From contig RDOA01000014.1 in assembly GCA_011364925.1 (NCBI GenBank), positions 1 to 64,000 on the forward strand: DNA of 64,000 bases. Reading direction: 5' to 3'. Of the stretch, positions 1-64,000 are shown piece by piece. Below the pieces are notes generated by a model. That model was not told the origin of the DNA. It saw only the letters and a program-made list of their open reading frames with translations, and did no database searches. The DNA is from Promethearchaeota archaeon. Lineage in GTDB: Archaea; Asgardarchaeota; Lokiarchaeia; Sigyniarchaeales; SOKP01. Position numbers and translations under genes: made by a program. Positions within the stretch are counted from its first letter, which is position 1; each line of letters starts with the position of its first letter.

Positions 1-139
1 CAATAATTTCAGTTAATTTCATTTCAATCCCATTAGGTTTACAATGATTTTATATTTAATTAGAACGCATGAAAATATTAACTTTATTCTTTCATATTCC
101 AAAATTTTCTAAAACTGAATATCAAGGAAAAAAAGAATG

Positions 140-288
140 TGGCGGGAGGGAGATTTTCGATGTTAGGTATATCCTTAACAATTTCGAACTCCCGAAGGCC
201 TTTGCCACTGGATCTTAAGTCCAGCACCTATAATCGGTCTTGACCCTTCTAAACCAAAAGACCTTTGACCATACTCGGTAATCCCGCC
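140..288 (-). tRNA. tRNA-Leu(UAA) with two introns
   Basis: Read on the minus strand, 288-282 pairs with 147-141 as a 7-bp acceptor stem (GGCGGGA/TCCCGCC), with discriminator A at 140 and no encoded CCA. The D-arm carries ACCGAG and GGTCAAAGGT. A 5-bp anticodon stem (CTGGA/TCCAG) closes the loop CTTAAGA, giving anticodon UAA. A long variable arm (GGC/GCC stem) follows, as expected for Leu. Two stretches do not fit a mature tRNA: about 35 extra bases between the D-arm and the anticodon stem (within 225-260), and about 29 extra bases in the T-loop (within 153-188) between the GGGAG and CTCCC stem halves. Removing both gives about 85 nt, normal for tRNA-Leu. The T-loop insert has a hairpin of the form TGTTAAGG...CCTAACA, compatible with a relaxed bulge-helix-bulge. 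Exact splice points are not resolved. Confidence 0.86.
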
Positions 289-599
289 ACGTAAGAATAA
301 TTTTTATGAAATTCTGCTATGAATGAACTAAGTTTTTTATTCAATCTACTAGGTTTTAAGTGTACTATTGAGAAATTTTAGTTTTAATTTAAATTTTTAC
401 CTTAAAATTCAGCCTTCTAATGACTGTTTTATTTAATTAGAAAGATATGTGCGTATTAATTCTATTTTTAAAATAGTTTTAAAATTTGATTAATGAAAGA
501 GATACCTATTAAAAATAAAAATTAATAAATACTAACAAGATATTAATTTTATAAGAAAACAAATATAAGGATTTTTAGATCTTCTACGAGGTTTATGTC
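289..599. other. AT-rich intergenic stretch, no gene seen
   Basis: This stretch lies between the tRNA-Leu 5' end and the longin-like gene. It is strongly AT-rich with several TATA-like runs. Only a short imperfect inverted repeat (TTCTAAT...AATTAGAA, about 414-442) stands out. I see no open frame with protein-like composition. It probably holds the divergent promoters of the two flanking genes. Confidence 0.4.
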
Positions 600-977
600 A
601 TGCCAGTTGGAATACTAATAATTCGGTGGGATAACGAGATTGGACCTATTAACGAGGGTTTTTATCCCAATAACTTAAAAATTACTAATAACTTGCTCAC
701 GCAAGTATATTCTTCACATCGATACCAGAGCTTAAAACCGGGATTTGCATCAATAAGCCTCAAAAATAATAAAGTTGTCTCCTTCTTCTCTGGCGTAGGA
801 GATGACCATATAAGCGTAGAAAATTACGTGGTTGCTTTATTATTACGAAGAGACGAAAAACCGGGTAAATATCGAGAGATTCTTAAAACTATAGCAGCTG
901 AAATTCTCGATCAGACTCAAGATGGTAAGTTTTTAAAACTTCTTCCTGACCTATATAAGGATTTAGCTAAGATCTAA
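600..977 (+). CDS. Small longin/roadblock-like domain protein
   Basis: A 125-aa soluble protein. The N-terminus (GILIIRWDNEIGP, then a second strand and helix) has the pattern of the longin fold: two hydrophobic strands with a tight Asp/Gly-Pro turn, a helix, three more strands (residues about 47-66) and C-terminal helices. Stand-alone longin-type domains are abundant in Asgard archaea, where they are thought to pair with small GTPases. That part is family knowledge, and the assignment here rests on pattern only. The start is supported by a GAGGT-type Shine-Dalgarno (SD) sequence 7 nt before ATG. No GTPase gene is adjacent. The coiled-coil gene downstream is convergent. Roadblock/LC7 is the main alternative. 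Confidence 0.5.
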   Translation: MPVGILIIRWDNEIGPINEGFYPNNLKITNNLLTQVYSSHRYQSLKPGFASISLKNNKVVSFFSGVGDDHISVENYVVALLLRRDEKPGKYREILKTIAAEILDQTQDGKFLKLLPDLYKDLAKI

Positions 978-1019
978 ATTAGGGATTCTGAAATTTGGAA
1001 GGAAATAATAAATGCATAC

Positions 1020-2051
1020 TTACTCGATTTTCTTTACGAAAATTTTTCCCGCATCATTAATTTCAACAAGTTGTGCATCCTGTAAGTTTTGTACTATCTT
1101 TTTAACCATTATTATTGGAGATCCAAGAGCGTTTCTTAGATCTTCGATCGCCATTGATCCGACCTGTTCCAAAATTAAGAAGGCTTTGAATTGAGCCTCG
1201 TGTTCCATCAATCCAGTTAATTTATCGTAATATACGATTTTTTTCAGGTTATTCTTTTTAAATTCTCTTAATTCTTCGATCTCTTTATTAAGTCTCCTTA
1301 CTGCTTCATCTGCTTCTCGCTTTTTATCGAGAGCATCTTCTAACTTTTTTAACAGATTATCTTGCTTTTCTCGTATTTCAGCAAACCGAGATTTTAAGTC
1401 TTTAGCTTCTGATGTAGCCTCAGTAGATGTAAGTTTACTATCTAAAAGAAAGTTATCCAAAGCTGCAATTTTAGTTGCCATTTCTTTCTTTTCTTCAAAA
1501 TGATCTAACCTTAACTGTTCAAGTTCTTTCTTCCATTTTTGATCCATATCAGATAATAATTTTACTTGTTCATCTTGAAGCTTGTCAGCAAACGCTTGAA
1601 TTTCTTGGATCTTATTTTCTAAGGATTTATTGTTTTCTTCTTTTATCAATAATTCAGAATTTTTTTCTGCGATTTCTGCCTTGAGATTTCCAATCGTTTC
1701 ATAGCTTTCATCAAGCTTTCTTTGAGTTGGGATACTTTGCCTCTTCATAAACTCCATTTCCTTTTGGATAGCTAAGACTTCTCCCTTAGCAAGGTCCAAA
1801 TCCGTTTCTTTTTGGTTAAGCGTTGCTCTTTGGGTGCCTACCAATTCTTTCAATTCTAAAACGTCTTCAGGCACATCGTACATCCGTTTAATTTTTACCT
1901 CTTGTTTTGCAATTACAGTTTCAAGTTCAGTGATGGTTCGCTTATGTTTTTCGATAACTTCTTGCAACCTATCGATCTTGGATTGAAGAACAGCGGTTTC
2001 TTTTTCGCTAGATTCTATATTATCAATTGCATCTCTAAGATTAGTGGGCAT
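1020..2051 (-). CDS. Long coiled-coil protein with C-terminal winged-helix-like domain
   Basis: About 343 aa. Roughly the first 270 residues are almost continuous heptad-like coiled coil, rich in Glu, Lys, Gln and Leu. The last 65 residues (after a KIVYYDKLTGLMEHEAQF-type junction) look like a small winged-helix fold, with helices around EDLRNALG and IIMVKKIVQNL and a terminal wing ending FVKKIE. I chose ATG 2051 over the in-frame TTG five codons upstream because GAGG lies about 10 nt before it. No enzyme motif, signal peptide or membrane segment is visible. It could be a structural, nucleoid or cytoskeletal adaptor; I do not recognise a named family. It is convergent with the longin-like gene at 600-977. 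Confidence 0.6.
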   Translation of the reverse strand: MPTNLRDAIDNIESSEKETAVLQSKIDRLQEVIEKHKRTITELETVIAKQEVKIKRMYDVPEDVLELKELVGTQRATLNQKETDLDLAKGEVLAIQKEMEFMKRQSIPTQRKLDESYETIGNLKAEIAEKNSELLIKEENNKSLENKIQEIQAFADKLQDEQVKLLSDMDQKWKKELEQLRLDHFEEKKEMATKIAALDNFLLDSKLTSTEATSEAKDLKSRFAEIREKQDNLLKKLEDALDKKREADEAVRRLNKEIEELREFKKNNLKKIVYYDKLTGLMEHEAQFKAFLILEQVGSMAIEDLRNALGSPIIMVKKIVQNLQDAQLVEINDAGKIFVKKIE

Positions 2052-2237
2052 AGTTAAATTCCTCAATTTTTTTTAAAATTACTGTTAGATACTTAATGTT
2101 ATTAAATTAAATATCTGTAATTACAAATTATAATCAATAATTTTTAATAGTGAAATAATAGAAACAATTTATATACTTATCGAATTATCAAATATCTTGT
2201 ATTTTACAATTATTTAAAGAAAAGGAGGTAGCATGTA

Positions 2238-2816
2238 ATTCCCATTTTTTACTTTAAACCAACGAGTATTGAGCCACTTATTTTAATATCCTATAATTAT
2301 CAACAAGACCGACAAAAAATCAAATTAAATAAGATTACCTTCTTTAAAAAGGAGTCAGAAATCCCAGAAGACCTAATGGGATCAAAATTCAATCTACAAA
2401 GAGCTATAGATGATACTGAACAATCTATTCTTCTTCAATTACAAAACATGATTAATGAGTATTTATCAAATGGAAAAATAGATCTTTTTGAGAAATTGAA
2501 GGAGCTGGACATCGAACTCGATTTAAAAGGAAAATTTAAAACCGACTTCTCGGAAAAGGTTATGAAGGCTCTCTTAAACGTTAAACCAGGCGATTATATT
2601 ACTTACTCAGAGCTTGCTGAAAGAATTAACTCGAAAGCGTATAGAGCTGTTGGAGGTGTTCTTAAAAACAATCCATTTCCTCTTATTATACCATGTCATC
2701 GTGTAGTAAGTAAAGGTGGTAAAATTGGAGGTTTTATGGGAAAAACGAACAAGGGCTGGCAAATCAATCTAAAACAGACTCTGTTAGAACTTGAAGGAAG
2801 TACAATAACAGAGTAA
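2238..2816 (+). CDS. ogt: Methylated-DNA--protein-cysteine methyltransferase (O6-alkylguanine alkyltransferase)
   Basis: Suicidal repair protein that removes O6-alkyl groups from guanine. The C-terminal domain has the acceptor motif PCHRVV (Cys 107 counted from the ATG at 2376, about 153 in the extended protein), the arginine-finger region RAVGGVLKNNP and the Tyr-rich GDYITYSEL helix. The first in-frame ATG (2376) would remove much of the N-terminal domain. The frame stays open back to TAG at 2229-2231, and the extra 46 codons read like a normal MGMT N-terminal strand region (PLILISYNYQQDRQ, KITFFKK). An excellent SD, AAAGGAGG (2221-2228), precedes them, but no AUG, GUG or UUG is in frame. 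ATT at 2238 is the best placed codon; an ATG at 2233 is followed at once by TAA. Either a non-AUG start or an indel is implied. Confidence 0.85.
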   Translation: MPIFYFKPTSIEPLILISYNYQQDRQKIKLNKITFFKKESEIPEDLMGSKFNLQRAIDDTEQSILLQLQNMINEYLSNGKIDLFEKLKELDIELDLKGKFKTDFSEKVMKALLNVKPGDYITYSELAERINSKAYRAVGGVLKNNPFPLIIPCHRVVSKGGKIGGFMGKTNKGWQINLKQTLLELEGSTITE

Positions 2817-2884
2817 TTGAGTAATTCTAATTAATTAAGTGTAATAGAAATTAATTTAATACGTAAAAACTTCTAATTCATATC

Positions 2885-4090
2885 ATGGTTAGAATATCAG
2901 CTCTTCGTCCTTATTGTCCTAATAATCCAAGCCAATTCACTACAAATCCCTACGATGTTATTGGAAAAGAAGAAGAAAAAGAATTAAAGCAAAATCCGAA
3001 TTCGTTAATTCATCTAATTCTACCTAATGGCGAGGGTGACGAAGTTTACAATAATGCTTTAAAAGCTTACAAAAGGTTCAAAGCATCTAATATTATTACT
3101 AAAGAAGAAAAACCAAGCATTTTTGTTTACCGACAAGAATCACCTCATTTTAATCAGGAAGGGTTAATTTTGGGAATTGCGCTTCAAGATTATGAAGAAA
3201 ACAACATTGTTAAACACGAATATACTAGAGTTGAGCCACTTAAAGATCGAATTATGCATATTAAAACTACTAATGTAGCAGCGGGGCTCGTTTGGACCGT
3301 TTTTCGCCATGATATCAAAATTAAGAATGTAATAGAGCAGATTAAACAAAAAAAGCCTAAATTTGACTTTAACAAATATGGTTATCGCCAGATTGTCTGG
3401 CAGGAGGATGATCTTAATACTATTTCTACATTATCTGTTCTTTTTAAAGATAAAAAAGTTTACATAGCTGATGGGCACCATCGAGCAGCAAGTGCTGCAG
3501 AATATCGTAAGGTTCAAATTGAAAATGCCAAAGAAAAAGAAAATTCCAATTCTCCTTGGCAATTTTTATTATCTTATGTTGCATCAGACGATCAGATTAG
3601 AATTCTACCTTATAACCGGGTTATTAGAAGGTTAAAAGATGGTAAGGAAGATTTTTTAGAAAGGCTAAAAGAAATCTACGAGTTAACAAAGGTTGAAACA
3701 GCTTTTAATCCAAAAAGAAAGAATCAAGTGGCTCTCTGCATAAGAGGACAATGGTATAGGCTAGAAACTAAAGAAAAATCTTTTGAATCAACACTGGACA
3801 GTTTAGATGTGGCAATTCTTCAAGATAAAGTATTAGGGCCAATATTGCGGATTATTAATATTCGTACTGACGACAACATCTTCTTTGTTGGTGGATTACA
3901 AGATCCAAAGTTGATGGAAGAGTATACCACTAAAAAAGGTAACGATGCATTTATAAACCTATATCCCGTTGACATAGAGGATTTGGAGGCAATCGCTGAT
4001 TCAGGAGGTGTAATGCCCCCAAAATCGACATGGTTTGATCCTAAACTTTTATCAGGTTTGATTCTTCACGACTTAAGCGAAGAATGGTAA
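2885..4090 (+). CDS. DUF1015 family protein (ParB/sulfiredoxin-like fold, serine-pathway context)
   Basis: A 401-aa protein that begins VRISALRPYCPN and carries the DUF1015 signature DGHHRAASA (Asp 196, His 198, His 199, Arg 200). DUF1015 genes are commonly found beside serA and a class V aminotransferase in anaerobic bacteria and archaea, and both are encoded 2-4 kb away here on the other strand. The DGHHR motif is reminiscent of the nucleotide-binding box of ParB/Srx-fold free-serine kinases, so a role in serine or phosphoserine metabolism is a reasonable inference, not shown. The protein has full family length and no signal peptide. No clear SD precedes ATG 2885. It lies 27 nt upstream of the co-directional molybdopterin oxidoreductase, possibly co-transcribed with it. 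Confidence 0.8.
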   Translation: MVRISALRPYCPNNPSQFTTNPYDVIGKEEEKELKQNPNSLIHLILPNGEGDEVYNNALKAYKRFKASNIITKEEKPSIFVYRQESPHFNQEGLILGIALQDYEENNIVKHEYTRVEPLKDRIMHIKTTNVAAGLVWTVFRHDIKIKNVIEQIKQKKPKFDFNKYGYRQIVWQEDDLNTISTLSVLFKDKKVYIADGHHRAASAAEYRKVQIENAKEKENSNSPWQFLLSYVASDDQIRILPYNRVIRRLKDGKEDFLERLKEIYELTKVETAFNPKRKNQVALCIRGQWYRLETKEKSFESTLDSLDVAILQDKVLGPILRIINIRTDDNIFFVGGLQDPKLMEEYTTKKGNDAFINLYPVDIEDLEAIADSGGVMPPKSTWFDPKLLSGLILHDLSEEW

Positions 4091-4117
4091 CAATTAATTA
4101 AATTAGAGCCTTATAGA

Positions 4118-6151
4118 ATGAATAAAAATATTGAAATTACAAAAAGGTTTGGGACTTGTTCCAAAGATTGTTATGGGTCTTGCGTATTTGTAGGAGAATG
4201 GAACGATCAAGCTCATGAGAAGAAACTAATTAAAACTATTCCCTTAGAAACCCATCCTTTAACTAATGGATTTTTTTGCCCTAAATTCAATTATAGGGAA
4301 GAGTTGCTATATCATCCTAATCGATTGAAGTCACCATTAATACGGACAGATTCTAAAGGTACTAACTTGTTTAAGCAAATTAGTCTAGAAAGTGCGTTAA
4401 ATCTTACTATAGAAAAATTAAATTATGCTATAACTCAATTTGGTTCCTCCTCTATTGTAGCCGCATATTATGCAGGAAATTGTGGTTTAATCTCAAAATT
4501 ATCACCAATAAGATTCTTCGATGAACTCGGTGCCACAATAAGAACAGGGGGCATCTGTAACGAAGCGGGAAATTACGCTCTAAGTCAGATGTTTGGAACC
4601 TATTCTACTACAAATCCTTTTCAGATAATTAATCCTAACAATCGACTAATCGTTATTTGGGGTAGTAATTTATCAGATAGAAATAATCACGCGTATTTCT
4701 TAGTTAAACAAGCAATAAAAGGTGGATCGAGGGTGGTTGTTGTTAACCCTATTAAAACAAATCTGGCAAAAAACGCGACTTTACATTTACAATCTCTTCC
4801 TGGAACTGATTATTTAGTAGCAAAATATGTGATAAACAAAATCTTGGAAGCTGAAAAGTTAGATAGGGATTTTCTTACCCAATATGTTGATAATTTCGGT
4901 GAAATCTTTGATAAAGTCAGAAATTTTAATAAAGAGCAAATTCTTCTCCACACCGGGTTAACTGAAGGAGAACTAGATAATTTTACAGAATTACTCTTAG
5001 AACATAAACACAAAACTCTTTTCATTGTAGGATTTGGACCACAGAAATATTTTTACGGTGGAAAAAATTTGAATACTATAGCACTAATCCAAATTCTTCT
5101 TGGGAATTTCGGAAAACCAGGAACAGGATTTCTATTCTCTCAGAGTGGTTTTAATCACACATATTCAGATTTACTGATCCAGTACATTACTCAACAAAAA
5201 AAAGAACCTCAGCGAAATAGCTTTCCACTAGCAACACTTGGTTCCTCCTTAAACTCAAACAAGTATAAAATGCTATTCATATACAATCTCAATCCTGCGA
5301 GTTCTCTCCCAAACCAAACTATTTTAAGGAAGGCTTTATTAAGAAGAGATCTCTTCGTCGTAGTATTAGATATGTTCCTCAACGAAACAACAAAATACGC
5401 AGATCTTGTCATCCCTGTAAAGTTTGATCTTGAATGCGACGATTTTATAACCCCTTATTTTACACCAGGGATATCAATTAATCAAGGAGGTCCATGTCCG
5501 TATTCAGATTGCTTGTCAAGTTACGAATTCTTTCGGTTATTAGCTAATAGATGCAAATGGATAGACAAAAACCTTTTTCAAGAAACTCAAAGGGAATTAT
5601 ATGAAAAATGTATTGATTTATTACCTAAAGAAATTCAACAAAAATTAAAACTGAATGGATATTATATCCCGTTTGGATTAAACGATATTCCCTATCAAAA
5701 TCTAAATTTTCCCACTTTTAATGGAAAAATTCAAATTCACAGTTCTCTTTTAGATTTATTTGATTCTAATCCAGATCTTCTCTCACCTCGAGGTCAAAAC
5801 GAGTTTTATTTGCTTTCTCCTGCTCATAAATATTTCATTCATTCTCAAATGGGTGAAATCCATCATGAATTTGAGGACGACTTTAAAAAAGTCTTTCTTA
5901 ATCCGTCTGATATTGACTATATTAATTTAAAAGTAAACGATGAAGTTCTAGTATCGAATGAATTTAGTAATGGAAAATACATTTTGGATCAAAATACGGC
6001 TTTAAAATCAGGAATAGCTCTAATCTATTCTGGATTTCCATTTGCTAACGCTCCGATAAAGAATGTTAATTTTTTCACATCAGATAAACCCGAGGAATCA
6101 GAGCTGTCAGGAGCGTATTTTTCCACAAAAATCACGATATCTAAAATATAA
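4118..6151 (+). CDS. Molybdopterin (Mo/W-bis-MGD) oxidoreductase, CISM family
   Basis: A 677-aa catalytic subunit of the DMSO-reductase/formate-dehydrogenase superfamily. The N-terminal [4Fe-4S] ligands are Cys 14, 18, 22 and 54 (C-x3-C-x3-C-x31-C). The MGD-binding pattern follows (IVIWGSNLSDRNNH, VVVNPIKT), and the C-terminal domain starts around FYLLSPAHKYFIHSQ. A TGGICNEAG segment could supply a Cys ligand to the metal (inference). There is no twin-arginine signal, so it is probably cytoplasmic. No partner Fe-S or membrane subunit is adjacent, which fits soluble single-subunit members with an unknown substrate. Substrate cannot be told from sequence. Acetylene-hydratase-like, formate-dehydrogenase-like or thiosulfate-reductase-like activities are all possible. 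Confidence 0.85.
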   Translation: MNKNIEITKRFGTCSKDCYGSCVFVGEWNDQAHEKKLIKTIPLETHPLTNGFFCPKFNYREELLYHPNRLKSPLIRTDSKGTNLFKQISLESALNLTIEKLNYAITQFGSSSIVAAYYAGNCGLISKLSPIRFFDELGATIRTGGICNEAGNYALSQMFGTYSTTNPFQIINPNNRLIVIWGSNLSDRNNHAYFLVKQAIKGGSRVVVVNPIKTNLAKNATLHLQSLPGTDYLVAKYVINKILEAEKLDRDFLTQYVDNFGEIFDKVRNFNKEQILLHTGLTEGELDNFTELLLEHKHKTLFIVGFGPQKYFYGGKNLNTIALIQILLGNFGKPGTGFLFSQSGFNHTYSDLLIQYITQQKKEPQRNSFPLATLGSSLNSNKYKMLFIYNLNPASSLPNQTILRKALLRRDLFVVVLDMFLNETTKYADLVIPVKFDLECDDFITPYFTPGISINQGGPCPYSDCLSSYEFFRLLANRCKWIDKNLFQETQRELYEKCIDLLPKEIQQKLKLNGYYIPFGLNDIPYQNLNFPTFNGKIQIHSSLLDLFDSNPDLLSPRGQNEFYLLSPAHKYFIHSQMGEIHHEFEDDFKKVFLNPSDIDYINLKVNDEVLVSNEFSNGKYILDQNTALKSGIALIYSGFPFANAPIKNVNFFTSDKPEESELSGAYFSTKITISKI

Positions 6152-6176
6152 AATAAAATACAAAAAAAATCGTGGT

Positions 6177-7109
6177 TTACAAATTTTTTAAAAAATTTGA
6201 CATTTTTTCAGCGATTTTTGTTGCAGCATAAACCTGCGTCTCAATGGTTTGAGCTCCAATATGAGGCGTAAGAATTAAATTTCCTTCGCAATTTATTAAG
6301 TCCATATCTTTTAAAGGTTCTTCTCTATAGACATCTACTGCGGCTCCACCGATTTCTTTTTTAATTAAAGCATCAATTAGAGCTTTTTCTTCAATAAGCT
6401 GACCTCTAGCAGTGTTAATTAATATAGAATCTTTTCTCATCAGTTTTATATTTTCAGTATTAATGGTATTCTCTGTTTGAGGAGTTGCGGGAAGGTGCAA
6501 CGATATAATCTGTGCTTCCTTAAGTAATTCATCAATAGATGAGTATATCACGCAACCCATATTTTTTGCCTCTTCTATAGCTTTAGGACCTTTACTAAAT
6601 CTTGAATAGACTCCTACTTCCATCTCTAAAGCAAGAGCTCTTTTAGCAAGTTCTTTTGCTATGTTACCAAATCCAATTAAACCTAATTTCTTTCCTTTCA
6701 ATGTATAACCAAGATATTGATTTTTATTCCATTCTCCATTATGCATAGTTCGATCTGCGTTAGAGATGTGCCTCGCTAAGGTAAACATTAATCCTAAAGC
6801 CAGTTCAGCAACCGAAACAGAAGGAGCATCTGGCGTATTTAAGACTTCAATACTTAATTCTGCTGCTTTTTCTCTATCCACATTATCTAATCCTACTCCC
6901 GCTCTACCAATTACTTTAAGATTTTTTGCATTTTCCAATACTTCTGCTGTCAATTTAGTTCTAGAACGAACGACAATTCCATCATAATTTCCTATTTCTT
7001 TTTTAAGTTGTTCATTAGTAATTTCAAAGTCCTTTACGACTTCAAATCCATTTTTTTCAAAAATCTCTATTCCTTCTTCTTCTAACTTATCGCTAATTAA
7101 AATTTTCAC
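6177..7109 (-). CDS. serA: D-3-phosphoglycerate dehydrogenase, short form
   Basis: Oxidises 3-phosphoglycerate to 3-phosphohydroxypyruvate with NAD, the first step of serine synthesis. The reading frame gives 313 aa from GTG 7118 or 310 aa from GTG 7109. The latter gives the family-typical start (V/M)KILISDKL. The Rossmann motif is GLIGFGNIA (about residues 146-154). The catalytic triad is Arg 238 (TARGQ), Glu 267 (REEP) and His 286 (LTPHIGAQ), numbered from the longer start. The C-terminal ACT domain of long SerA is absent, so serine feedback through ACT is not expected. It is co-directional with the aminotransferase 159 nt upstream, which is probably the next enzyme. No ATG is available at the N-terminus. 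Confidence 0.92.
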   Translation of the reverse strand: MKILISDKLEEEGIEIFEKNGFEVVKDFEITNEQLKKEIGNYDGIVVRSRTKLTAEVLENAKNLKVIGRAGVGLDNVDREKAAELSIEVLNTPDAPSVSVAELALGLMFTLARHISNADRTMHNGEWNKNQYLGYTLKGKKLGLIGFGNIAKELAKRALALEMEVGVYSRFSKGPKAIEEAKNMGCVIYSSIDELLKEAQIISLHLPATPQTENTINTENIKLMRKDSILINTARGQLIEEKALIDALIKKEIGGAAVDVYREEPLKDMDLINCEGNLILTPHIGAQTIETQVYAATKIAEKMSNFLKNL

Positions 7110-7277
7110 ATCAATCACGAATAGTGTATTAAATCAGATTACTAATTTTATAAGTACAATTATGTTTTAAGTACTTTTGTTGCTTTATATAGATAACCTT
7201 AGTGATCCCAACTATTTCTCATAGCCTTTAATTAAAGTATATTCAAATAAAAAAAGAATAGGTTAAAAATTTTAATT

Positions 7278-8399
7278 TTATTTGTTCAATCTTATATCAG
7301 ATACTATTTCAGTAAGAACTTTTAGCATCTCTTCAAGTTCTTCTAATGTAATTTCACCCATATGACCGATGCGGAAGGTTTTATTTTTCAGATCCCCGTA
7401 TCCATTAACAATACGATATCCCCTTGACAAAAGCGTCGAAACCATTTTTTCAATGTCAATATTTAAGGAATTTCTCATAGTTGATACCGTATCTGATTCA
7501 TAACCTTTTTCAGGAAACATTTCAAAATTAACATCTCGCGCCCAAATCCTTGTGCGTTTTCCTAGCTGAGTATGTCTTTCAAAACGTTTTTCTAATCCTT
7601 CCTGATTCAAGATGTAATCTAATTGTGCTGCTAAGGCTCTTATTTGAGGGATTGGTGGAGTTGTTGGTGTTTGATGTTTTTCGTTGTATTTTATTAAATC
7701 AAGAAAATCAAAGTAGAGTCCTCTACTTTTAACTTGAGGTACTTTTTCGATTGCAGCGGGAGAGATAGAACAGACAGCTAACCCCGGGGGAATAGTCAAA
7801 GCTTTTTGAACTGAAGCTAAACACACATCAATACCTAACTTGTCAACTTCAATTTTTATGCCTCCCATGGATGAAGTTGCATCAACACATACTAACGCTC
7901 CAGAGTCTTTAATAACAGGAATTACTTCGTCCATAGGATTATAAACACCGGTAGAAGTTTCGTTTGCTTGTATAAAAACAACTGCGTACTTATCTTTATT
8001 CAATGCTTCTTGAGCAACTTCAGGAGTAATCGCTTTACCCCACTCTACTCCTTCTTTTATAGCAACTTTCCCGTTATTAACTCCAATCTTGTACCAACGA
8101 TCTCCAAATGCCCCAATCGAAAAAAATAAGGCTTTTTCATCCGCTTTTACTAAATTCCTAACGCAAGCTTCCATTAAGCCCGTAGCACTTGATGTGGAGA
8201 TTAGAATGGTGTTAGAGGTATATAAAAGCTTTTTTAAACCTTCTTCTACACGCTGATGCATTTCCGAATAGGGTTTTGATCTATGAGTGTCGTTCGGTTT
8301 TGCCATTTCAGCTAATATCCTCTCTGGAACATGTACAGGTCCAGGAGTAAAAAGCTTTAGTTGAGACCCTTTTTCTTTATTGAAGTGAATTTCAGACAT
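7278..8399 (-). CDS. Class V aminotransferase (serine--pyruvate / alanine--glyoxylate / phosphoserine type)
   Basis: A 373-aa PLP enzyme of aminotransferase fold type I, class V. The N-terminus KLFTPGPVHVPE, the phosphate-binding STSSATGLMEA, the Asp of CVDATSSMGG and the Schiff-base Lys 199 (SVQKALTIPPG) are all present. Members of this family next to serA often act as phosphoserine aminotransferase or as serine:pyruvate/glyoxylate aminotransferase. The position directly upstream of serA in the same orientation favours serine biosynthesis. Ordinary SerC is not visible nearby. The start ATG is clear. Substrate choice is inference. Confidence 0.88.
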   Translation of the reverse strand: MSEIHFNKEKGSQLKLFTPGPVHVPERILAEMAKPNDTHRSKPYSEMHQRVEEGLKKLLYTSNTILISTSSATGLMEACVRNLVKADEKALFFSIGAFGDRWYKIGVNNGKVAIKEGVEWGKAITPEVAQEALNKDKYAVVFIQANETSTGVYNPMDEVIPVIKDSGALVCVDATSSMGGIKIEVDKLGIDVCLASVQKALTIPPGLAVCSISPAAIEKVPQVKSRGLYFDFLDLIKYNEKHQTPTTPPIPQIRALAAQLDYILNQEGLEKRFERHTQLGKRTRIWARDVNFEMFPEKGYESDTVSTMRNSLNIDIEKMVSTLLSRGYRIVNGYGDLKNKTFRIGHMGEITLEELEEMLKVLTEIVSDIRLNK

Positions 8400-8520
8400 T
8401 TTTTAATCTAACACTATTTTCTAGTTTAAATTTTGATTTCATATATTATGTATTAATAGAAGGCTATCATATATTCTTTATCCTATAATCGAGAATTAAA
8501 ACGAAAAATTAGAATTTATT

Positions 8521-9168
8521 TTACGATTCAGTTTGGTTCTCTTGTTGGGGCATAGGAATGGAATCCATGATATACCAAACCAATCTAAAATTTCTAAAAC
8601 TATTAAGTTTCAGGCCATATTCGCTTAAATATAAAGCAGATCTCAATATTATATTAAGAGCCATTGTAGTCGATAGAGTGATTAAATGAAATATAACATT
8701 TACTTCAGCAAAAAATGTAGCAATAACGGTAAAAAATACCGTGACTGCCCCGATTAGTACATTTAAATATCGAAAAAGAGGAGAATACACATTAACCATC
8801 AATCCCTTTAAAAAGCCAGCAAGTCCTACAAGAAACATAGGTATCGAAAGAAAGTATACGAAAAAACTTGGTGGAATATTAGGACGAGTGAACATATAAA
8901 TAAGAACATAGCCTGAACTACAAATAAATACGATTCCAAATATGATATTTAAAATCCGGTGTAATAATTTTAAATCTTTGTCAAAGATACCCTTTTGAGC
9001 CCGATATATAGCGTAAATAAATAATACAGTAAGACAATACACACCTAATGTCATTATAGCTAATAATGTAGCATAAAAAGATATATAAACGAGGATTATA
9101 ATGAGTAATATTGAAATGATGTCATCAACACGTCGTTTTTTCTTATTCAAAAAGGATCGAAAACTCAT
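8521..9168 (-). CDS. Multi-pass membrane protein, unknown function
   Basis: A 215-aa protein with a basic N-terminus (NKKKRR) and about six hydrophobic segments (near residues 17-55 as two helices, 70-92, 102-122, 132-155 and 157-178), ending in a polar tail rich in Gln and Glu. No conserved catalytic or transporter motif is recognised. It stands alone between the serine genes and the MBL-fold gene, all on the minus strand but with gaps of about 100 nt. I do not recognise the family. Confidence 0.6.
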   Translation of the reverse strand: MSFRSFLNKKKRRVDDIISILLIIILVYISFYATLLAIMTLGVYCLTVLFIYAIYRAQKGIFDKDLKLLHRILNIIFGIVFICSSGYVLIYMFTRPNIPPSFFVYFLSIPMFLVGLAGFLKGLMVNVYSPLFRYLNVLIGAVTVFFTVIATFFAEVNVIFHLITLSTTMALNIILRSALYLSEYGLKLNSFRNFRLVWYIMDSIPMPQQENQTES

Positions 9169-9270
9169 AATTAATCATCACTATTTCTATAGATAATAAC
9201 TTTATATTTTTTATTATTTAATATGCTTTTACATAGAAGTTTAATTATTAAAAGATGAGTATAACTGCGT

Positions 9271-10308
9271 TTACATTAAATTATTCTCCTCATTAAAAGA
9301 GAAAGTTGTACCTACGCTAACATTGAAAGCTTTTATCTTGTCATAATTAGGCGTATTAGCTATTTTAGCGAATTTCTCGCCGCTACAATGAATCGGAAAT
9401 AAATAAAGCGTATCATTGAACATTTCTAGCGAATTCAAATAATCTAATGTGATTCTAATCCTTCTATCTGATGCGCTTGCCATATGAAAACCCCCTATAA
9501 TATGAGTTATTGGTTTATCGGAATGACTTTTTACATAATCTATAGTATTCATTATACCAGAATGACAACACCCATTTAATAGCACGATTCTTTCATCAAA
9601 CTCTAAAATAAGGCACTTATCATCTAAAATTTTATCCATTTTTACAATCCCTGATTGCAGTGAAAAGAAATTATCAAAATCTTCATCGTGGTGAACTCTT
9701 GGAATTTCTCCACTTACAATAACTTTTAAGCCCTTAATATTTGGGATTTCAAAAGTATCCTTTGTAAAATGAACAAGTCCATTTAAAGATTCAATTTGTT
9801 CAAAGTTAATTGACTCTTGATTTACAATTTTAGAAGATGTAAGTAAAGGTGAAAGGTCGTGTTTTGTTTTTCCAATTAGGTCTTGATTTCTTAAATTTTT
9901 ACTGCGTTTAAATAATCTCTCAAATTTTGCGCTTTCGTGACAAATAACTGGCACTTTTTGATCTGTTCGCTCTAATATCTTAATTAATCCTCCTGTGTGA
10001 TCATAATGCCAGTGTGATAGCACAATGTAATCTAAATCGTATAAAGGATATCCTCGGATATCTAAGTTATGTAAATAAGTAAGATTCGAACCTCCTGTAT
10101 CAAATACTATTTTTTTTAATAATATTTCTTCATGTTTTGAATCTCCAATTTTATATACATTAATTAAGAAACCTAAACCGTGTTCAGCCAGAGATTTTGA
10201 CGCAAATAATTTGTCTAATTCAAGAAAATCTAAATTGTGTTCTTCTCGTAAACTTTGGAAAGGTAAAACAATATTGTTTGTCAATAAAATTATTTCTACT
10301 TTAATTAT
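9271..10308 (-). CDS. Metallo-beta-lactamase-fold protein, dihydropterin-phosphate-synthase-like
   Basis: An MBL hydrolase fold with the metal motif SHWHYDHTGG (H-x-H-x-D-H), the N-terminal AEHGLGFLI strand typical of the 7,8-dihydropterin-6-methyl-4-(beta-D-ribofuranosyl)-aminobenzene-5'-phosphate synthase-like branch, a GCCHSG loop and a C-terminal HIIGGFHMASA ... FPIHCSG pair of metal or phosphate sites. The open frame can start at TTG 10356, but that overlaps the 3' end of the upstream transporter. A better start is after GGTAGAG (10320-10314), where the codon is ATA (10308-10306) and the protein would begin M-I-K-V-E-I. No ATG exists in this N-terminal part. The role may lie in methanopterin-type cofactor synthesis; that is family inference. 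Confidence 0.82.
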   Translation of the reverse strand: MIKVEIILLTNNIVLPFQSLREEHNLDFLELDKLFASKSLAEHGLGFLINVYKIGDSKHEEILLKKIVFDTGGSNLTYLHNLDIRGYPLYDLDYIVLSHWHYDHTGGLIKILERTDQKVPVICHESAKFERLFKRSKNLRNQDLIGKTKHDLSPLLTSSKIVNQESINFEQIESLNGLVHFTKDTFEIPNIKGLKVIVSGEIPRVHHDEDFDNFFSLQSGIVKMDKILDDKCLILEFDERIVLLNGCCHSGIMNTIDYVKSHSDKPITHIIGGFHMASASDRRIRITLDYLNSLEMFNDTLYLFPIHCSGEKFAKIANTPNYDKIKAFNVSVGTTFSFNEENNLM

Positions 10309-10327
10309 AATAACTCTACCTTTAGTT

Positions 10328-11266
10328 TTATAAAAATAATATAATATAATTACCAATTATTATTAAGCTGACAGCTATTATAAATCTCTTACGAAATTTC
10401 TCTTTCAAAATTAATATTGATAAACTTTGCTGAACCATTGGCGTAGTTGCTGTAAACGTTGATGTTAAGACTAAACCGTTTATTTCTACTGCTTTATAAA
10501 ATAGTGTGTCTGCTAATCCTAAGGATAAGGCTCCCGCAATCCCGATATATATGAAATATCTAATCTTTTTCCTATTGTCTTTTGAAAAACTAGAGTAAAA
10601 ATCTTTCCGAAAAATACCAATTATTAAAAATAATATAGTTCCAAAAAAGACTCTCACGAAATTAGTGGTGAATACATCATTAGTAATATTTTTCGTTACA
10701 TAATTGAATGCTACTATGGCTAGTCCCCAAAAAAACGCGACTCCAATTGCTAATACAACGCCTAGAAACAAGTTTTTGGCTTCCTTTTTTTCTTTTTCAG
10801 AATTAACTTCGTTCGAATTTGGTTTATCCTTTGAGCTTAAAAAAAACACACTACTTAGAATCAATAATCCACCTAAAAACAAGGATATTTTTAATTCGTC
10901 CCCAAACAAAATAATAGCAAAAGGGTATACAAATATCAGGCTTAATTGAGTAAGAGGATACACGCGTGAGACATCAATTTTTTCTAAAGAGGTGAAATAT
11001 AAAAAATCTCCAATAGTAACAGAAAATCCAGAAATCAAACAAGCTATTAAAAATCCTAATAAATTTATAGTGTTTAATGAAAATATTGACGACAAAGAAC
11101 CAAACAGCAAAGAAAGTAGAAATGTCCAACACGATACACAGATTAACCTAAATAATATGCTTGGTTTTGACTCAACTTTACCTAAACCAAACTTATATAC
11201 TAATGAAGCTATACCCCATGTAAATAAAGCATCTAATGTTAAAATATACCCAACTAATTCTGCCAT
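10328..11266 (-). CDS. DMT-superfamily transporter (EamA)
   Basis: A 312-aa integral membrane protein with about ten transmembrane segments arranged as two EamA repeats. Repeat one runs from the N-terminus to about residue 147. A charged loop follows (SKDKPNSNEVNSEKEKKEAK), then repeat two, with the typical motifs FWGLAIVAFNYV and ALSLGLADTLFYKAVEI. The family exports or takes up small metabolites (amino acids, nucleotide sugars); the substrate cannot be predicted. The ATG start is clear. The MBL-fold gene begins about 20 nt downstream, so the two are probably co-transcribed. Confidence 0.85.
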   Translation of the reverse strand: MAELVGYILTLDALFTWGIASLVYKFGLGKVESKPSILFRLICVSCWTFLLSLLFGSLSSIFSLNTINLLGFLIACLISGFSVTIGDFLYFTSLEKIDVSRVYPLTQLSLIFVYPFAIILFGDELKISLFLGGLLILSSVFFLSSKDKPNSNEVNSEKEKKEAKNLFLGVVLAIGVAFFWGLAIVAFNYVTKNITNDVFTTNFVRVFFGTILFLIIGIFRKDFYSSFSKDNRKKIRYFIYIGIAGALSLGLADTLFYKAVEINGLVLTSTFTATTPMVQQSLSILILKEKFRKRFIIAVSLIIIGNYIILFL

Positions 11267-11342
11267 TAACTTAAAATTATTTAGTATTGCTTTAAAATTA
11301 TTTTAAAATTCAAAAGACTAAAGATTAGTTAGCAAATCGGCT

Positions 11343-11951
11343 TTAAATCTTATAATATAACATATAAGCTGAGATTAGAGTAATCCAAACTGCTACTGCT
11401 AACGCCATAGTCCATTCGGTAATTGGAATCCATGTGAATAAGAAAACAACTATTGTTACTGTTGTTATTAAAGCTAAATACACAAAAAACCTTGGAAAAT
11501 TATTACTTTTAGATATTAAGTAACCAAAGAGGGTTAAGTATAGAATTGCACTCAATAAACTTATTAAGGTGAAGGTTCCATGTAGTAAGAATATTATCGT
11601 ATTTTTTGAAGTTGGGAAAACACCAATCAGTGAAAAGAGAATGCATGAAATAATTGTAAAAATACTCCATGCTTTGTATAATTTTCTATCATTTGTTTCT
11701 TTTCCCATTACCTTTATTAGATGCAAATAGAATAGTAAAGCAAAAATCCCTGATAGAAATGTTCCCATGTTGAAAAATATCCCTCCAGGACCTGTTCCAA
11801 GAGCGCTCATCATGTGATTTAAATTATATCCTTGGAAGAGCAGAACAGATATAACATCTCCACTCAACCCTACTATAGCTGATAATAATCCATATATCGG
11901 GGCTGGGATTAAATTGTAGATGTAAAGGATATAAATCTTAATTTTTTCCAT
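11343..11951 (-). CDS. DUF998-like membrane protein
   Basis: A 202-aa protein with about six transmembrane segments. The first transmembrane region is followed by a loop with NHMMSALGTGPGGIFFNMG, which resembles the conserved N-terminal loop of DUF998 proteins (Ser-x-Leu-Gly followed by a Phe-Asn-Met-Gly helix start). Function is unknown, and no catalytic residues are obvious. It lies 77 nt downstream of the EamA transporter on the same strand. The family call rests on this one motif and the topology. Confidence 0.65.
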   Translation of the reverse strand: MEKIKIYILYIYNLIPAPIYGLLSAIVGLSGDVISVLLFQGYNLNHMMSALGTGPGGIFFNMGTFLSGIFALLFYLHLIKVMGKETNDRKLYKAWSIFTIISCILFSLIGVFPTSKNTIIFLLHGTFTLISLLSAILYLTLFGYLISKSNNFPRFFVYLALITTVTIVVFLFTWIPITEWTMALAVAVWITLISAYMLYYKI

Positions 11952-12030
11952 GGTAACTCAGATTAGTAAATATGAAAATCCCTTTAAACCTTATTTTAGC
12001 TCCAAGAATGGAAAGTTTTTTCAAATATCT

Positions 12031-13203
12031 CTAAGATTTAATTCTTAAGAGCAATTCTTTCGAGGGAGGGCTATTAGATAAGAACATACTAATAATTTCT
12101 TCTCTTACAGAATCATCTCTCTCAGCCAATTCTAACATTTTCGAGAGGTTTTGACCCTCATTTTCGAATAAAAACTCTACTATTGAAACCTTGATCTTAA
12201 AATTTCTAATTATTTTTTTAATATTTGGATATTGTTTATACTTCTTTAAGCTCTGACTCGAAACATCACCATGTGTCAATGCATCACAAGCAATCTCACC
12301 CGCAGCATTCCCTGATACTACACTCGAGTGAATACCCTCTCCACTTATAGGAGAAACGAAACCGGCAGCGTCTCCAATTATTAGAACATTATCTCCATAC
12401 AGACATTCCTCTTTTACGCCTAAAGCTGGAAGTGGATAAGATCCTTCCCAAATTTCTTTATATTCTGCTTTAGGAAAGAATTTCTTTATGAATGGCTCAT
12501 TTATGAACTCGTGATATGCTTGATTTAAATTTTTCTTTAAATTTCCCTCTAACCAAGTGCCACAACCAATATTGAAACGCTTTTCACCAAGAGGGAATAT
12601 CCAACCATATCCTTTGTATTTTCTAAAAAAGAAAGATATAATGTCTTTATCTAAATTATTCTCCCCTTCCATTATAGCACATTTTGCTAACCCTATTTCT
12701 TCAATTTGCCATTTATTTCTTAACCCCGTTTTAAGAGCTAACCTAGAGCTCATACCATCCGCAATAACCAGGATTCTTCCGAAATACTCTTTAGTCCCCT
12801 CTGGTGTTCTTGTTTTTATACCGATTCTTTTGTTATCTTTCGTAATGAAATCAGTCGCGAGATTTTTATCAAATAATTGAGCTCCCGCATCAATCGCTAT
12901 ATTTCTAATAAAATTGTCGAATTCTAGGCGATCCACATTTATAGAATAATTCTTAATATCCTTCCAAGGATATTCGATTTTGTGATAATCCCCGGAATAG
13001 ATCGCTGTTCCAGAGATACGGTGAAAATTTTGTGTTCGCAATTGTGGATAATATTTAAAAATCCGAGAGCTAACTGCACCCCCACATGGTTTTCTCCAAT
13101 TAGCATCTCTTTCAATTAGTGCAACTTTATATCCTTTTTCAGCTATAACTTGAGCACATCTAGAACCTGCGGGACCTGCTCCAGAGATCACGACATCATA
13201 CAC
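12031..13203 (-). CDS. Geranylgeranyl reductase family FAD-dependent oxidoreductase
   Basis: A 390-aa flavoprotein. The FAD-binding motif GAGPAG is at residues 8-13, the PCGGAV loop at 39-44, the substrate-pocket motif GYGWIFP at 198-204 and the second FAD motif GDAAGFVSPISGEG from 277. These are hallmarks of digeranylgeranylglycerophospholipid reductases that saturate archaeal isoprenoid lipids. Other members reduce prenyl groups of quinones or polyprenols. It starts with GTG and is divergent from a second member of the same family (13338-14552), with 134 nt between them that probably hold both promoters. Confidence 0.88.
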   Translation of the reverse strand: MYDVVISGAGPAGSRCAQVIAEKGYKVALIERDANWRKPCGGAVSSRIFKYYPQLRTQNFHRISGTAIYSGDYHKIEYPWKDIKNYSINVDRLEFDNFIRNIAIDAGAQLFDKNLATDFITKDNKRIGIKTRTPEGTKEYFGRILVIADGMSSRLALKTGLRNKWQIEEIGLAKCAIMEGENNLDKDIISFFFRKYKGYGWIFPLGEKRFNIGCGTWLEGNLKKNLNQAYHEFINEPFIKKFFPKAEYKEIWEGSYPLPALGVKEECLYGDNVLIIGDAAGFVSPISGEGIHSSVVSGNAAGEIACDALTHGDVSSQSLKKYKQYPNIKKIIRNFKIKVSIVEFLFENEGQNLSKMLELAERDDSVREEIISMFLSNSPPSKELLLRIKS

Positions 13204-13337
13204 GAGAGTTCACTTGGTGTCTGTAGCAAATTTACATGTAAAGTATGAAAGATTATATTTTGCTTCTTTATAAGTTATTATAGTTAAAATTTGGTTATAA
13301 CAAAAATAATTAATTATTTTTTTCCTTATTTCAAACT

Positions 13338-14552
13338 ATGACTAACAGTAATTCGACGAATTATGATTTTGTAATCGTAGGAGCCGGACCAGCGGGTTTA
13401 ACCGCGAGCATAGTAGCGGCTCGTGGAGGCTTGAAGGTAACTGTTTTAGAAAAAGGTGAACAGGCTGGTCCAAAACCTCGTGGCGAAGGTATGGGTTATT
13501 ATTCAATTGTGGATGAGATATTAGGTGATAATTATTTACCTTCGATTGGGCTTAAGTCTAATGGGGGTAGGGTTTGGCATTCTCCCGGTGATCTACAAAT
13601 AACAACAACGTACCGCGAATATCCTCATTATTTTTTTGAATGGCGGACATTTATTGATAGATTTGTTGAAAAAGCAAATGAGGCAGGCGTTGAAATTTTA
13701 CTCAACTCCGAGGTTATAGAACCTGTTGAAAAAAATGGAAGATGCGTTGGTGTAAAGTATAAAGATAAATCCGGAAATGTAAGTGAAATCCACGGTAAGG
13801 CAATATTGGACTGTAGTGGGTATTCTGGTGTAATTGGAAGATATTATAACGTACCTTACGACGAAGAAATTAACTGTCCTATTGTTAAATGCTTAATTAG
13901 CGAAGCGAATATTGATATAAAAGAGACTCCGGATTTAAACTTTTATTTCATTGGAAATGGTGATTTGGATTATTCGCCTGAGTTTCCTCAATGCGTAGCG
14001 TATATCTTTCCATTAGAAGAGAAAAGAGTGGAAGTAGGTTTAATGCTAAGAATGGCTCAAGTTCCTCAAATGAAAACTGTCAAAATCCCTACGAACAAAG
14101 AAATTTTGATAGTTTGGGAAAAATTAAAAACCAGTTATCCTGGTTTTAGCGAGTTCTTTAAGGGAGCTAAAATCGATTATGAAGAAGTAACGTGGCTCCC
14201 TAACGCTCGAATGGTTGAAAGCTTTGTACCGTTTCCAGGTGTTGTTCTTATTGGAGATAGTGCTGGTTTTGTGAACCCTTTTGGTTCTTCGGGTTTATAT
14301 TACTCCATGGAAATGGCGAAATTTTGGGTTAAAAGCGTAGCAAGTAAATTGAAAGACGAATTTGTGTGGAGTTCTGAAAACATAGATAATTTTAAGAGTA
14401 GTTTCGAAGAATTTGAGGTATACAAGGATGTGAAAGGACTTTATAACTTAATTGGAGCGTTCGAGTATAAAATATTCAATCGATTACGGACTGCTGAAAA
14501 GATCAATAAGAAGTGGGATTATATATCCTCTCTGCTAAAGCAAGCTTCTTAA
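13338..14552 (+). CDS. Second geranylgeranyl reductase family FAD-dependent oxidoreductase
   Basis: A 404-aa flavoprotein with FAD motif GAGPAG at residues 15-20, a LEKGEQAGPKPRGEG loop that replaces the usual PCGG box, and GDSAGFVNPFGSSG as the second FAD motif. It is clearly paralogous in architecture to its divergent neighbour, but the altered cysteine loop (no PCGG) suggests a different substrate or redox chemistry. A role in prenyl-chain saturation or another FAD-dependent reduction is inferred. The start ATG is clear. The GH20 gene follows after 34 nt on the same strand. Confidence 0.85.
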   Translation: MTNSNSTNYDFVIVGAGPAGLTASIVAARGGLKVTVLEKGEQAGPKPRGEGMGYYSIVDEILGDNYLPSIGLKSNGGRVWHSPGDLQITTTYREYPHYFFEWRTFIDRFVEKANEAGVEILLNSEVIEPVEKNGRCVGVKYKDKSGNVSEIHGKAILDCSGYSGVIGRYYNVPYDEEINCPIVKCLISEANIDIKETPDLNFYFIGNGDLDYSPEFPQCVAYIFPLEEKRVEVGLMLRMAQVPQMKTVKIPTNKEILIVWEKLKTSYPGFSEFFKGAKIDYEEVTWLPNARMVESFVPFPGVVLIGDSAGFVNPFGSSGLYYSMEMAKFWVKSVASKLKDEFVWSSENIDNFKSSFEEFEVYKDVKGLYNLIGAFEYKIFNRLRTAEKINKKWDYISSLLKQAS

Positions 14553-14586
14553 CATATTCAATAATATCTTCTTAAAATATCCTCTC

Positions 14587-16212
14587 ATGCAAGATAATAA
14601 AATTAGCATCATTCCTAAACCAGTAAACTTAACTTTTAGAGAAGGTAATTTCATTCTTACAGAACAGACCACAATTGAATCAGAGAAGGGACTCAAAGAC
14701 ACGGCAGAGTATTTTAAAAACCTAATTTCAACTGCTACGGGTTTTAATTTGGCAATGTCTGATCTTACTTCTGGATTGAACAAATCCAATACGATATCTT
14801 TAGAACTCACCGAAAAATTGGACAACCTGGGTGAAGAAGGATATTGTTTAAAGATTAATCAAAATAGAATTATTTTAACTGCACATAAATCAGCCGGAAT
14901 TTTTCATGGTATTCAAACCATTCGTCAGTTGCTACCAATTGAAGTAGAGAAAAAGGCAAAATTATCTAGTTTCGAATGGGTGATTCCCGCTCTTGAAATT
15001 GAGGATTATCCTCGTTTCTCTTGGAGAGGTTTTATGTTGGACGAAGGACGCCATTTCTTTGGAAAAAATGTGGTAAAACATATTCTCGATTTGATGGCGT
15101 ATTTTAAAATGAACGTGTTTCATTGGCACCTTACAGAAGATCAAGGGTGGAGAATTGAAATAAAAAAATACCCTAAACTTACTGAAGTTGGATCAAAGAG
15201 AAAAGAATCGCAAATTGGTGGTTTCCTCAGCAAAAACACTGATGGTACACCTCACGAAGGATATTATACTCAAGAAGAAATAAAAGAGATAATTTCTTAT
15301 GCGGACAAACTTTTTATTAAGATTGTCCCAGAAATTGATATTCCTGGTCATTCAATGGCAGCTTTAGCTGCTTATCCTGAATTTAGCTGTACTGGGGGTC
15401 CATTTGAAGTATCAACTACTTTTAGTGTTAAGCAAGATGTTTTTTGCGTAGGTAAAGAAGCAACTTTTAAATTCTTAAATAATGTCTTAGACGAGATTGT
15501 TGGGCTCTTTCCATCTGACATTATCCATATAGGTGGGGATGAGGTCCCTAAAAAAAGATGGGAAACGTGTCCTGATTGTCAAGAAAGAATAGAAAAAGAA
15601 GGTTTAAAGAACGAGAAAGGACTTCAAGCGTATTTCACTGATCGAATCATGAAGTCTTTATCTTCTCATGGTCGTAGAATCATGGGTTGGAATCAGATTC
15701 TAACTGAAAGTTCAAATAAAGAAATCATCGCTCAAAAATGGCTTTTTGGAAAAAATTTGATTAAAAATCATTTAACAAAAGGAGGAAACGTGGTTTTTTC
15801 TCAATTTGGTTATACTTACCTCGACTACTCTTATGCACTAACATCCCTTAGTAAAACCTACTGGTATGAACCTATTCCTAAAAGCTTGCTAAAAAATTAT
15901 CACATCAACATTCTTGGTATTGAGGCTCCAATGTGGACAGAATGGGTGAGGAATGTGAAAGAACTAGACTGGCAAACCTTTCCACGCCTAATCGTTTTTG
16001 CAGAATCCAATTGGACTCCCAGAGAACAAAAAAACTTTAAATCTTTTAAAAATCGACTTGAATCTATCCTTAAACGATTAGATATTATTGGAGTACAATA
16101 CGCTCATAAAAAAGAGTACCAGCCTTCTATTGTTAAGAGAATTTTTGGGTTTTTTACAATATTTCGAGAGCCAAAAAGAAGTTCTCTCCATTCTAGATGG
16201 AAAGCTTTTTAA
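14587..16212 (+). CDS. Beta-N-acetylhexosaminidase, GH20
   Basis: A 541-aa retaining glycosidase that releases terminal beta-GlcNAc/GalNAc with substrate-assisted catalysis. An N-terminal GH20b domain (about 1-140) precedes the TIM barrel. FHWHLTEDQGWRIEI, the EIDIPGHS strand and the catalytic pair Asp 318-Glu 319 in IGGDEVPKKRW are all intact, as is the C-terminal Trp-rich MWTEWV region. No signal peptide is visible, so it is predicted to be cytoplasmic. It is tail-to-tail with the YdjC/ChbG-type deacetylase (5-nt gap). Both act on amino-sugar oligosaccharides in other organisms, which fits one chitin- or glycoprotein-derived substrate. Confidence 0.93.
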   Translation: MQDNKISIIPKPVNLTFREGNFILTEQTTIESEKGLKDTAEYFKNLISTATGFNLAMSDLTSGLNKSNTISLELTEKLDNLGEEGYCLKINQNRIILTAHKSAGIFHGIQTIRQLLPIEVEKKAKLSSFEWVIPALEIEDYPRFSWRGFMLDEGRHFFGKNVVKHILDLMAYFKMNVFHWHLTEDQGWRIEIKKYPKLTEVGSKRKESQIGGFLSKNTDGTPHEGYYTQEEIKEIISYADKLFIKIVPEIDIPGHSMAALAAYPEFSCTGGPFEVSTTFSVKQDVFCVGKEATFKFLNNVLDEIVGLFPSDIIHIGGDEVPKKRWETCPDCQERIEKEGLKNEKGLQAYFTDRIMKSLSSHGRRIMGWNQILTESSNKEIIAQKWLFGKNLIKNHLTKGGNVVFSQFGYTYLDYSYALTSLSKTYWYEPIPKSLLKNYHINILGIEAPMWTEWVRNVKELDWQTFPRLIVFAESNWTPREQKNFKSFKNRLESILKRLDIIGVQYAHKKEYQPSIVKRIFGFFTIFREPKRSSLHSRWKAF

Positions 16213-16217
16213 CTTTC

Positions 16218-17099
16218 TTAATCTCCTCTAAGAACATCTCTGATTTCTCTATATCCAATTATTTTTAAATCAAGCTCTTTAACGCATTCTTTAAGTTTTG
16301 GATCAGTAAAAGCTTGATAATCCAGATCTCGCCATTTTGCTGAATCTGGTGTTATAGATTCTAATTCAGGGCTCATTTTTGCGGGGTGGAATAAAAAATG
16401 TGTAATCCCCGGTTTAATCTCTTTAAGCATTTTACAATAGTATTCTGTTTTATTAGAACTATCTCCCATTGTTTCAGTAAGTATATTATCGATTAATGGA
16501 GTCCCTTTTTTCTCCAAATTATCAAGCAATTTTAGGTAAAAATCTGCTAGTGCTCCTAATCCTCTAACTTCTAATTCATTTCTCGAAATTCGAGGTAAAA
16601 ACGCTGGAACGTTAAACTCTCGGGCTATCTTCAAATAAGAAGGGAGAAATTTAGGTGCCATAACCGTACTCATATGCGTATCAATGTGAGTTACATCGAT
16701 ACCGTTATCAATCGCCATTTGGACTTGAGCTCGCATTTCCGCTTCTGCTGCTTGAGAGGATATGTGACCAATTGCTTCTTCCGTCGTTCGCCATAAGGAT
16801 CCCTCAGAGTCGAGCAAACCAGTTTTAGGGTCTACACTACTCAAAGCTCGCCATCTGTAAAGATCATATTCACTGGTTAGAGTCATATGAACGCCAATAT
16901 CATAGGAGGGCTTTTTTCTGCAAATTGATGCGGTCTCCAAAAACCAAGGAGCAGGAACTATTGCTGCACCACAACTAGCAACACCAAAATCCAAACATTC
17001 AAAAGTAGCTACATTCGAAGCGTGAGAAAATCCAACATCATCTATGTGTAAAATGACAACCTTATCCGTACTTTCAAAACCAAGTTTATCAATAAGCAT
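16218..17099 (-). CDS. ChbG/HpnK (YdjC) family carbohydrate deacetylase
   Basis: About 293 aa. Metal-site motifs of the YdjC deacetylase fold are present: HIDDVGFSH near the N-terminus, GVHMTLTSE in the middle and THIDTHMS further on. E. coli ChbG removes one acetyl group from chitobiose or chitotriose so the sugar can be used. The GH20 gene immediately opposite supports an amino-sugar substrate here (context inference). The ATG at 17099 is preferred over the one at 17111 because the protein then begins MLIDKLGF. It lies 66 nt downstream of the carboxylesterase on the same strand. Confidence 0.85.
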   Translation of the reverse strand: MLIDKLGFESTDKVVILHIDDVGFSHASNVATFECLDFGVASCGAAIVPAPWFLETASICRKKPSYDIGVHMTLTSEYDLYRWRALSSVDPKTGLLDSEGSLWRTTEEAIGHISSQAAEAEMRAQVQMAIDNGIDVTHIDTHMSTVMAPKFLPSYLKIAREFNVPAFLPRISRNELEVRGLGALADFYLKLLDNLEKKGTPLIDNILTETMGDSSNKTEYYCKMLKEIKPGITHFLFHPAKMSPELESITPDSAKWRDLDYQAFTDPKLKECVKELDLKIIGYREIRDVLRGD

Positions 17100-17165
17100 G
17101 GTTAAATACATCCTTTTTTGCTTAAAAAATGATATGATAATTTTTATTTCTAAAAAACTCTATGG

Positions 17166-18665
17166 TTATAGAATCCCATTCCAGGCTTTAAGTAGTGGAT
17201 CATCATTAGTTTCTATTAATTCTGGATTCACACTCAATTTCATTACAGATCGCTTTTCTAAATTATATCCAAGCCATTTTGGAATTTTTTCATTATCGGG
17301 ATTGCCTGTGCGAGCAAATGTTATCCAAGTATTCATCATAATGTTTGTTAATTTCTTTGACTCCTCGCTAATCTCCACAGCTCCTTCTGCAGCATCGTTT
17401 TTATCAATTGTATTAAACACAAACGGGATTTCAAAAGTATGAAGCGCAAATCCGAATTTAGGAGACTTATAGGAAAAAACATAGCAATAGATTTTCGACT
17501 GATGAGTGGCGTGTGCTTCGAGTTGACGGACAATTGGAATTTTAAACATCGAATCGGATAAAATTTCGCTCCAGAATAGCATTGGATTATCAGGATATCT
17601 CTTTTCCAAAATTTCTCTATAAAGAACAATAAGTTTTTCTAAATCTTCTTTACTCATCATATCTTTTTGTATAGATGACCGGACAAACTTTAAAATTACT
17701 TTTTTCTTCACAACATTTGAGTTGTTCAATATTTCAGATAAAAATCCTAATTCGTTTTCGTTGTAACCTATCATAACTGGAACTTGATGATTATCGCCCT
17801 TACGAATTATTTCAATAGGCTGTTCTGGAATGATTTTACCATCCATCCAAGGCCAGAAGGGGCTACTTTTAACATTTAATATGCCACCCACGATCTTTTT
17901 TTGTGTCGCAATTATCTTTTCTAATGCCACGCTCCTCAATTCATCAACATTTTCCTTATCAATACCTAACTTGACAATAAATTCCTTACCACCATCTATT
18001 GATCTTTTCGGTTCAAAATTTTTTGGATTTGCGTTTCCACTTTGAATAATAGCTCTGTGAAATAAATCCTTCGAAGAAGGTATAGCAAGCAGTATAGCAA
18101 CTGATTGTCCACCAGCTGATTCACCGAAGATTGTTACGTTATCTGGATTCCCTCCAAAAACTTCAATATTTTCTTTAATCCATTTTAAAGCTAAGATTTG
18201 GTCTTGAATTCCAAGATTGGGAGGTATACCCGGTAAATTGAGAAATCCTAATGCTCCTATGCGATAATTGAAGCTAACTACTACAACATTTCCATAAGAA
18301 GCGAGCTTTGCTCCATCACTTCGAGGCCTACTTCCTGCTCCAATAAAGAAACCTCCTCCATGTATCCAAACCATGACAGGTCTTTTTTTATTGTCCGAAG
18401 CCGGTGTCCATATGTTAAGAAATAAACAATCTTCATCCTCGGGCAACTCAATTTTTGGATCGTCGTTTTGATGCTGAGGTGCTATTGGACCAAATTGGGT
18501 ACAATCTCTTATTTCATCCCATTTTTCTTTTGATTGAGGCTCTCTAAATCTAAGATCACCAATAGGCGCTTTTGCGTACGGAATTCCTTTATAACTTTCT
18601 ACTCCCTCTTCTATAAATCCTTGAACTCTTCCCGATTTAGTGAGAACCACTCCTGTCTTATTCAT
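17166..18665 (-). CDS. Type B carboxylesterase
   Basis: About 499 aa with the alpha/beta-hydrolase fold. The oxyanion region is WIHGGGFFIG, the nucleophile is Ser 186 in FGESAGGQ (numbered from GTG 18674), an acidic residue lies in GYNENELGF, and a His lies in the FALHTFEIPFVF segment. No signal peptide is present. In sugar islands such esterases often remove acyl groups from decorated oligosaccharides or pectin-like glycans. That role is inferred from neighbours; the real ester is unknown. ATG 18665 is favoured because GGAG directly precedes it. Archaeal type B esterases of this length are uncommon, so bacterial acquisition is plausible. Confidence 0.87.
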   Translation of the reverse strand: MNKTGVVLTKSGRVQGFIEEGVESYKGIPYAKAPIGDLRFREPQSKEKWDEIRDCTQFGPIAPQHQNDDPKIELPEDEDCLFLNIWTPASDNKKRPVMVWIHGGGFFIGAGSRPRSDGAKLASYGNVVVVSFNYRIGALGFLNLPGIPPNLGIQDQILALKWIKENIEVFGGNPDNVTIFGESAGGQSVAILLAIPSSKDLFHRAIIQSGNANPKNFEPKRSIDGGKEFIVKLGIDKENVDELRSVALEKIIATQKKIVGGILNVKSSPFWPWMDGKIIPEQPIEIIRKGDNHQVPVMIGYNENELGFLSEILNNSNVVKKKVILKFVRSSIQKDMMSKEDLEKLIVLYREILEKRYPDNPMLFWSEILSDSMFKIPIVRQLEAHATHQSKIYCYVFSYKSPKFGFALHTFEIPFVFNTIDKNDAAEGAVEISEESKKLTNIMMNTWITFARTGNPDNEKIPKWLGYNLEKRSVMKLSVNPELIETNDDPLLKAWNGIL

Positions 18666-18788
18666 CTTCTCCACTTTTCAGTATTTATTTAGGAATAAAA
18701 CTCATCCTATTATTAAAACTCTCCTCTTAAAATTATTCTTTAATTTCAAATTAGAAAAAAAAAGAGGATAACTCTTTTAAGACGATTT

Positions 18789-19403
18789 TTACCAAATAGA
18801 AAAGTCTTTTTCTTTGGAAAAATCTCTCTTTAAAGGCTTTCCAGTTAATAAAGTGAGATACCGTATACGTGCTGATTGTTCTGCCCCAGTAACATACTGT
18901 AGTGCGTCTTCTAATGTCATTCCCTTAGCAAAAATCCCATGACCTCTCACTACGACGAATGGATAGTTTTTAAGCATTTTAGGCACCTCAATTGATGTGT
19001 AATATGCACCTGCTGGGATTTCTACATCAATAATTGGAATTTTTTTGTACAGCGCGAAACCTTCAGCGTCTATGCACGTGATCTCATCTTCAATTAAAGA
19101 TAAAGCTACGCAGTAAGGATTATGAGCGTGAATCACAGCCATTGCGTCAGTTTCTAAGTAAATAGCTCTGTGAACTCCAAGCTCGGTACTTGCGATAAGC
19201 GAACTAGAGTCTTCTTCTTTTAATTCACATTCGACCAAATCTTCTATTTTCAAATCACCTAACATTGCAGCTCTTCTTTTAATAATAATTTTACCTCCAC
19301 TTTTAATGGAAATATTCCCTGAATGTGAAGTATTATAACCATGTCTTACTAAATGCTTCCCAACTTTCTTGAATATCTTATATATTGATTCATCAACAAC
19401 CAT
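18789..19403 (-). CDS. Class II aldolase, L-rhamnulose/L-fuculose-1-phosphate aldolase type
   Basis: A 204-aa zinc aldolase. The residues expected in E. coli FucA are here at nearly identical positions: Glu 74 (STELGVH), His 92 and His 94 (IHAHNPY) and His 155 (RGHGIFA). The reaction would cleave a 1-phospho-ketohexulose to DHAP plus L-lactaldehyde. Its operon partners rhaA and AOR, and the nearby rhamnulokinase, point to L-rhamnulose-1-phosphate as the substrate, although the family is FucA-like rather than the longer bacterial RhaD. It is the third gene of a tight minus-strand operon, 19 nt after the AOR stop. Confidence 0.88.
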   Translation of the reverse strand: MVVDESIYKIFKKVGKHLVRHGYNTSHSGNISIKSGGKIIIKRRAAMLGDLKIEDLVECELKEEDSSSLIASTELGVHRAIYLETDAMAVIHAHNPYCVALSLIEDEITCIDAEGFALYKKIPIIDVEIPAGAYYTSIEVPKMLKNYPFVVVRGHGIFAKGMTLEDALQYVTGAEQSARIRYLTLLTGKPLKRDFSKEKDFSIW

Positions 19404-19422
19404 AATTTAATTCCTTTTTTAA

Positions 19423-21213
19423 CTATATTTGTTTAATTCCAAGCTTTTCTAAAGTTTCTAGTTTTGGAATTCCTTGTTCGTCCCATCCGCGAATAAAATA
19501 ATATTGTTCCAACATTGTTTTTAGTGGTACTATAGACCCTTTAGAAAAACCTTCCTGTAAAGGTTCATTTATAAATCTTGGTGGTAAAATATCGTCACCT
19601 CTGCCCAATCCTTCTCTAATATTAAAAATCCTTTCCAGATTATATATTCTTTCTCCAATTTCAAGAAGTTTCATTACATCATAATCAATTCCTGTAATAG
19701 CTTTCAAAAATCGAGCGTAATAATCAAGTCCTAAAGCCCAACCTGCAAAAGCACATATAACAAGGCTATCTTCAATTGCCTTCTGATTTTGTTTTAATAT
19801 TAGTAAATCTGGTTTACCAGCAATAGTAAACCTATCGATTTTTTTGGGTGCAGCAAATATTTCTAAAGAGGCTAAATAGCCAGTAAGATGGCATCCTCCT
19901 CTTGTGGATGTAGCATAACCTAATGCGTGTCCTATAGCGCCTCTTGGATCGTAAGCAGGTAACTCTAATCCCTTTACTTGCATGGCTATATCTTCAGAAC
20001 CGTATCTTTTGGAAAGAATTTTTGAACCCTCACTAATTTGTGCCCCGATCCCCTCTTTAAATGCAATCTTTCTTACCAATTCTTTTAATATGCCGGAATT
20101 TCCAAAAATAAGAGAAGGATCATCTATATGTCCCTTCTCTTGTAACTCCATGGCACACGCAATACTCCCACCACAAGATATAGTATCAAGTCCATATAGA
20201 TTACACAAATAATTTGCTTGTGTAACTGAAGTTAAGTTAAAAATTCCAAGATTAGGACCAAGTGCCCAAACAGATTCATACTCCGGGCCTTTACCTCTCA
20301 TATCACCCGCCTTCGTTAACCTTCCACATCTAATAGGACACGCATAGCAACCTTCGTGTTCTTGTGTAAGATTTTTATCTATCTTCTCACCACTTACTTG
20401 AACTGCTCTCTCATCGAAACCTCTTTGAAAGTTATTAATTGGAAACATACCTAGAATATTAATCACATTTACCAAGGCGGATGTTCCAAACTTAGGTAAA
20501 GATGAACGGGTAATAGGGACAACTTTTATCTTATCTTGTGCAACCTTTACATATTTTTTTAGTAAGTCTTGATCGTTTATTTCAACTTTGGCATTACCGC
20601 CTTTCACAACGACTGCTTTGAGCTTTTTGGAACCCATAACAGCTCCTACACCACCTCTGCCAAAAGCCCTAGCAGCATCGTTCATTATAGAGGCTATTTT
20701 TACTAAATTCTCCCCTGCTTGGCCTATCATCAAGGCATTAATTTTGTTTCCTTCGATCTTTTTTAATTCTTCAAAAGTTTTTTCAGTGTCGGTACCCCAT
20801 AAATTTGAGCTTTCTTTTAATAAAACTCCATTTTCGCCGTCGATTAATAGATAGCCCAGTTCTTTTAACTTTCCTTGAATTATAATACCATCATAACCAC
20901 ATTTCTTCATTATAACGCCAAAAGAACCACCAGAATTTGAGTAAAATATTCCGTTTGTCAAGGGAGATTTTGTAACTAATGAAAATCTTCCATTGGTGGG
21001 AACTATCGTTCCACCAAAAGGACCTGTTGAAAAAATTAATAAATTCCTCTGATCTAAAGGGTCAGTTTTTATCGGAAGCTTATCCAGTAATAATTTTACT
21101 CCTAAACCTCGCCCACCGATGTAATCTGACAAAATTTTTTCAGGAACAGTCACTTCCCTGAACTTTTCACGATTTAAATCTACTTCTAAAATTTTATTAT
21201 TTAATCCTTTCAT
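19423..21213 (-). CDS. Tungsten-dependent aldehyde:ferredoxin oxidoreductase
   Basis: A 596-aa AOR-family enzyme that oxidises aldehydes to acids and reduces ferredoxin in the cytoplasm. The N-terminal domain has IGGRGLGVKLL, STGPFGG and the NSGGSFG pterin-binding strands. The [4Fe-4S] ligands include CYACPIRC and a later Cys (VICAF). The length matches single-subunit AOR. It is sandwiched between rhaA (6-nt gap) and the class II aldolase (19-nt gap) in one operon. L-lactaldehyde from the aldolase is therefore its likely substrate. Known AORs accept broad aliphatic aldehydes, so the specificity is inference. Confidence 0.93.
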   Translation of the reverse strand: MKGLNNKILEVDLNREKFREVTVPEKILSDYIGGRGLGVKLLLDKLPIKTDPLDQRNLLIFSTGPFGGTIVPTNGRFSLVTKSPLTNGIFYSNSGGSFGVIMKKCGYDGIIIQGKLKELGYLLIDGENGVLLKESSNLWGTDTEKTFEELKKIEGNKINALMIGQAGENLVKIASIMNDAARAFGRGGVGAVMGSKKLKAVVVKGGNAKVEINDQDLLKKYVKVAQDKIKVVPITRSSLPKFGTSALVNVINILGMFPINNFQRGFDERAVQVSGEKIDKNLTQEHEGCYACPIRCGRLTKAGDMRGKGPEYESVWALGPNLGIFNLTSVTQANYLCNLYGLDTISCGGSIACAMELQEKGHIDDPSLIFGNSGILKELVRKIAFKEGIGAQISEGSKILSKRYGSEDIAMQVKGLELPAYDPRGAIGHALGYATSTRGGCHLTGYLASLEIFAAPKKIDRFTIAGKPDLLILKQNQKAIEDSLVICAFAGWALGLDYYARFLKAITGIDYDVMKLLEIGERIYNLERIFNIREGLGRGDDILPPRFINEPLQEGFSKGSIVPLKTMLEQYYFIRGWDEQGIPKLETLEKLGIKQI

Positions 21214-21219
21214 ATGATA

Positions 21220-22488
21220 TTATGTTCTTTTCATTAAAGTGTTAATTTCATATTCTTCCACACTTTTAATCCAATCTTTCCCTACTGGGACATTATTTTT
21301 ATAGCAATAATAATCCCATACAGCCCCAAAAGGAAGAGTTTTAAGTTCTTCTAAGAGTGCCAGCCTTTGGAAGTATTTTTCATTAATTTCATACTCTTTT
21401 AAGACTTCCCAAGGTTGGAGTAAAGCGTATAGTATGCTTTTCAAAGTTGATCTTGAACCGATTACCCATGCTGCAATTCTATTAATAGATGCGTCAAAAT
21501 AATCCAATCCTAGAAAAATTTTATTTAGTTCATTACTTCGAATTATCTCTTCAGCGATTTGAATCAATTGATCATCAAGAACAACAACATGATCGGAATC
21601 CCACCTCAAACCTCGACTTATATGAAGGAATATTCCCTTAATGAAAGGTAAAATAGCTGAGATTTTATCTGCTACAGATTCCGTTGGATGAAAATGACCT
21701 GTATCAAGCGTTATCATAAGGTCATTTTTTAGAGCATAACTTAAGTAGAAATCGTGACTTCCTACTACATAAGCTTCACTTCCTATCCCAAACAATTTTC
21801 CTTCTAAAGAATCTTGAATGTATCTAGAATCTAATTTCTGTTCAAAAATTCTATCTAACGAATCTTTTAATAGTTCTCTATGACCGGCACGATCAACCGG
21901 AATATCTTTTGAGCCATCAGGAATCCAGATGTTATGAATAACCATCTTATCTAATTGCCTTCCAATATCAACGCTTATTTCACGACAGCGCTTTACATGC
22001 TCAATCCAAAAGTTGCGAATTTCATTAGATTTATTGCTCAATGTATAACTTGAATTTGCTTTTGGGTGAGAAAACAAGGTAGCATTAAAGTCTAATCCCA
22101 AAGTCTCCTTTTTAGCCCAATCTATCCAAGATTGGAAGTGATCCACTTCTATTTTAGTTCTATCTACAGCTGATTCTCCAAAATCGCCATAAATTGCGTG
22201 CAAGTTAACCCTATGTCTCCCAGGTATAAGAAACATTGCTTTTTTCAAATCCATTTGAAGTTCGCTAATTGTTCTTGCCTTACCAGGATAATTGCCTGTT
22301 GCTAAAATTCCCCCTCCGGAAAGTTTTGGATTAGGATTTTCAAATCCGCCAACATCATCTCCTTGCCAACAGTGAACTGAAAGTGATATTTTTTCTAAAT
22401 CTTCAAATACATGCTCAATGTTTACTCCAAGTTCACTATATTTCTTCTTAGCTATCTCGTACGATGTTTCTATTTGATTATTATTCAT
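21220..22488 (-). CDS. rhaA: L-rhamnose isomerase
   Basis: Interconverts L-rhamnose and L-rhamnulose. About 422 aa, full length for RhaA. Recognised by the SVHCWQGDDVGGFE N-terminal motif, the FNATLFSHPKAN strand, the metal-binding TLDTGHFHPTESV segment and ISRGLRWDSDHVV with the His-Asp metal ligands. ATG 22488 is preferred over the upstream GTG 22500 (MNNNQIETSYEIA is the usual start). It is the first gene of the operon rhaA - AOR - aldolase. A TATA-like element 40-50 nt upstream and the divergent GH106 gene mark a shared regulatory region (22501-22653). Confidence 0.94.
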   Translation of the reverse strand: MNNNQIETSYEIAKKKYSELGVNIEHVFEDLEKISLSVHCWQGDDVGGFENPNPKLSGGGILATGNYPGKARTISELQMDLKKAMFLIPGRHRVNLHAIYGDFGESAVDRTKIEVDHFQSWIDWAKKETLGLDFNATLFSHPKANSSYTLSNKSNEIRNFWIEHVKRCREISVDIGRQLDKMVIHNIWIPDGSKDIPVDRAGHRELLKDSLDRIFEQKLDSRYIQDSLEGKLFGIGSEAYVVGSHDFYLSYALKNDLMITLDTGHFHPTESVADKISAILPFIKGIFLHISRGLRWDSDHVVVLDDQLIQIAEEIIRSNELNKIFLGLDYFDASINRIAAWVIGSRSTLKSILYALLQPWEVLKEYEINEKYFQRLALLEELKTLPFGAVWDYYCYKNNVPVGKDWIKSVEEYEINTLMKRT

Positions 22489-22523
22489 GAGTATTATCAC
22501 ATCTATTAGAAAACATATATATG

Positions 22524-22540
22524 AAAATGATATATTTAGC
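22524..22540 (-). promoter_or_regulatory. Possible TATA box of the rhaA operon
   Basis: On the minus strand the run TAAATATATC (complement of 22528-22537) lies about 40-50 nt before the rhaA ATG, the distance expected for an archaeal TATA element with a short leader. The whole 165-nt divergent region is AT-rich, so the match is weak. An imperfect TTAATTAATT/GAATTAATTT repeat near 22620-22641 could be an operator. No regulator gene is nearby to test this against. Confidence 0.3.
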
Positions 22541-22653
22541 TGTTCTTTAAACTAATTGATTCAACTTGTATTAAATGGGGATAATAGTTCATTTCAATTA
22601 TTATAAGATAGTAAAAGTTATTAATTAATTATAGAATTAATTTGTGAAAAAGC

Positions 22654-25600
22654 ATGGTTGATATAGAATGGAACAACTTTCGAAATCCTCCTAAATCCTC
22701 TAGACCTATGGTTAGATGGTGGTGGACAGGCTTAGATGTAGAAAAAGATGAGCTTATTAAAGAATTTCAAGAATTGGATGAAAAGGGATTCTTAGGGGCA
22801 GAAATTCAAGTATTCATGATTGGTTCACCCATGAATTTAGAAAGGATCGACATAGAAAGAGCAAAAAGATCTCATAGATTCATGCAACCTTACTACTATG
22901 AAATGATAAAAATATTATTAGATGAGGCGGCAAAAAGAGATATGATTCTTGATTTAACGATTAGTTCTTCTTGGCCAACTGGGGGCGTTCACATCGATAA
23001 AAAAGACTCCATGAAGACTCTAATGATTGGTCAAAGGGTACTTGAAGGACCCTTAACATATTCTGACAAAATACCTGAAATGGTGATTCCCGCTAAACAA
23101 GGATTAGCCGCAATAGTAGACTATCGAAATGAGAGGAAGTTAGTTGCCCTCATTGCTGCGAAACCCACTGGAAAACCGGGAAAAATCAAATTTAGGAATA
23201 TTAAGACATCATATTTAGATAAATCTTCAATAATTGACTTAACAGACAAAGTTGACAAAGATGGTATTTTAAATTGGGAAGTTCCAAATGGAACATGGCA
23301 ACTTTTTTCATTCTTTAGTTGTCCCTCTGGAGTTATGCCATTATCAGATTCTAGGTCTGAATTTAACAAAACTAGTTTGGTAATAGATCATCTTGCATCT
23401 GATCCGATTCGAAGGCATTTAGATCTTCACTTAGGAGAAGGAAAGAAATATTTTGGAGAGCACTTTGGAAAATCATTAAGAGGTTTTTTTACAGATAGCT
23501 TAGAATTAGCATCTAATTGGTTATGGACAGAAGATTTTCTTAAAAAATTTAAACAAAAGAGAGGCTATGACATCAGACCTTTTTTACCAGTTTGTTTTGT
23601 TCCTAATAGAGATAATAAATATCAACACGGAAGACACGAGTTAATCCCGGTATATGACTTTATGGGAGGGATTGGAGAAAAAATTAGATATGATTACGAG
23701 TTAACAATTTCAGACCTTTTTTCAGAGGAATTAGTCCAAACCATGACAGATTGGGCGGAAGAAAACAATTTAAAAAATAGGATTCAAGGATATGGACTGA
23801 GAGCAGACACATTAAAAATTTATGGAATTTCTCACATTCCCGAAACCGAACAATTATTTGCTGGTGGAATAATTGATTTCCTAAAATTTGCTGGATCTGC
23901 GGGTACAATATACGGCAAATCAATTATAACTGCAGAATCAATGGTATGGAATCAAAGAGATTATATGACTACACCTCTAAAGTGGAAAGTAACGGCTGAT
24001 AGGTTATTCTCATCAGGAGTTAATCAGATGATCTATCACGGTTATCCTTATCAAAATCCTTTATTTCCTTATCCAGGGTTTTGTGGATTCTCAACACCCT
24101 ATTTACCAGCACCATGGAACTTTTCCTCAAATTTTAGCAGAAGTAATCCATTCTGGGATTTTTTTCCAATAATTAATGAATATATATCAAGATGTCAATA
24201 TGTTTTGCAACATGGTAGAACTGTTAGTAAAGTAGCGATATATTATTCCATATTTAATTATTGTGATGATATTTTAAAAAAAGAAGAATTAGTTGGAGGG
24301 TATTTAGATGAATATGATGCTCCTTTAAGTCAAGGAGCAATTAACGCTCATGTGAAAAAAGCTGACAAATTAGACTACAATGAACGGTGGACATCTTCCT
24401 TTTTGAAAATAACTGACGAATTAAACTCCTTTGGTTATTACTATACCCATCTGAACGAAGAATCCATTCTTAACAGCACATTGAGAGATAATAAATTAAT
24501 AATCAGAGAAACAGAATTTGAAACTTTAATTATGCCAAATATTGATAAAATTTCTTTCGAATTGGCCAAAAAGGTAAAAGAGATCGCTAATTCGGGTATA
24601 CCCATAATATTTATAAATTCAATCCCTTTAGAGCAACCAGGATATTTAAATTACGAGAAAAATGACAAAGAGATCAAAAAGCTTATTGAAGAGTTATTGG
24701 AAGCTCAAAAAATTTATCTTATTAACAATGTAAATGAGATTTCGAGTTTTATTTTGAATAAATTAGAAGTTAAACCAGGATTATGCTTTGATGAACCGGA
24801 GACATCAATACATTACATACATAAAAAAACAACGAATTCTGATTATTATTTCCTCCGGAATTCCCAAAACTACCCTAAAAAAGCACATATCAAGTTTTCA
24901 CATCCTGATAAAATTCCTTTTATCTTGAATCCTTGGAACGGTGAAATATTTCAAGCTCCACAATACAAGCGAGACAAGATGTATTTAGAAATAGATTTGT
25001 TTTTTCAAGCCTATGATTCTATAATTATAGAATTCAAGAAGGCTGATGAGGAGATTCATGTAATAGAGAGTCCAATAATGATTGAGAGATATAATAAAAA
25101 ATTAGTGAGTTATATAGATAAAGTAGGACAGTTCGATATTAAATTGAGTAATCAGAGTTTAAATACAAAAAATATTAATGAAAACGATTTATTATCTATA
25201 CCGATACAACATTTCAATTTTAAGACCAAAATTCGCGATTATCTAGGAAATCTCAAACTAATCGAGATGGAAATGGGTGAATTAAAAGATTGGAGGGAGA
25301 TTCCTGAATTAAAATATTGTTCAAGTAAAGGAACCTATTTATTTAAGTTTGATTTAAATAAAGAGATTTCTATTGACGACCATTGTGTTATTATATCAAT
25401 CGAACATGTACACGATGTAGCAGTTGTTAAGGTAAATGGAACCGAATTTTCTCCATTATTAGTATATCCATTTACTCAAGAGATTACCTCATCAGTTAAA
25501 TTCGGAGAAAATACTGTAGAGATAGATGTTACTCCTACCTTGAGGAATCGTTTGATTGGTTACGGAAGACAAGGAGGAGAAAATTGGATAAATCATAAGA

Positions 25601-25677
25601 ATAAAAAGGAATTCATGCCATCAGGCTTAATTGGTCCAATTTTTATTAAAATCGTGAAGAAAGTTGTATTTTTGTAA
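22654..25677 (+). CDS. Alpha-L-rhamnosidase-like protein, GH106
   Basis: A 1007-aa protein. The N-terminus PPKSSRPMVRWWWTGLDV is the signature of the GH106-like family (Pro-rich, Arg-Pro, triple Trp, then a helix with GFLGAEIQVF). It includes a long TIM-barrel-containing region to about residue 650 and C-terminal beta-sandwich domains (about 700-1005). GH106 enzymes release terminal alpha-L-rhamnose by inversion. No signal peptide is present, so it probably acts on imported oligosaccharides. Its neighbours (divergent rhaA operon, downstream transporter and rhaB) strongly support rhamnose. Catalytic Glu residues could not be assigned with certainty. Confidence 0.85.
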   Translation: MVDIEWNNFRNPPKSSRPMVRWWWTGLDVEKDELIKEFQELDEKGFLGAEIQVFMIGSPMNLERIDIERAKRSHRFMQPYYYEMIKILLDEAAKRDMILDLTISSSWPTGGVHIDKKDSMKTLMIGQRVLEGPLTYSDKIPEMVIPAKQGLAAIVDYRNERKLVALIAAKPTGKPGKIKFRNIKTSYLDKSSIIDLTDKVDKDGILNWEVPNGTWQLFSFFSCPSGVMPLSDSRSEFNKTSLVIDHLASDPIRRHLDLHLGEGKKYFGEHFGKSLRGFFTDSLELASNWLWTEDFLKKFKQKRGYDIRPFLPVCFVPNRDNKYQHGRHELIPVYDFMGGIGEKIRYDYELTISDLFSEELVQTMTDWAEENNLKNRIQGYGLRADTLKIYGISHIPETEQLFAGGIIDFLKFAGSAGTIYGKSIITAESMVWNQRDYMTTPLKWKVTADRLFSSGVNQMIYHGYPYQNPLFPYPGFCGFSTPYLPAPWNFSSNFSRSNPFWDFFPIINEYISRCQYVLQHGRTVSKVAIYYSIFNYCDDILKKEELVGGYLDEYDAPLSQGAINAHVKKADKLDYNERWTSSFLKITDELNSFGYYYTHLNEESILNSTLRDNKLIIRETEFETLIMPNIDKISFELAKKVKEIANSGIPIIFINSIPLEQPGYLNYEKNDKEIKKLIEELLEAQKIYLINNVNEISSFILNKLEVKPGLCFDEPETSIHYIHKKTTNSDYYFLRNSQNYPKKAHIKFSHPDKIPFILNPWNGEIFQAPQYKRDKMYLEIDLFFQAYDSIIIEFKKADEEIHVIESPIMIERYNKKLVSYIDKVGQFDIKLSNQSLNTKNINENDLLSIPIQHFNFKTKIRDYLGNLKLIEMEMGELKDWREIPELKYCSSKGTYLFKFDLNKEISIDDHCVIISIEHVHDVAVVKVNGTEFSPLLVYPFTQEITSSVKFGENTVEIDVTPTLRNRLIGYGRQGGENWINHKNKKEFMPSGLIGPIFIKIVKKVVFL

Positions 25678-25796
25678 CTATAAATCTTCAAAAATTTTTT
25701 TTATTAGCTCGAAATCAGAAGAAAGAAAATCATTTTTATATATATTAATCAATCTATTTGAGATCATATAAAATTTTAATAAAAAGATGGATATTA

Positions 25797-27161
25797 ATGG
25801 AAAGTCAAAATAAGAAACAGCTTAGTTCGAGAAATTTATGGGGTTATGCTTTAGGTGCTATTCCTAATGGATTACTGGTGTTTATATTTGGACTAAAATA
25901 TATTCAATTCTTTTATGACAAATTAAAATTAGATCCAACTCTTTTTGTCATCGGGCAAGTGATCTACTTAGTGGTGAATGCGTTAAATGATCCGTTACTC
26001 GGCCAAATGTCAGACCGAACAAATCCAAAAAAGTGGGGGAGTAGAAGGACCATTTACATTAAGTATGGAGCACCAATTTGGGCGCTCACATTTATGATTG
26101 TTTGGTTTCCGTGGAGTTTTGACAATCAAATAGTAATATTTCTTCATTTTATTATAAGCGTTTGTCTCTTTGACACTTTCTTTACTTTGGTTGTTTTAGT
26201 ATGGATGGCTTTGTTACCCGAAATGACATCTGATTTGGACGAAAGAAATAAAGCAAACTTCTATGCAACCCTACTTGGCGCAGCTTTTGTAATTCCAATG
26301 TTCATAATTGTTGGAGCAATGGATCCTACCTCATTTGCATTTATACTTTTAATGCTGATGATCGCGATTTTTTCGACAATCCTGTTAATTATTACTGCTT
26401 TTTTATGTAAAGAAAAACCTGAATTTCAAAAAGATGAGGGTCTTCCAATCTTCAAGGCTGTAAAGGAAACATTAAGGTTGAAATCGTTTTTAACTTATAT
26501 GGGCTATATATTTTGCGATGCGTTTAATGGTTCGATTGGTTTAAGTTATCTTTTCGTTTATCTATTGATTTTAGGCGAAGGGGGTTTGATATACTATTTT
26601 GCGATCTTTTTCTTTATTGGATATGGTTCTAACTATCTTTGCATGAAGCTAAGACCAAAGTGGGGGATGCGGAATATATTGCTAAGGTTTGGAGTCTTGA
26701 AAGTTATATTTTCGTTCATTTTATTTGGCATCATAGTATTTATAGATGCTCCGATCATTGTGGTTATAGGACTAGCAATAAGTACATTTCTGGGAGGATA
26801 TTCGATATTTAACACCCCAATTTTGTACTTATCTATAGATCAGGACGAGCTAAGAAATGGTTCAAGGAGAGAAGGTATGTTCTTAGGTATGGATGCTTTG
26901 ATACATAAACCCTCTCAAAGCATCGGTCCGATTGTTGCGACATTTGTCCTTGGATTTTTTGGATACGTACAAAATTCTGTTTTACCACAAACAGCGTCTG
27001 CAATATTCGGTATTAAGGTATTAATGTTTTTAATTCCGGCTATTGTAAGTGCAATTGGCCTAACTTTTATGTTCTTTTACCCCCTCCATGGGGAGAAGTT
27101 AGACGATTTGAGAGCAAAACTCCAAGAGCTTCATACTGCAAAGCAAGAAAGAATTGAATAA
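25797..27161 (+). CDS. GPH-family sugar:cation symporter (MFS)
   Basis: About 454 aa with twelve predicted transmembrane segments. The conserved loop DPLLGQMSDRTNPKKWGSRR is the GPH (melibiose/glucuronide carrier) signature. A second SRREGMFLGMDAL loop sits in the C-terminal half. ATG 25797 is chosen; the TTG 13 codons upstream only adds a basic stretch. The gene follows the GH106 gene by about 120 nt on the same strand and is convergent with rhaB, so it probably imports rhamnose or rhamnosyl-oligosaccharides (context inference). A T-rich stretch (27169-27182) between the convergent genes could serve both as terminator. Confidence 0.87.
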   Translation: MESQNKKQLSSRNLWGYALGAIPNGLLVFIFGLKYIQFFYDKLKLDPTLFVIGQVIYLVVNALNDPLLGQMSDRTNPKKWGSRRTIYIKYGAPIWALTFMIVWFPWSFDNQIVIFLHFIISVCLFDTFFTLVVLVWMALLPEMTSDLDERNKANFYATLLGAAFVIPMFIIVGAMDPTSFAFILLMLMIAIFSTILLIITAFLCKEKPEFQKDEGLPIFKAVKETLRLKSFLTYMGYIFCDAFNGSIGLSYLFVYLLILGEGGLIYYFAIFFFIGYGSNYLCMKLRPKWGMRNILLRFGVLKVIFSFILFGIIVFIDAPIIVVIGLAISTFLGGYSIFNTPILYLSIDQDELRNGSRREGMFLGMDALIHKPSQSIGPIVATFVLGFFGYVQNSVLPQTASAIFGIKVLMFLIPAIVSAIGLTFMFFYPLHGEKLDDLRAKLQELHTAKQERIE

Positions 27162-27189
27162 TTTAATTTATTTCTTTTTTATTTTAAAT

Positions 27190-28677
27190 CTAATTCGTAT
27201 ACTTTAGATAATCTGCGTACGCATTCTTCCAATTATTGATATCTTCGGGATAATAATTTGACAAGGGAAAAGATTGTATAACACATTGTCTTAGCTCTTC
27301 AAGGGTGTTTAGTTGTCCTACTGCTTTTGCTTGCATTAAGATGTTTCCGATTGAAGTGGCTTCGATTGATCCGGCTTTAACTGGAATATTAAGCGAATTT
27401 GCCGTAAATTGATTTAACAAATGGTTAGAAGATCCTCCACCAATTATAAACAAAACTTCTATTTTTTTTTCTGTGATCATTTCGATTGATTGGACAATTT
27501 GTCTATACCGAAACGCTAATCCCTCAAAAATTGTTCTTGAAACCTCTCCTATTGTTTTTGGAGGAGTCTGATTACTCTCATCACAATATTGTTGTATTGC
27601 TTTTACCATATTTGGAGGATTATGAAAAAGATAATCGTCAGGATTTATAAAACAATTAAATGGCTTCGCCTTAATCGCCATTGAAACAATTTGATCCCAA
27701 GAATAATCTAAACCCTGTTTATCCCATTCTTTTTTACATTCTTGAATAATCCATAAGCCTGTTACATTTTTTAGAAATCTTATTGTATTTTCCACCCCAC
27801 CCTCATTCGTAAAGTTGAACTCAAGGGATTTTTCGTTTATTAGTGGTTTCTCCAATTCAACTCCCAAAAGACTCCATGTCCCCGAACTAAGATATGCCCA
27901 TTCACCCCTCCTATATTTTTTCATATCAACTGGAACAGCTACTATAGCAGAACAAGTATCGTGACACGCTGGAGCGATAATACTCGTATGTTCTTTAAGA
28001 CCTACTTCCTGACAAATTTCTTTTCTTAATGTTCCTAAGATCGTCCCCGAAGGAACTATCTCTTGGAACATACTTCGCTTTAAACCTAAATCTTCAATTA
28101 AGTCATTAGCCCAATCTAAAGTGTTTGGATTACATAATTGAGATGTTGTAGCAATGGAGTATTCTGAGCACTTTTTCTCGCACAAGAGATAATTTAAATA
28201 ATCAGGTATCATTAGAAGTGAATCAGCTATAGTTAATTGAGGAGATTTGTTATAAATGAGAGAATATAATTGAGTAGAGCTATTAAGCTCCATAAATTGA
28301 ATACCTGTATACTTGAAAATGTCCTCTTTTGGAACTATCTCAAACATTTTACTAAGCATTCCTTTAGTTCGTGCATCTCTGTAGTGATAACTTGGTCCCA
28401 CAAGTTCATTATTCTTATCTAATAGAACAAAATCCACGCCCCAAGTATCAATACCTATGCCATCGACACTACTACCGTATTTTTTTATATAGCATCTAAG
28501 TCCGTTTAATAATTCTAAATAAATAGCTGACACATCCCATATTAAAGAGTCGCCTTTTTTTATTCCTCCGTTAGCAAATCGATAAATTTCATCCAAATCA
28601 AGTTTATCATTATCTAGAATGCCTACTATAGCTCTTCCAGAACTCGCTCCAATATCAAAAGCTAAAAATCGCTTCAC
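27190..28677 (-). CDS. rhaB: Rhamnulokinase (FGGY family)
   Basis: Phosphorylates L-rhamnulose at O1. 495 aa. The N-terminal ATPase motif is FDIGASSGRAIVG, the catalytic-Asp region is GIDTWGVDFVLLD, the SSGTWSLLGVE phosphate loop is in the middle, and IIGGGSSNHLLNQFTAN is the FGGY adenosine motif. These RhaB-specific forms (GASSGR, GTWSLLG) separate it from xylulo- or glycerol kinases. It starts with GTG. It is transcribed alone, convergent with the transporter and divergent from the Gfo/Idh gene, so the rhamnose genes form at least three transcription units. Confidence 0.93.
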   Translation of the reverse strand: MKRFLAFDIGASSGRAIVGILDNDKLDLDEIYRFANGGIKKGDSLIWDVSAIYLELLNGLRCYIKKYGSSVDGIGIDTWGVDFVLLDKNNELVGPSYHYRDARTKGMLSKMFEIVPKEDIFKYTGIQFMELNSSTQLYSLIYNKSPQLTIADSLLMIPDYLNYLLCEKKCSEYSIATTSQLCNPNTLDWANDLIEDLGLKRSMFQEIVPSGTILGTLRKEICQEVGLKEHTSIIAPACHDTCSAIVAVPVDMKKYRRGEWAYLSSGTWSLLGVELEKPLINEKSLEFNFTNEGGVENTIRFLKNVTGLWIIQECKKEWDKQGLDYSWDQIVSMAIKAKPFNCFINPDDYLFHNPPNMVKAIQQYCDESNQTPPKTIGEVSRTIFEGLAFRYRQIVQSIEMITEKKIEVLFIIGGGSSNHLLNQFTANSLNIPVKAGSIEATSIGNILMQAKAVGQLNTLEELRQCVIQSFPLSNYYPEDINNWKNAYADYLKYTN

Positions 28678-28802
28678 AATACATTCTACCTTGAATATCT
28701 TTTAAGATGGCTTGGTTTAAAAATTATTTAAATTTTGGCAAATAACCTACAATCTTGTTATATGAGCTTAACTATTAATAACCTTCCGAATTAACTATTA
28801 TT

Positions 28803-29942
28803 ATGGGGAATCTTATAAATCTCGGAATTGTAGGTTTTGGTCTTCACTCAATTGGGCTTATAGCTGAAATGGATAACCACCCATTACTAAAGGGAAGATC
28901 AAAATTGGTTGCTGGCTTTGATCCAAATCCAGATGTTCAAGATATGATTAAAAAAAGGGAGGGAATTAAAAAGGCAACATCATTTGAGGATCTTTTAGAT
29001 ACTAAAGATCTTGATGCTATAATTATTACTAGCCCACCTCAATATCATGCGAATCAAGTTATTGCTGCTTTAGAATCAGATTTACATGTTTTTTCCGAAA
29101 TTCCGATGGCTATTCGTGAGCAAGATATCGAGAAGATTGTAAATGCTGAGGAGCAATCAGACAATGTATATCAACTTGGAGAAAATTCATGTTTCTTTCC
29201 TGAAGTATTATTTGCCGCTGAACTCACATCAACAGGAAAAATTGGAGAAGCTGTTTATGCTGAGGCAGAATATCTCCATGATGTTACATATAGGTGGAAA
29301 GAACAGGGATTTGGCGATATCGATACCCCTCGAGTAGATTCATGGTACCAATTATTCGATCCAATGATGTATGCTCATGCCATTGGTCCTGCTCAAGTAG
29401 TTCTTGGAGGATTAAAAACTCCAATGCCGTTTGTTGAAGTTACAAGTTTTGCAAATGATTTGGGAGGTTACCAAGGAGATCCCATATGTAAACCTGCAAA
29501 AGCATTCCAAGTAGCACTATTTAGAACAGAAAGCACAGCAATTGCTAAATGTGCAAACGCTTATATTTTTGCACGAGAACCTACCAGATATTCTATACAA
29601 GTAGTGGGAAGGACAGGTACATACGAATGTTCTCAATTTGATAAACCTGGACGTCTATTTATAGCTGATGGACATAAGATCAGTAAAATTCACCATAGGA
29701 GTGGAAAAATTATTAGAAACATTGATCACGAATACATCTTTAAAACAATTCCACGGGTTGAAGCAAGCGAATCTGGTACATACGTACGAATTTTGGAGGA
29801 TTGGTTTAACGCAATAAAAAAAGAAGAGATACCATTTCTTCACGCTAAAGTAGCAGCCAACTTCTGCTTATCTGGAATTCGAGCATCTCAATCTGCTCGC
29901 GATGGAGGTAAACCAAAGAAAATAAAAATATATACTGATTAA
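28803..29942 (+). CDS. Gfo/Idh/MocA family oxidoreductase
   Basis: A 379-aa two-domain NAD(P)-dependent sugar dehydrogenase or cis-aldopyranose oxidase type. The Rossmann motif GIVGFGLHSIG is at the N-terminus. The usual EKP motif is EIP here (FSEIPMAI), replacing the conserved lysine. The C-terminal beta-sheet domain includes FDPMMYAHAIGP, which could provide the His/Asp active-site pair. Substrate is unknown. Its place between rhaB and the GH2 gene suggests sugar oxidation in the same island. The lost EKP lysine makes a standard dehydrogenase mechanism uncertain. Confidence 0.82.
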   Translation: MGNLINLGIVGFGLHSIGLIAEMDNHPLLKGRSKLVAGFDPNPDVQDMIKKREGIKKATSFEDLLDTKDLDAIIITSPPQYHANQVIAALESDLHVFSEIPMAIREQDIEKIVNAEEQSDNVYQLGENSCFFPEVLFAAELTSTGKIGEAVYAEAEYLHDVTYRWKEQGFGDIDTPRVDSWYQLFDPMMYAHAIGPAQVVLGGLKTPMPFVEVTSFANDLGGYQGDPICKPAKAFQVALFRTESTAIAKCANAYIFAREPTRYSIQVVGRTGTYECSQFDKPGRLFIADGHKISKIHHRSGKIIRNIDHEYIFKTIPRVEASESGTYVRILEDWFNAIKKEEIPFLHAKVAANFCLSGIRASQSARDGGKPKKIKIYTD

Positions 29943-29954
29943 AGATAGTTATAC

Positions 29955-33128
<3,174 letters not shown>

Positions 33129-33296
33129 TTAAACCTAATTAAAATTATCTTCTATTATTCTGAAGTAAGGTGAGAGAATCTTGTTTCTCCGCATATATGA
33201 GATTAAGATTATTTAAAGATGAGAAAATAATATGAATTATGAGAATAAGTCATTTTTTATTGAAACTCTCAAAACTGGTAATAGAGGTGATTAAAT

Positions 33297-33623
33297 ATAC
33301 CAAGTGATTTCACTCAAGATGTAATTAAAATTATAAAAAATATACCGGTTGGGAAAGTACTAACCTATGGAAAAATTGCTAAACTGGCTGGGAATCCAAG
33401 AGGTGCTAGACAAGTATCATGGTTGTTACATTCTTCATCCAATAAATACAATCTACCATGGCATCGTGTCATTAATTCGCAAGGAAAAATAGTATTGAAA
33501 GCCGAAGATGGTAAAGAATTTCAGAAGATTTTGCTTGAAAAAGAAGGAATAGAGATTGTCGGGGAAAATAAGGTTGATCTTAAAAAGTATCTTTGGGAAA
33601 TTGACTCATTATCTAACATTTAA
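33297..33623 (+). CDS. Alkyltransferase-like protein (ATL), Cys replaced by Trp
   Basis: About 108 aa. Binds O6-alkylguanine without transferring the alkyl group and flags it for nucleotide-excision repair. The motif is PWHRVINS, with Trp in place of the MGMT acceptor Cys. VGKVLTYGKIAKLAG and the arginine-finger region NPRGARQVSWLLHSSS are intact. The first canonical in-frame start is TTG 33423, in the middle of the fold. The frame is open back to TGA 33288-33290. An SD-like GAGGTGA (33284-33290) stands 6 nt before ATA 33297, where the protein would begin M-P-S-D-F-T. So either ATA is the start or a G-to-A change or error hit the ATG. It is 64 nt before the proteasome gene. Confidence 0.85.
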   Translation: MPSDFTQDVIKIIKNIPVGKVLTYGKIAKLAGNPRGARQVSWLLHSSSNKYNLPWHRVINSQGKIVLKAEDGKEFQKILLEKEGIEIVGENKVDLKKYLWEIDSLSNI

Positions 33624-33686
33624 AGGAATTTCCTTTTATAAAAAATTAAAAAAAAATTATTAAGATAAGAGAATTTTAATGAAATT

Positions 33687-34385
33687 ATGAGAAACGAAGA
33701 ATTAGTAAAACCATCAAAATCTGTTTTTACACGAGATACTAGAATTATAACTAAAGATAATTCTCAAACGAGTGAAACTCGTACAGTAAAAACGGGCACT
33801 ACTACCGTTGGATTAGTTTGTAAGGACGCCGTTATCCTAGGAACCGATAAACGTGCATCCATGGCTTATTTTGTAGCAAGTAAAACGTCAGAAAAACTGC
33901 ATAAAATACAAGATCATTTATATATGACTATAGCTGGAATGGCAGCTGACGCCATGTACTTAGTTGATGTTTTAAGAGCTGAAACTACATTATATCAATT
34001 GAAAGAAGAGAAACCTATTAAAGTAAAAAGTGCCGGGAAATTGCTCTCTAACATTTTATATCAAAATAAAATGTATCCGTATGAAGTAGGTCTCATGCTT
34101 GGAGGAGTTACAGAAGAAGAAGGTCCTGTTCTATTGGACATTGGAGCTTACGGTTCAGTTTTACCAGAAAAGTTTTGTGCAGTTGGAAGTGGACAAAATT
34201 TTTCTTATGGTGTGCTTGAAGCAAAATTTAAAGATGATTTGACGGTAAAAGAAGGAAAAGATATAATAATTAAAGCAATTACCACATCAATAATTCGAGA
34301 CATGGCTAGTGGGAATGGTATTGATATTGCTGTCATCAAAAAAGAAGGTCCAGCAGAAAAGGAATTTATTTCTATAAAGGAATAA
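33687..34385 (+). CDS. psmB: Proteasome beta subunit
   Basis: A 232-aa Ntn-hydrolase. The propeptide is about 37 aa. Self-cleavage before Thr 38 (VKTG|TTTVG) would expose the catalytic threonine. The active-site Asp/Lys follow in GTDKRASMAYFV, and the GSGQNFSYG loop is conserved. It forms the proteolytic inner rings of the archaeal 20S proteasome. The alpha subunit is not in this window. The longer-than-usual propeptide, with VFTRDTRIITKDNSQ, is notable. A T7 run 10 nt after the stop is a plausible terminator. Confidence 0.95.
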   Translation: MRNEELVKPSKSVFTRDTRIITKDNSQTSETRTVKTGTTTVGLVCKDAVILGTDKRASMAYFVASKTSEKLHKIQDHLYMTIAGMAADAMYLVDVLRAETTLYQLKEEKPIKVKSAGKLLSNILYQNKMYPYEVGLMLGGVTEEEGPVLLDIGAYGSVLPEKFCAVGSGQNFSYGVLEAKFKDDLTVKEGKDIIIKAITTSIIRDMASGNGIDIAVIKKEGPAEKEFISIKE

Positions 34386-34394
34386 ATCGTTCTC

Positions 34395-34401
34395 TTTTTT
34401 T
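34395..34401 (+). terminator. Oligo-T terminator after proteasome beta
   Basis: Seven consecutive T residues in a pyrimidine-rich stretch start 10 nt after the psmB stop codon, the usual form of an archaeal intrinsic terminator. The following 210 bases to the next gene are AT-rich and hold no open frame I would support. Confidence 0.45.
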
Positions 34402-34612
34402 ACTCAACTCGATCTTTTATATATTCTCCTCTTAGTATTTAAATTTTGCGTTAGATGTGTTGCGATTTAGAAACCTTTAATAATAATACCATATCTTTAA
34501 AAATAAAAATTATATTATTTTAGATAGAAGAATTTACACATTCAACAACTTAGAATATACTTTTACTCGTTGTTAATAGCAAATTTGTAATCGAACTTGG
34601 TGACACATCAAA

Positions 34613-35341
34613 ATGACCTATAATATCATAGTAGATTTATCACATAAAGAAAAAGTCGAGGAATTTCCAGATTTTACTTTAGGGGATGACGATTTAGAAG
34701 TAGACTACATCGATAAGAATGAGGGGCCTATTGACTATGATTTACTTGAGGATTACGATATTTTATTCATTGGTAATATTCAACAAACTAAAGATGGCAA
34801 GGAAGACAAACTCACTAAAGACGAACTACTAGCAATCAAACGATACATTGGAGAAGGCGGAGGTCTCTTCCTAACCACTGGTGATGGAGGAGATAAAGAC
34901 ATTCCAATGAAATCAGGATCTATTAGAGTTCTTTATAAAATGACAGGAGTTAAAAGGTATTGGAATGGATTAATCCAAGAGGCTCCGTCACACTTTTTAG
35001 TAAATAAGCAAAATATTCTGATCACTGAGTTATTTAACCACCCTATTACCGAAAAAATTTCCGAAGTGGTTCTCCCTAACTGCACATTCTTTACTATTAC
35101 TGAAGAGGATGTTGAGGATATAATTGTAACTTCGGATAAAGCTGAATTCAAATATTTCATTGATGATGAGATAGGAGGAATTGGAACGGTTCCAGTTTGT
35201 GTTGTAAGCGAATTTTTTAGTGGAAGGTGCGTTACTATTGGCTCATCGGATTGGCTAATAGAAGATGAATTCGGTCTTGACGCTGGAGACAATATTTCTT
35301 TTCTTTCTAATATTATAAAATGGCTAAGTTTTGAAATATGA
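34613..35341 (+). CDS. GATase-like/GIFT (IFT52-GldG) fold protein
   Basis: A 242-aa soluble acidic protein. The core LLEDYDILFIGNIQ ... LTKDELLAIKRYIGEGGGLFLTTGDGGD ... is the alpha/beta pattern of the GIFT domain found in IFT52 and in GldG-type proteins: a strand, a short acidic linker, a helix that starts with a Thr/Ser-rich cap, a GGG turn, a strand ending in Gly-x-Gly-Gly, then HPIT and a final GSSDWL segment. No catalytic Cys/His pair of true amidotransferases is visible, which fits GIFT proteins. Role unknown; binding rather than catalysis is likely. The ATG start is clear but without a strong SD. The family call is pattern-based. Confidence 0.6.
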   Translation: MTYNIIVDLSHKEKVEEFPDFTLGDDDLEVDYIDKNEGPIDYDLLEDYDILFIGNIQQTKDGKEDKLTKDELLAIKRYIGEGGGLFLTTGDGGDKDIPMKSGSIRVLYKMTGVKRYWNGLIQEAPSHFLVNKQNILITELFNHPITEKISEVVLPNCTFFTITEEDVEDIIVTSDKAEFKYFIDDEIGGIGTVPVCVVSEFFSGRCVTIGSSDWLIEDEFGLDAGDNISFLSNIIKWLSFEI

Positions 35342-35433
35342 ATAATTCTCTACTGTTATACTGAGATTTCTTTCTTAAGTAAATGGTACCTTTAGCGATA
35401 ACCATTATAACAACTAATGTATATATATTATTC

Positions 35434-36546
35434 ATGGTCTTTAGAATACTTCGACCCGACTCATCTTTAGTCTGGAACAACAAAGAGCTTCGCAAACGGT
35501 TTCCTAGGTATCGTGGCATTATTGATGACAAGGAAGTCGCGAGATATATCATTGCTAAATCTTTATGCTGTGAATTTGATTCGAATTATACAATTGAAGA
35601 CCTTGAAAAATTATTGGAAGAAAAGTCAAGAGAGTTTAACGAGCTACTCAAAACATCTACTGAAGAAATCAAAAAGAGGAATGTTGCTTCAAAGAATTTT
35701 ATTGATTTAACTGAGCAATTAGCTCTAAGATATCTTGAGGATTGCATGTTTTGCGAAAGACAATGCTCCGTTAATCGAATTACTGGTGAAAAAGGTTTTT
35801 GCCTTCTTTCTAAAGATTCATATGTTTCTTCTGCGTTCCTCCATATGGGAGAAGAAGCACCTTTAATCCCAAGTGGAACCATTTTTTTCCAAAGCTGCAA
35901 TTTTGGATGTGTGTTTTGTCAAAACTATGATATCTCTCAAAAATGGAAGGAAAGTAAAAAAATAGAGGATCTTGCTCAAAAAGTTGATGTTAAACAATTA
36001 GCAGCACTAGCAGATAGGTTAGTTGAGAAGGGTGCTATTAACATTAATTATGTAGGAGGGGATCCTATTCCCAATATTCATGCTATCGTTGGGAGTTTAC
36101 AGCATCAAACTTCAAACATTACTCAACTTTGGAACTCAAATTTCTATCTGACTAATAAGGCCTTATCCCTAATAATTGACCTCATAGATTTTTGGTTGCC
36201 AGATTGGAAGTGGGGCAATAATGAGTGTGGAAAAAAATATTCGGGTATTGACAAGTATTTCGATGTTATAGCCAGAAATCATAAAAGAATCCACGATGAG
36301 GGGAGTGGTGAAATAATAATTCGACATCTAATCATGCCAAATCATGTAGAATGTTGTTCTAAACCAATCCTAGATTTTGTTTCTAAAGAACTTCCGAAAG
36401 TAGTTATGAACCTGATGGGTCAATATAGGCCTGAATGGAAAAGTTTTAAATACCCAGAAATTAACAGACGCCCCACAATGGAAGAAATTCATGAAGTAAA
36501 GAATTATGCTGATGATTTAGGGATTTTATATGAACCAGTCTCCTAA
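35434..36546 (+). CDS. Radical SAM protein (PflA/AmmeMemoRadiSam-like)
   Basis: About 370 aa. An upstream Cys cluster (CMFCERQCSVNRITGEKGFC) precedes the radical SAM motif CNFGCVFCQNYDIS (C-x3-C-x2-C). NYVGGDPIPN fits the GGE-like SAM site. This layout, with four extra N-terminal Cys before the SAM motif, is typical of the PflA-like/AmmeMemoRadiSam group whose targets are mostly unknown. The reading frame can extend to ATG 35383, adding a hydrophobic 17-aa stretch. I prefer ATG 35434 (MVFRILRPDSS), with limited certainty. No glycyl-radical enzyme or MEMO partner is nearby. Confidence 0.8.
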   Translation: MVFRILRPDSSLVWNNKELRKRFPRYRGIIDDKEVARYIIAKSLCCEFDSNYTIEDLEKLLEEKSREFNELLKTSTEEIKKRNVASKNFIDLTEQLALRYLEDCMFCERQCSVNRITGEKGFCLLSKDSYVSSAFLHMGEEAPLIPSGTIFFQSCNFGCVFCQNYDISQKWKESKKIEDLAQKVDVKQLAALADRLVEKGAININYVGGDPIPNIHAIVGSLQHQTSNITQLWNSNFYLTNKALSLIIDLIDFWLPDWKWGNNECGKKYSGIDKYFDVIARNHKRIHDEGSGEIIIRHLIMPNHVECCSKPILDFVSKELPKVVMNLMGQYRPEWKSFKYPEINRRPTMEEIHEVKNYADDLGILYEPVS

Positions 36547-36628
36547 ATTTAGAAAAAATAATAAGTAATGGACTATTCCCAAATCTAAGTATCTTACACT
36601 TGACTAACATAAATTTATGGTTTTAGTA

Positions 36629-37744
36629 ATGAAATTAGACGATGTAAAAGGACTTGGCAAAAAACAAGAAGTATTGATAGAAGCTGGGATTGATACGGTG
36701 GAAAAATTAGCAAACGCAAAACTGGATGATTTAATTAATCTTAAAGGTATTGGAAAAGCTACAGCAGAAAAGATAATTGAAAACGCGAAGCAACTATTAG
36801 GATCATCTGCTAATGGGACTACTGTAGAACCTAAAGAACCCACATTGGAAGAAAAACTCGAGAAAGAGATAGAAGAAGAATTCCAAAAGCTTAAAGAGAA
36901 AAAAGAACGACTTGCTGGCAAAAAGCTTGAAGAAGGTGATTTTGTTCTCTTAAAAATGACTGCGAAAACTCAAAATGGAAAAATATTTCGAGTATCTTCT
37001 GAGGAAGACGCGAAGACAGCAGGGATTTACGAGGAAGAAAAAGCTAAACAAGGATATTATACCCCTGAATTTGTCATAGTTGGAAAACCCGGATTTTTAA
37101 ACGAAGGACTCACCGAAACATTAAAAGATATGAACTTTTTCGAAAAAAAATCAGTAAGAATTCCTCCTACTAAGGCATTTGGTAAAAGAGATCCTCAAAA
37201 AATTGAAAGAATTGGCATAGCAAAATTTAGAAAATTAAACGATGGTAAAAATCCTGAATACGGACAAGACTTTACAAATAAGAAAGGCCAAAGGGGAGTT
37301 ATAACTAATATCATTCAAGGAAAAGTAGTTATTGATTACAATCATCCGCTAGCAGGGCAATCCATAGATTATAACCTCGAAGTTATTGATAAAGTAGAGG
37401 AATTCAACGAAAAGATCGAATACTTTATGATCTCAAAGGGAATTCCTAAAGAAAACGCTTCTGAGTTTACAGTAAATTACTTGAAGGATAAAACTCTTGA
37501 AATTACAATTCCTAAGATGTTCTTATTCCAAAACTTAACCTATTTAAAATTCGGGTTAGCTATGGATCTACAAACCCATATGGGCGACGAAATCGAGGAT
37601 GTAAAATTCATTGAAATATACGAGAAAATGCCAATTCCTCAAACACCAGCAGAATCAGTAATGCAAAAGGTAGAAGAATATAATAAGGAACACGACCACG
37701 ATCATGACCATGATCATAATCATGATAAAGTAGGAAATGATTAA
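36629..37744 (+). CDS. FKBP-type peptidyl-prolyl isomerase with N-terminal helix-hairpin-helix and His-rich tail
   Basis: About 371 aa. Numbering below is from the ATG at 36617; ATG 36629 starts the HhH domain directly. Residues 5-62 form a double helix-hairpin-helix (VKGLGKK ... LKGIGKATAEKI). Residues 74-102 are a highly charged coiled coil. From about 105 comes an FKBP/SlyD-like fold with the diagnostic end DYNHPLAGQSIDYNLEVIDKV. Residues 260-340 match the extra C-terminal domain of archaeal long FKBP26 proteins. The tail is (HD)n-rich and probably binds Ni, Co or Zn, as SlyD does. The HhH part normally binds DNA or acts as a docking module; its fusion to a foldase is unusual. Confidence 0.85.
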   Translation: MKLDDVKGLGKKQEVLIEAGIDTVEKLANAKLDDLINLKGIGKATAEKIIENAKQLLGSSANGTTVEPKEPTLEEKLEKEIEEEFQKLKEKKERLAGKKLEEGDFVLLKMTAKTQNGKIFRVSSEEDAKTAGIYEEEKAKQGYYTPEFVIVGKPGFLNEGLTETLKDMNFFEKKSVRIPPTKAFGKRDPQKIERIGIAKFRKLNDGKNPEYGQDFTNKKGQRGVITNIIQGKVVIDYNHPLAGQSIDYNLEVIDKVEEFNEKIEYFMISKGIPKENASEFTVNYLKDKTLEITIPKMFLFQNLTYLKFGLAMDLQTHMGDEIEDVKFIEIYEKMPIPQTPAESVMQKVEEYNKEHDHDHDHDHNHDKVGND

Positions 37745-37771
37745 TAATTCCTTCTTTGTAATATATTAATT

Positions 37772-38554
37772 CTATTTCTTTATTTCGCTATATTTTTTCA
37801 TTATTAAATTACAAACACTCGAGATGGGATTGATTTTTTGTTTCCAGTTTGAAAATTCTGGAAATGTACCTGCATCCACCACATATAATTGATTAGTTTT
37901 ATTCTCTCTTACAAGATCTAAATGACCAAATGATAAATTATACTTATTTTTCCATTTTCTTAGATATTCTTCAATTTCTTCGTCAAATTCGATTTTTATC
38001 ATTTGACTATGCTCATTTGATAAAGGTTTTTTCTCACAAATACAGGAATTATCCCCTATAAAGTATGCTAAATAATGCACTCCATCAATATATTTTTCTA
38101 AATAGAGGGGTTCCTCGAAATCTTTATTAATATCTTTCGTGCTGTTAAGAATTCTAATATCATTACTACCTGATCCAAAAATTGGTTTAGAAATTAGGGG
38201 AAAATAGGAATTCTTGAGTAACTTTTTTAGAATTTTAAGATATCCCATATATACTTGAGGATATGCGAGGCCAGTATTTTTAATAGCATAATACGATTCA
38301 ATCCGATCTTTATGAGTATGACTTAGACTCGTATTTGGTATAACTGGAACCATATTTGCTTCTAAAAAATACCCAGCATAAAGATAAAGCATACGTTTTG
38401 ACTTCAGTATATAAAAATCGTTCTCTAAGAGTGAATCGTTTATACAAAGATTATCTGCCGTAAAAATTTTAACTTGATGGCCTATATTTTCGTAGTAATC
38501 CTTTATTTTCCAAGTGAAACCTCCAGTTCTTTTCGATAAAATCCCTATCTTCAT
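37772..38554 (-). CDS. ATP-grasp protein, RimK/ITPK-like (altered metal motif)
   Basis: A 260-aa member of the RimK/inositol-phosphate-kinase side of the ATP-grasp fold. SKPIFGSGSNDIRIL is the glycine-rich nucleotide loop, YLEKYIDGVHYLAYFIGD the adenine-binding strands. The metal strand reads Asp 213 ... VVDAGTFPEF, so the usual Asp-x-Asn has Gly 229 in place of Asn. That may weaken the second Mg site. It is the last of two co-directional ATP-grasp genes, 13 nt after its neighbour. Target unknown; amino-acid ligase, small-acid ligase or inositol-phosphate kinase are all possible. Confidence 0.7.
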   Translation of the reverse strand: MKIGILSKRTGGFTWKIKDYYENIGHQVKIFTADNLCINDSLLENDFYILKSKRMLYLYAGYFLEANMVPVIPNTSLSHTHKDRIESYYAIKNTGLAYPQVYMGYLKILKKLLKNSYFPLISKPIFGSGSNDIRILNSTKDINKDFEEPLYLEKYIDGVHYLAYFIGDNSCICEKKPLSNEHSQMIKIEFDEEIEEYLRKWKNKYNLSFGHLDLVRENKTNQLYVVDAGTFPEFSNWKQKINPISSVCNLIMKKYSEIKK

Positions 38555-38567
38555 TTCTTTATTAAAT

Positions 38568-39395
38568 TCAACCTTTAGCTTGTTTTATTAAGTAATCTAC
38601 TACATATTTTGGTCCATTCTTAATGTAATTAAAATTAGGTGAAGAATTTATATCAGATAAATAAAAGGCACCGTTTTCTAATTTTAGAAAATCCATGGAA
38701 CAAATTTGTAATCCAATTGCTTCTGCCGCTTTAAATGCAATTTCAGTCAATTCTGGAACATTTTCAATTTCTATCCTAGATTCCATCTTGTTAGGATTTA
38801 TTAACACAGGTACTTGTTTATAGTAAAATATGTCCTCACCGATAATGTATATCTTAAATTCCCATTTACTCCTCACAAAATCCTGAAAATATACATGTGA
38901 ATATTTAGGTTTAATGCCACTGGATTCATCAATAGCTCGCATATCACTAACTTCAAAAAACCCTTCCTTTTCTTTAATTTGAGGTTTGAAGGCATAATTT
39001 TTTTGATCAATGATATTTTTCATAATGTATTCCTTGTAAGGAGGAGAAGTCCCTATAGGATTTAATGTGAAACTGGGAATGCAAATACCCGCTTTTTTTA
39101 AATAAACACTATTCAAAAATCTATTAAACGCGAGCGAAATGCTTTTCGATGAATTAATAACAGGAATGTTAGTTTCTCTCTCGATTAATTTAACCAGACT
39201 TATAATCAAATCTCCTTTTGCTTTAACAAAAAATATGTTTTCATTAAATTCATAATGAGAGAAATCTATAAAGTATTCTTCTTCAAGATATATAGATACT
39301 TCTACTTTATTCTTGCAATAATCCAAAAATTGGGATGATTTCTTTTCCAAATGATAATTGTCAGTAATCAAACCAATTTTTATCAAATGACTCAC
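38568..39395 (-). CDS. ATP-grasp protein, RimK/ITPK-like
   Basis: A 275-aa ATP-grasp enzyme. The FKPQIKEKEGFFEVSD loop binds nucleotide, YFQDFVRSKWEFKIYIIGED supplies the hinge strands, and the metal strand is Asp 235 ... LSDINSSPNF with the classic Asp 248-Ile-Asn 250. It starts at GTG 39395, or possibly a few codons later (an ATA before KIGLITDN is also in frame). It is divergent from the ITPK-like gene at 39544 (148-nt shared region) and 13 nt upstream of the next ATP-grasp gene, a probable two-gene operon. Closer to RimK-type ligases than to ITPK by its SSPNF end. Confidence 0.72.
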   Translation of the reverse strand: MSHLIKIGLITDNYHLEKKSSQFLDYCKNKVEVSIYLEEEYFIDFSHYEFNENIFFVKAKGDLIISLVKLIERETNIPVINSSKSISLAFNRFLNSVYLKKAGICIPSFTLNPIGTSPPYKEYIMKNIIDQKNYAFKPQIKEKEGFFEVSDMRAIDESSGIKPKYSHVYFQDFVRSKWEFKIYIIGEDIFYYKQVPVLINPNKMESRIEIENVPELTEIAFKAAEAIGLQICSMDFLKLENGAFYLSDINSSPNFNYIKNGPKYVVDYLIKQAKG

Positions 39396-39543
39396 AATAT
39401 TCTAAGTTATTTGGGGAAAATTGAATATTTTGTATTAGTGATTAGTATAATTCTAATTTACATTAAAAGAATTGCGTGAATCAATAATTACATTTATATA
39501 TTTTAATTTGTTTTAAAGAAATCAAATTGATCGGGTTTTTTAA

Positions 39544-40455
39544 ATGGCGAATAATATAAAAAGAAAATATATCGGAGCCATTTGCAATAGGGATCTTGAA
39601 GTAATGGAAAATATCAAGAAGTTCCTTATCAAAAATTATAATATTACTATAGTAAATTTGATGAAAAATGGATTTGAATCGTTTAATGCTAAATATTTAG
39701 AAAAAAAAATGAAAAAGTATCCATTTTCTTTTTTAATCGTTAAACTTGTTTCTCAACAAGAAAATAAACGAATATATGATATTCTTGATGACCTTTGCCC
39801 AGATATTCCGATGCTGAATGATTTAGAGTCTGTTCAAATTTGTGAAAGTAGATTTGATACTTTTAAAAAAATTCAAAGTGTATATAAAAAAATTAGTATT
39901 CCACAATTATTTAATTCTAAAATTGATGCTTTAGAAGCATCTCGTAATGGTGTTGACATAATCGTTAAACTTGATACTCATAATATACCCGATCTTCCTA
40001 AAAACGATAGGATTATTGGAATTGCTAAAAGTCCTTCAGAGTTAAGCGATTTAATTAATAATCGGGACGAAAAGAACTTATTTTTTCAGGAATATTTAGG
40101 AGAGCATGATATTATATATAAGGTATATGTAGTAGGTAATTGGGTTATCTCAATCACAGCTCAGAATCGTTTACACCAACTTTCTGAATTATCACCATTA
40201 GATTTGATGCATATTCGAGTTCCAGTAGAGGAGAAATTTAAAAGGAGGATTATCCGTCTTGGTCGTAAACTTGGATTATCAGTTTTTGGCGTAGACTATA
40301 TTCTAACTGAAAATGGACCATATATAGTTGATATCAACGATTTCCCTAGTTTTAATAACATTCCTGAAGGTGTGAGCTTAGTCTCAGATTATATATATAA
40401 TCTAATTAGTATGAGAGAAGTTTATCAAAAAGCTTTCCTTAAAGTTAAGAGTTAA
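39544..40455 (+). CDS. ITPK-like ATP-grasp kinase/ligase
   Basis: A 303-aa protein. QEYLGEHDIIYKVYVVGNWV (Lys 193 to Gly 198 = KVYVVG) matches the strand pair that reads KVYVVG in eukaryotic inositol tetrakisphosphate 1-kinases. The metal strand FGVDYILTENGPYIVDINDFPSF, with Asp 251, Asp 263 and Asn 265, resembles the ITPK ending (Phe-Asp-Leu ... Val-Ile-Asp-Ile-Asn-x-Phe-Pro-Gly). Inositol-phosphate kinase activity is therefore plausible, but RimK-type ligases share most of these features. The gene is single on the plus strand, divergent from two relatives and tail-to-tail with the VOC gene. The inositol-phosphate synthase 3.4 kb away strengthens the idea. Confidence 0.72.
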   Translation: MANNIKRKYIGAICNRDLEVMENIKKFLIKNYNITIVNLMKNGFESFNAKYLEKKMKKYPFSFLIVKLVSQQENKRIYDILDDLCPDIPMLNDLESVQICESRFDTFKKIQSVYKKISIPQLFNSKIDALEASRNGVDIIVKLDTHNIPDLPKNDRIIGIAKSPSELSDLINNRDEKNLFFQEYLGEHDIIYKVYVVGNWVISITAQNRLHQLSELSPLDLMHIRVPVEEKFKRRIIRLGRKLGLSVFGVDYILTENGPYIVDINDFPSFNNIPEGVSLVSDYIYNLISMREVYQKAFLKVKS

Positions 40456-40459
40456 AAGT

Positions 40460-40903
40460 TTATTTTCTCTTTTTTTCTCTTTTCACCATCTCCAATAGTT
40501 CAATTACTGCCCCAAATACTTCCACAGTATCCATATAAGCATACTTCAATCTTGGTGGAAACAAGCCCGATTGTACAACCTCTATTCCTTCTTGTTGAAA
40601 TCTGTTAATATTTTTTTCCAAGTCCTCAACAAACACTCCAAAATGGTGGAGTCCCACTTTCTGACTGTCGACAAACTCTTTATATATAGAATCGCCTTTA
40701 AGCCATTGAAATATTTCTATCGATGTAGATAAGCATCGACTAACGCCCATCTTTATTGAAAATTTCGTTTCTCTGCCCCTATAAATAGCGGGATGATCTA
40801 AATCTTCAGAAAATTCAAATTTAGGCATGTTAAATAGGGATTCCATCCTTAATGCGTGTTTTTCCGGTTCTTGATATATATAACATATATGCTGAATCTT
40901 CAA
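40460..40903 (-). CDS. VOC/glyoxalase-fold protein
   Basis: A 147-aa single VOC domain pair of beta-alpha-beta-beta-beta units. KIQHICYIYQEPEKHA opens the first unit, and VGLHHFGVFVEDLEKNI opens the second, with the metal-type His. The final FGAVIELLEMV strand supplies the Glu. It resembles methylmalonyl-CoA epimerase or glyoxalase-like members, but no substrate can be named. It starts with TTG. Its stop lies 4 nt from that of the ITPK-like gene on the other strand. Confidence 0.75.
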   Translation of the reverse strand: MKIQHICYIYQEPEKHALRMESLFNMPKFEFSEDLDHPAIYRGRETKFSIKMGVSRCLSTSIEIFQWLKGDSIYKEFVDSQKVGLHHFGVFVEDLEKNINRFQQEGIEVVQSGLFPPRLKYAYMDTVEVFGAVIELLEMVKREKKRK

Positions 40904-41068
40904 GTTTGAAAAATCTACTTCTAAATTGGTTTCTATATTTTGTCCCCTCTACAAACAAATTAAAGTTTTTATGAAAATATTATATGTGTTTGAATTTAAA
41001 CCTATTAGAGAAATATTTTTCTTCCTCAAAATTTACATTCAAACCAAACAATATTTGAAATAAGTATC

Positions 41069-41593
41069 ATGGTACGCAGAATTGAAGTAGTTCCACACGA
41101 TCCAAATTGGAAAAATAAGTTTAATTTAGAAGCAAGAATTATCAGATCGATATTTAACAAGGAAATTATAGCGATTCACCATATAGGAAGCACTGCCATC
41201 CCGCAAATTAGTGCTAAACCTATTATTGATATTTTAGTTGAGGTACATGATATTGATAAAATAGATGATTACGATTTTAAAATGATTGAACAAGGATATA
41301 TTCCCAAAGGAGAGTCTGGTATTCCTAGAAGGAGACTTTTTATAAAAGGAAGCGAAGAAGTTAGAACATTTCACATCCATATCTTCGAGAAAGGGAATTC
41401 AGAAATAAAACGACTTTTAAATTTTAGAAACTATATGATCGCGCATCCTAACGAGGCACAGAAGTATAGTCGATTAAAAGAGAATCTTGTGCGAGAGTAT
41501 CCCGAAGATATTAGTGGCTATATAGATGGAAAAGATAAGTTCGTTAAAAATATTGATAAAAAAGCCAAAGATTGGAAAGAAAAGCTAAAATAG
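41069..41593 (+). CDS. GrpB family (UPF0157) nucleotidyltransferase-fold protein
   Basis: A 174-aa protein with the complete GrpB motif set: VVPHDPNWKNKF at the N-terminus and IHHIGSTAIPQISAKPIIDI, whose Gly-Ser and Asp-x-Asp-like positions match the nucleotidyltransferase active site, followed by RTFHIHIF. The biochemical role of stand-alone GrpB proteins is not settled. It ends 21 nt before the HAD hydrolase on the same strand, so the two are probably co-transcribed. Confidence 0.85.
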   Translation: MVRRIEVVPHDPNWKNKFNLEARIIRSIFNKEIIAIHHIGSTAIPQISAKPIIDILVEVHDIDKIDDYDFKMIEQGYIPKGESGIPRRRLFIKGSEEVRTFHIHIFEKGNSEIKRLLNFRNYMIAHPNEAQKYSRLKENLVREYPEDISGYIDGKDKFVKNIDKKAKDWKEKLK

Positions 41594-41614
41594 GTACAAA
41601 AAGAGACAGGTAAA

Positions 41615-42355
41615 ATGTCGTTTGCTATCTTTTTTGATGATGGGGGTGTACTTAATGATAATGATATACGTGGTCCCCAATGGAGTGCATTCTGTGGAGA
41701 ATTCTTTCATTCAAAGTTTGGAGGAGATCCGAAAGTATGGGGTGAAGCAAACCGTAAAATAACCACATCATTAGCAACTATTTTTTGGGGTGATACGAAA
41801 GTGATTTCTCAAGATTACATTACGTTTTACGCTAACTATAAGAGTGAGTGGGTAAAGCAGATGTTTGAAGAATATGGAAGATCTGTACCACCTGAAAAGG
41901 ATCGTGAAAGAATTTTCGATACTACGATAGAATATGTATGGCCAAAAATCCATTCGGCTATACCTGGAATCGTTGAGTGTGTTAAGGAACTCTTTTCAAA
42001 AGGTTTTCTTCTTTACACTTCTACTGGTTTGCATTCAAAAGAAATAAAGATGGTCCTCGAAGGGATGGGCATAAAGCAATTTTTTAGTGAGTTTTTTGGT
42101 CCAGATTTGATAAATACTCGAAAGCGAAATCCCAAATTCTTTGATCATATCTTCAAAAAGGTAAATATTGACTCAAGTAAAGTGATTGTTATTGAAGATA
42201 ACCCGGAATTTATTGGTTATGCTCTTAAAACAGGAGCTCAGGTAATTCAAGCATGTGTAACGGGGGAATATCCTCCTCAATTTCCTTTATATGTTGAAAA
42301 TATGCATGAACTTCCTAATATAATTGAAAATCTTATAAAAACGCACGATCTATAG
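41615..42355 (+). CDS. HAD-superfamily hydrolase
   Basis: A 246-aa phosphatase of the HAD subfamily I type with a helical cap. Motif I reads FFDDGGVLND (nucleophilic Asp followed by Asp-Gly-Gly-Val-Leu), motif II is the LYTSTG threonine/serine region, motif III the Lys in TRKRNPKFF, and motif IV the acidic IEDNPEF. Substrate is unknown. It lies in an operon with the GrpB-family gene, between the ITPK-like genes and the inositol-phosphate synthase, so a small phosphorylated metabolite such as inositol phosphate is one possibility (inference). Confidence 0.8.
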   Translation: MSFAIFFDDGGVLNDNDIRGPQWSAFCGEFFHSKFGGDPKVWGEANRKITTSLATIFWGDTKVISQDYITFYANYKSEWVKQMFEEYGRSVPPEKDRERIFDTTIEYVWPKIHSAIPGIVECVKELFSKGFLLYTSTGLHSKEIKMVLEGMGIKQFFSEFFGPDLINTRKRNPKFFDHIFKKVNIDSSKVIVIEDNPEFIGYALKTGAQVIQACVTGEYPPQFPLYVENMHELPNIIENLIKTHDL

Positions 42356-42491
42356 TTCTCACAATTTTTTGGTACTTCAAGCGACCTCTTACCTTACATT
42401 TTTAAACAGTTCCGAATTTTATTATTTTAATAATCAATCTTAAATGGTTCTAAATTTTATTATTATAATCGTATTTAGGGAGTCCATATTA

Positions 42492-43760
42492 ATGACAATA
42501 TCAAGTAAAATTGTACAGAACGAAAAAGTGCGAACTATAGTTAATAAGGATTACGAGGATAAAGAATTTCTAAATCTAATGAAAAACATCACAGCTGATT
42601 CCATTAATTCTAATGCCTATTACAAAGAACTCGCTGTTAAAAAAAACTATAATATTGATGATGTGAATCAAAGGGATGATTTAGCTCTAATACCGTATAT
42701 TACGGCATCTACTTTCAAAGAATCTGTGGGAATGTATAAGAAATTATTGAAAATTCCCTTAGAATCCCCTGAGTTTAATACTTGGAACGTGTCGTCTTGT
42801 ACAACTGGGGATCCCTCATTAGTAGGGAGATCTTCAGACGATTTAGATTTTTTAGCCAGTATGACCATAAAGTGCATTTATGAGTTCATCCCAATACCGG
42901 TGGAGGAACACAATCAATACGGGACTATCTCAATGAATTTTGCTCCTAATGTTAAGTTCTTAGATCGGATTGCGATGAGATACACTGAAATGAGACCAGT
43001 GAAATTATATACCAGCACATTGAACGATATTACTACTAGAATCACCAAACCAATGTATTTGATCAAGTTCTTTATCTTCAAAGCGTTAAAAGAGATAATC
43101 AAGAAACGTGGTTTAAGAGGTGCTTTCGGAATTAATGCTCAACATGTTATAAAAACAATTAACAACAACTCAAGGTTACCACCAGATGATCAAAAAAACA
43201 TTTCAATTGGGGGAAGCCTTCAATTATTAAACACATTTATGAATAAATATTTAAAAGAGGCAAACATAAAATTTGACTTACCAAACTGTTATATAACTAC
43301 TGGTGGTGGTGGATGGAGTGGACATAAATCTCAACTAAAATATCCTCCCATTGAGAAAAAACGGTTTGTTTCAGACTGTATTGAGTATTTTGGAACAAAA
43401 AGTGAAAATATTACTGATATGTATGGTTTTACAGAAACACCAATAGTATTTGGAAGTCATTGGTCAGAAAAGCATCAGGATTTTATATTTCACTGTCCAC
43501 CTCAAGCTAGAACTATAATTCGAGACATTAATAATCTAGAACCTCTAAAAAGTGCGGGAGACACGGGATTTTTGGAAGTTCTTACCCCTTTTGGTGTGTC
43601 TGCCTCAGTAAATCATGCTATTCTCGTTGATGACCTTGTACAACTTATTTCTAAGCATAAGTGTCTTGAATGTGGTTATGAAGGTTGTACTTTCATAGTT
43701 CAAGGAAGAATCAAAGACAAAACAGGACTAGGATGCTCCTCTCTCGTTGAATGGATCTAG
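42492..43760 (+). CDS. LuxE-like acyl-protein synthetase / phenylacetate-CoA-ligase-like adenylating enzyme
   Basis: About 422 aa. An ANL-type acyl-adenylating fold: the phosphate loop is SSCTTGDPS, the adenine/Mg motif DMYGFTETP, and the GDTGFLEVLTPFG ... ILVDDLVQL segment with GRIKDK is the C-terminal hinge. Closest in build to LuxE (acyl-protein synthetase of bacterial bioluminescence) and to short phenylacetate-CoA ligases. A CLECGYEGC pair of Cys may bind zinc. ATG 42492 is chosen because AGGGAGT stands 12 nt upstream; the longer frame adds a hydrophobic stretch. No LuxC-like reductase is nearby. The acyl substrate is unknown. Confidence 0.78.
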   Translation: MTISSKIVQNEKVRTIVNKDYEDKEFLNLMKNITADSINSNAYYKELAVKKNYNIDDVNQRDDLALIPYITASTFKESVGMYKKLLKIPLESPEFNTWNVSSCTTGDPSLVGRSSDDLDFLASMTIKCIYEFIPIPVEEHNQYGTISMNFAPNVKFLDRIAMRYTEMRPVKLYTSTLNDITTRITKPMYLIKFFIFKALKEIIKKRGLRGAFGINAQHVIKTINNNSRLPPDDQKNISIGGSLQLLNTFMNKYLKEANIKFDLPNCYITTGGGGWSGHKSQLKYPPIEKKRFVSDCIEYFGTKSENITDMYGFTETPIVFGSHWSEKHQDFIFHCPPQARTIIRDINNLEPLKSAGDTGFLEVLTPFGVSASVNHAILVDDLVQLISKHKCLECGYEGCTFIVQGRIKDKTGLGCSSLVEWI

Positions 43761-43831
43761 ATTATGTTAATATTTTTCTTTTATAAAAAAAGATTAATTT
43801 CGAACCATTGATTTTAAATCGGACTCAAGAT

Positions 43832-44923
43832 TTACCTTTCGCGTCTATTCTGTATGAACTTTATCAATCGTCTTTTTGCTATATTATCGTCCAATTGTTC
43901 GACAGGATGCTTATTAAAGAACGAGCAAGCAGAGTGTAATATCCCACCAATTTTGCGATCTCTAGCAATTTTGGAAATACGGACACAATCAGCTATAATT
44001 CCCGCTGAATTATTTCCATCTTCTACGAACATAGTAATATCAACTCTTACTGGAGCTCCTCCAAAAACCCTGCCTTCGAGTCTCATATACGCTTCTTTCT
44101 GATTCTTTAAAAACGGGATGTAATCAACAGCAGACACTTGACATTCCACATCCTCCTTATTTTGAAGATTAGCAACGACAGCTTCAGTTTTAGACTGTCG
44201 TTTTCCCTTTTCGTAAACCAAATTTCCATTAGGTTGAGGTGTTAATAAGTTACAAAAATCAGACGATCCACCCCAATCGAGTTGAATTGTGCGATCGAGA
44301 ATTGCCCCTCTCATAGGAAACAAATTTGTTAATGAGCGATGAATAATAGTTGCTCCGATTTGGGATTTTACATCGTCTCCTATCAAGGAAAGGTTTAACT
44401 CTTGAGCTTTTTTCACGATTTCTGCATCATGTACTACTGGAGAAGGCATACCATTAACGATACAAGCACCAGCATTAAGAGCAGCCATTGCATAGTATTT
44501 TACTGCCTGATGACATCCCGTCGGCAATAAAATAACGGCAACATCAACATTTTTACATCTCATTTCTTCGGTTACATCAGATACGAGCTGTTTTTCGTCA
44601 GTAGGAATTATATTTTTTATATTGCTATTTAAACCGTCCATTATCGGTCCTTTTAACACTGAAGCATTTAGGAGATTGGGTTCATATCTTTTCGTATTAC
44701 AATTTGGGCTAACAAAAATCGCTTCACTTAAATCTTTACCAACTTTATTCGAATTAACATCAAATCCTAAGACGAAATTAATATCATCAACCTGGTATTG
44801 AGTAATTTCCGGTAACAGACCGATGATATCGTTAGGATCTCTCTTATATTTTTCAACACCTTGAACTAAGGCGCTCGCAACATCTCCTATACCGATAAGA
44901 CAAGTGTTGATTTTATTCGCCAT
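43832..44923 (-). CDS. ino1: Myo-inositol-1-phosphate synthase, archaeal type
   Basis: A 363-aa enzyme that converts glucose-6-phosphate to 1L-myo-inositol-1-phosphate with bound NAD. The NAD motif GIGDVASALVQGV is at the N-terminus, and the catalytic half has GDDVKSQIGATI, LDWGGSSDF and the phosphate/Lys-rich region KGKRQSKTEA. The length is that of archaeal and bacterial MIPS, shorter than eukaryotic. Archaea use the product for archaetidylinositol lipids or compatible solutes. Here it lies within 8 kb of all four ITPK-like ATP-grasp genes. The ATG start is clear; the gene is convergent with the LuxE-like gene. Confidence 0.93.
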   Translation of the reverse strand: MANKINTCLIGIGDVASALVQGVEKYKRDPNDIIGLLPEITQYQVDDINFVLGFDVNSNKVGKDLSEAIFVSPNCNTKRYEPNLLNASVLKGPIMDGLNSNIKNIIPTDEKQLVSDVTEEMRCKNVDVAVILLPTGCHQAVKYYAMAALNAGACIVNGMPSPVVHDAEIVKKAQELNLSLIGDDVKSQIGATIIHRSLTNLFPMRGAILDRTIQLDWGGSSDFCNLLTPQPNGNLVYEKGKRQSKTEAVVANLQNKEDVECQVSAVDYIPFLKNQKEAYMRLEGRVFGGAPVRVDITMFVEDGNNSAGIIADCVRISKIARDRKIGGILHSACSFFNKHPVEQLDDNIAKRRLIKFIQNRRER

Positions 44924-45098
44924 GATAAATCATTTATTTTGATCGTATTAAAAACTTACAGAATGACCTAAAGTTAAAAATGCAATATATTAGCATTATG
45001 ACACATTTAATAATATTTTGAAAATGAAATCTCAAAGTTCTTAAATTTATTGATATTAATAGTTTCAATTTAAACCCATAAATTCGAGTTTAGAGCAA

Positions 45099-47936
45099 AT
45101 GGAAACATCAAAAAAGAAGATATATTTAGCGTTATCACCACATATTAATTATTATCATTCATATAGAGGCGATTCTAAAGGAGAAACGGGATTTGGTAAA
45201 GATCTCGCAATGATGAGGGGGATCATTGATGAGTTAGATAAAATTGAAGATATGGGATTAGGGTCGATAAAAATATCATGGGATTATGGTGATACCTTCT
45301 GGTCAATTCAGCTCCAAAAGGAGTTTCAACCAGATGTGCTTGACAGAGTCATAGAAAGGTGTAAAAAAGGTAAAGATGAGGTTTTAATTGGTTCTTGGGG
45401 AAATGTAATGCAACCTGTTATGGACACTGAAGAATTCTTGCAACAACACCAATGGTTTTTAGAGAATTCAATGGGTATAGGTGTCAATCAATTATTTCCC
45501 GGAAGAGTAGCTCCATACGCACGAACTCAAGAATCGATGTTTTCTCAAGGAATGATTGAGCTTTACAACGATATTGGTGTAAAAGGAATATGCAACTACT
45601 ATTCTGTTTATGGATTTGATGTAGCAAGACCCTTCCTCAATCCTCGATTAGATTGGAATCAAAGATACGGTTTGGTAAAATTTAAATCTACTTTGTCAGA
45701 CGCCTCGTGCTTAATGATACCCACGTACGGATTTGGGGACATTCTTGATTTTTGTTCAATGAAAAGATGGTTTAAAATTATAAGGGAAAAACAGTTAGGT
45801 GGAGAAATCAAAGGTCACGCTCTTCTTTTTCTAAACTTTGATATGGATTATGAAAATTGGCTTGGAATGAAGTTACCAAACTTTTTGAGCTGGCTACCGA
45901 ATTCTCGGGGTTTAATGGAATTTGCAGAGGTTGTAAATCAATTAGAATATGTCGAGTTTACCAACTTGTTGGAAATTGTACCTAAATTGGAGGTACATGG
46001 TGAGACAACTCTTAGAGAGGATGTTGCTGATGGGATGTGGAATGGATATTATAATTGGTCTCAAAAGTTTAACAACACGAGGTTTTGGACAGTAGGACAA
46101 CGGGCACGATGGTTGAAATGTATCTCAGATACATTTACTACTAAAAAAATTATCGAAAACTCTGCTTCGGATATTAATAAGTTAATAAGGGACAAAAGTG
46201 AATCTCCCGAGACTTATTTTAAAAATAAAATCCTACTTAATTCAACAACTAATTTTGGAATGGCTATGCCATTTCTTCACTCTGATAGGCGAAAAACAGC
46301 TATTAGTTATGCATTGAAAGCTTTTGATAGTTCTCAAAAAGCATTTGAGATAGTTTTGAAAGAATATTCAACTGAACTAGACAAAAATCTTAAAAAATAC
46401 GAAAATATGCTATTAATTTTACCTATAACTAAGAGAGGAGTATCTGAGAAGGAAACTATACCGTTAAATGATTATATATTAGCTCAATCGATACTACCCT
46501 CAAAAATTTGCGACTTAATAAAAGAAAATGATAAAAAAATTAGACTGCTGAACATTTCTTCAGAAAAAGCATTAATATCTTTCTCCATCTATAAAAAACG
46601 TGATGGAGATCGCTCAAATTTCTGGTTCGAAGCACTGATACCTCGATCAGATTTTAACTTCGATGACTCGAACAGTGCTGCCTATGCTTTAACGATTTTC
46701 GAATCAAATCAAGAACAAAGTAAATCAGAAGGAAATGAATTAACAGCAACGAAAAATTCATTAAAAAACAAATTTCTCTCATTAGAATTTAATGAACTTG
46801 GAAAGATAAATTCCTTTAAATATAACGACACTGAATTCGCATGTCCGAACTTTTTAGATTCATCGATAACCTACGGTAAAGCAAAGAATCCGAAATCGTA
46901 TTATTCAAATAAAGATGAAATCATTGTCCATCGAAAAGGTGACGATGGATTTTCTGCTTCAATTTCTATTACCAGCGAATTTCTTATAGAAAAAGAACAC
47001 AAAGTTCAAGTTGAAAAAGTGCTCAAGTTATATGCAGATTTACCATACTTATTCATATCTGTTACAATGAAAATACCCGACATTAGAGGTGAAACAACGA
47101 CTATTGGAAAAAGCGACGGAACTTCTTATTTTGTAGAGGAACAGTTTCAAGAAAAATGGCAAGAAATCATACCTTGTGAGATTAGATCAAACATTATCGG
47201 CTTAAATGAACCTCTAAAAATCTGGAAGCGTAATTTCTTAGGGGTTGTAGATCATTTTAATCTTGACATGAAAGAGGTTGATCCTAAAAACGCTAATATA
47301 GATTGTTTAGTAGCAAATATATCAGATGGATGGATGGCTCTATCAAATGAAGAAAAAGGAATACTCGTTGGTTTTAATTCACTGAAAGCCTCAAATTTTG
47401 CATTTTCCCCGATTAAAATAAGAGATAAAGGTTTTGGAGATCTTGCGATTAAAGGTCAACAAGTAAGAATTAATCCGTTTGGAACATATTATGGAAAATT
47501 GCTTCATTACTGGTCGGAAGGAAACGCTCACGCACAAAAGATTGTTTCCAAGTTAATTGGTACCAATGAATCTACAGCTGCGACATTCAGTGGTAAGAAT
47601 GTTTCGTTTGATTTACTAATATCTCCTTACTTAGCGAATTCCCCTCCTGAACCTGTTAGAAATTTTGCAGATCATTACTCTTTCGAACCATTAGTCTTAT
47701 TCAAACAAAAGGAAGAAAGTCAAATCTGCTCTAATCACGCTCCTTATGTCAAAGAGAAAGAGAAGATGATTGAAGAATTTGGGGTCGAAGATGTAATGAA
47801 AATGACTTATATTGAATGGGTGAAAAAAGTAAATGAGGGATATAAACCCTCTGAGTCAAGATCCAGTGGAGGATTACCGAATATATCGATTGTTAACATG
47901 ATAAGAGTTTTAATTGATGGGATAAAAGGAAGGTAA
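45099..47936 (+). CDS. GH38/GH57-type glycoside hydrolase (alpha-mannosidase-like)
   Basis: A 945-aa protein. The N-terminal barrel begins YLALSPHINYYHSYRG and continues with ISWDYGDTFW, a GSWGNVMQPVMDTEEF strand and LFPGRVAPYARTQES, the layout of the (beta/alpha)7 barrel shared by GH38 and GH57. A helical region around 330-450 and C-terminal beta-sandwiches (about 520-905) match GH38 alpha-mannosidases. The usual His-x-Asp pair near the N-terminus is not clear. No signal peptide is present. It is 30 nt upstream of a medium-chain dehydrogenase on the same strand, a likely operon. The exact glycan is unknown. Confidence 0.65.
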   Translation: METSKKKIYLALSPHINYYHSYRGDSKGETGFGKDLAMMRGIIDELDKIEDMGLGSIKISWDYGDTFWSIQLQKEFQPDVLDRVIERCKKGKDEVLIGSWGNVMQPVMDTEEFLQQHQWFLENSMGIGVNQLFPGRVAPYARTQESMFSQGMIELYNDIGVKGICNYYSVYGFDVARPFLNPRLDWNQRYGLVKFKSTLSDASCLMIPTYGFGDILDFCSMKRWFKIIREKQLGGEIKGHALLFLNFDMDYENWLGMKLPNFLSWLPNSRGLMEFAEVVNQLEYVEFTNLLEIVPKLEVHGETTLREDVADGMWNGYYNWSQKFNNTRFWTVGQRARWLKCISDTFTTKKIIENSASDINKLIRDKSESPETYFKNKILLNSTTNFGMAMPFLHSDRRKTAISYALKAFDSSQKAFEIVLKEYSTELDKNLKKYENMLLILPITKRGVSEKETIPLNDYILAQSILPSKICDLIKENDKKIRLLNISSEKALISFSIYKKRDGDRSNFWFEALIPRSDFNFDDSNSAAYALTIFESNQEQSKSEGNELTATKNSLKNKFLSLEFNELGKINSFKYNDTEFACPNFLDSSITYGKAKNPKSYYSNKDEIIVHRKGDDGFSASISITSEFLIEKEHKVQVEKVLKLYADLPYLFISVTMKIPDIRGETTTIGKSDGTSYFVEEQFQEKWQEIIPCEIRSNIIGLNEPLKIWKRNFLGVVDHFNLDMKEVDPKNANIDCLVANISDGWMALSNEEKGILVGFNSLKASNFAFSPIKIRDKGFGDLAIKGQQVRINPFGTYYGKLLHYWSEGNAHAQKIVSKLIGTNESTAATFSGKNVSFDLLISPYLANSPPEPVRNFADHYSFEPLVLFKQKEESQICSNHAPYVKEKEKMIEEFGVEDVMKMTYIEWVKKVNEGYKPSESRSSGGLPNISIVNMIRVLIDGIKGR

Positions 47937-47966
47937 TATAAAAGGCGATCTTGTGTGAAAGAAAAA

Positions 47967-48968
47967 ATGAGAGCGTTATTATTTCCCGAACCATGGGTTG
48001 TGAAAATAATTAATATAGAAATCCCAAAACCAAAACCCAACGAGATTTTGGCTCAAATGATATCGGTTGGCATCTGTGGTAGTGATGTAGGAATTTTTGA
48101 GGGTGAACATTGGATAGTTGCTAACGAACCAGGAGGACATGGACACGAAACGGGTGCAATTGCGGTTGAAGTGGGAAGTGAAGTAGAGGGAATATCTATA
48201 GGAGATCATTTAGCCCGGATGGGACAAGGATATGCAGAGTATTCCACTCATGTAAATGTGATTGGACATGGTAAGGATGAATTCATTGGGGCTTTACCTA
48301 TTGTGAGAAATGATCTCTCCATGGACGAAATCTCTTTTGCAGACGCTGTAGGTTGCGCGATTAATTGTTATGAAAGAGCTGAATTTGAGAGAATAGAAGG
48401 CGAGAAGAAGGCTATTGTTCTAGGTCTTGGACCCATAGGACTTATTCTTACTCAAATTTTGCTAAAAAATGGGATTGAAGTTGCAACATCCGAACCATAT
48501 CATCATAAAAGAGATCTGGCAGAAAAATGGGGTGCTAAAGTATTTAATCCTAATGATTTTAGTCGAGTGACTCATGGAAAAGAGACTGTAGCTGATGAGA
48601 TTAAAAAAAGTTTTGGTGAGGCTCAAGCGGTTTTTGAGATGGTGGGTCTTAATGAAACTCTCCTAAATGCTATAGATTTGGTTAAATCTGGATTTCGAGT
48701 AATGGTATTTGGCGCTCAAAAAATGCAACAAGTGCCATATGTTAACTGTAGAAGGAAAGGTGTAGAACTAGTTTATCCCGAAGCAATGGTAAACTCGAAG
48801 ATAGATAAAGATTACTGGAACGATGCTTTAAACTTAATTGCAAGCAAAAAACTTGATTTAAATAGCCTTATTTCAGACAGAATAACCTTAGAACAAGCAG
48901 TTGATGCATTCAAATACTATGATCGGGAAAAATGGATAAAAATAATTGTAGAACCTCAAAAAAAGTAA
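47967..48968 (+). CDS. Zinc-dependent medium-chain dehydrogenase (sorbitol/threonine/glucose dehydrogenase-like)
   Basis: About 333 aa. The GroES-like domain contains ISVGICGSDVGIFEGEHW, with the catalytic-zinc Cys and GHGHETG His-Glu. The Rossmann motif is VLGLGPIGL. The structural-zinc four-Cys lobe is absent. ATG 47967 (MRALLFPEP) is preferred over GTG 47955. It probably oxidises a sugar or polyol released by the adjacent GH38/57-like hydrolase; that link is context only. It ends 23 nt before the convergent MFS gene. Confidence 0.85.
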   Translation: MRALLFPEPWVVKIINIEIPKPKPNEILAQMISVGICGSDVGIFEGEHWIVANEPGGHGHETGAIAVEVGSEVEGISIGDHLARMGQGYAEYSTHVNVIGHGKDEFIGALPIVRNDLSMDEISFADAVGCAINCYERAEFERIEGEKKAIVLGLGPIGLILTQILLKNGIEVATSEPYHHKRDLAEKWGAKVFNPNDFSRVTHGKETVADEIKKSFGEAQAVFEMVGLNETLLNAIDLVKSGFRVMVFGAQKMQQVPYVNCRRKGVELVYPEAMVNSKIDKDYWNDALNLIASKKLDLNSLISDRITLEQAVDAFKYYDREKWIKIIVEPQKK

Positions 48969-48991
48969 ATAAAATTATTATCAATTAATAA

Positions 48992-50266
48992 TTAATACTC
49001 TAACTTTAAAGTCTCCTTTACTTTCATAAATATCGGAATTGAACCGATAAAAAAGAAGGGTCCTAAAAGAAATATCCATTGAATTCCAAATAGAGTTGCT
49101 ACTATCCCTCCTGCGATGGAACCAATAATTTGAGAGGCAGTATTAACTATGTTTAATATTCCTGTAAATTTACCACGCTTTTCTTCAGGTAACAAATCTT
49201 GTGACCAAGCATTAAATGGCGTCATCATCGATAATAATCCTACTAATACAAAAGGTAATCCAATCATAAATAGAATAAAGTTTCCCAAAGCAAACGGCAT
49301 TATAGAAAATCCTATACTAATTAAAATAATTACCAGAGGAATGTATTTTTTTCTACCAAATTGATCTGATAATTTACCTAATGATATCGTCGCTACGAAT
49401 ACAACTGGAAATGCGACGCCTATTCCTAATAAGAGTTGCCATATTTCTAATCCTTGCCGTTGGATGAAGATCATTAGAAAAGGCATTATCGAACCAATCC
49501 CCGATTGGAAAATTACTAATGCTAAAAGAATCTTGAAGAATTCTTTTTGAGATTTCAACTCTTTCAAATTAAAAGTTTGCCTTATTTCATCGAGAAACCT
49601 TTTCTTCTCTGGAAATTCTGAAATCGGTCTTTCTCTTATGAATGTAAAACCTAAAGTACCAACTGACAAAAATACAAATCCTCCAATAAAAAAGATGAAA
49701 ATATGACCCTGTTGACTTATAATTATGTTGTTAATATCCCGAGGATCATTGACCCCAAATATTTGACTTCCGAGCATAAAAAACGCAACACCGACTATTA
49801 AACCTATATAGCTAATTGAGTTTACTATTCCATTTGCCCTACCTCTTTTTTCAACCTCAAATGTATCGGGGATAAGAGATCTTTCAGCAACGAGAAACGC
49901 ATTGGAAGCTATTCCGATAATCACCACATCGATTATTAAACATAGAATATAATTCCCGGAAAAACCAAAAAAGATCATTGCTATACCAGCAATCGTTCCA
50001 CCAAATAATAAATACGGTCTTCTACGCCCAAATCTAGTTCTCGTATTATCACTTATAATACCCCATACAATCATGATTATAAGTCCCATCGCAGCTGATA
50101 AAGAGACCATCAATGAGATGTATAGTTCTGGTAAAAAAAGGACATCATACAAGTACGTATTAAAAAAATTTTGTTCAAAAAAAAAGAAAAGATAATCTCC
50201 CAAATATAGTAAACCAATAAAGAATATCTGTCTTCGAAGAAATTTGCTAAATGTTTTTTCATTCAT
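48992..50266 (-). CDS. MFS transporter, GPH/sugar type
   Basis: A 424-aa protein with about twelve transmembrane segments. IISDNTRTRFGRRRPYLLFG between helices 2 and 3 is the typical MFS/GPH/SLC45-like signature, repeated as KLSDQFGRKKY in the second half. It is convergent with the medium-chain dehydrogenase and divergent from the fourth ITPK-like gene (106 nt between). It likely imports the sugar substrate of the adjacent hydrolase and dehydrogenase, by context. The ATG is clear. Confidence 0.85.
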   Translation of the reverse strand: MNEKTFSKFLRRQIFFIGLLYLGDYLFFFFEQNFFNTYLYDVLFLPELYISLMVSLSAAMGLIIMIVWGIISDNTRTRFGRRRPYLLFGGTIAGIAMIFFGFSGNYILCLIIDVVIIGIASNAFLVAERSLIPDTFEVEKRGRANGIVNSISYIGLIVGVAFFMLGSQIFGVNDPRDINNIIISQQGHIFIFFIGGFVFLSVGTLGFTFIRERPISEFPEKKRFLDEIRQTFNLKELKSQKEFFKILLALVIFQSGIGSIMPFLMIFIQRQGLEIWQLLLGIGVAFPVVFVATISLGKLSDQFGRKKYIPLVIILISIGFSIMPFALGNFILFMIGLPFVLVGLLSMMTPFNAWSQDLLPEEKRGKFTGILNIVNTASQIIGSIAGGIVATLFGIQWIFLLGPFFFIGSIPIFMKVKETLKLEY

Positions 50267-50372
50267 TTTGAAATTCTAACGCTTTAATTATATTTTTAAA
50301 ATGTAAAATGAAAAACAAAGTAAGTATTGAAGGAAAATTTAAGAATATTCTGCGCTTCTTTAAAGTTAATTT

Positions 50373-51266
50373 ATGATAAGAAATGTCGTTTTTTCAGCAA
50401 GGGAGGATCATGATGTAGTGAAAGGCGTGATAAATAGGCTTAAGAAATTACCTAATATTAATTTGCATTTTCATGACCCCACAAAACAGTTTTTTAATCT
50501 TTCTAGAATGCCTAAATCAATTAAAGAAGCTGATTTAATAATTGTTAAGGTGAGAAACGATTGTTCGATCGATTTATTACATTATGCGAAAACAAATCAT
50601 ATTCCTACGCTACATAGTATAGATACAGTGCTTATGTGTAAGAATAAAATATCCCTTGACTATGCTCTTAGAAAAGTGTTATCAACTTATCCTACAATTA
50701 GAAAAAAGTTTTCATTTCCTAACTCTTGGAATAATAACATTACAGATGTTAATGTTTTTAAAAAATGGGCTTCTAATAAACTTCCAATTGTAATTAAAAG
50801 CCATTACCAACACGACAAGTATAATAGATTCAACTTTCTGGTCAGAAAGATTGAAGAGATTGATACATTTTGCGAGAGATATAAACATCTTTTATATTAC
50901 GATGTATACATACAAAAATTTATCGAGTGTGATGGTTTTGAAAGAAAAGTTTATGTGATAGGAGAAAAAGTTTATGGAATCATCCGAGAAAATCCGATTT
51001 ACATATTTTTGCGAGACAAACCTAACCAGATTAATGTAGATGATATTAAAAGAAAGGAATTTAAGATATCTGATGAAATTAGAGAGTTAGCTGAACTTTT
51101 GGCTCATGAGCTTAAACTTAAAATATTCGGTTTCGATTTAGTAAAACCTGTAGATAAGGATCGTTATTATCTAATTGATTTAAACGATTTCCCTGGATTT
51201 AGAGGAATAAAGAATGTAGAAGATCAAATAACTAATTGTTTGCTTGATGTTATTAGCAACTTGTAG
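50373..51266 (+). CDS. ITPK-like ATP-grasp kinase
   Basis: A 297-aa protein and the best ITPK match of the four. IQKFIECDGFERKVYVIGEKV (KVYVIG at 192-197) corresponds to the KVYVVG strand of inositol tetrakisphosphate 1-kinases. IFGFDLVKPVDKDRYYLI ... DFPGFRGI, with Asp 255, Asp 269 and Asn 271, parallels the ITPK end Phe-Asp-Leu-Ile ... Asp-Ile-Asn-x-Phe-Pro-Gly. The N-terminal 100 residues form a Rossmann-like pre-ATP-grasp domain with HSIDTVLMCKNKISLDYAL. Separated by 10 kb from its three relatives, but on the same side of the inositol-phosphate synthase as the sugar genes. RimK-type ligase remains the alternative. Confidence 0.75.
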   Translation: MIRNVVFSAREDHDVVKGVINRLKKLPNINLHFHDPTKQFFNLSRMPKSIKEADLIIVKVRNDCSIDLLHYAKTNHIPTLHSIDTVLMCKNKISLDYALRKVLSTYPTIRKKFSFPNSWNNNITDVNVFKKWASNKLPIVIKSHYQHDKYNRFNFLVRKIEEIDTFCERYKHLLYYDVYIQKFIECDGFERKVYVIGEKVYGIIRENPIYIFLRDKPNQINVDDIKRKEFKISDEIRELAELLAHELKLKIFGFDLVKPVDKDRYYLIDLNDFPGFRGIKNVEDQITNCLLDVISNL

Positions 51267-51269
51267 AGC

Positions 51270-52124
51270 TTATCCCACGATCATAAAAGGTACAATTATT
51301 ATGAATGATATTATTCCATATAAGATACAGAAATAGCTAAAATTAACCTTTTGAGCAACCTTTAATAAAACTTTCATCGAGAGGTATCCTACTATGAAAC
51401 TAATTATAGTAATAGTTAGTATTGTAATTATATCAAGGGTACCAAAGACAGAACCTTCTCCAAATAATATGTCAACTCCAATAGAAGCGATTACAACGGG
51501 AACAGACATGAGAAAACTCAATTTCAAGCTTTGATTTTGTTCATATTTCTCGAATAAAATTGTAGACACAGTGAAACCAGAGCGCGAAATTCCTGGGAGT
51601 ATGGCAATCCCTTGGATCAGTCCACTTATACTCGAATCCTTTATAATTTCTTTAGATGACGTTGTATCAACAGTCTTTTTACCAAATGTTCGCTTAAAAA
51701 TCAATAGCGCAATTCCGGTTACAATTAACAAACCAGAAATCACCAAAGTTAATACGTCGCCATTAGTTGCATTAAAACCTTCTATTATGACAACTTTAAA
51801 CAAAAAATACAGTGGTATCGCAGTTATTGCGGTTCCAAGCGTAGCAAAAATTAACCAATTTCTTTTCTTAATATCGCTTTCGTTAACTTCAAACTTTTTT
51901 GGAATAAAAGATTTAATGATTTGAATATAATCTTTTCTTAATTTGATCAAAACAGCTAATGAAGTCCCTAAATGAACCCAAATACTTAAACTAAAAGCTT
52001 CATTAGGAGGGATTCCAAATAAGCTTGTTGAAACAATCATAACCTGCCCTGAGGAAGATATTGGCAGCCACTCAAATAATCCTTGTAATATTGCTATAAT
52101 TATATATTCAATCAATTTTATCAC
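51270..52124 (-). CDS. uppP: Undecaprenyl/polyprenyl-diphosphate phosphatase
   Basis: A 284-aa membrane phosphatase of the BacA type with about eight transmembrane segments. Active-site motif 1 is LPISSSGQVMI with the preceding GLFEWLP, and motif 2 is LPGISRSGFTVS with the key Arg. Recycles polyprenyl diphosphate to the monophosphate lipid carrier used for N-glycosylation and other glycan export. It starts with GTG and overlaps the stop of the upstream phosphatase gene by 4 nt, so translation is probably coupled. Its end is 3 nt from the ITPK-like gene on the opposite strand. Confidence 0.9.
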   Translation of the reverse strand: MIKLIEYIIIAILQGLFEWLPISSSGQVMIVSTSLFGIPPNEAFSLSIWVHLGTSLAVLIKLRKDYIQIIKSFIPKKFEVNESDIKKRNWLIFATLGTAITAIPLYFLFKVVIIEGFNATNGDVLTLVISGLLIVTGIALLIFKRTFGKKTVDTTSSKEIIKDSSISGLIQGIAILPGISRSGFTVSTILFEKYEQNQSLKLSFLMSVPVVIASIGVDILFGEGSVFGTLDIITILTITIISFIVGYLSMKVLLKVAQKVNFSYFCILYGIISFIIIVPFMIVG

Positions 52125-52591
52125 TCAAATCTTTTAAGTCCCTTTTCTATACAATATTTTATTTCATTACGTGTTTTACGGAAACCATCAAACCCTTTCA
52201 TTGACGGGTCTTCAATATCTCCGCTTTCTCCAGCAAATTCTCTTAAAGTAAAAACCTTAATATGGTTTAAAGTAATGTACCTTAGGACTTCTTTTTTGTG
52301 GTCTTCAGTAAGGGTAAGAATTAAATCCGCTTTCTTAATTAATTCCGGTCTTTTTTTAAGGTCAATTGAAACTGAATCGTTGGGCAAATTTATATCAACT
52401 TCGTTCATAACTAACTTAGCATCTTGAGATATAAGCATACCATCTCTGGCATTCGAAGCTATTCCTCCAGAAGTAACCTCAACATTCATTTTATTTTTTT
52501 TAAAGTAATCCTTTAAAAAACCAACAGTCATTGGGCTTCTTGCAGTGTTAACACTACAAACAACTAAAATGTTTGTATAAGGAAAACTCAT
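52121..52591 (-). CDS. Low-molecular-weight protein tyrosine phosphatase family protein
   Basis: About 156 aa. The P-loop CSVNTARS (C-x5-R, Cys 12 and Arg 18 from ATG 52591) and the C-terminal general-acid segment EDPSMKGF are present. The second P-loop Cys of typical LMW-PTPs is replaced (T-A before Arg). Could dephosphorylate Tyr/Arg phosphoproteins or act as an arsenate reductase. ATG 52591 fits the usual start (PYTNILVVCS); the longer frame to 52642 adds a hydrophobic leader. It overlaps uppP by 4 nt, so a role linked to lipid-carrier or glycan control is conceivable. Confidence 0.82.
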   Translation of the reverse strand: MSFPYTNILVVCSVNTARSPMTVGFLKDYFKKNKMNVEVTSGGIASNARDGMLISQDAKLVMNEVDINLPNDSVSIDLKKRPELIKKADLILTLTEDHKKEVLRYITLNHIKVFTLREFAGESGDIEDPSMKGFDGFRKTRNEIKYCIEKGLKRFE

Positions 52592-52674
52592 TAATATAGT
52601 GATAAATATTTTTTCTAAAATATTTATTATGGATTTAGCCATAAAATTTGAAAGGACATTAATGTTTCCTTATG

Positions 52675-53349
52675 CTACAGAAGATTATCTTTTGTGGCAA
52701 ATTTAACACCCTTTTCTCTCAAGTCCTGTAGAGATTTGGAGATGTTTCCCGGTGGCAAGTCAATTCCTCTCGTTAAATTAACTAAAAAATACACTTCAAA
52801 TCCAAAATTGATCCCATCTAAGGCCGTAAAGTAGCAACAGTAGTCTAAAGCCAACCCGCAAATAAAAATTCGCTCTATTTTCAGAGATCTCAATAATCCC
52901 GCTAAACCAGTTTCAGATTTCTTATCGTTCTCAATGAAGCCCGAATAACTATCAACTTTAGGATTATAACCTTTGCGAATTATAGCATGTGCTAAATCTA
53001 CTTTTAATTTACTATGAAAATTTGCGCCTTCAGAACCTTGAACACAATGATCTGGCCATAATACAGGTCCTATGCCTTCGGATTGAAAAGTATCACCTGG
53101 TTCTTTGCCAGGGTGAGCGCTAGCAAAGGACATGTGATCTTTTGGATGCCAATCCTGTGTTAGGACAATCAATCCGTTATTCTTATTGAAGATCTCTGCA
53201 ATTCTGTTCACATTATCAATAATCTGATCTCCTTCTTTGACAGGTAAAGCACCCCCCGGCATAAAGTCGTTTTGCATGTCAACGATAAGCAGTGCGTCCT
53301 TATTGCTTAAAATGATATTTTTTTGAAATTGCATGTTCTCAATATTCAT
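52675..53349 (-). CDS. pncA: Nicotinamidase / isochorismatase-family hydrolase
   Basis: A 224-aa cysteine hydrolase. The catalytic Asp is in IVDMQNDFMPGGALPV, metal ligands are in TQDWHPKDHMSF, WPDHCVQGSEG matches the nicotinamidase-specific loop, and the nucleophile Cys lies in GLALDYCC. Deamidates nicotinamide to nicotinate in NAD salvage. It precedes the LMW phosphatase and uppP on the same strand with a short gap, so the three may form one operon, although no functional link is evident. The ATG is clear. Confidence 0.92.
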   Translation of the reverse strand: MNIENMQFQKNIILSNKDALLIVDMQNDFMPGGALPVKEGDQIIDNVNRIAEIFNKNNGLIVLTQDWHPKDHMSFASAHPGKEPGDTFQSEGIGPVLWPDHCVQGSEGANFHSKLKVDLAHAIIRKGYNPKVDSYSGFIENDKKSETGLAGLLRSLKIERIFICGLALDYCCYFTALDGINFGFEVYFLVNLTRGIDLPPGNISKSLQDLREKGVKFATKDNLL

Positions 53350-53409
53350 ACCATCTTATAAAATAACAAGAAAGATAAATTTTTATCAAACTAATTAAAA
53401 ATATCCTTT

Positions 53410-56400
53410 TTAAGATAATGCATCCTTCTTATTTTTAGGGAGTTTAATAAAGAATGTGGATCCTTTGTTTCTTCCTTCAGATTCAACCCAAATATGACCT
53501 TCGTGCAAATCAACTATTTCCTTTGAAATATACAAGCCCAATCCTGATCCTTCAATGTCAACATCCATTTTCTGACCGTATCGCTCTATTTTTCCGAACT
53601 TAGTAAACAACTTTTCCATTTCTTGTTCTATCAGACCTATTCCCGTGTCTTTAATTGAGAAATAAACACTATTTCCTCTTTCCTCAAGCTTTATTTTGAT
53701 AATTCCTAATTTAGGCGTGTTTTTAATAGCATTTGATAATAAATTCGTAACCACTTGTTCGATTCTCATTTTATCAATTTCGAGGTTTATCACATCGGGT
53801 AAATTTAATTCTACAATTATATTTCGCTTAGTTGCTAAGTAGCGATTGTCGTTTACGCAATTTCTTATGATTTCAGAAACATTCACGTTTTGAAGGTTCA
53901 GTTTTAGTTTATCTGACTCGATTCTAGAAGCATCAAGTAAATTTTCAATTAATAATTTTAATCGTTTCCCGCCACGATTAATTAATTCGATAAATTCTAT
54001 CGCATCTGAGCAAGTTTGGTCTTTATAAAGTTCCAATAGTATTTGTGTTCCACCAAAAATGGAAGTGATGGGTGTTTTTAATTCGTGAGACACTCTTGAA
54101 ATTAATTCAGATTTCATCATATTTAATTCGAGAAGTCTCTTGTTCTCTTCTATTATGAGGTTTTCTGCCTTTTTTTTATCAGTAATATCTTGTGCTATTG
54201 ACTCAACAATTATCTCGTTATTTAATTTAATCATTGAATTTTGAAAGAATATCCATGCCGTACTTCCATTTTTTTTTTTGATCTGAAGTTCTATAGGTTT
54301 TGGTTTTTCTCCTTTAATAAGCTTCTTATACATATTTTTTATTAAGGATACTTGTTCTGTATTCACGATATTAAATTCAAGATAGTTCCTTCCTAACATC
54401 TCATTCTTGCTATAGCCTAAAATTCTCTCAGCTGATGTATTCATATCTAAAATTAGACCATTTTTATTTGTTAAAAAGACACCATTAGGCGAGTTTTCGT
54501 ACAAATTTCGATATTTTTCTTCAGATTCCATTAATGCTAGCTCTGTTTGTCTTCTCTCAGTGATATTTCGAGATATAAATAAATACTTTTGATTCCCCTT
54601 ATCATCAGAAAACATCTTTGCTTTTACTTCAAACCATAAATAATGCCCATTTTTATGTCGTATTCTTGATATGTGAATTCCTTCCTTATTTTTGAACAAG
54701 TCAAGCATGTATCTTCTTATTTTTCGGTAATCTTCGGGATGGTTCAACTTAATATCGTACTCTCCAATTAAATCCTCACTTGTATACCCTAGTACTTGTT
54801 GATGCGTTCTTTCGTTAAAATATTCTACTTTGAAGTCTTTTGAGAGTACTCTTATCAAATCGTTTGAATTTTCGGTGATTAATCGATAATTTTGCTCTGA
54901 TTCTTTTAAAGCTTTTTCAGCTTTTATTCTATCACTGACATCACGGGAAATAAATAAATATTTTTTATTACCTTGTTCATCGGTAAACACTTTTGCTTTA
55001 TTCTCAAACCACACATAATAACCATTCTTATGCTTTATCCTAGTATTATGAATATTTTCTCCATCCTTGAATAATTTGAGCATAAATCGACGGACTTTAT
55101 TGTAATCATCTGGGTGGTTTAGAATTAAAGAATTTAGCCCTAAAATTTCATCTTTTGAATAACCCAATAAGTTTTTGACAGCAACTTCGTTTACATATTC
55201 AACTTCAAAATTGCTATTTAAGACTCTTATCAAATCATTTGAGTTTTCAGTTATAAGCCGATAATTTTGTTCTGATTCTTTTAATCTTTGTTCTGTGGTT
55301 TTTCTAGCAGTAATGTCCTTAAGAGTAGAAATAAATCCTATAACCTTTCCATTGTCATCGTAATAATTTTTAGAGGAACTTGAACACCAGATGTAATCTC
55401 CAATTTTAGGTAAAATTCTGAATTCTACAGGTTTTTCGGAAAAAGATTTTTCTTTAAGCACAGTTTTAAAGTAAGAGATCAATAAATCAACATCATCTTT
55501 ATGGATATAGCGAAAAAATCTGCTATTCTTGTTGATTTTTCGGCCCTTTAACATCTTAGAAAGTTGAGGAGATATATAGAGCAATTTCCCTTCAAAATCG
55601 ATTATGACAATCGCATCCTTAGTGTTTTCGATGATATTTCGAAATTCCTTTTCGGATTTCTTCAATCTAATTTCAGATATTTTTTTTTCAGTGATATCTT
55701 TTAGAATAGTTACTACTTGGACGACTCTTCCTTCTACAAAAATAGGGATCTTTCTTGTTTCTGTGTAGATCTCTTTATCATCTAGATATGTGAGTTCTTC
55801 ACTTAATCGCTTATTCCCTGTCTCAAAAACTTCTTGATATTCTTTGATAACTTTATCTGGTAAAAAAGGAAAGACTTTTGATACTTTTCTGCCTATAATG
55901 TTACTGTTGATATTAAATCTAACTATCCAATCAGTTAAAGCTGTATTTGTAAGAATAATTCTTAAATCTCTATCAATAACATGAATTGGGTCTCCCATCG
56001 ATTCAATGATAGTTTGGTATTGATATTCTGAATCTTTTAATCTCGTTTCTGTGATCTTTTTCTCAGTAATATCTCTGACTACTGCTATCAATTTTGTTTT
56101 ACCATTACGCTTGATGCTTCCTGCTTTAGCTGCGACATGAATATAACTACCATTTTTATGTTTTGCTCTATATTCATATGTTATATGCTTTTTATCTTCA
56201 ATTGCGGTTCTCATTGTGTTTATTACAGTTAATAAATCATCAGGATGAACGAATCGAAGAGCCTTTCTTCCGATAACTTCATGTGGCTTATAACCAAACA
56301 TATTATAACTCTGAGGACTCACATATGTAAAATTGCCGTTTAAATCAATCTCTACAATCGTATCCAAAATATCATTTATAATAGTATGGTTTATATCGTC

Positions 56401-56454
56401 AGGTACCTCAAGTGGTTTTTGTTCGCTTTTATCGTCTGAAATCAATCTCAACAA
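53410..56454 (-). CDS. Multi-PAS sensor histidine kinase
   Basis: A 1014-aa soluble kinase without transmembrane segments. Six PAS/PAC units are at about 24-132, 140-255, 267-380, 394-505, 517-628 and 642-758. HisKA follows with phospho-acceptor His 790 (SHELKTPIT), then HATPase_c with N-box NLLSNAIKNTP, G1 DTGIGL and G2 GSGLGLYIS. PAS 4 and PAS 5 share the segment ESEQNYRLITENSNDLIRVL and most of the following sequence, a recent tandem duplication. No response regulator is adjacent, so it is an orphan kinase, common in archaea. It starts at TTG 56454. Signal unknown; PAS of this type can sense redox state or small ligands. Confidence 0.93.
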   Translation of the reverse strand: MLRLISDDKSEQKPLEVPDDINHTIINDILDTIVEIDLNGNFTYVSPQSYNMFGYKPHEVIGRKALRFVHPDDLLTVINTMRTAIEDKKHITYEYRAKHKNGSYIHVAAKAGSIKRNGKTKLIAVVRDITEKKITETRLKDSEYQYQTIIESMGDPIHVIDRDLRIILTNTALTDWIVRFNINSNIIGRKVSKVFPFLPDKVIKEYQEVFETGNKRLSEELTYLDDKEIYTETRKIPIFVEGRVVQVVTILKDITEKKISEIRLKKSEKEFRNIIENTKDAIVIIDFEGKLLYISPQLSKMLKGRKINKNSRFFRYIHKDDVDLLISYFKTVLKEKSFSEKPVEFRILPKIGDYIWCSSSSKNYYDDNGKVIGFISTLKDITARKTTEQRLKESEQNYRLITENSNDLIRVLNSNFEVEYVNEVAVKNLLGYSKDEILGLNSLILNHPDDYNKVRRFMLKLFKDGENIHNTRIKHKNGYYVWFENKAKVFTDEQGNKKYLFISRDVSDRIKAEKALKESEQNYRLITENSNDLIRVLSKDFKVEYFNERTHQQVLGYTSEDLIGEYDIKLNHPEDYRKIRRYMLDLFKNKEGIHISRIRHKNGHYLWFEVKAKMFSDDKGNQKYLFISRNITERRQTELALMESEEKYRNLYENSPNGVFLTNKNGLILDMNTSAERILGYSKNEMLGRNYLEFNIVNTEQVSLIKNMYKKLIKGEKPKPIELQIKKKNGSTAWIFFQNSMIKLNNEIIVESIAQDITDKKKAENLIIEENKRLLELNMMKSELISRVSHELKTPITSIFGGTQILLELYKDQTCSDAIEFIELINRGGKRLKLLIENLLDASRIESDKLKLNLQNVNVSEIIRNCVNDNRYLATKRNIIVELNLPDVINLEIDKMRIEQVVTNLLSNAIKNTPKLGIIKIKLEERGNSVYFSIKDTGIGLIEQEMEKLFTKFGKIERYGQKMDVDIEGSGLGLYISKEIVDLHEGHIWVESEGRNKGSTFFIKLPKNKKDALS

Positions 56455-56716
56455 TCCCTGTTATTATTTGCTAAGAATACAATAAATTGCATCTTTAAAA
56501 GCAAATCTATAATCGAGGAAAATTAAACTAGTTATCCTTACGAAATACTAATTTTCCTCTTTAATTGTAGATATAGTAATAAACGATTATAACAATTTTC
56601 AAAAAAGTGATTTGTTCGTTAATTTGATACGAAAATTAATTCATTAAAATTTCACTGACATTTTAAAAAAAATTTATTTGCGAATCGTCATTAATAATTA
56701 GTACTTTTCAATTTTT

Positions 56717-56787
56717 GCGCTTGTAGTATAGTGGTAATATGCTGGCTTCCCAAGCCAGCGTCCCGGGTTCAATTCCCGGCAAGCGCA
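56717..56787 (+). tRNA. tRNA-Gly(CCC)
   Basis: A complete 71-nt cloverleaf: acceptor GCGCTTG/CAAGCGC, D-arm TAGTATAGTGGTAATATG, anticodon stem GCTGGC/GCCAGC around TTCCCAA (anticodon CCC), T-arm CCGGGTTCAATTCCCGG, discriminator A. No intron and no encoded CCA. A weak TATA-like run (AAATTTATTTG, about 56668-56678) lies some 40 nt upstream. It lies between the divergently placed histidine kinase and EF-2 paralog genes. Confidence 0.97.
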
Positions 56788-56802
56788 TTTTATAATTCGT
56801 TT

Positions 56803-58992
56803 TTACCAAGTTAATCCTTTAATAAATCGTAAATCGCTAATTAATTTGTTTGCTTCATGTTCTGGTACTTCCAAGAAAGCGTGAAATGTATTCTGCCAAA
56901 AGGCTCTTCCTGAGGTGCTAGAACGTATGTCTTCCGCAAATTTTATTGAGTTTCTTACAGGTAAAAGAATTTCTATTATGGCTTGATAATCATTTTCTTG
57001 ATCAACATTTTGTATCTTAGCAGAATATTTAGAGAGGAGCGTTAGAGCATTTTTAATATAATCTGGTGGTAATTGAATTGTAGTATGATATATTGGTTCA
57101 AGTAGGATTAATTCGGCCTGATTCAATGCTTTTTTTACAGCATCATAGAATAGAGAGGAAAGCTCTGTAAATGCGTTTTCTTCATCTAACTTAACAATTT
57201 TAAAACTTTCAATTATAAGTTTTATCTCTGTGAGTTTTTCCCCGCATAGAATTCCATGTGACAAGATTTTTCCAATAATTTCTATAATTGCATCTTTGTA
57301 AAAAGGGCTTAATTCTCCATTGGAATGGTATATCAATAAATTATCGTTCTCATAGTAAGTCCAAAAGTCTTGGATTTCGGATTCTGTTAAATTTGTATTT
57401 TCTTTTAATAATTCTAACAATTGAGCTCTAGGTTTTATAGCTTTAAAATCATGTGTATGAAAAAATTTAACTGTTTTTTCGTCTATCCTCTCAATTTTAA
57501 TGTTAAGAGCATTTTTATAAACAGGCGATTCTACTGATACTAAGGAGGAACTATGGCGACAAGATTCTTTAAACACAGCTCTTGGTTCTGATATTGAGAC
57601 CCTAACACCACGTTTTTCTATTTCATTTGCAGTTATTTCCAAATGTAAGGGGCCTACTCCAGATAATAGAAATTCACCATTTTCTTCATTAATCTCAAAC
57701 CTCAAATTAGGATCTTCAATGAGTAAATTTTCAATCAGTTCTTTCATTTTATCTAATTCTCGTAAATATTCTGGCTCGATTGAAACAGTTATTACAGGCG
57801 TAGATACATATTTGACATCTTCAAAAGGTATCATTCTTCCTGCGTAATCTGTGTCAATTATCGTTTCACCACTTTGAATTCGTTTTAATCCTTCAATTGC
57901 CACAATGTTCCCAACTGGAATGTGTTCAACCTGTTCCCTTCTTTGTCCCATAAATATAGCAGTTCTACGGATGGTGTCGTAATTGTTTTCCCTTAATAAG
58001 AACACTTCTTCTTTCATAGAACAGTTTCCAGCAAATATTCTTCCAGTACCTACCAAATTATGCTTATCTGCTTGTACTTTGCTTAAACAGATGATTAATG
58101 GTCCCTTTGGATCACAGTTACTCATAGCTTTTCCTAAGTCTGAGTTTAAATCCCCATCCCATATTTTACTAATTCTATACAACTGTGCTTCTTTAGGATT
58201 CGGGAGGTGATCTACAACCATTTCCAAAATCGCGTTGTATACTGGAAAATAAACCGCTAAATCAGCGTAACTTTCCTTAGTGTACGTCTCTTTCTGATAT
58301 CGTGCTCTAATGTCTGAAAACTTTAACTCGTTATTCTCGAGCAGATTTAAAGTAAATCCCCATTTATGGAGTGCTGAACCAAATGCGACGTTTCCATCTG
58401 CGGGAGATACTTGCCATTCAGTCTTAAATGGCTTATCAGCGTACCTTTTAACAAGAGTATTAAAGTTATTGATAATCCGGGTATATTTCTTTCTAATTTG
58501 GTCATCTGTTAATTTTAATTCTCTAATAAGACGATCGACTTTATTGATGTAAAGCACAGGTTTTACACCTTCTTGAAGAGCTTGTTTAATAACGGTTTCA
58601 GATTGAGTAATGATCTCTTCTACAGCGTCAACAACCACCACTACTCCATCAATTAATCTTAAAGCTCGAGTGACTTTCCCACTAAAATCTAAGTGACCCG
58701 GTGTATCTACTAAATTTATTAGAAAAGGATCGTGGGCTTCAAGCGATTTTTCATAATAGAGTGAAATGTTAGTTGATTTCATTGTAATTCCACGCTTTTG
58801 TTCTTCTTCTAAATAATCCAGAGCACGTGCTTCGCCCGCTAAATCGGGCGATAGTAATCCTGCTTCACTTAAGAGTGAATCTGAGAGAGTTGTTTTACCG
58901 TGATCTATATGACCAACTAATCCGATATTTCTAATATTTTCAATTTTCTCCATCATGTTCAGTATTTCTGAAATCTCCTTTCTACGGGGCAT
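56803..58992 (-). CDS. Archaeal elongation factor 2 paralog lacking the diphthamide site
   Basis: A 729-aa GTPase of the aEF-2 family. The G domain is intact: GHIDHGKTTL (G1), RGITM (G2), DTPGH at 97-100 (G3) and NKVD at 150-153 (G4). Domain II and domain III are recognisable. In domain IV, where aEF-2 carries the loop with the diphthamide His (LHADAIHRG type), this protein reads IKLIIESFKIVKLDEEN (about 589-606) with no His and no similarity. It therefore looks like the aEF-2 paralog reported from some Asgard and other archaea. It may work as a specialised or recycling factor. Start ATG 58992 gives MPRRKEISEILN, the canonical aEF-2 N-terminus. Confidence 0.92.
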   Translation of the reverse strand: MPRRKEISEILNMMEKIENIRNIGLVGHIDHGKTTLSDSLLSEAGLLSPDLAGEARALDYLEEEQKRGITMKSTNISLYYEKSLEAHDPFLINLVDTPGHLDFSGKVTRALRLIDGVVVVVDAVEEIITQSETVIKQALQEGVKPVLYINKVDRLIRELKLTDDQIRKKYTRIINNFNTLVKRYADKPFKTEWQVSPADGNVAFGSALHKWGFTLNLLENNELKFSDIRARYQKETYTKESYADLAVYFPVYNAILEMVVDHLPNPKEAQLYRISKIWDGDLNSDLGKAMSNCDPKGPLIICLSKVQADKHNLVGTGRIFAGNCSMKEEVFLLRENNYDTIRRTAIFMGQRREQVEHIPVGNIVAIEGLKRIQSGETIIDTDYAGRMIPFEDVKYVSTPVITVSIEPEYLRELDKMKELIENLLIEDPNLRFEINEENGEFLLSGVGPLHLEITANEIEKRGVRVSISEPRAVFKESCRHSSSLVSVESPVYKNALNIKIERIDEKTVKFFHTHDFKAIKPRAQLLELLKENTNLTESEIQDFWTYYENDNLLIYHSNGELSPFYKDAIIEIIGKILSHGILCGEKLTEIKLIIESFKIVKLDEENAFTELSSLFYDAVKKALNQAELILLEPIYHTTIQLPPDYIKNALTLLSKYSAKIQNVDQENDYQAIIEILLPVRNSIKFAEDIRSSTSGRAFWQNTFHAFLEVPEHEANKLISDLRFIKGLTW

Positions 58993-59084
58993 CTTAACTT
59001 TTATCTCTTACAAAGTGATATAAATATATTATTTAACCATGATTTATTTGATTAAAATTTACGGTTTATTCCAAATTAGTAGGA

Positions 59085-59186
59085 GCGGGAAATGATCGTC
59101 TCATTACTCAAGATCTTCTTCATTAAGTGGCAGAATTGCACCGAACTTTCAGTTGGGTCAGAGTTCTCAAAGAAATCATTTCCCGC
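59085..59186. ncRNA. Candidate structured RNA bounded by a 12-bp inverted repeat
   Basis: A 102-nt segment in which the first 12 bases (GCGGGAAATGAT) and last 12 (ATCATTTCCCGC) are perfect reverse complements. Inside, GAACTTT/AGAGTTC form a 7-bp hairpin around a 10-nt loop (59143-59166). The ends are far more GC-rich than the surrounding DNA. It does not fold as a tRNA in either orientation and I see no complete C/D box pair or 3' ACA box. It sits between purN and the EF-2 paralog gene. On the minus strand it would be the 5' leader of that gene; it could also be an independent RNA. Confidence 0.5.
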
Positions 59187-59204
59187 ATGATTATTAAATG
59201 AATA

Positions 59205-59840
59205 TTATAGGTTAACAATGCCCTCTATCACAACTAATCGTCCTTTTACCTTTAATCTGTTATCGCAAAACAACTCAATCGCTTTTGGGAATATTTTGTG
59301 CTCCCATTCTAACACTCTTGTTCCTAAGGTATCTTCAGTATCAGTATCATATACTGGTACACATTTTTGGATAATTATAGGCCCATGGTCAGATTCAACA
59401 TCAACAAAATGAACGGTGCATCCAGTTATTTTTACTCCATATTCTAGTACATCTCGATGGGCATGCAAACCTTTGAAAGATGGTAATAAAGCGGGATGAA
59501 TATTCATTACATTTCCATTAAAGACCTGAATAAATTTCTTGCTGACTAATCTCATATATCCTACCAAGACTATTAATTCGCAACCGTGATTTTTGAGAAC
59601 TTTAATCATTCTTTCATCAAATTCCTCTCTTGGAAGGTGAAGAAATTTATCAGATTCAATTAGTTCGAAGGGAATATTGTGATTCTTCGCTCTCTCCATA
59701 CAAAATGCGCCAGCTTTATTACATACAAGGACTTCTACTCTTGCTTTGTTTTTTAATATACCTTCTTCGCAAGCTTTAACGATTGCTTCAAAATTTGAAC
59801 CAGAGCCGCTAGCAATCGCACCAATTTTTAATATTGACAT
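59205..59840 (-). CDS. purN: Phosphoribosylglycinamide formyltransferase
   Basis: A 211-aa folate- or pterin-dependent formyl transferase for purine synthesis step 3 (GAR to FGAR). GAIASGSGSNFEAI binds GAR phosphate, NIHPALLPSF carries the catalytic Asn-His, and GCTVHFVDVESDHGP holds the catalytic Asp region. The length is normal. No other purine gene is nearby. It ends 19 nt before the 102-nt inverted-repeat element that precedes the EF-2 paralog on the same strand. ATG start (MSILKIGA). Confidence 0.94.
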   Translation of the reverse strand: MSILKIGAIASGSGSNFEAIVKACEEGILKNKARVEVLVCNKAGAFCMERAKNHNIPFELIESDKFLHLPREEFDERMIKVLKNHGCELIVLVGYMRLVSKKFIQVFNGNVMNIHPALLPSFKGLHAHRDVLEYGVKITGCTVHFVDVESDHGPIIIQKCVPVYDTDTEDTLGTRVLEWEHKIFPKAIELFCDNRLKVKGRLVVIEGIVNL

Positions 59841-60057
59841 TTCAAATTCTACCGTATGTAGTTTAAAAGTAGTTTACGTAAATAATCATTAGATATACTT
59901 TTTAACACAGTCTATAATGAAAATGTTTTTATTTGATTAACTTATATATTATATAGAAATTAGAATTAATTCATTCTTAAATTTAATCTCTGGTATTAGT
60001 ATTAATCTAAGAATTATTCTATTTGTTTAAAACCGTCATTTAAAGAACCAAAATAAC

Positions 60058-60065
60058 TATATATA
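60058..60065 (+). promoter_or_regulatory. Putative TATA box of aCPSF1
   Basis: TATATATA lies 134-142 nt before the aCPSF1 ATG. With initiation about 25 nt downstream, transcription would start near 60085-60092 and leave a leader of roughly 110 nt, long for an archaeal mRNA. Other TATA-like runs exist in the region, so this is only the best-looking one. Confidence 0.35.
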
Positions 60066-60079
60066 CAATTTTAAAGGAG

Positions 60080-60101
60080 ATTGTAATTAGATTATTACAA
60101 T
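60080..60101 (+). repeat. Perfect 8-bp inverted repeat in the aCPSF1 leader
   Basis: ATTGTAAT (60080-60087) and ATTACAAT (60094-60101) flank a 6-nt loop. The position, just downstream of the best TATA element, suits an operator or an mRNA-end hairpin. In AT-rich DNA such a repeat could arise by chance, so support is modest. Confidence 0.35.
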
Positions 60102-60199
60102 TGAATCAATTTAACGATCAGATTAAGATACTATTAAGTAAGAGCTAATCATTTTTAATTAGAAATAGTAAAACAGAAATATAAATAAATTGACTGAAT

Positions 60200-62110
60200 A
60201 TGAGTTTTGAAGGAGAATTACAAAGAATTAAGGAAGAAATTATCCAACATCTTCCGCCTGAGATAGAAATAAAAAAAATTGAGTTTGAAGGTCCAGAAAT
60301 AGCAGTTTATTCTGAGAATACGAACCTCGACGCAATTGAAAGTTCTGAAGTACTAAAAGACCTAGCAAAAACTATGAGAAAGAGGGTCGTATTCCGTTGG
60401 AACGTAGAAAAACGGAAAGATCCTTCTGAAACAGAGGATTATATTCGAAGTTTAGTTGGTGAAGAAGCCGAAGTCTCTAATATTGAGTTTGATCATACCC
60501 GTGGCGAAGTTATTATAGAATCGGGTAAACCAGGGCTAGTGATTGGTAAGAAAGGAATTAATTTGAAAGAGATAAGGATGAATACCTTTTGGCAACCAAA
60601 AACAATACGAACACCTCCCTTAGAATCAAAAACCATAAGCCTAATTAGACAAATGTTAACTAAAGAACGACAGACTCAAAAGGAGATTCTTCTTAATATT
60701 GGTAAAAGAATTCACCGACCTACGCTTTTCAACGATTTAGACATCCGTTTAACCTGTTTAGGAGGTTTTAGGGAAGTTGGAAGGTCGTGTATCCTAATGC
60801 AAACAAGAGACAGCAATATCTTATTGGATGCTGGTCTGAATGTTGGAAATAAAAACGATCAATTTCCTCATTTTGATGTCCCAGAATTCTCGGTAAGAGA
60901 TTTAGATGCCGTAATTATATCTCATGCTCACTTAGATCACTGTGGTATGGTTCCATACTTATATAAATATGGGTATAGAGGACCGGTATATTGTACCTTA
61001 CCCACACGCAATCTTGCAACTATGCTACAACTGGATTTTGTTCAGATATGCGAAAAAGAAGGTATTCCTCTCCCTTATTCCAAAAGAGATGTAAAAAATA
61101 CGGTACTTCATACTATACCTCTTTCTTGGGGCAAAGTTACAGATATTGCGCCTGATATCAAATTAACACTTCACAATTCTGGGCATATCTTAGGATCTTC
61201 GATTGTCCATCTACACTTTGGAAAAGGTGGATTTAATTTCATTTACTCTGGTGACATGAAGTATCAAAAAACAAGGTTACTTGAAAAAGCTGCTGTGAAA
61301 TTCCCAAGAGTTGAGGCTCTACTAATAGAAGCTACCTATGGAGGACCCCAAGATCGAATTCCAAGTAGACAAGACTCCGAGCGGGAACTACGGCAGATTT
61401 TAAATTCAACGATTAAGCGGGGTGGAAAGGTTCTTATACCTGTTTTAGCAGTTGGAAGAGCGCAAGAACTTATAATAGTATTAGAAGAACTTATTTCAAA
61501 AGCGATTATAGATCAAGTTCCAATCTTTCTTGATGGTTTAATCTCAGAAGCCACGGCAATTCATACAGCGAATCCGGATTTTCTTAGTTCGGATTTAAGA
61601 GAGAAAATATTACATCAAGGGAAAAATCCATTTTTAAGCGAATTTTTTACGACAATTTCGACCCAAGATGAAAGAAACGATGTTATTATGGGAGGTCCTT
61701 GTATAATTTTGGCGACAAGTGGGATGTTAATTGGCGGTCCATCAGTACAATATTTAAAAGCGTTAGCGGAAGACAAGAACAATTCTTTAATTTTTGTGTC
61801 ATACCAAGTAAGTGGTACGCTAGGAAGTCGAATTCAACGCGGATTTAGGGAAATTCAATATACAAACGATAAAGGGAGAACTCAACTAGTTAGATTAAAC
61901 CTAAATGTGTTTACATTGGAAGGATTCAGCGGTCATTCTTCTCGTAGTCAAATTTCTCAATTTCTCAGAAGAATCCAACCTAAACCAAAATTGGTTATAA
62001 CGAATCACGGAGAAGAAAGTAAATGCGTGAGTCTGTCAACTATGATTCATAAAAAATTAAGAAAAGCGACTAAAAGTCCAAAAAATAGAGAAACTATACT
62101 CCTAAAATAG
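60200..62110 (+). CDS. Beta-CASP ribonuclease with KH domains (aCPSF1/FttA)
   Basis: A 636-aa archaeal CPSF-73 homolog that cleaves RNA at U-rich 3' ends and drives transcription termination. Two N-terminal KH domains (about 1-150) include the KH loop LVIGKKGINLKEI (113-125). The metallo-beta-lactamase core has SHAHLDHCG (His 242, His 244, Asp 246, His 247), HSGHILGSS and the beta-CASP motifs (SGMLIGGP, VSYQVSGTLG, ITNHGEE). The length is that of full aCPSF1. It is monocistronic with a possible long structured leader. A T7 run follows the stop by about 35 nt. Confidence 0.95.
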   Translation: MSFEGELQRIKEEIIQHLPPEIEIKKIEFEGPEIAVYSENTNLDAIESSEVLKDLAKTMRKRVVFRWNVEKRKDPSETEDYIRSLVGEEAEVSNIEFDHTRGEVIIESGKPGLVIGKKGINLKEIRMNTFWQPKTIRTPPLESKTISLIRQMLTKERQTQKEILLNIGKRIHRPTLFNDLDIRLTCLGGFREVGRSCILMQTRDSNILLDAGLNVGNKNDQFPHFDVPEFSVRDLDAVIISHAHLDHCGMVPYLYKYGYRGPVYCTLPTRNLATMLQLDFVQICEKEGIPLPYSKRDVKNTVLHTIPLSWGKVTDIAPDIKLTLHNSGHILGSSIVHLHFGKGGFNFIYSGDMKYQKTRLLEKAAVKFPRVEALLIEATYGGPQDRIPSRQDSERELRQILNSTIKRGGKVLIPVLAVGRAQELIIVLEELISKAIIDQVPIFLDGLISEATAIHTANPDFLSSDLREKILHQGKNPFLSEFFTTISTQDERNDVIMGGPCIILATSGMLIGGPSVQYLKALAEDKNNSLIFVSYQVSGTLGSRIQRGFREIQYTNDKGRTQLVRLNLNVFTLEGFSGHSSRSQISQFLRRIQPKPKLVITNHGEESKCVSLSTMIHKKLRKATKSPKNRETILLK

Positions 62111-62142
62111 ACTTTATTCAGAAATATATATTTAATTTTCAA

Positions 62143-62149
62143 TTTTTTT
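62143..62149 (+). terminator. Oligo-T terminator after aCPSF1
   Basis: Seven T residues occur 33 nt after the aCPSF1 stop codon, within AATTTTTTTGCG. This is the usual U-tract form of archaeal termination and also the kind of site aCPSF1 itself acts on. Confidence 0.4.
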
Positions 62150-62231
62150 GCGTATTTATCCTTGGTACTTTAATTTTTAATAAATTTTAAGTATAGATTA
62201 AAGATAATTAAATTTCAAAAGAGATGATTTT

Positions 62232-62666
62232 ATGCCAATTGTAGAACTAAAAAAAGAGATTCTATCCCCAGTGGAAAAAGTCTACGAGATTTTAAATGAT
62301 TATCTCGCTTTACCCAAATGGAATATCGTAGTAACTGAAATTTCTCAACTCGAACCTAAAAAGTATTTTTTAAAAACTAATGTTGGTGATATAACCAACA
62401 TAGAAGTAGAAAATGTTCCCAATGAAAAAATGACTTCAATTCAAGAGGGAAGTCCTATGCAAAAAATTGGATATATTTTCGAACCTAAAGGTAATACGAC
62501 TGTAGTTACTCTCTGGGCAGAATTTGAGTTAGAAGACCAAAGGAATGTAATGGAAATGGCAGGAGACCTGTTTTTAAAGAGTTTAAAAGTTTACTCTGAT
62601 TATATAAGTGCTGGAGGCAATCCAGAAGAATATAAAAAATCCTTCGGTAAAATTAATAAAGCATAA
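62232..62666 (+). CDS. SRPBCC (START-like) domain protein
   Basis: A 144-aa helix-grip domain. The N-terminal ELKKEILSPVEKVYEILNDYLALPKWN is the standard start (strand, two helices, Trp), and the C-terminal long helix is NVMEMAGDLFLKSLKVYSDYI. Family members bind hydrophobic ligands or act as polyketide-cyclase-like enzymes. Nothing in the sequence fixes the ligand. ATG 62232 follows GAGATGATTTT. It ends 102 nt before the NapH-like gene, with a T9 run between. Confidence 0.82.
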   Translation: MPIVELKKEILSPVEKVYEILNDYLALPKWNIVVTEISQLEPKKYFLKTNVGDITNIEVENVPNEKMTSIQEGSPMQKIGYIFEPKGNTTVVTLWAEFELEDQRNVMEMAGDLFLKSLKVYSDYISAGGNPEEYKKSFGKINKA

Positions 62667-62680
62667 GTATAGTATTATTA

Positions 62681-62689
62681 TTTTTTTTT
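62681..62689 (+). terminator. Oligo-T terminator after the SRPBCC gene
   Basis: Nine consecutive T residues start 15 nt after the stop codon, the longest T-run placed directly behind a gene in this window. It is a good candidate for an archaeal intrinsic terminator. Confidence 0.5.
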
Positions 62690-62767
62690 ATTTCTTGCTT
62701 TTCAACTTCCTCTTGAGAAGATCAATTTTTTTAACCAGCAACTATTTATTAATTTAAAATTTATTAT

Positions 62768-63718
62768 GTGATTTCATTGAGATTAAAAAGGTTAAAGATA
62801 AGAGAAAATGCTATTAAGATCAGTCGTAGAACAATTCAGATTATTGCGTTTTTACTTGTAAATTATATAATTCTTGAGATAATTTTACCTATTAATCTCA
62901 TAGGTTTCGAAGGAATCGTGAAAGTGCTGCCAATATTAAATTCACCACGAAATCCTTTATCTGATGGATCTGGAATTCTGGAATATATTTTCTTTTCCAT
63001 GGCAGAAGGAGTTTTTCCCTTCTTTCTTTTAGCAGTATTAATTATAGTATTGTTACTCACAAATCGAATATTTTGCGGTTGGATTTGTCCGATCGGTTCA
63101 ATCCAAGATTTATGTGCCGCTATCCCAACCAAAAAAAGAAAATTCAAGATATCTACGCATAAAAGTCTTCTTAACATCAAGTATGTTATCATAATTATTA
63201 CTATAATTATTATCTTTCCCTTAGGGATCACAAAGAACGCAAACATATTGTTTTATAACGATTTTAAGGCCCAAATAGGTGCTTTTGCTAATCAACCAAT
63301 AGGATTTTTCTCATTATCAGAATACATTTTTGTGTTTTTCCCTTATGTATTTGAGAATGTTATAATACCAGTACAACTTGGTGCATTGGATTTTGGAGGA
63401 TGGATTATCTTTATTGTTTATATTTTAATCATAATTCTCTCAGTTTTTTACCCACGATTTTATTGTAGATATATCTGCCCTTTTGCTGCTGTGTCTTCTG
63501 CTGTAACAGATTTTTCCTTTTTAAAATTAGCTAGAAATCCCGTAAGATGCGTAGGTCGGTCAGAATGCGGAATTTGTGAAGAAGTTTGTCCTAAACAAAT
63601 ACGAATACTGGAAGAACCATTCGATTTCTTCACTGGACGTGGTGAATGTAATTTTTGTTTGGAATGTAAAGAAAAATGTCCTTACGATGCTATAATAATC
63701 AAATTTGGAAATGTATAA
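62768..63718 (+). CDS. NapH-like membrane protein with two [4Fe-4S] clusters
   Basis: A 316-aa polytopic protein with about five transmembrane helices. Two cytoplasmic-side Cys-Pro motifs, FCGWICPIGS and FYCRYICPF, are characteristic of the NapH/NosR/RdxA family. The C-terminal ferredoxin part has CVGRSECGICEEVCP and CNFCLECKEKCP, two complete four-Cys sets. It probably passes electrons between a membrane pool and soluble ferredoxin-like carriers. The partner enzyme is not in the window. It starts with GTG (62768). Confidence 0.87.
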   Translation: MISLRLKRLKIRENAIKISRRTIQIIAFLLVNYIILEIILPINLIGFEGIVKVLPILNSPRNPLSDGSGILEYIFFSMAEGVFPFFLLAVLIIVLLLTNRIFCGWICPIGSIQDLCAAIPTKKRKFKISTHKSLLNIKYVIIIITIIIIFPLGITKNANILFYNDFKAQIGAFANQPIGFFSLSEYIFVFFPYVFENVIIPVQLGALDFGGWIIFIVYILIIILSVFYPRFYCRYICPFAAVSSAVTDFSFLKLARNPVRCVGRSECGICEEVCPKQIRILEEPFDFFTGRGECNFCLECKEKCPYDAIIIKFGNV

Positions 63719-63760
63719 AACGTTTCAAATACTTTTATTAATGTAAAAGTGATTAATTGC

Positions 63761-64000
63761 GTGGATCCTAAAAATCTAAAAATTTATACTTTACATATGA
63801 GAAGAGATTCGGATATTGGTGATTTAGCGATATCTGATTCTCAGGCAACAAGGTATTACGAAGAAGACGATGAATCGAACATTGATATTAGACCAGCTTT
63901 TTTCAGAGATGTCGATCGAATTGTGCACAGTAAAGCTTACGCACGATATATCGATAAAACTCAAGTATTTTTCGGAATTAATAATGCAAATATCACACAT
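63761..64000 (+). CDS. HD-domain dNTP triphosphohydrolase-like protein (5' part, cut by window end)
   Basis: 80 codons are visible from GTG 63761. An alternative ATG is at 63797. The end of the visible part, DIRPAFFRDVDRIVHSKAYAR followed by KTQVFF, is the N-terminal signature of dGTPase/SAMHD1-type HD hydrolases (Arg-x-x-Phe-x-Arg-Asp-x-Asp-Arg-Ile-x-His-Ser). The catalytic His-Asp pair would lie beyond the window. These enzymes remove triphosphate from dNTPs. Partial, so the full domain set cannot be checked. Confidence 0.82.
   Translation, partial: MDPKNLKIYTLHMRRDSDIGDLAISDSQATRYYEEDDESNIDIRPAFFRDVDRIVHSKAYARYIDKTQVFFGINNANITH

Follow-up and report, generated by a model that had tools for sequence, protein, structure and literature searches.

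Inositol polyphosphates are usually regarded as a eukaryotic invention, and Lokiarchaea are archaea closely related to eukaryotes. In the Lokiarchaeal window (the whole stretch of DNA analyzed, 64,000 nt), four ATP-grasp genes (AG1 to AG4) lie around a gene for inositol-phosphate synthase. Do they encode kinases of the inositol 1,3,4-trisphosphate 5/6-kinase (ITPK) type that act together with the synthase, or RimK-type ligases? A sequence-only reading had proposed the kinases, for all four genes. The open reading frames that it named were all present with the same starts, as were its two motif pairs (KVYVVG...DINDFPSF in AG3 and KVYVIG...DLNDFPGF in AG4). The features of the locus are as follows.

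37772..38554, minus strand: AG1, ATP-grasp protein of 260 aa, distant ITPK/RimK-type relative
38568..39395, minus strand: AG2, ATP-grasp protein of 275 aa, weakly similar both to RimK/ArgX and to ITPK
39544..40455, plus strand: AG3, predicted ITPK-family ATP-grasp kinase of 303 aa
40460..43760, no strand assigned: glyoxalase-like, GrpB-like, HAD and LuxE-like genes, inserted into the AG3-Ino1 interval
41615..42355, plus strand: HAD phosphatase, outside the conserved cluster
43832..44923, minus strand: Ino1, myo-inositol-3-phosphate synthase of 363 aa, clade-specific orthologue
50373..51266, plus strand: AG4, predicted ITPK-family ATP-grasp kinase of 297 aa
51270..52124, minus strand: BacA/UppP-type undecaprenyl-diphosphatase, convergent with AG4 and conserved beside it
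52121..52642, minus strand: low-molecular-weight phosphatase (LMWPc), conserved neighbour

AG3 and AG4 scored 36.3 and 44.9 bits, respectively, against the Pfam model Ins134_P3_kin (PF05770; cut-off, 23 bits), which places their motifs beyond chance. The model was matched by all tested members of both families (AG3, 15/15; AG4, 25/25; E < 0.01) and gave no match in 14 control genomes. When profiles were compared with the whole PDB, ITPKs were the top matches of AG4 (1e-11; RimK, 5e-3) and of AG3 (8e-6; RimK, 1e-2), with the similarity of the AG profiles lying chiefly in the C-terminal half. In the tree (LG+F+R4; CofF and MptN absent), AG3, AG4 and the eukaryotic ITPKs (human and plant ITPK1) formed one group with a support of 99.8/100, which dropped to 83/51 under C20. 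Placement of AG3/AG4 with RimK/ArgX was rejected (AU test, P = 0.0046). On sequence grounds, AG3 and AG4 count as archaeal ITPK-family proteins and not as RimK-type ones.

ITPK1 (known from human, maize, potato and Entamoeba) shares the ATP-grasp fold with the AG proteins and, with AG3/AG4, a C-terminal D-x-N-x-F-P-[GS]-[FY] metal site and a KVYV(V/I)G strand, although identity to the archaeal proteins is only about 17-19% (fold alignment). Invariant residues of AG3 and AG4 matched K59, K157, K199, D281, D295 and N297 of HsITPK1, the three lysines included. AG4 also had the equivalents of H162, R212 and G301 (the last in 19/25 AG4 members) and lacked only H167 among the residues compared, whereas the R212 equivalent was missing in AG3. 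H167, a highly conserved residue of HsITPK1 (PMC12077091), had no clear match in either protein. LysX/ArgX and RimK have the same fold, but differ from ITPK by an Arg at the position of Lys199, a Glu at that of Asp295 and an extra loop after the metal site. AG2-AG4 carried Lys where the RimK "DIR" motif has Arg, and AG1-AG4 had Asp instead of the metal-binding Glu of the RimK E-x-N site, as in ITPK; this Asp and the K59-type Lys were common to all AG proteins.

The AG4 model (pLDDT 92) had ZmITPK1 as its best PDB match and a Hokovirus ITPK as its best viral match. The ligases were also near AG4 in fold space: ITPK (3e-16) and ArgX (6e-16) were returned with near-equal scores, so fold alone did not discriminate, and fold search was dropped for this purpose. 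The AG3 model was too poor for use (pLDDT 52.8).

The claim of four ITPKs stood for AG3 and AG4, on Pfam, PDB profiles, tree and AU test, but not for AG1 and AG2, whose placement was ambiguous: grouping them with RimK was not rejected (AU test, P = 0.35). AG1 was borderline against Ins134_P3_kin (22.2 bits; 3/14 relatives matching) and AG2 fell below the cut-off (2/14 relatives). Pfam RimK was matched by 9/14 AG2 members and Pfam ATP-grasp_3 by 14/14 AG1 members, and the best solved-structure match of both profiles was ArgX/LysX. AG2 had the ITPK-type set of K58, K181 and Asp248/Asn250, with Asn at the position of HsITPK1 G301. AG1 kept Lys51 and a glycine-rich KPxxGSGS loop, which is ligase-like and accompanied by a PEF motif as in ArgX; Asn297 and Lys199 of HsITPK1 were replaced by Gly229 and Leu. 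The replacement of this metal/inositol-phosphate Asn by Gly was found in 14/14 AG1 members, that of Lys by Leu in the AG1 of the window. The four AG profiles could be aligned with one another over most of their length. We regard AG1 and AG2 as ATP-grasp paralogues that have diverged further than AG3/AG4 and have demoted them from the four candidates.

Ino1 matched Pfam Inos-1-P_synth (E = 1e-20) and, over nearly its full length, M. tuberculosis Ino1 (PDB 1gr0; 256 bits). Lys284, Asp310 and Lys346 of 1gr0, which we take to be the catalytic residues, were conserved in the alignment. The protein was 72-84% identical among genomes with the cassette, but only about 40-43% identical to ordinary Asgard Ino1. 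It seems to be the sole Ino1 in this genome and so may also feed lipid head groups, given six CDP-alcohol phosphotransferase matches there; one inositol monophosphatase was also detected.

Linkage to ino1, which the sequence-only reading had made a test of the module, was conserved: AG3 and the clade-specific Ino1 were tail-to-tail in 41/41 genomes with both on one contig, 23-110 bp apart in 39 of them. AG1, AG2, AG3 and Ino1 were jointly absent from sister genera that retained AG4 at the same spot. AG4 was the widest conserved member, kept also where AG1-3 and the cassette Ino1 were missing. AG1-AG2-AG3-Ino1 is thus gained or lost as one block within a conserved cassette that includes AG4. 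Synteny in this family extends to the surrounding genes as well, which makes adjacency by itself a weak argument and block gain or loss the better one. With AG3/AG4 in the ITPK family and the ino1 linkage kept, neither outcome contrary to the sequence-only reading (all four proteins in RimK/CofF clades, or a linkage lost in relatives) occurred. The HAD phosphatase, which it had counted in the module, is present at the locus but belongs to the AG3-Ino1 insertion; together with the LuxE, GrpB and glyoxalase genes it fills a gap for which 39/41 genomes have no room. A gap of similar size was seen in one other relative. GH38-like, alcohol dehydrogenase and MFS genes were rejected as core members, being variable among relatives.

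We put at roughly two in three the probability that AG3/AG4, as ITPK-family kinases, form with Ino1 and AG1/AG2 a conserved cassette for soluble inositol polyphosphates. Ino1 would convert glucose-6-phosphate to D-myo-inositol 3-phosphate (Ins(3)P), a compound phosphorylated by mammalian and plant ITPK1 (PMC7356102). AG4 and AG3, perhaps with AG2/AG1, would then transfer gamma-phosphates of ATP to other hydroxyls of Ins(3)P, yielding soluble inositol polyphosphates without phospholipase C. We infer the substrate, the order of steps, the end product (InsP3 to InsP6) and any activity of AG1/AG2; the product might be a phosphate or metal buffer or a regulator, conceivably one used in signalling. 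A wider version, in which four paralogues acting at different positions complete the route from glucose-6-phosphate to InsP5/InsP6 or a pyrophosphate within one cassette, independently of lipids and of IPK, appears doubtful. PF03770 (IPK-type kinases) had no match in this genome.

That all four proteins are RimK/LysX/CofF-type ligases, which would attach amino acids to either a protein or some small molecule, with the inositol synthase as a bystander, is very unlikely. The Pfam and solved-structure matches of AG1 and AG2 and their unrejected grouping with RimK agree with it, and in the distant Asgard genome L081 a true RimK-type protein adjoins another ino1 (a gene that we had considered, and rejected, as support for the linkage). 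It is opposed by the rejected placement of AG3/AG4, by the ITPK-led PDB lists of these two and by the Lys and Asp replacements in the DIR motif and metal site. A division of labour, with AG3/AG4 as kinases and AG1/AG2 as inactive regulators or as ligases attaching something else to an inositol phosphate, is a tentative option that differs from the cassette reading on AG1/AG2 only and is compatible with it. The ambiguous tree placement, the substitutions in AG1, its ligase-like loop and its ArgX-like PEF motif point that way, whereas the mutual alignability of the profiles, the shared K59-type Lys and Asp, and the joint gain and loss of AG1-AG3 with Ino1 do not.

It is also unlikely that the cassette modifies lipid-bound inositol (the archaetidylinositol head group) or an osmolyte instead of free inositol phosphates. 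In other archaea the Ino1 product is used for archaetidylinositol (PMC9385802). The CDP-alcohol phosphotransferase and inositol monophosphatase matches and the BacA/UppP gene beside AG4 would fit such a use. However, the conserved module itself yielded neither a lipid kinase gene nor one for a CDP-alcohol phosphotransferase, and the substrates of known ITPKs are soluble inositol phosphates.

According to PMC7356102, PMC8024741 and PMC10897400, Desfougeres et al. (2019 PNAS) reported four ITPK1 homologues in Lokiarchaeum. They are probably orthologous to AG1-AG4, being of the same lineage, number and ATP-grasp domain. Since these homologues were published in 2019, what is new, relative to that report as its citing papers describe it, is not the enzymes but the tight, co-inherited cluster: the ino1 cassette (a point on which the archaeal genes differ from the ITPK1 genes named above), its conservation in 40+ genomes, block gain/loss and narrow distribution. 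The weak placement of AG1 and AG2, two of the four homologues, is also new. If inositol synthesis is coupled to ITPK-type kinases in Lokiarchaea, a soluble, lipid-free route would have existed before or beside the origin of eukaryotes. Such a route is directly testable by expression of the five genes, and the gain and loss of the AG1-AG2-AG3-Ino1 block narrows the choice of genes for co-expression.

Searches for SPX domains were uninformative, as the controls themselves gave no match. No relatives were found in the viral collection with the AG4 profile or a plant ITPK fragment, and the plasmid search returned one weak Nocardia ATP-grasp match.

On sequence comparison, AG3 and AG4, two of the four ATP-grasp genes of the window (AG1 to AG4), are members of the inositol-phosphate kinase (ITPK) family, and both are linked to Ino1, a myo-inositol-3-phosphate synthase. 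Each gene that the sequence-only reading had listed was found at its coordinates:

37772-38554, minus strand: AG1; Pfam ATP-grasp_3, ITPK match slightly below cut-off
38568-39395, minus strand: AG2; Pfam RimK, weak
39544-40455, plus strand: AG3; Pfam Ins134_P3_kin, above the curated cut-off
43832-44923, minus strand: Ino1; Pfam myo-inositol-1-phosphate synthase
50373-51266, plus strand: AG4; Pfam Ins134_P3_kin, above the curated cut-off

The ITPK Pfam model, Ins134_P3_kin, was matched by 25/25 AG4 relatives and 15/15 AG3 relatives and in 0/14 control genomes; most AG1 and AG2 relatives were without a match. Mutual alignments of the AG1-AG4 profiles covered most of their length, and Ino1 aligned near full-length with M. 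tuberculosis Ino1. The closest named relatives of the window were Candidatus Lokiarchaeota/Lokiarchaeia genomes.

In profile searches of the whole PDB, the top matches were ITPKs for AG4 (1e-11; RimK, 5e-3) and AG3 (8e-6; RimK, 1e-2), and ArgX for AG2 (5e-4) and AG1 (4e-7). AG3, AG4, and eukaryotic ITPK formed a clade in the LG+F+R4 tree (SH-aLRT/bootstrap 99.8/100), with lower support under the C20 mixture (bootstrap/SH-aLRT 83/51). The ITPK1 sequences used (human, maize, potato) were PDB chains as given in the database, located with probe sequences; the comparison set comprised ArgX, Asgard RimK-type proteins, and four E. coli enzymes (RimK, GshB, DdlB, PurT), with true CofF and MptN sequences absent. 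All four genes had been proposed as ITPK-like, with amino-acid ligases as the alternative. Grouping with RimK/ArgX was rejected for AG3 and AG4 (p=0.0046), for which the ITPK proposal stood; it was not rejected for AG1 and AG2 (p=0.35), which may be either ITPK-like or RimK-type.

Counterparts of human ITPK1 (HsITPK1) K59, K157, K199, D281, D295, and N297 were invariant in AG3 and AG4, and AG4 additionally had those of H162 and R212; H167 had no clear counterpart in AG3 or AG4. H167, K199, and R212 are highly conserved in ITPKs, and K18, K59, H162, and G301 less so (PMC12077091). AG2 retained K59, K199, D295, and N297. AG1 retained K59 and D295, with Gly replacing N297 in 14/14 members and Leu replacing K199 in the window protein. 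In RimK-type proteins, the K199 position is occupied by Arg and the D295 position by Glu. Structure comparison covered AG4 (pLDDT 92.1), the AG3 model being of too low quality for use. Because ArgX (6e-16) scored almost as well as maize ITPK1 (3e-16), the best PDB match, with PPIP5K and RimK also matched, the AG4 fold supports the superfamily and does not settle ITPK versus ArgX. Among predicted viral proteins, the top match was a Hokovirus ITPK, with the next four orders of magnitude behind.

All long loci with the cassette had the order AG1(-), AG2(-), AG3(+), Ino1(-), AG4(+); in most of them BacA/UppP (-) and then a low-molecular-weight phosphatase (-) came next. AG3 and a clade-specific Ino1 (72-84% identity to the window's) occurred together in 42 genomes, on the same contig in 41. 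The linkage expected in relatives was conserved: the two genes were tail-to-tail in 41/41 same-contig genomes, with a gap of 23-110 bp in 39/41. An insertion of 3.4-3.9 kb separated them only in this genome and one relative, so the glyoxalase, GrpB, HAD, and LuxE genes are local to the window, and the HAD phosphatase, previously counted in the module, was removed from it. In the Ino1-AG4 interval, GH38-like, alcohol dehydrogenase, and MFS genes varied among loci. The variably present gene at 45099-47936, adjoining the alcohol dehydrogenase gene, encodes a 945-aa protein that is GH38-like (alpha-mannosidase-type) by eye, without a Pfam glycosidase match.

ITPK model matches occurred in 56/228 Asgard genomes, all except two from one family, in which almost every genus had AG4. 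Synteny in this family extends to the flanking genes, so the functional link was rested on presence and absence of the AG1-AG2-AG3-Ino1 block. Three sister genera (g2, g4, g9) kept AG4 at or close to its usual site, after an FKBP gene; AG1, AG2, AG3, and the clade-specific Ino1 were all missing from the loci examined, and AG1, AG3, and that Ino1 were not found in the whole genomes. Some Ino1 was present in 214/228 Asgard genomes, ordinarily with about 40-43% identity to the window's.

Enzymes of the Ino1 family convert glucose-6-phosphate to D-myo-inositol 3-phosphate, Ins(3)P. We infer a pathway, including its substrate, step order, end product, and role, in which Ino1 would make Ins(3)P from glucose-6-phosphate, and AG4 and AG3, possibly also AG2 and AG1, would phosphorylate it stepwise; this is proposed because Ino1 yields Ins(3)P, which mammalian and plant ITPK1 phosphorylate (PMC7356102). 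The Ino1 product is likely also used for lipid in parallel, since this genome had no match to an IPK-type kinase, one to inositol monophosphatase, and six to CDP-alcohol phosphotransferase. A 2019 study reported four ITPK1 homologues in Lokiarchaeum (Desfougeres et al., as described in PMC7356102, PMC8024741, and PMC10897400). No mention of their clustering with inositol synthase was found in the open-access literature searched, in which Desfougeres et al. 2019 is represented by citing papers.

In G085, from a different Asgard family, an AG2-AG3 pair was divergently arranged as in the cassette (L076:8703-10374), with Ino1 not found nearby. Another gene of this genome, adjoining ribosomal protein genes (L075:9068-9901), encodes an ITPK-like protein with HsITPK1 K59, H167, K199, R212, D295, N297, and G301; one tree placed this protein with eukaryotic ITPK (99.9/100), and wider trees, where it had a long branch, did not. 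ITPK-like genes were present in G086 and G087 of a sister family (L072, L073), with Ino1 not detected. A cassette Ino1 fragment (81% identical) in a distant Asgard family (G034:C458:7067-7891) may be bin contamination. A true RimK-type ATP-grasp gene immediately adjoins ino1 in a distant Asgard lineage (L081:9572-11603, G067), and three ino1-like genes (31, 38, and 76% identity to the window's Ino1) stand in tandem in G109 (L077:11981-15456). Elsewhere in the window, the gene at 34613-35341, adjoining a proteasome subunit gene, encodes a conserved Asgard protein with a weak, sub-cut-off match to the GIFT domain of IFT52 (eukaryotic intraflagellar transport).
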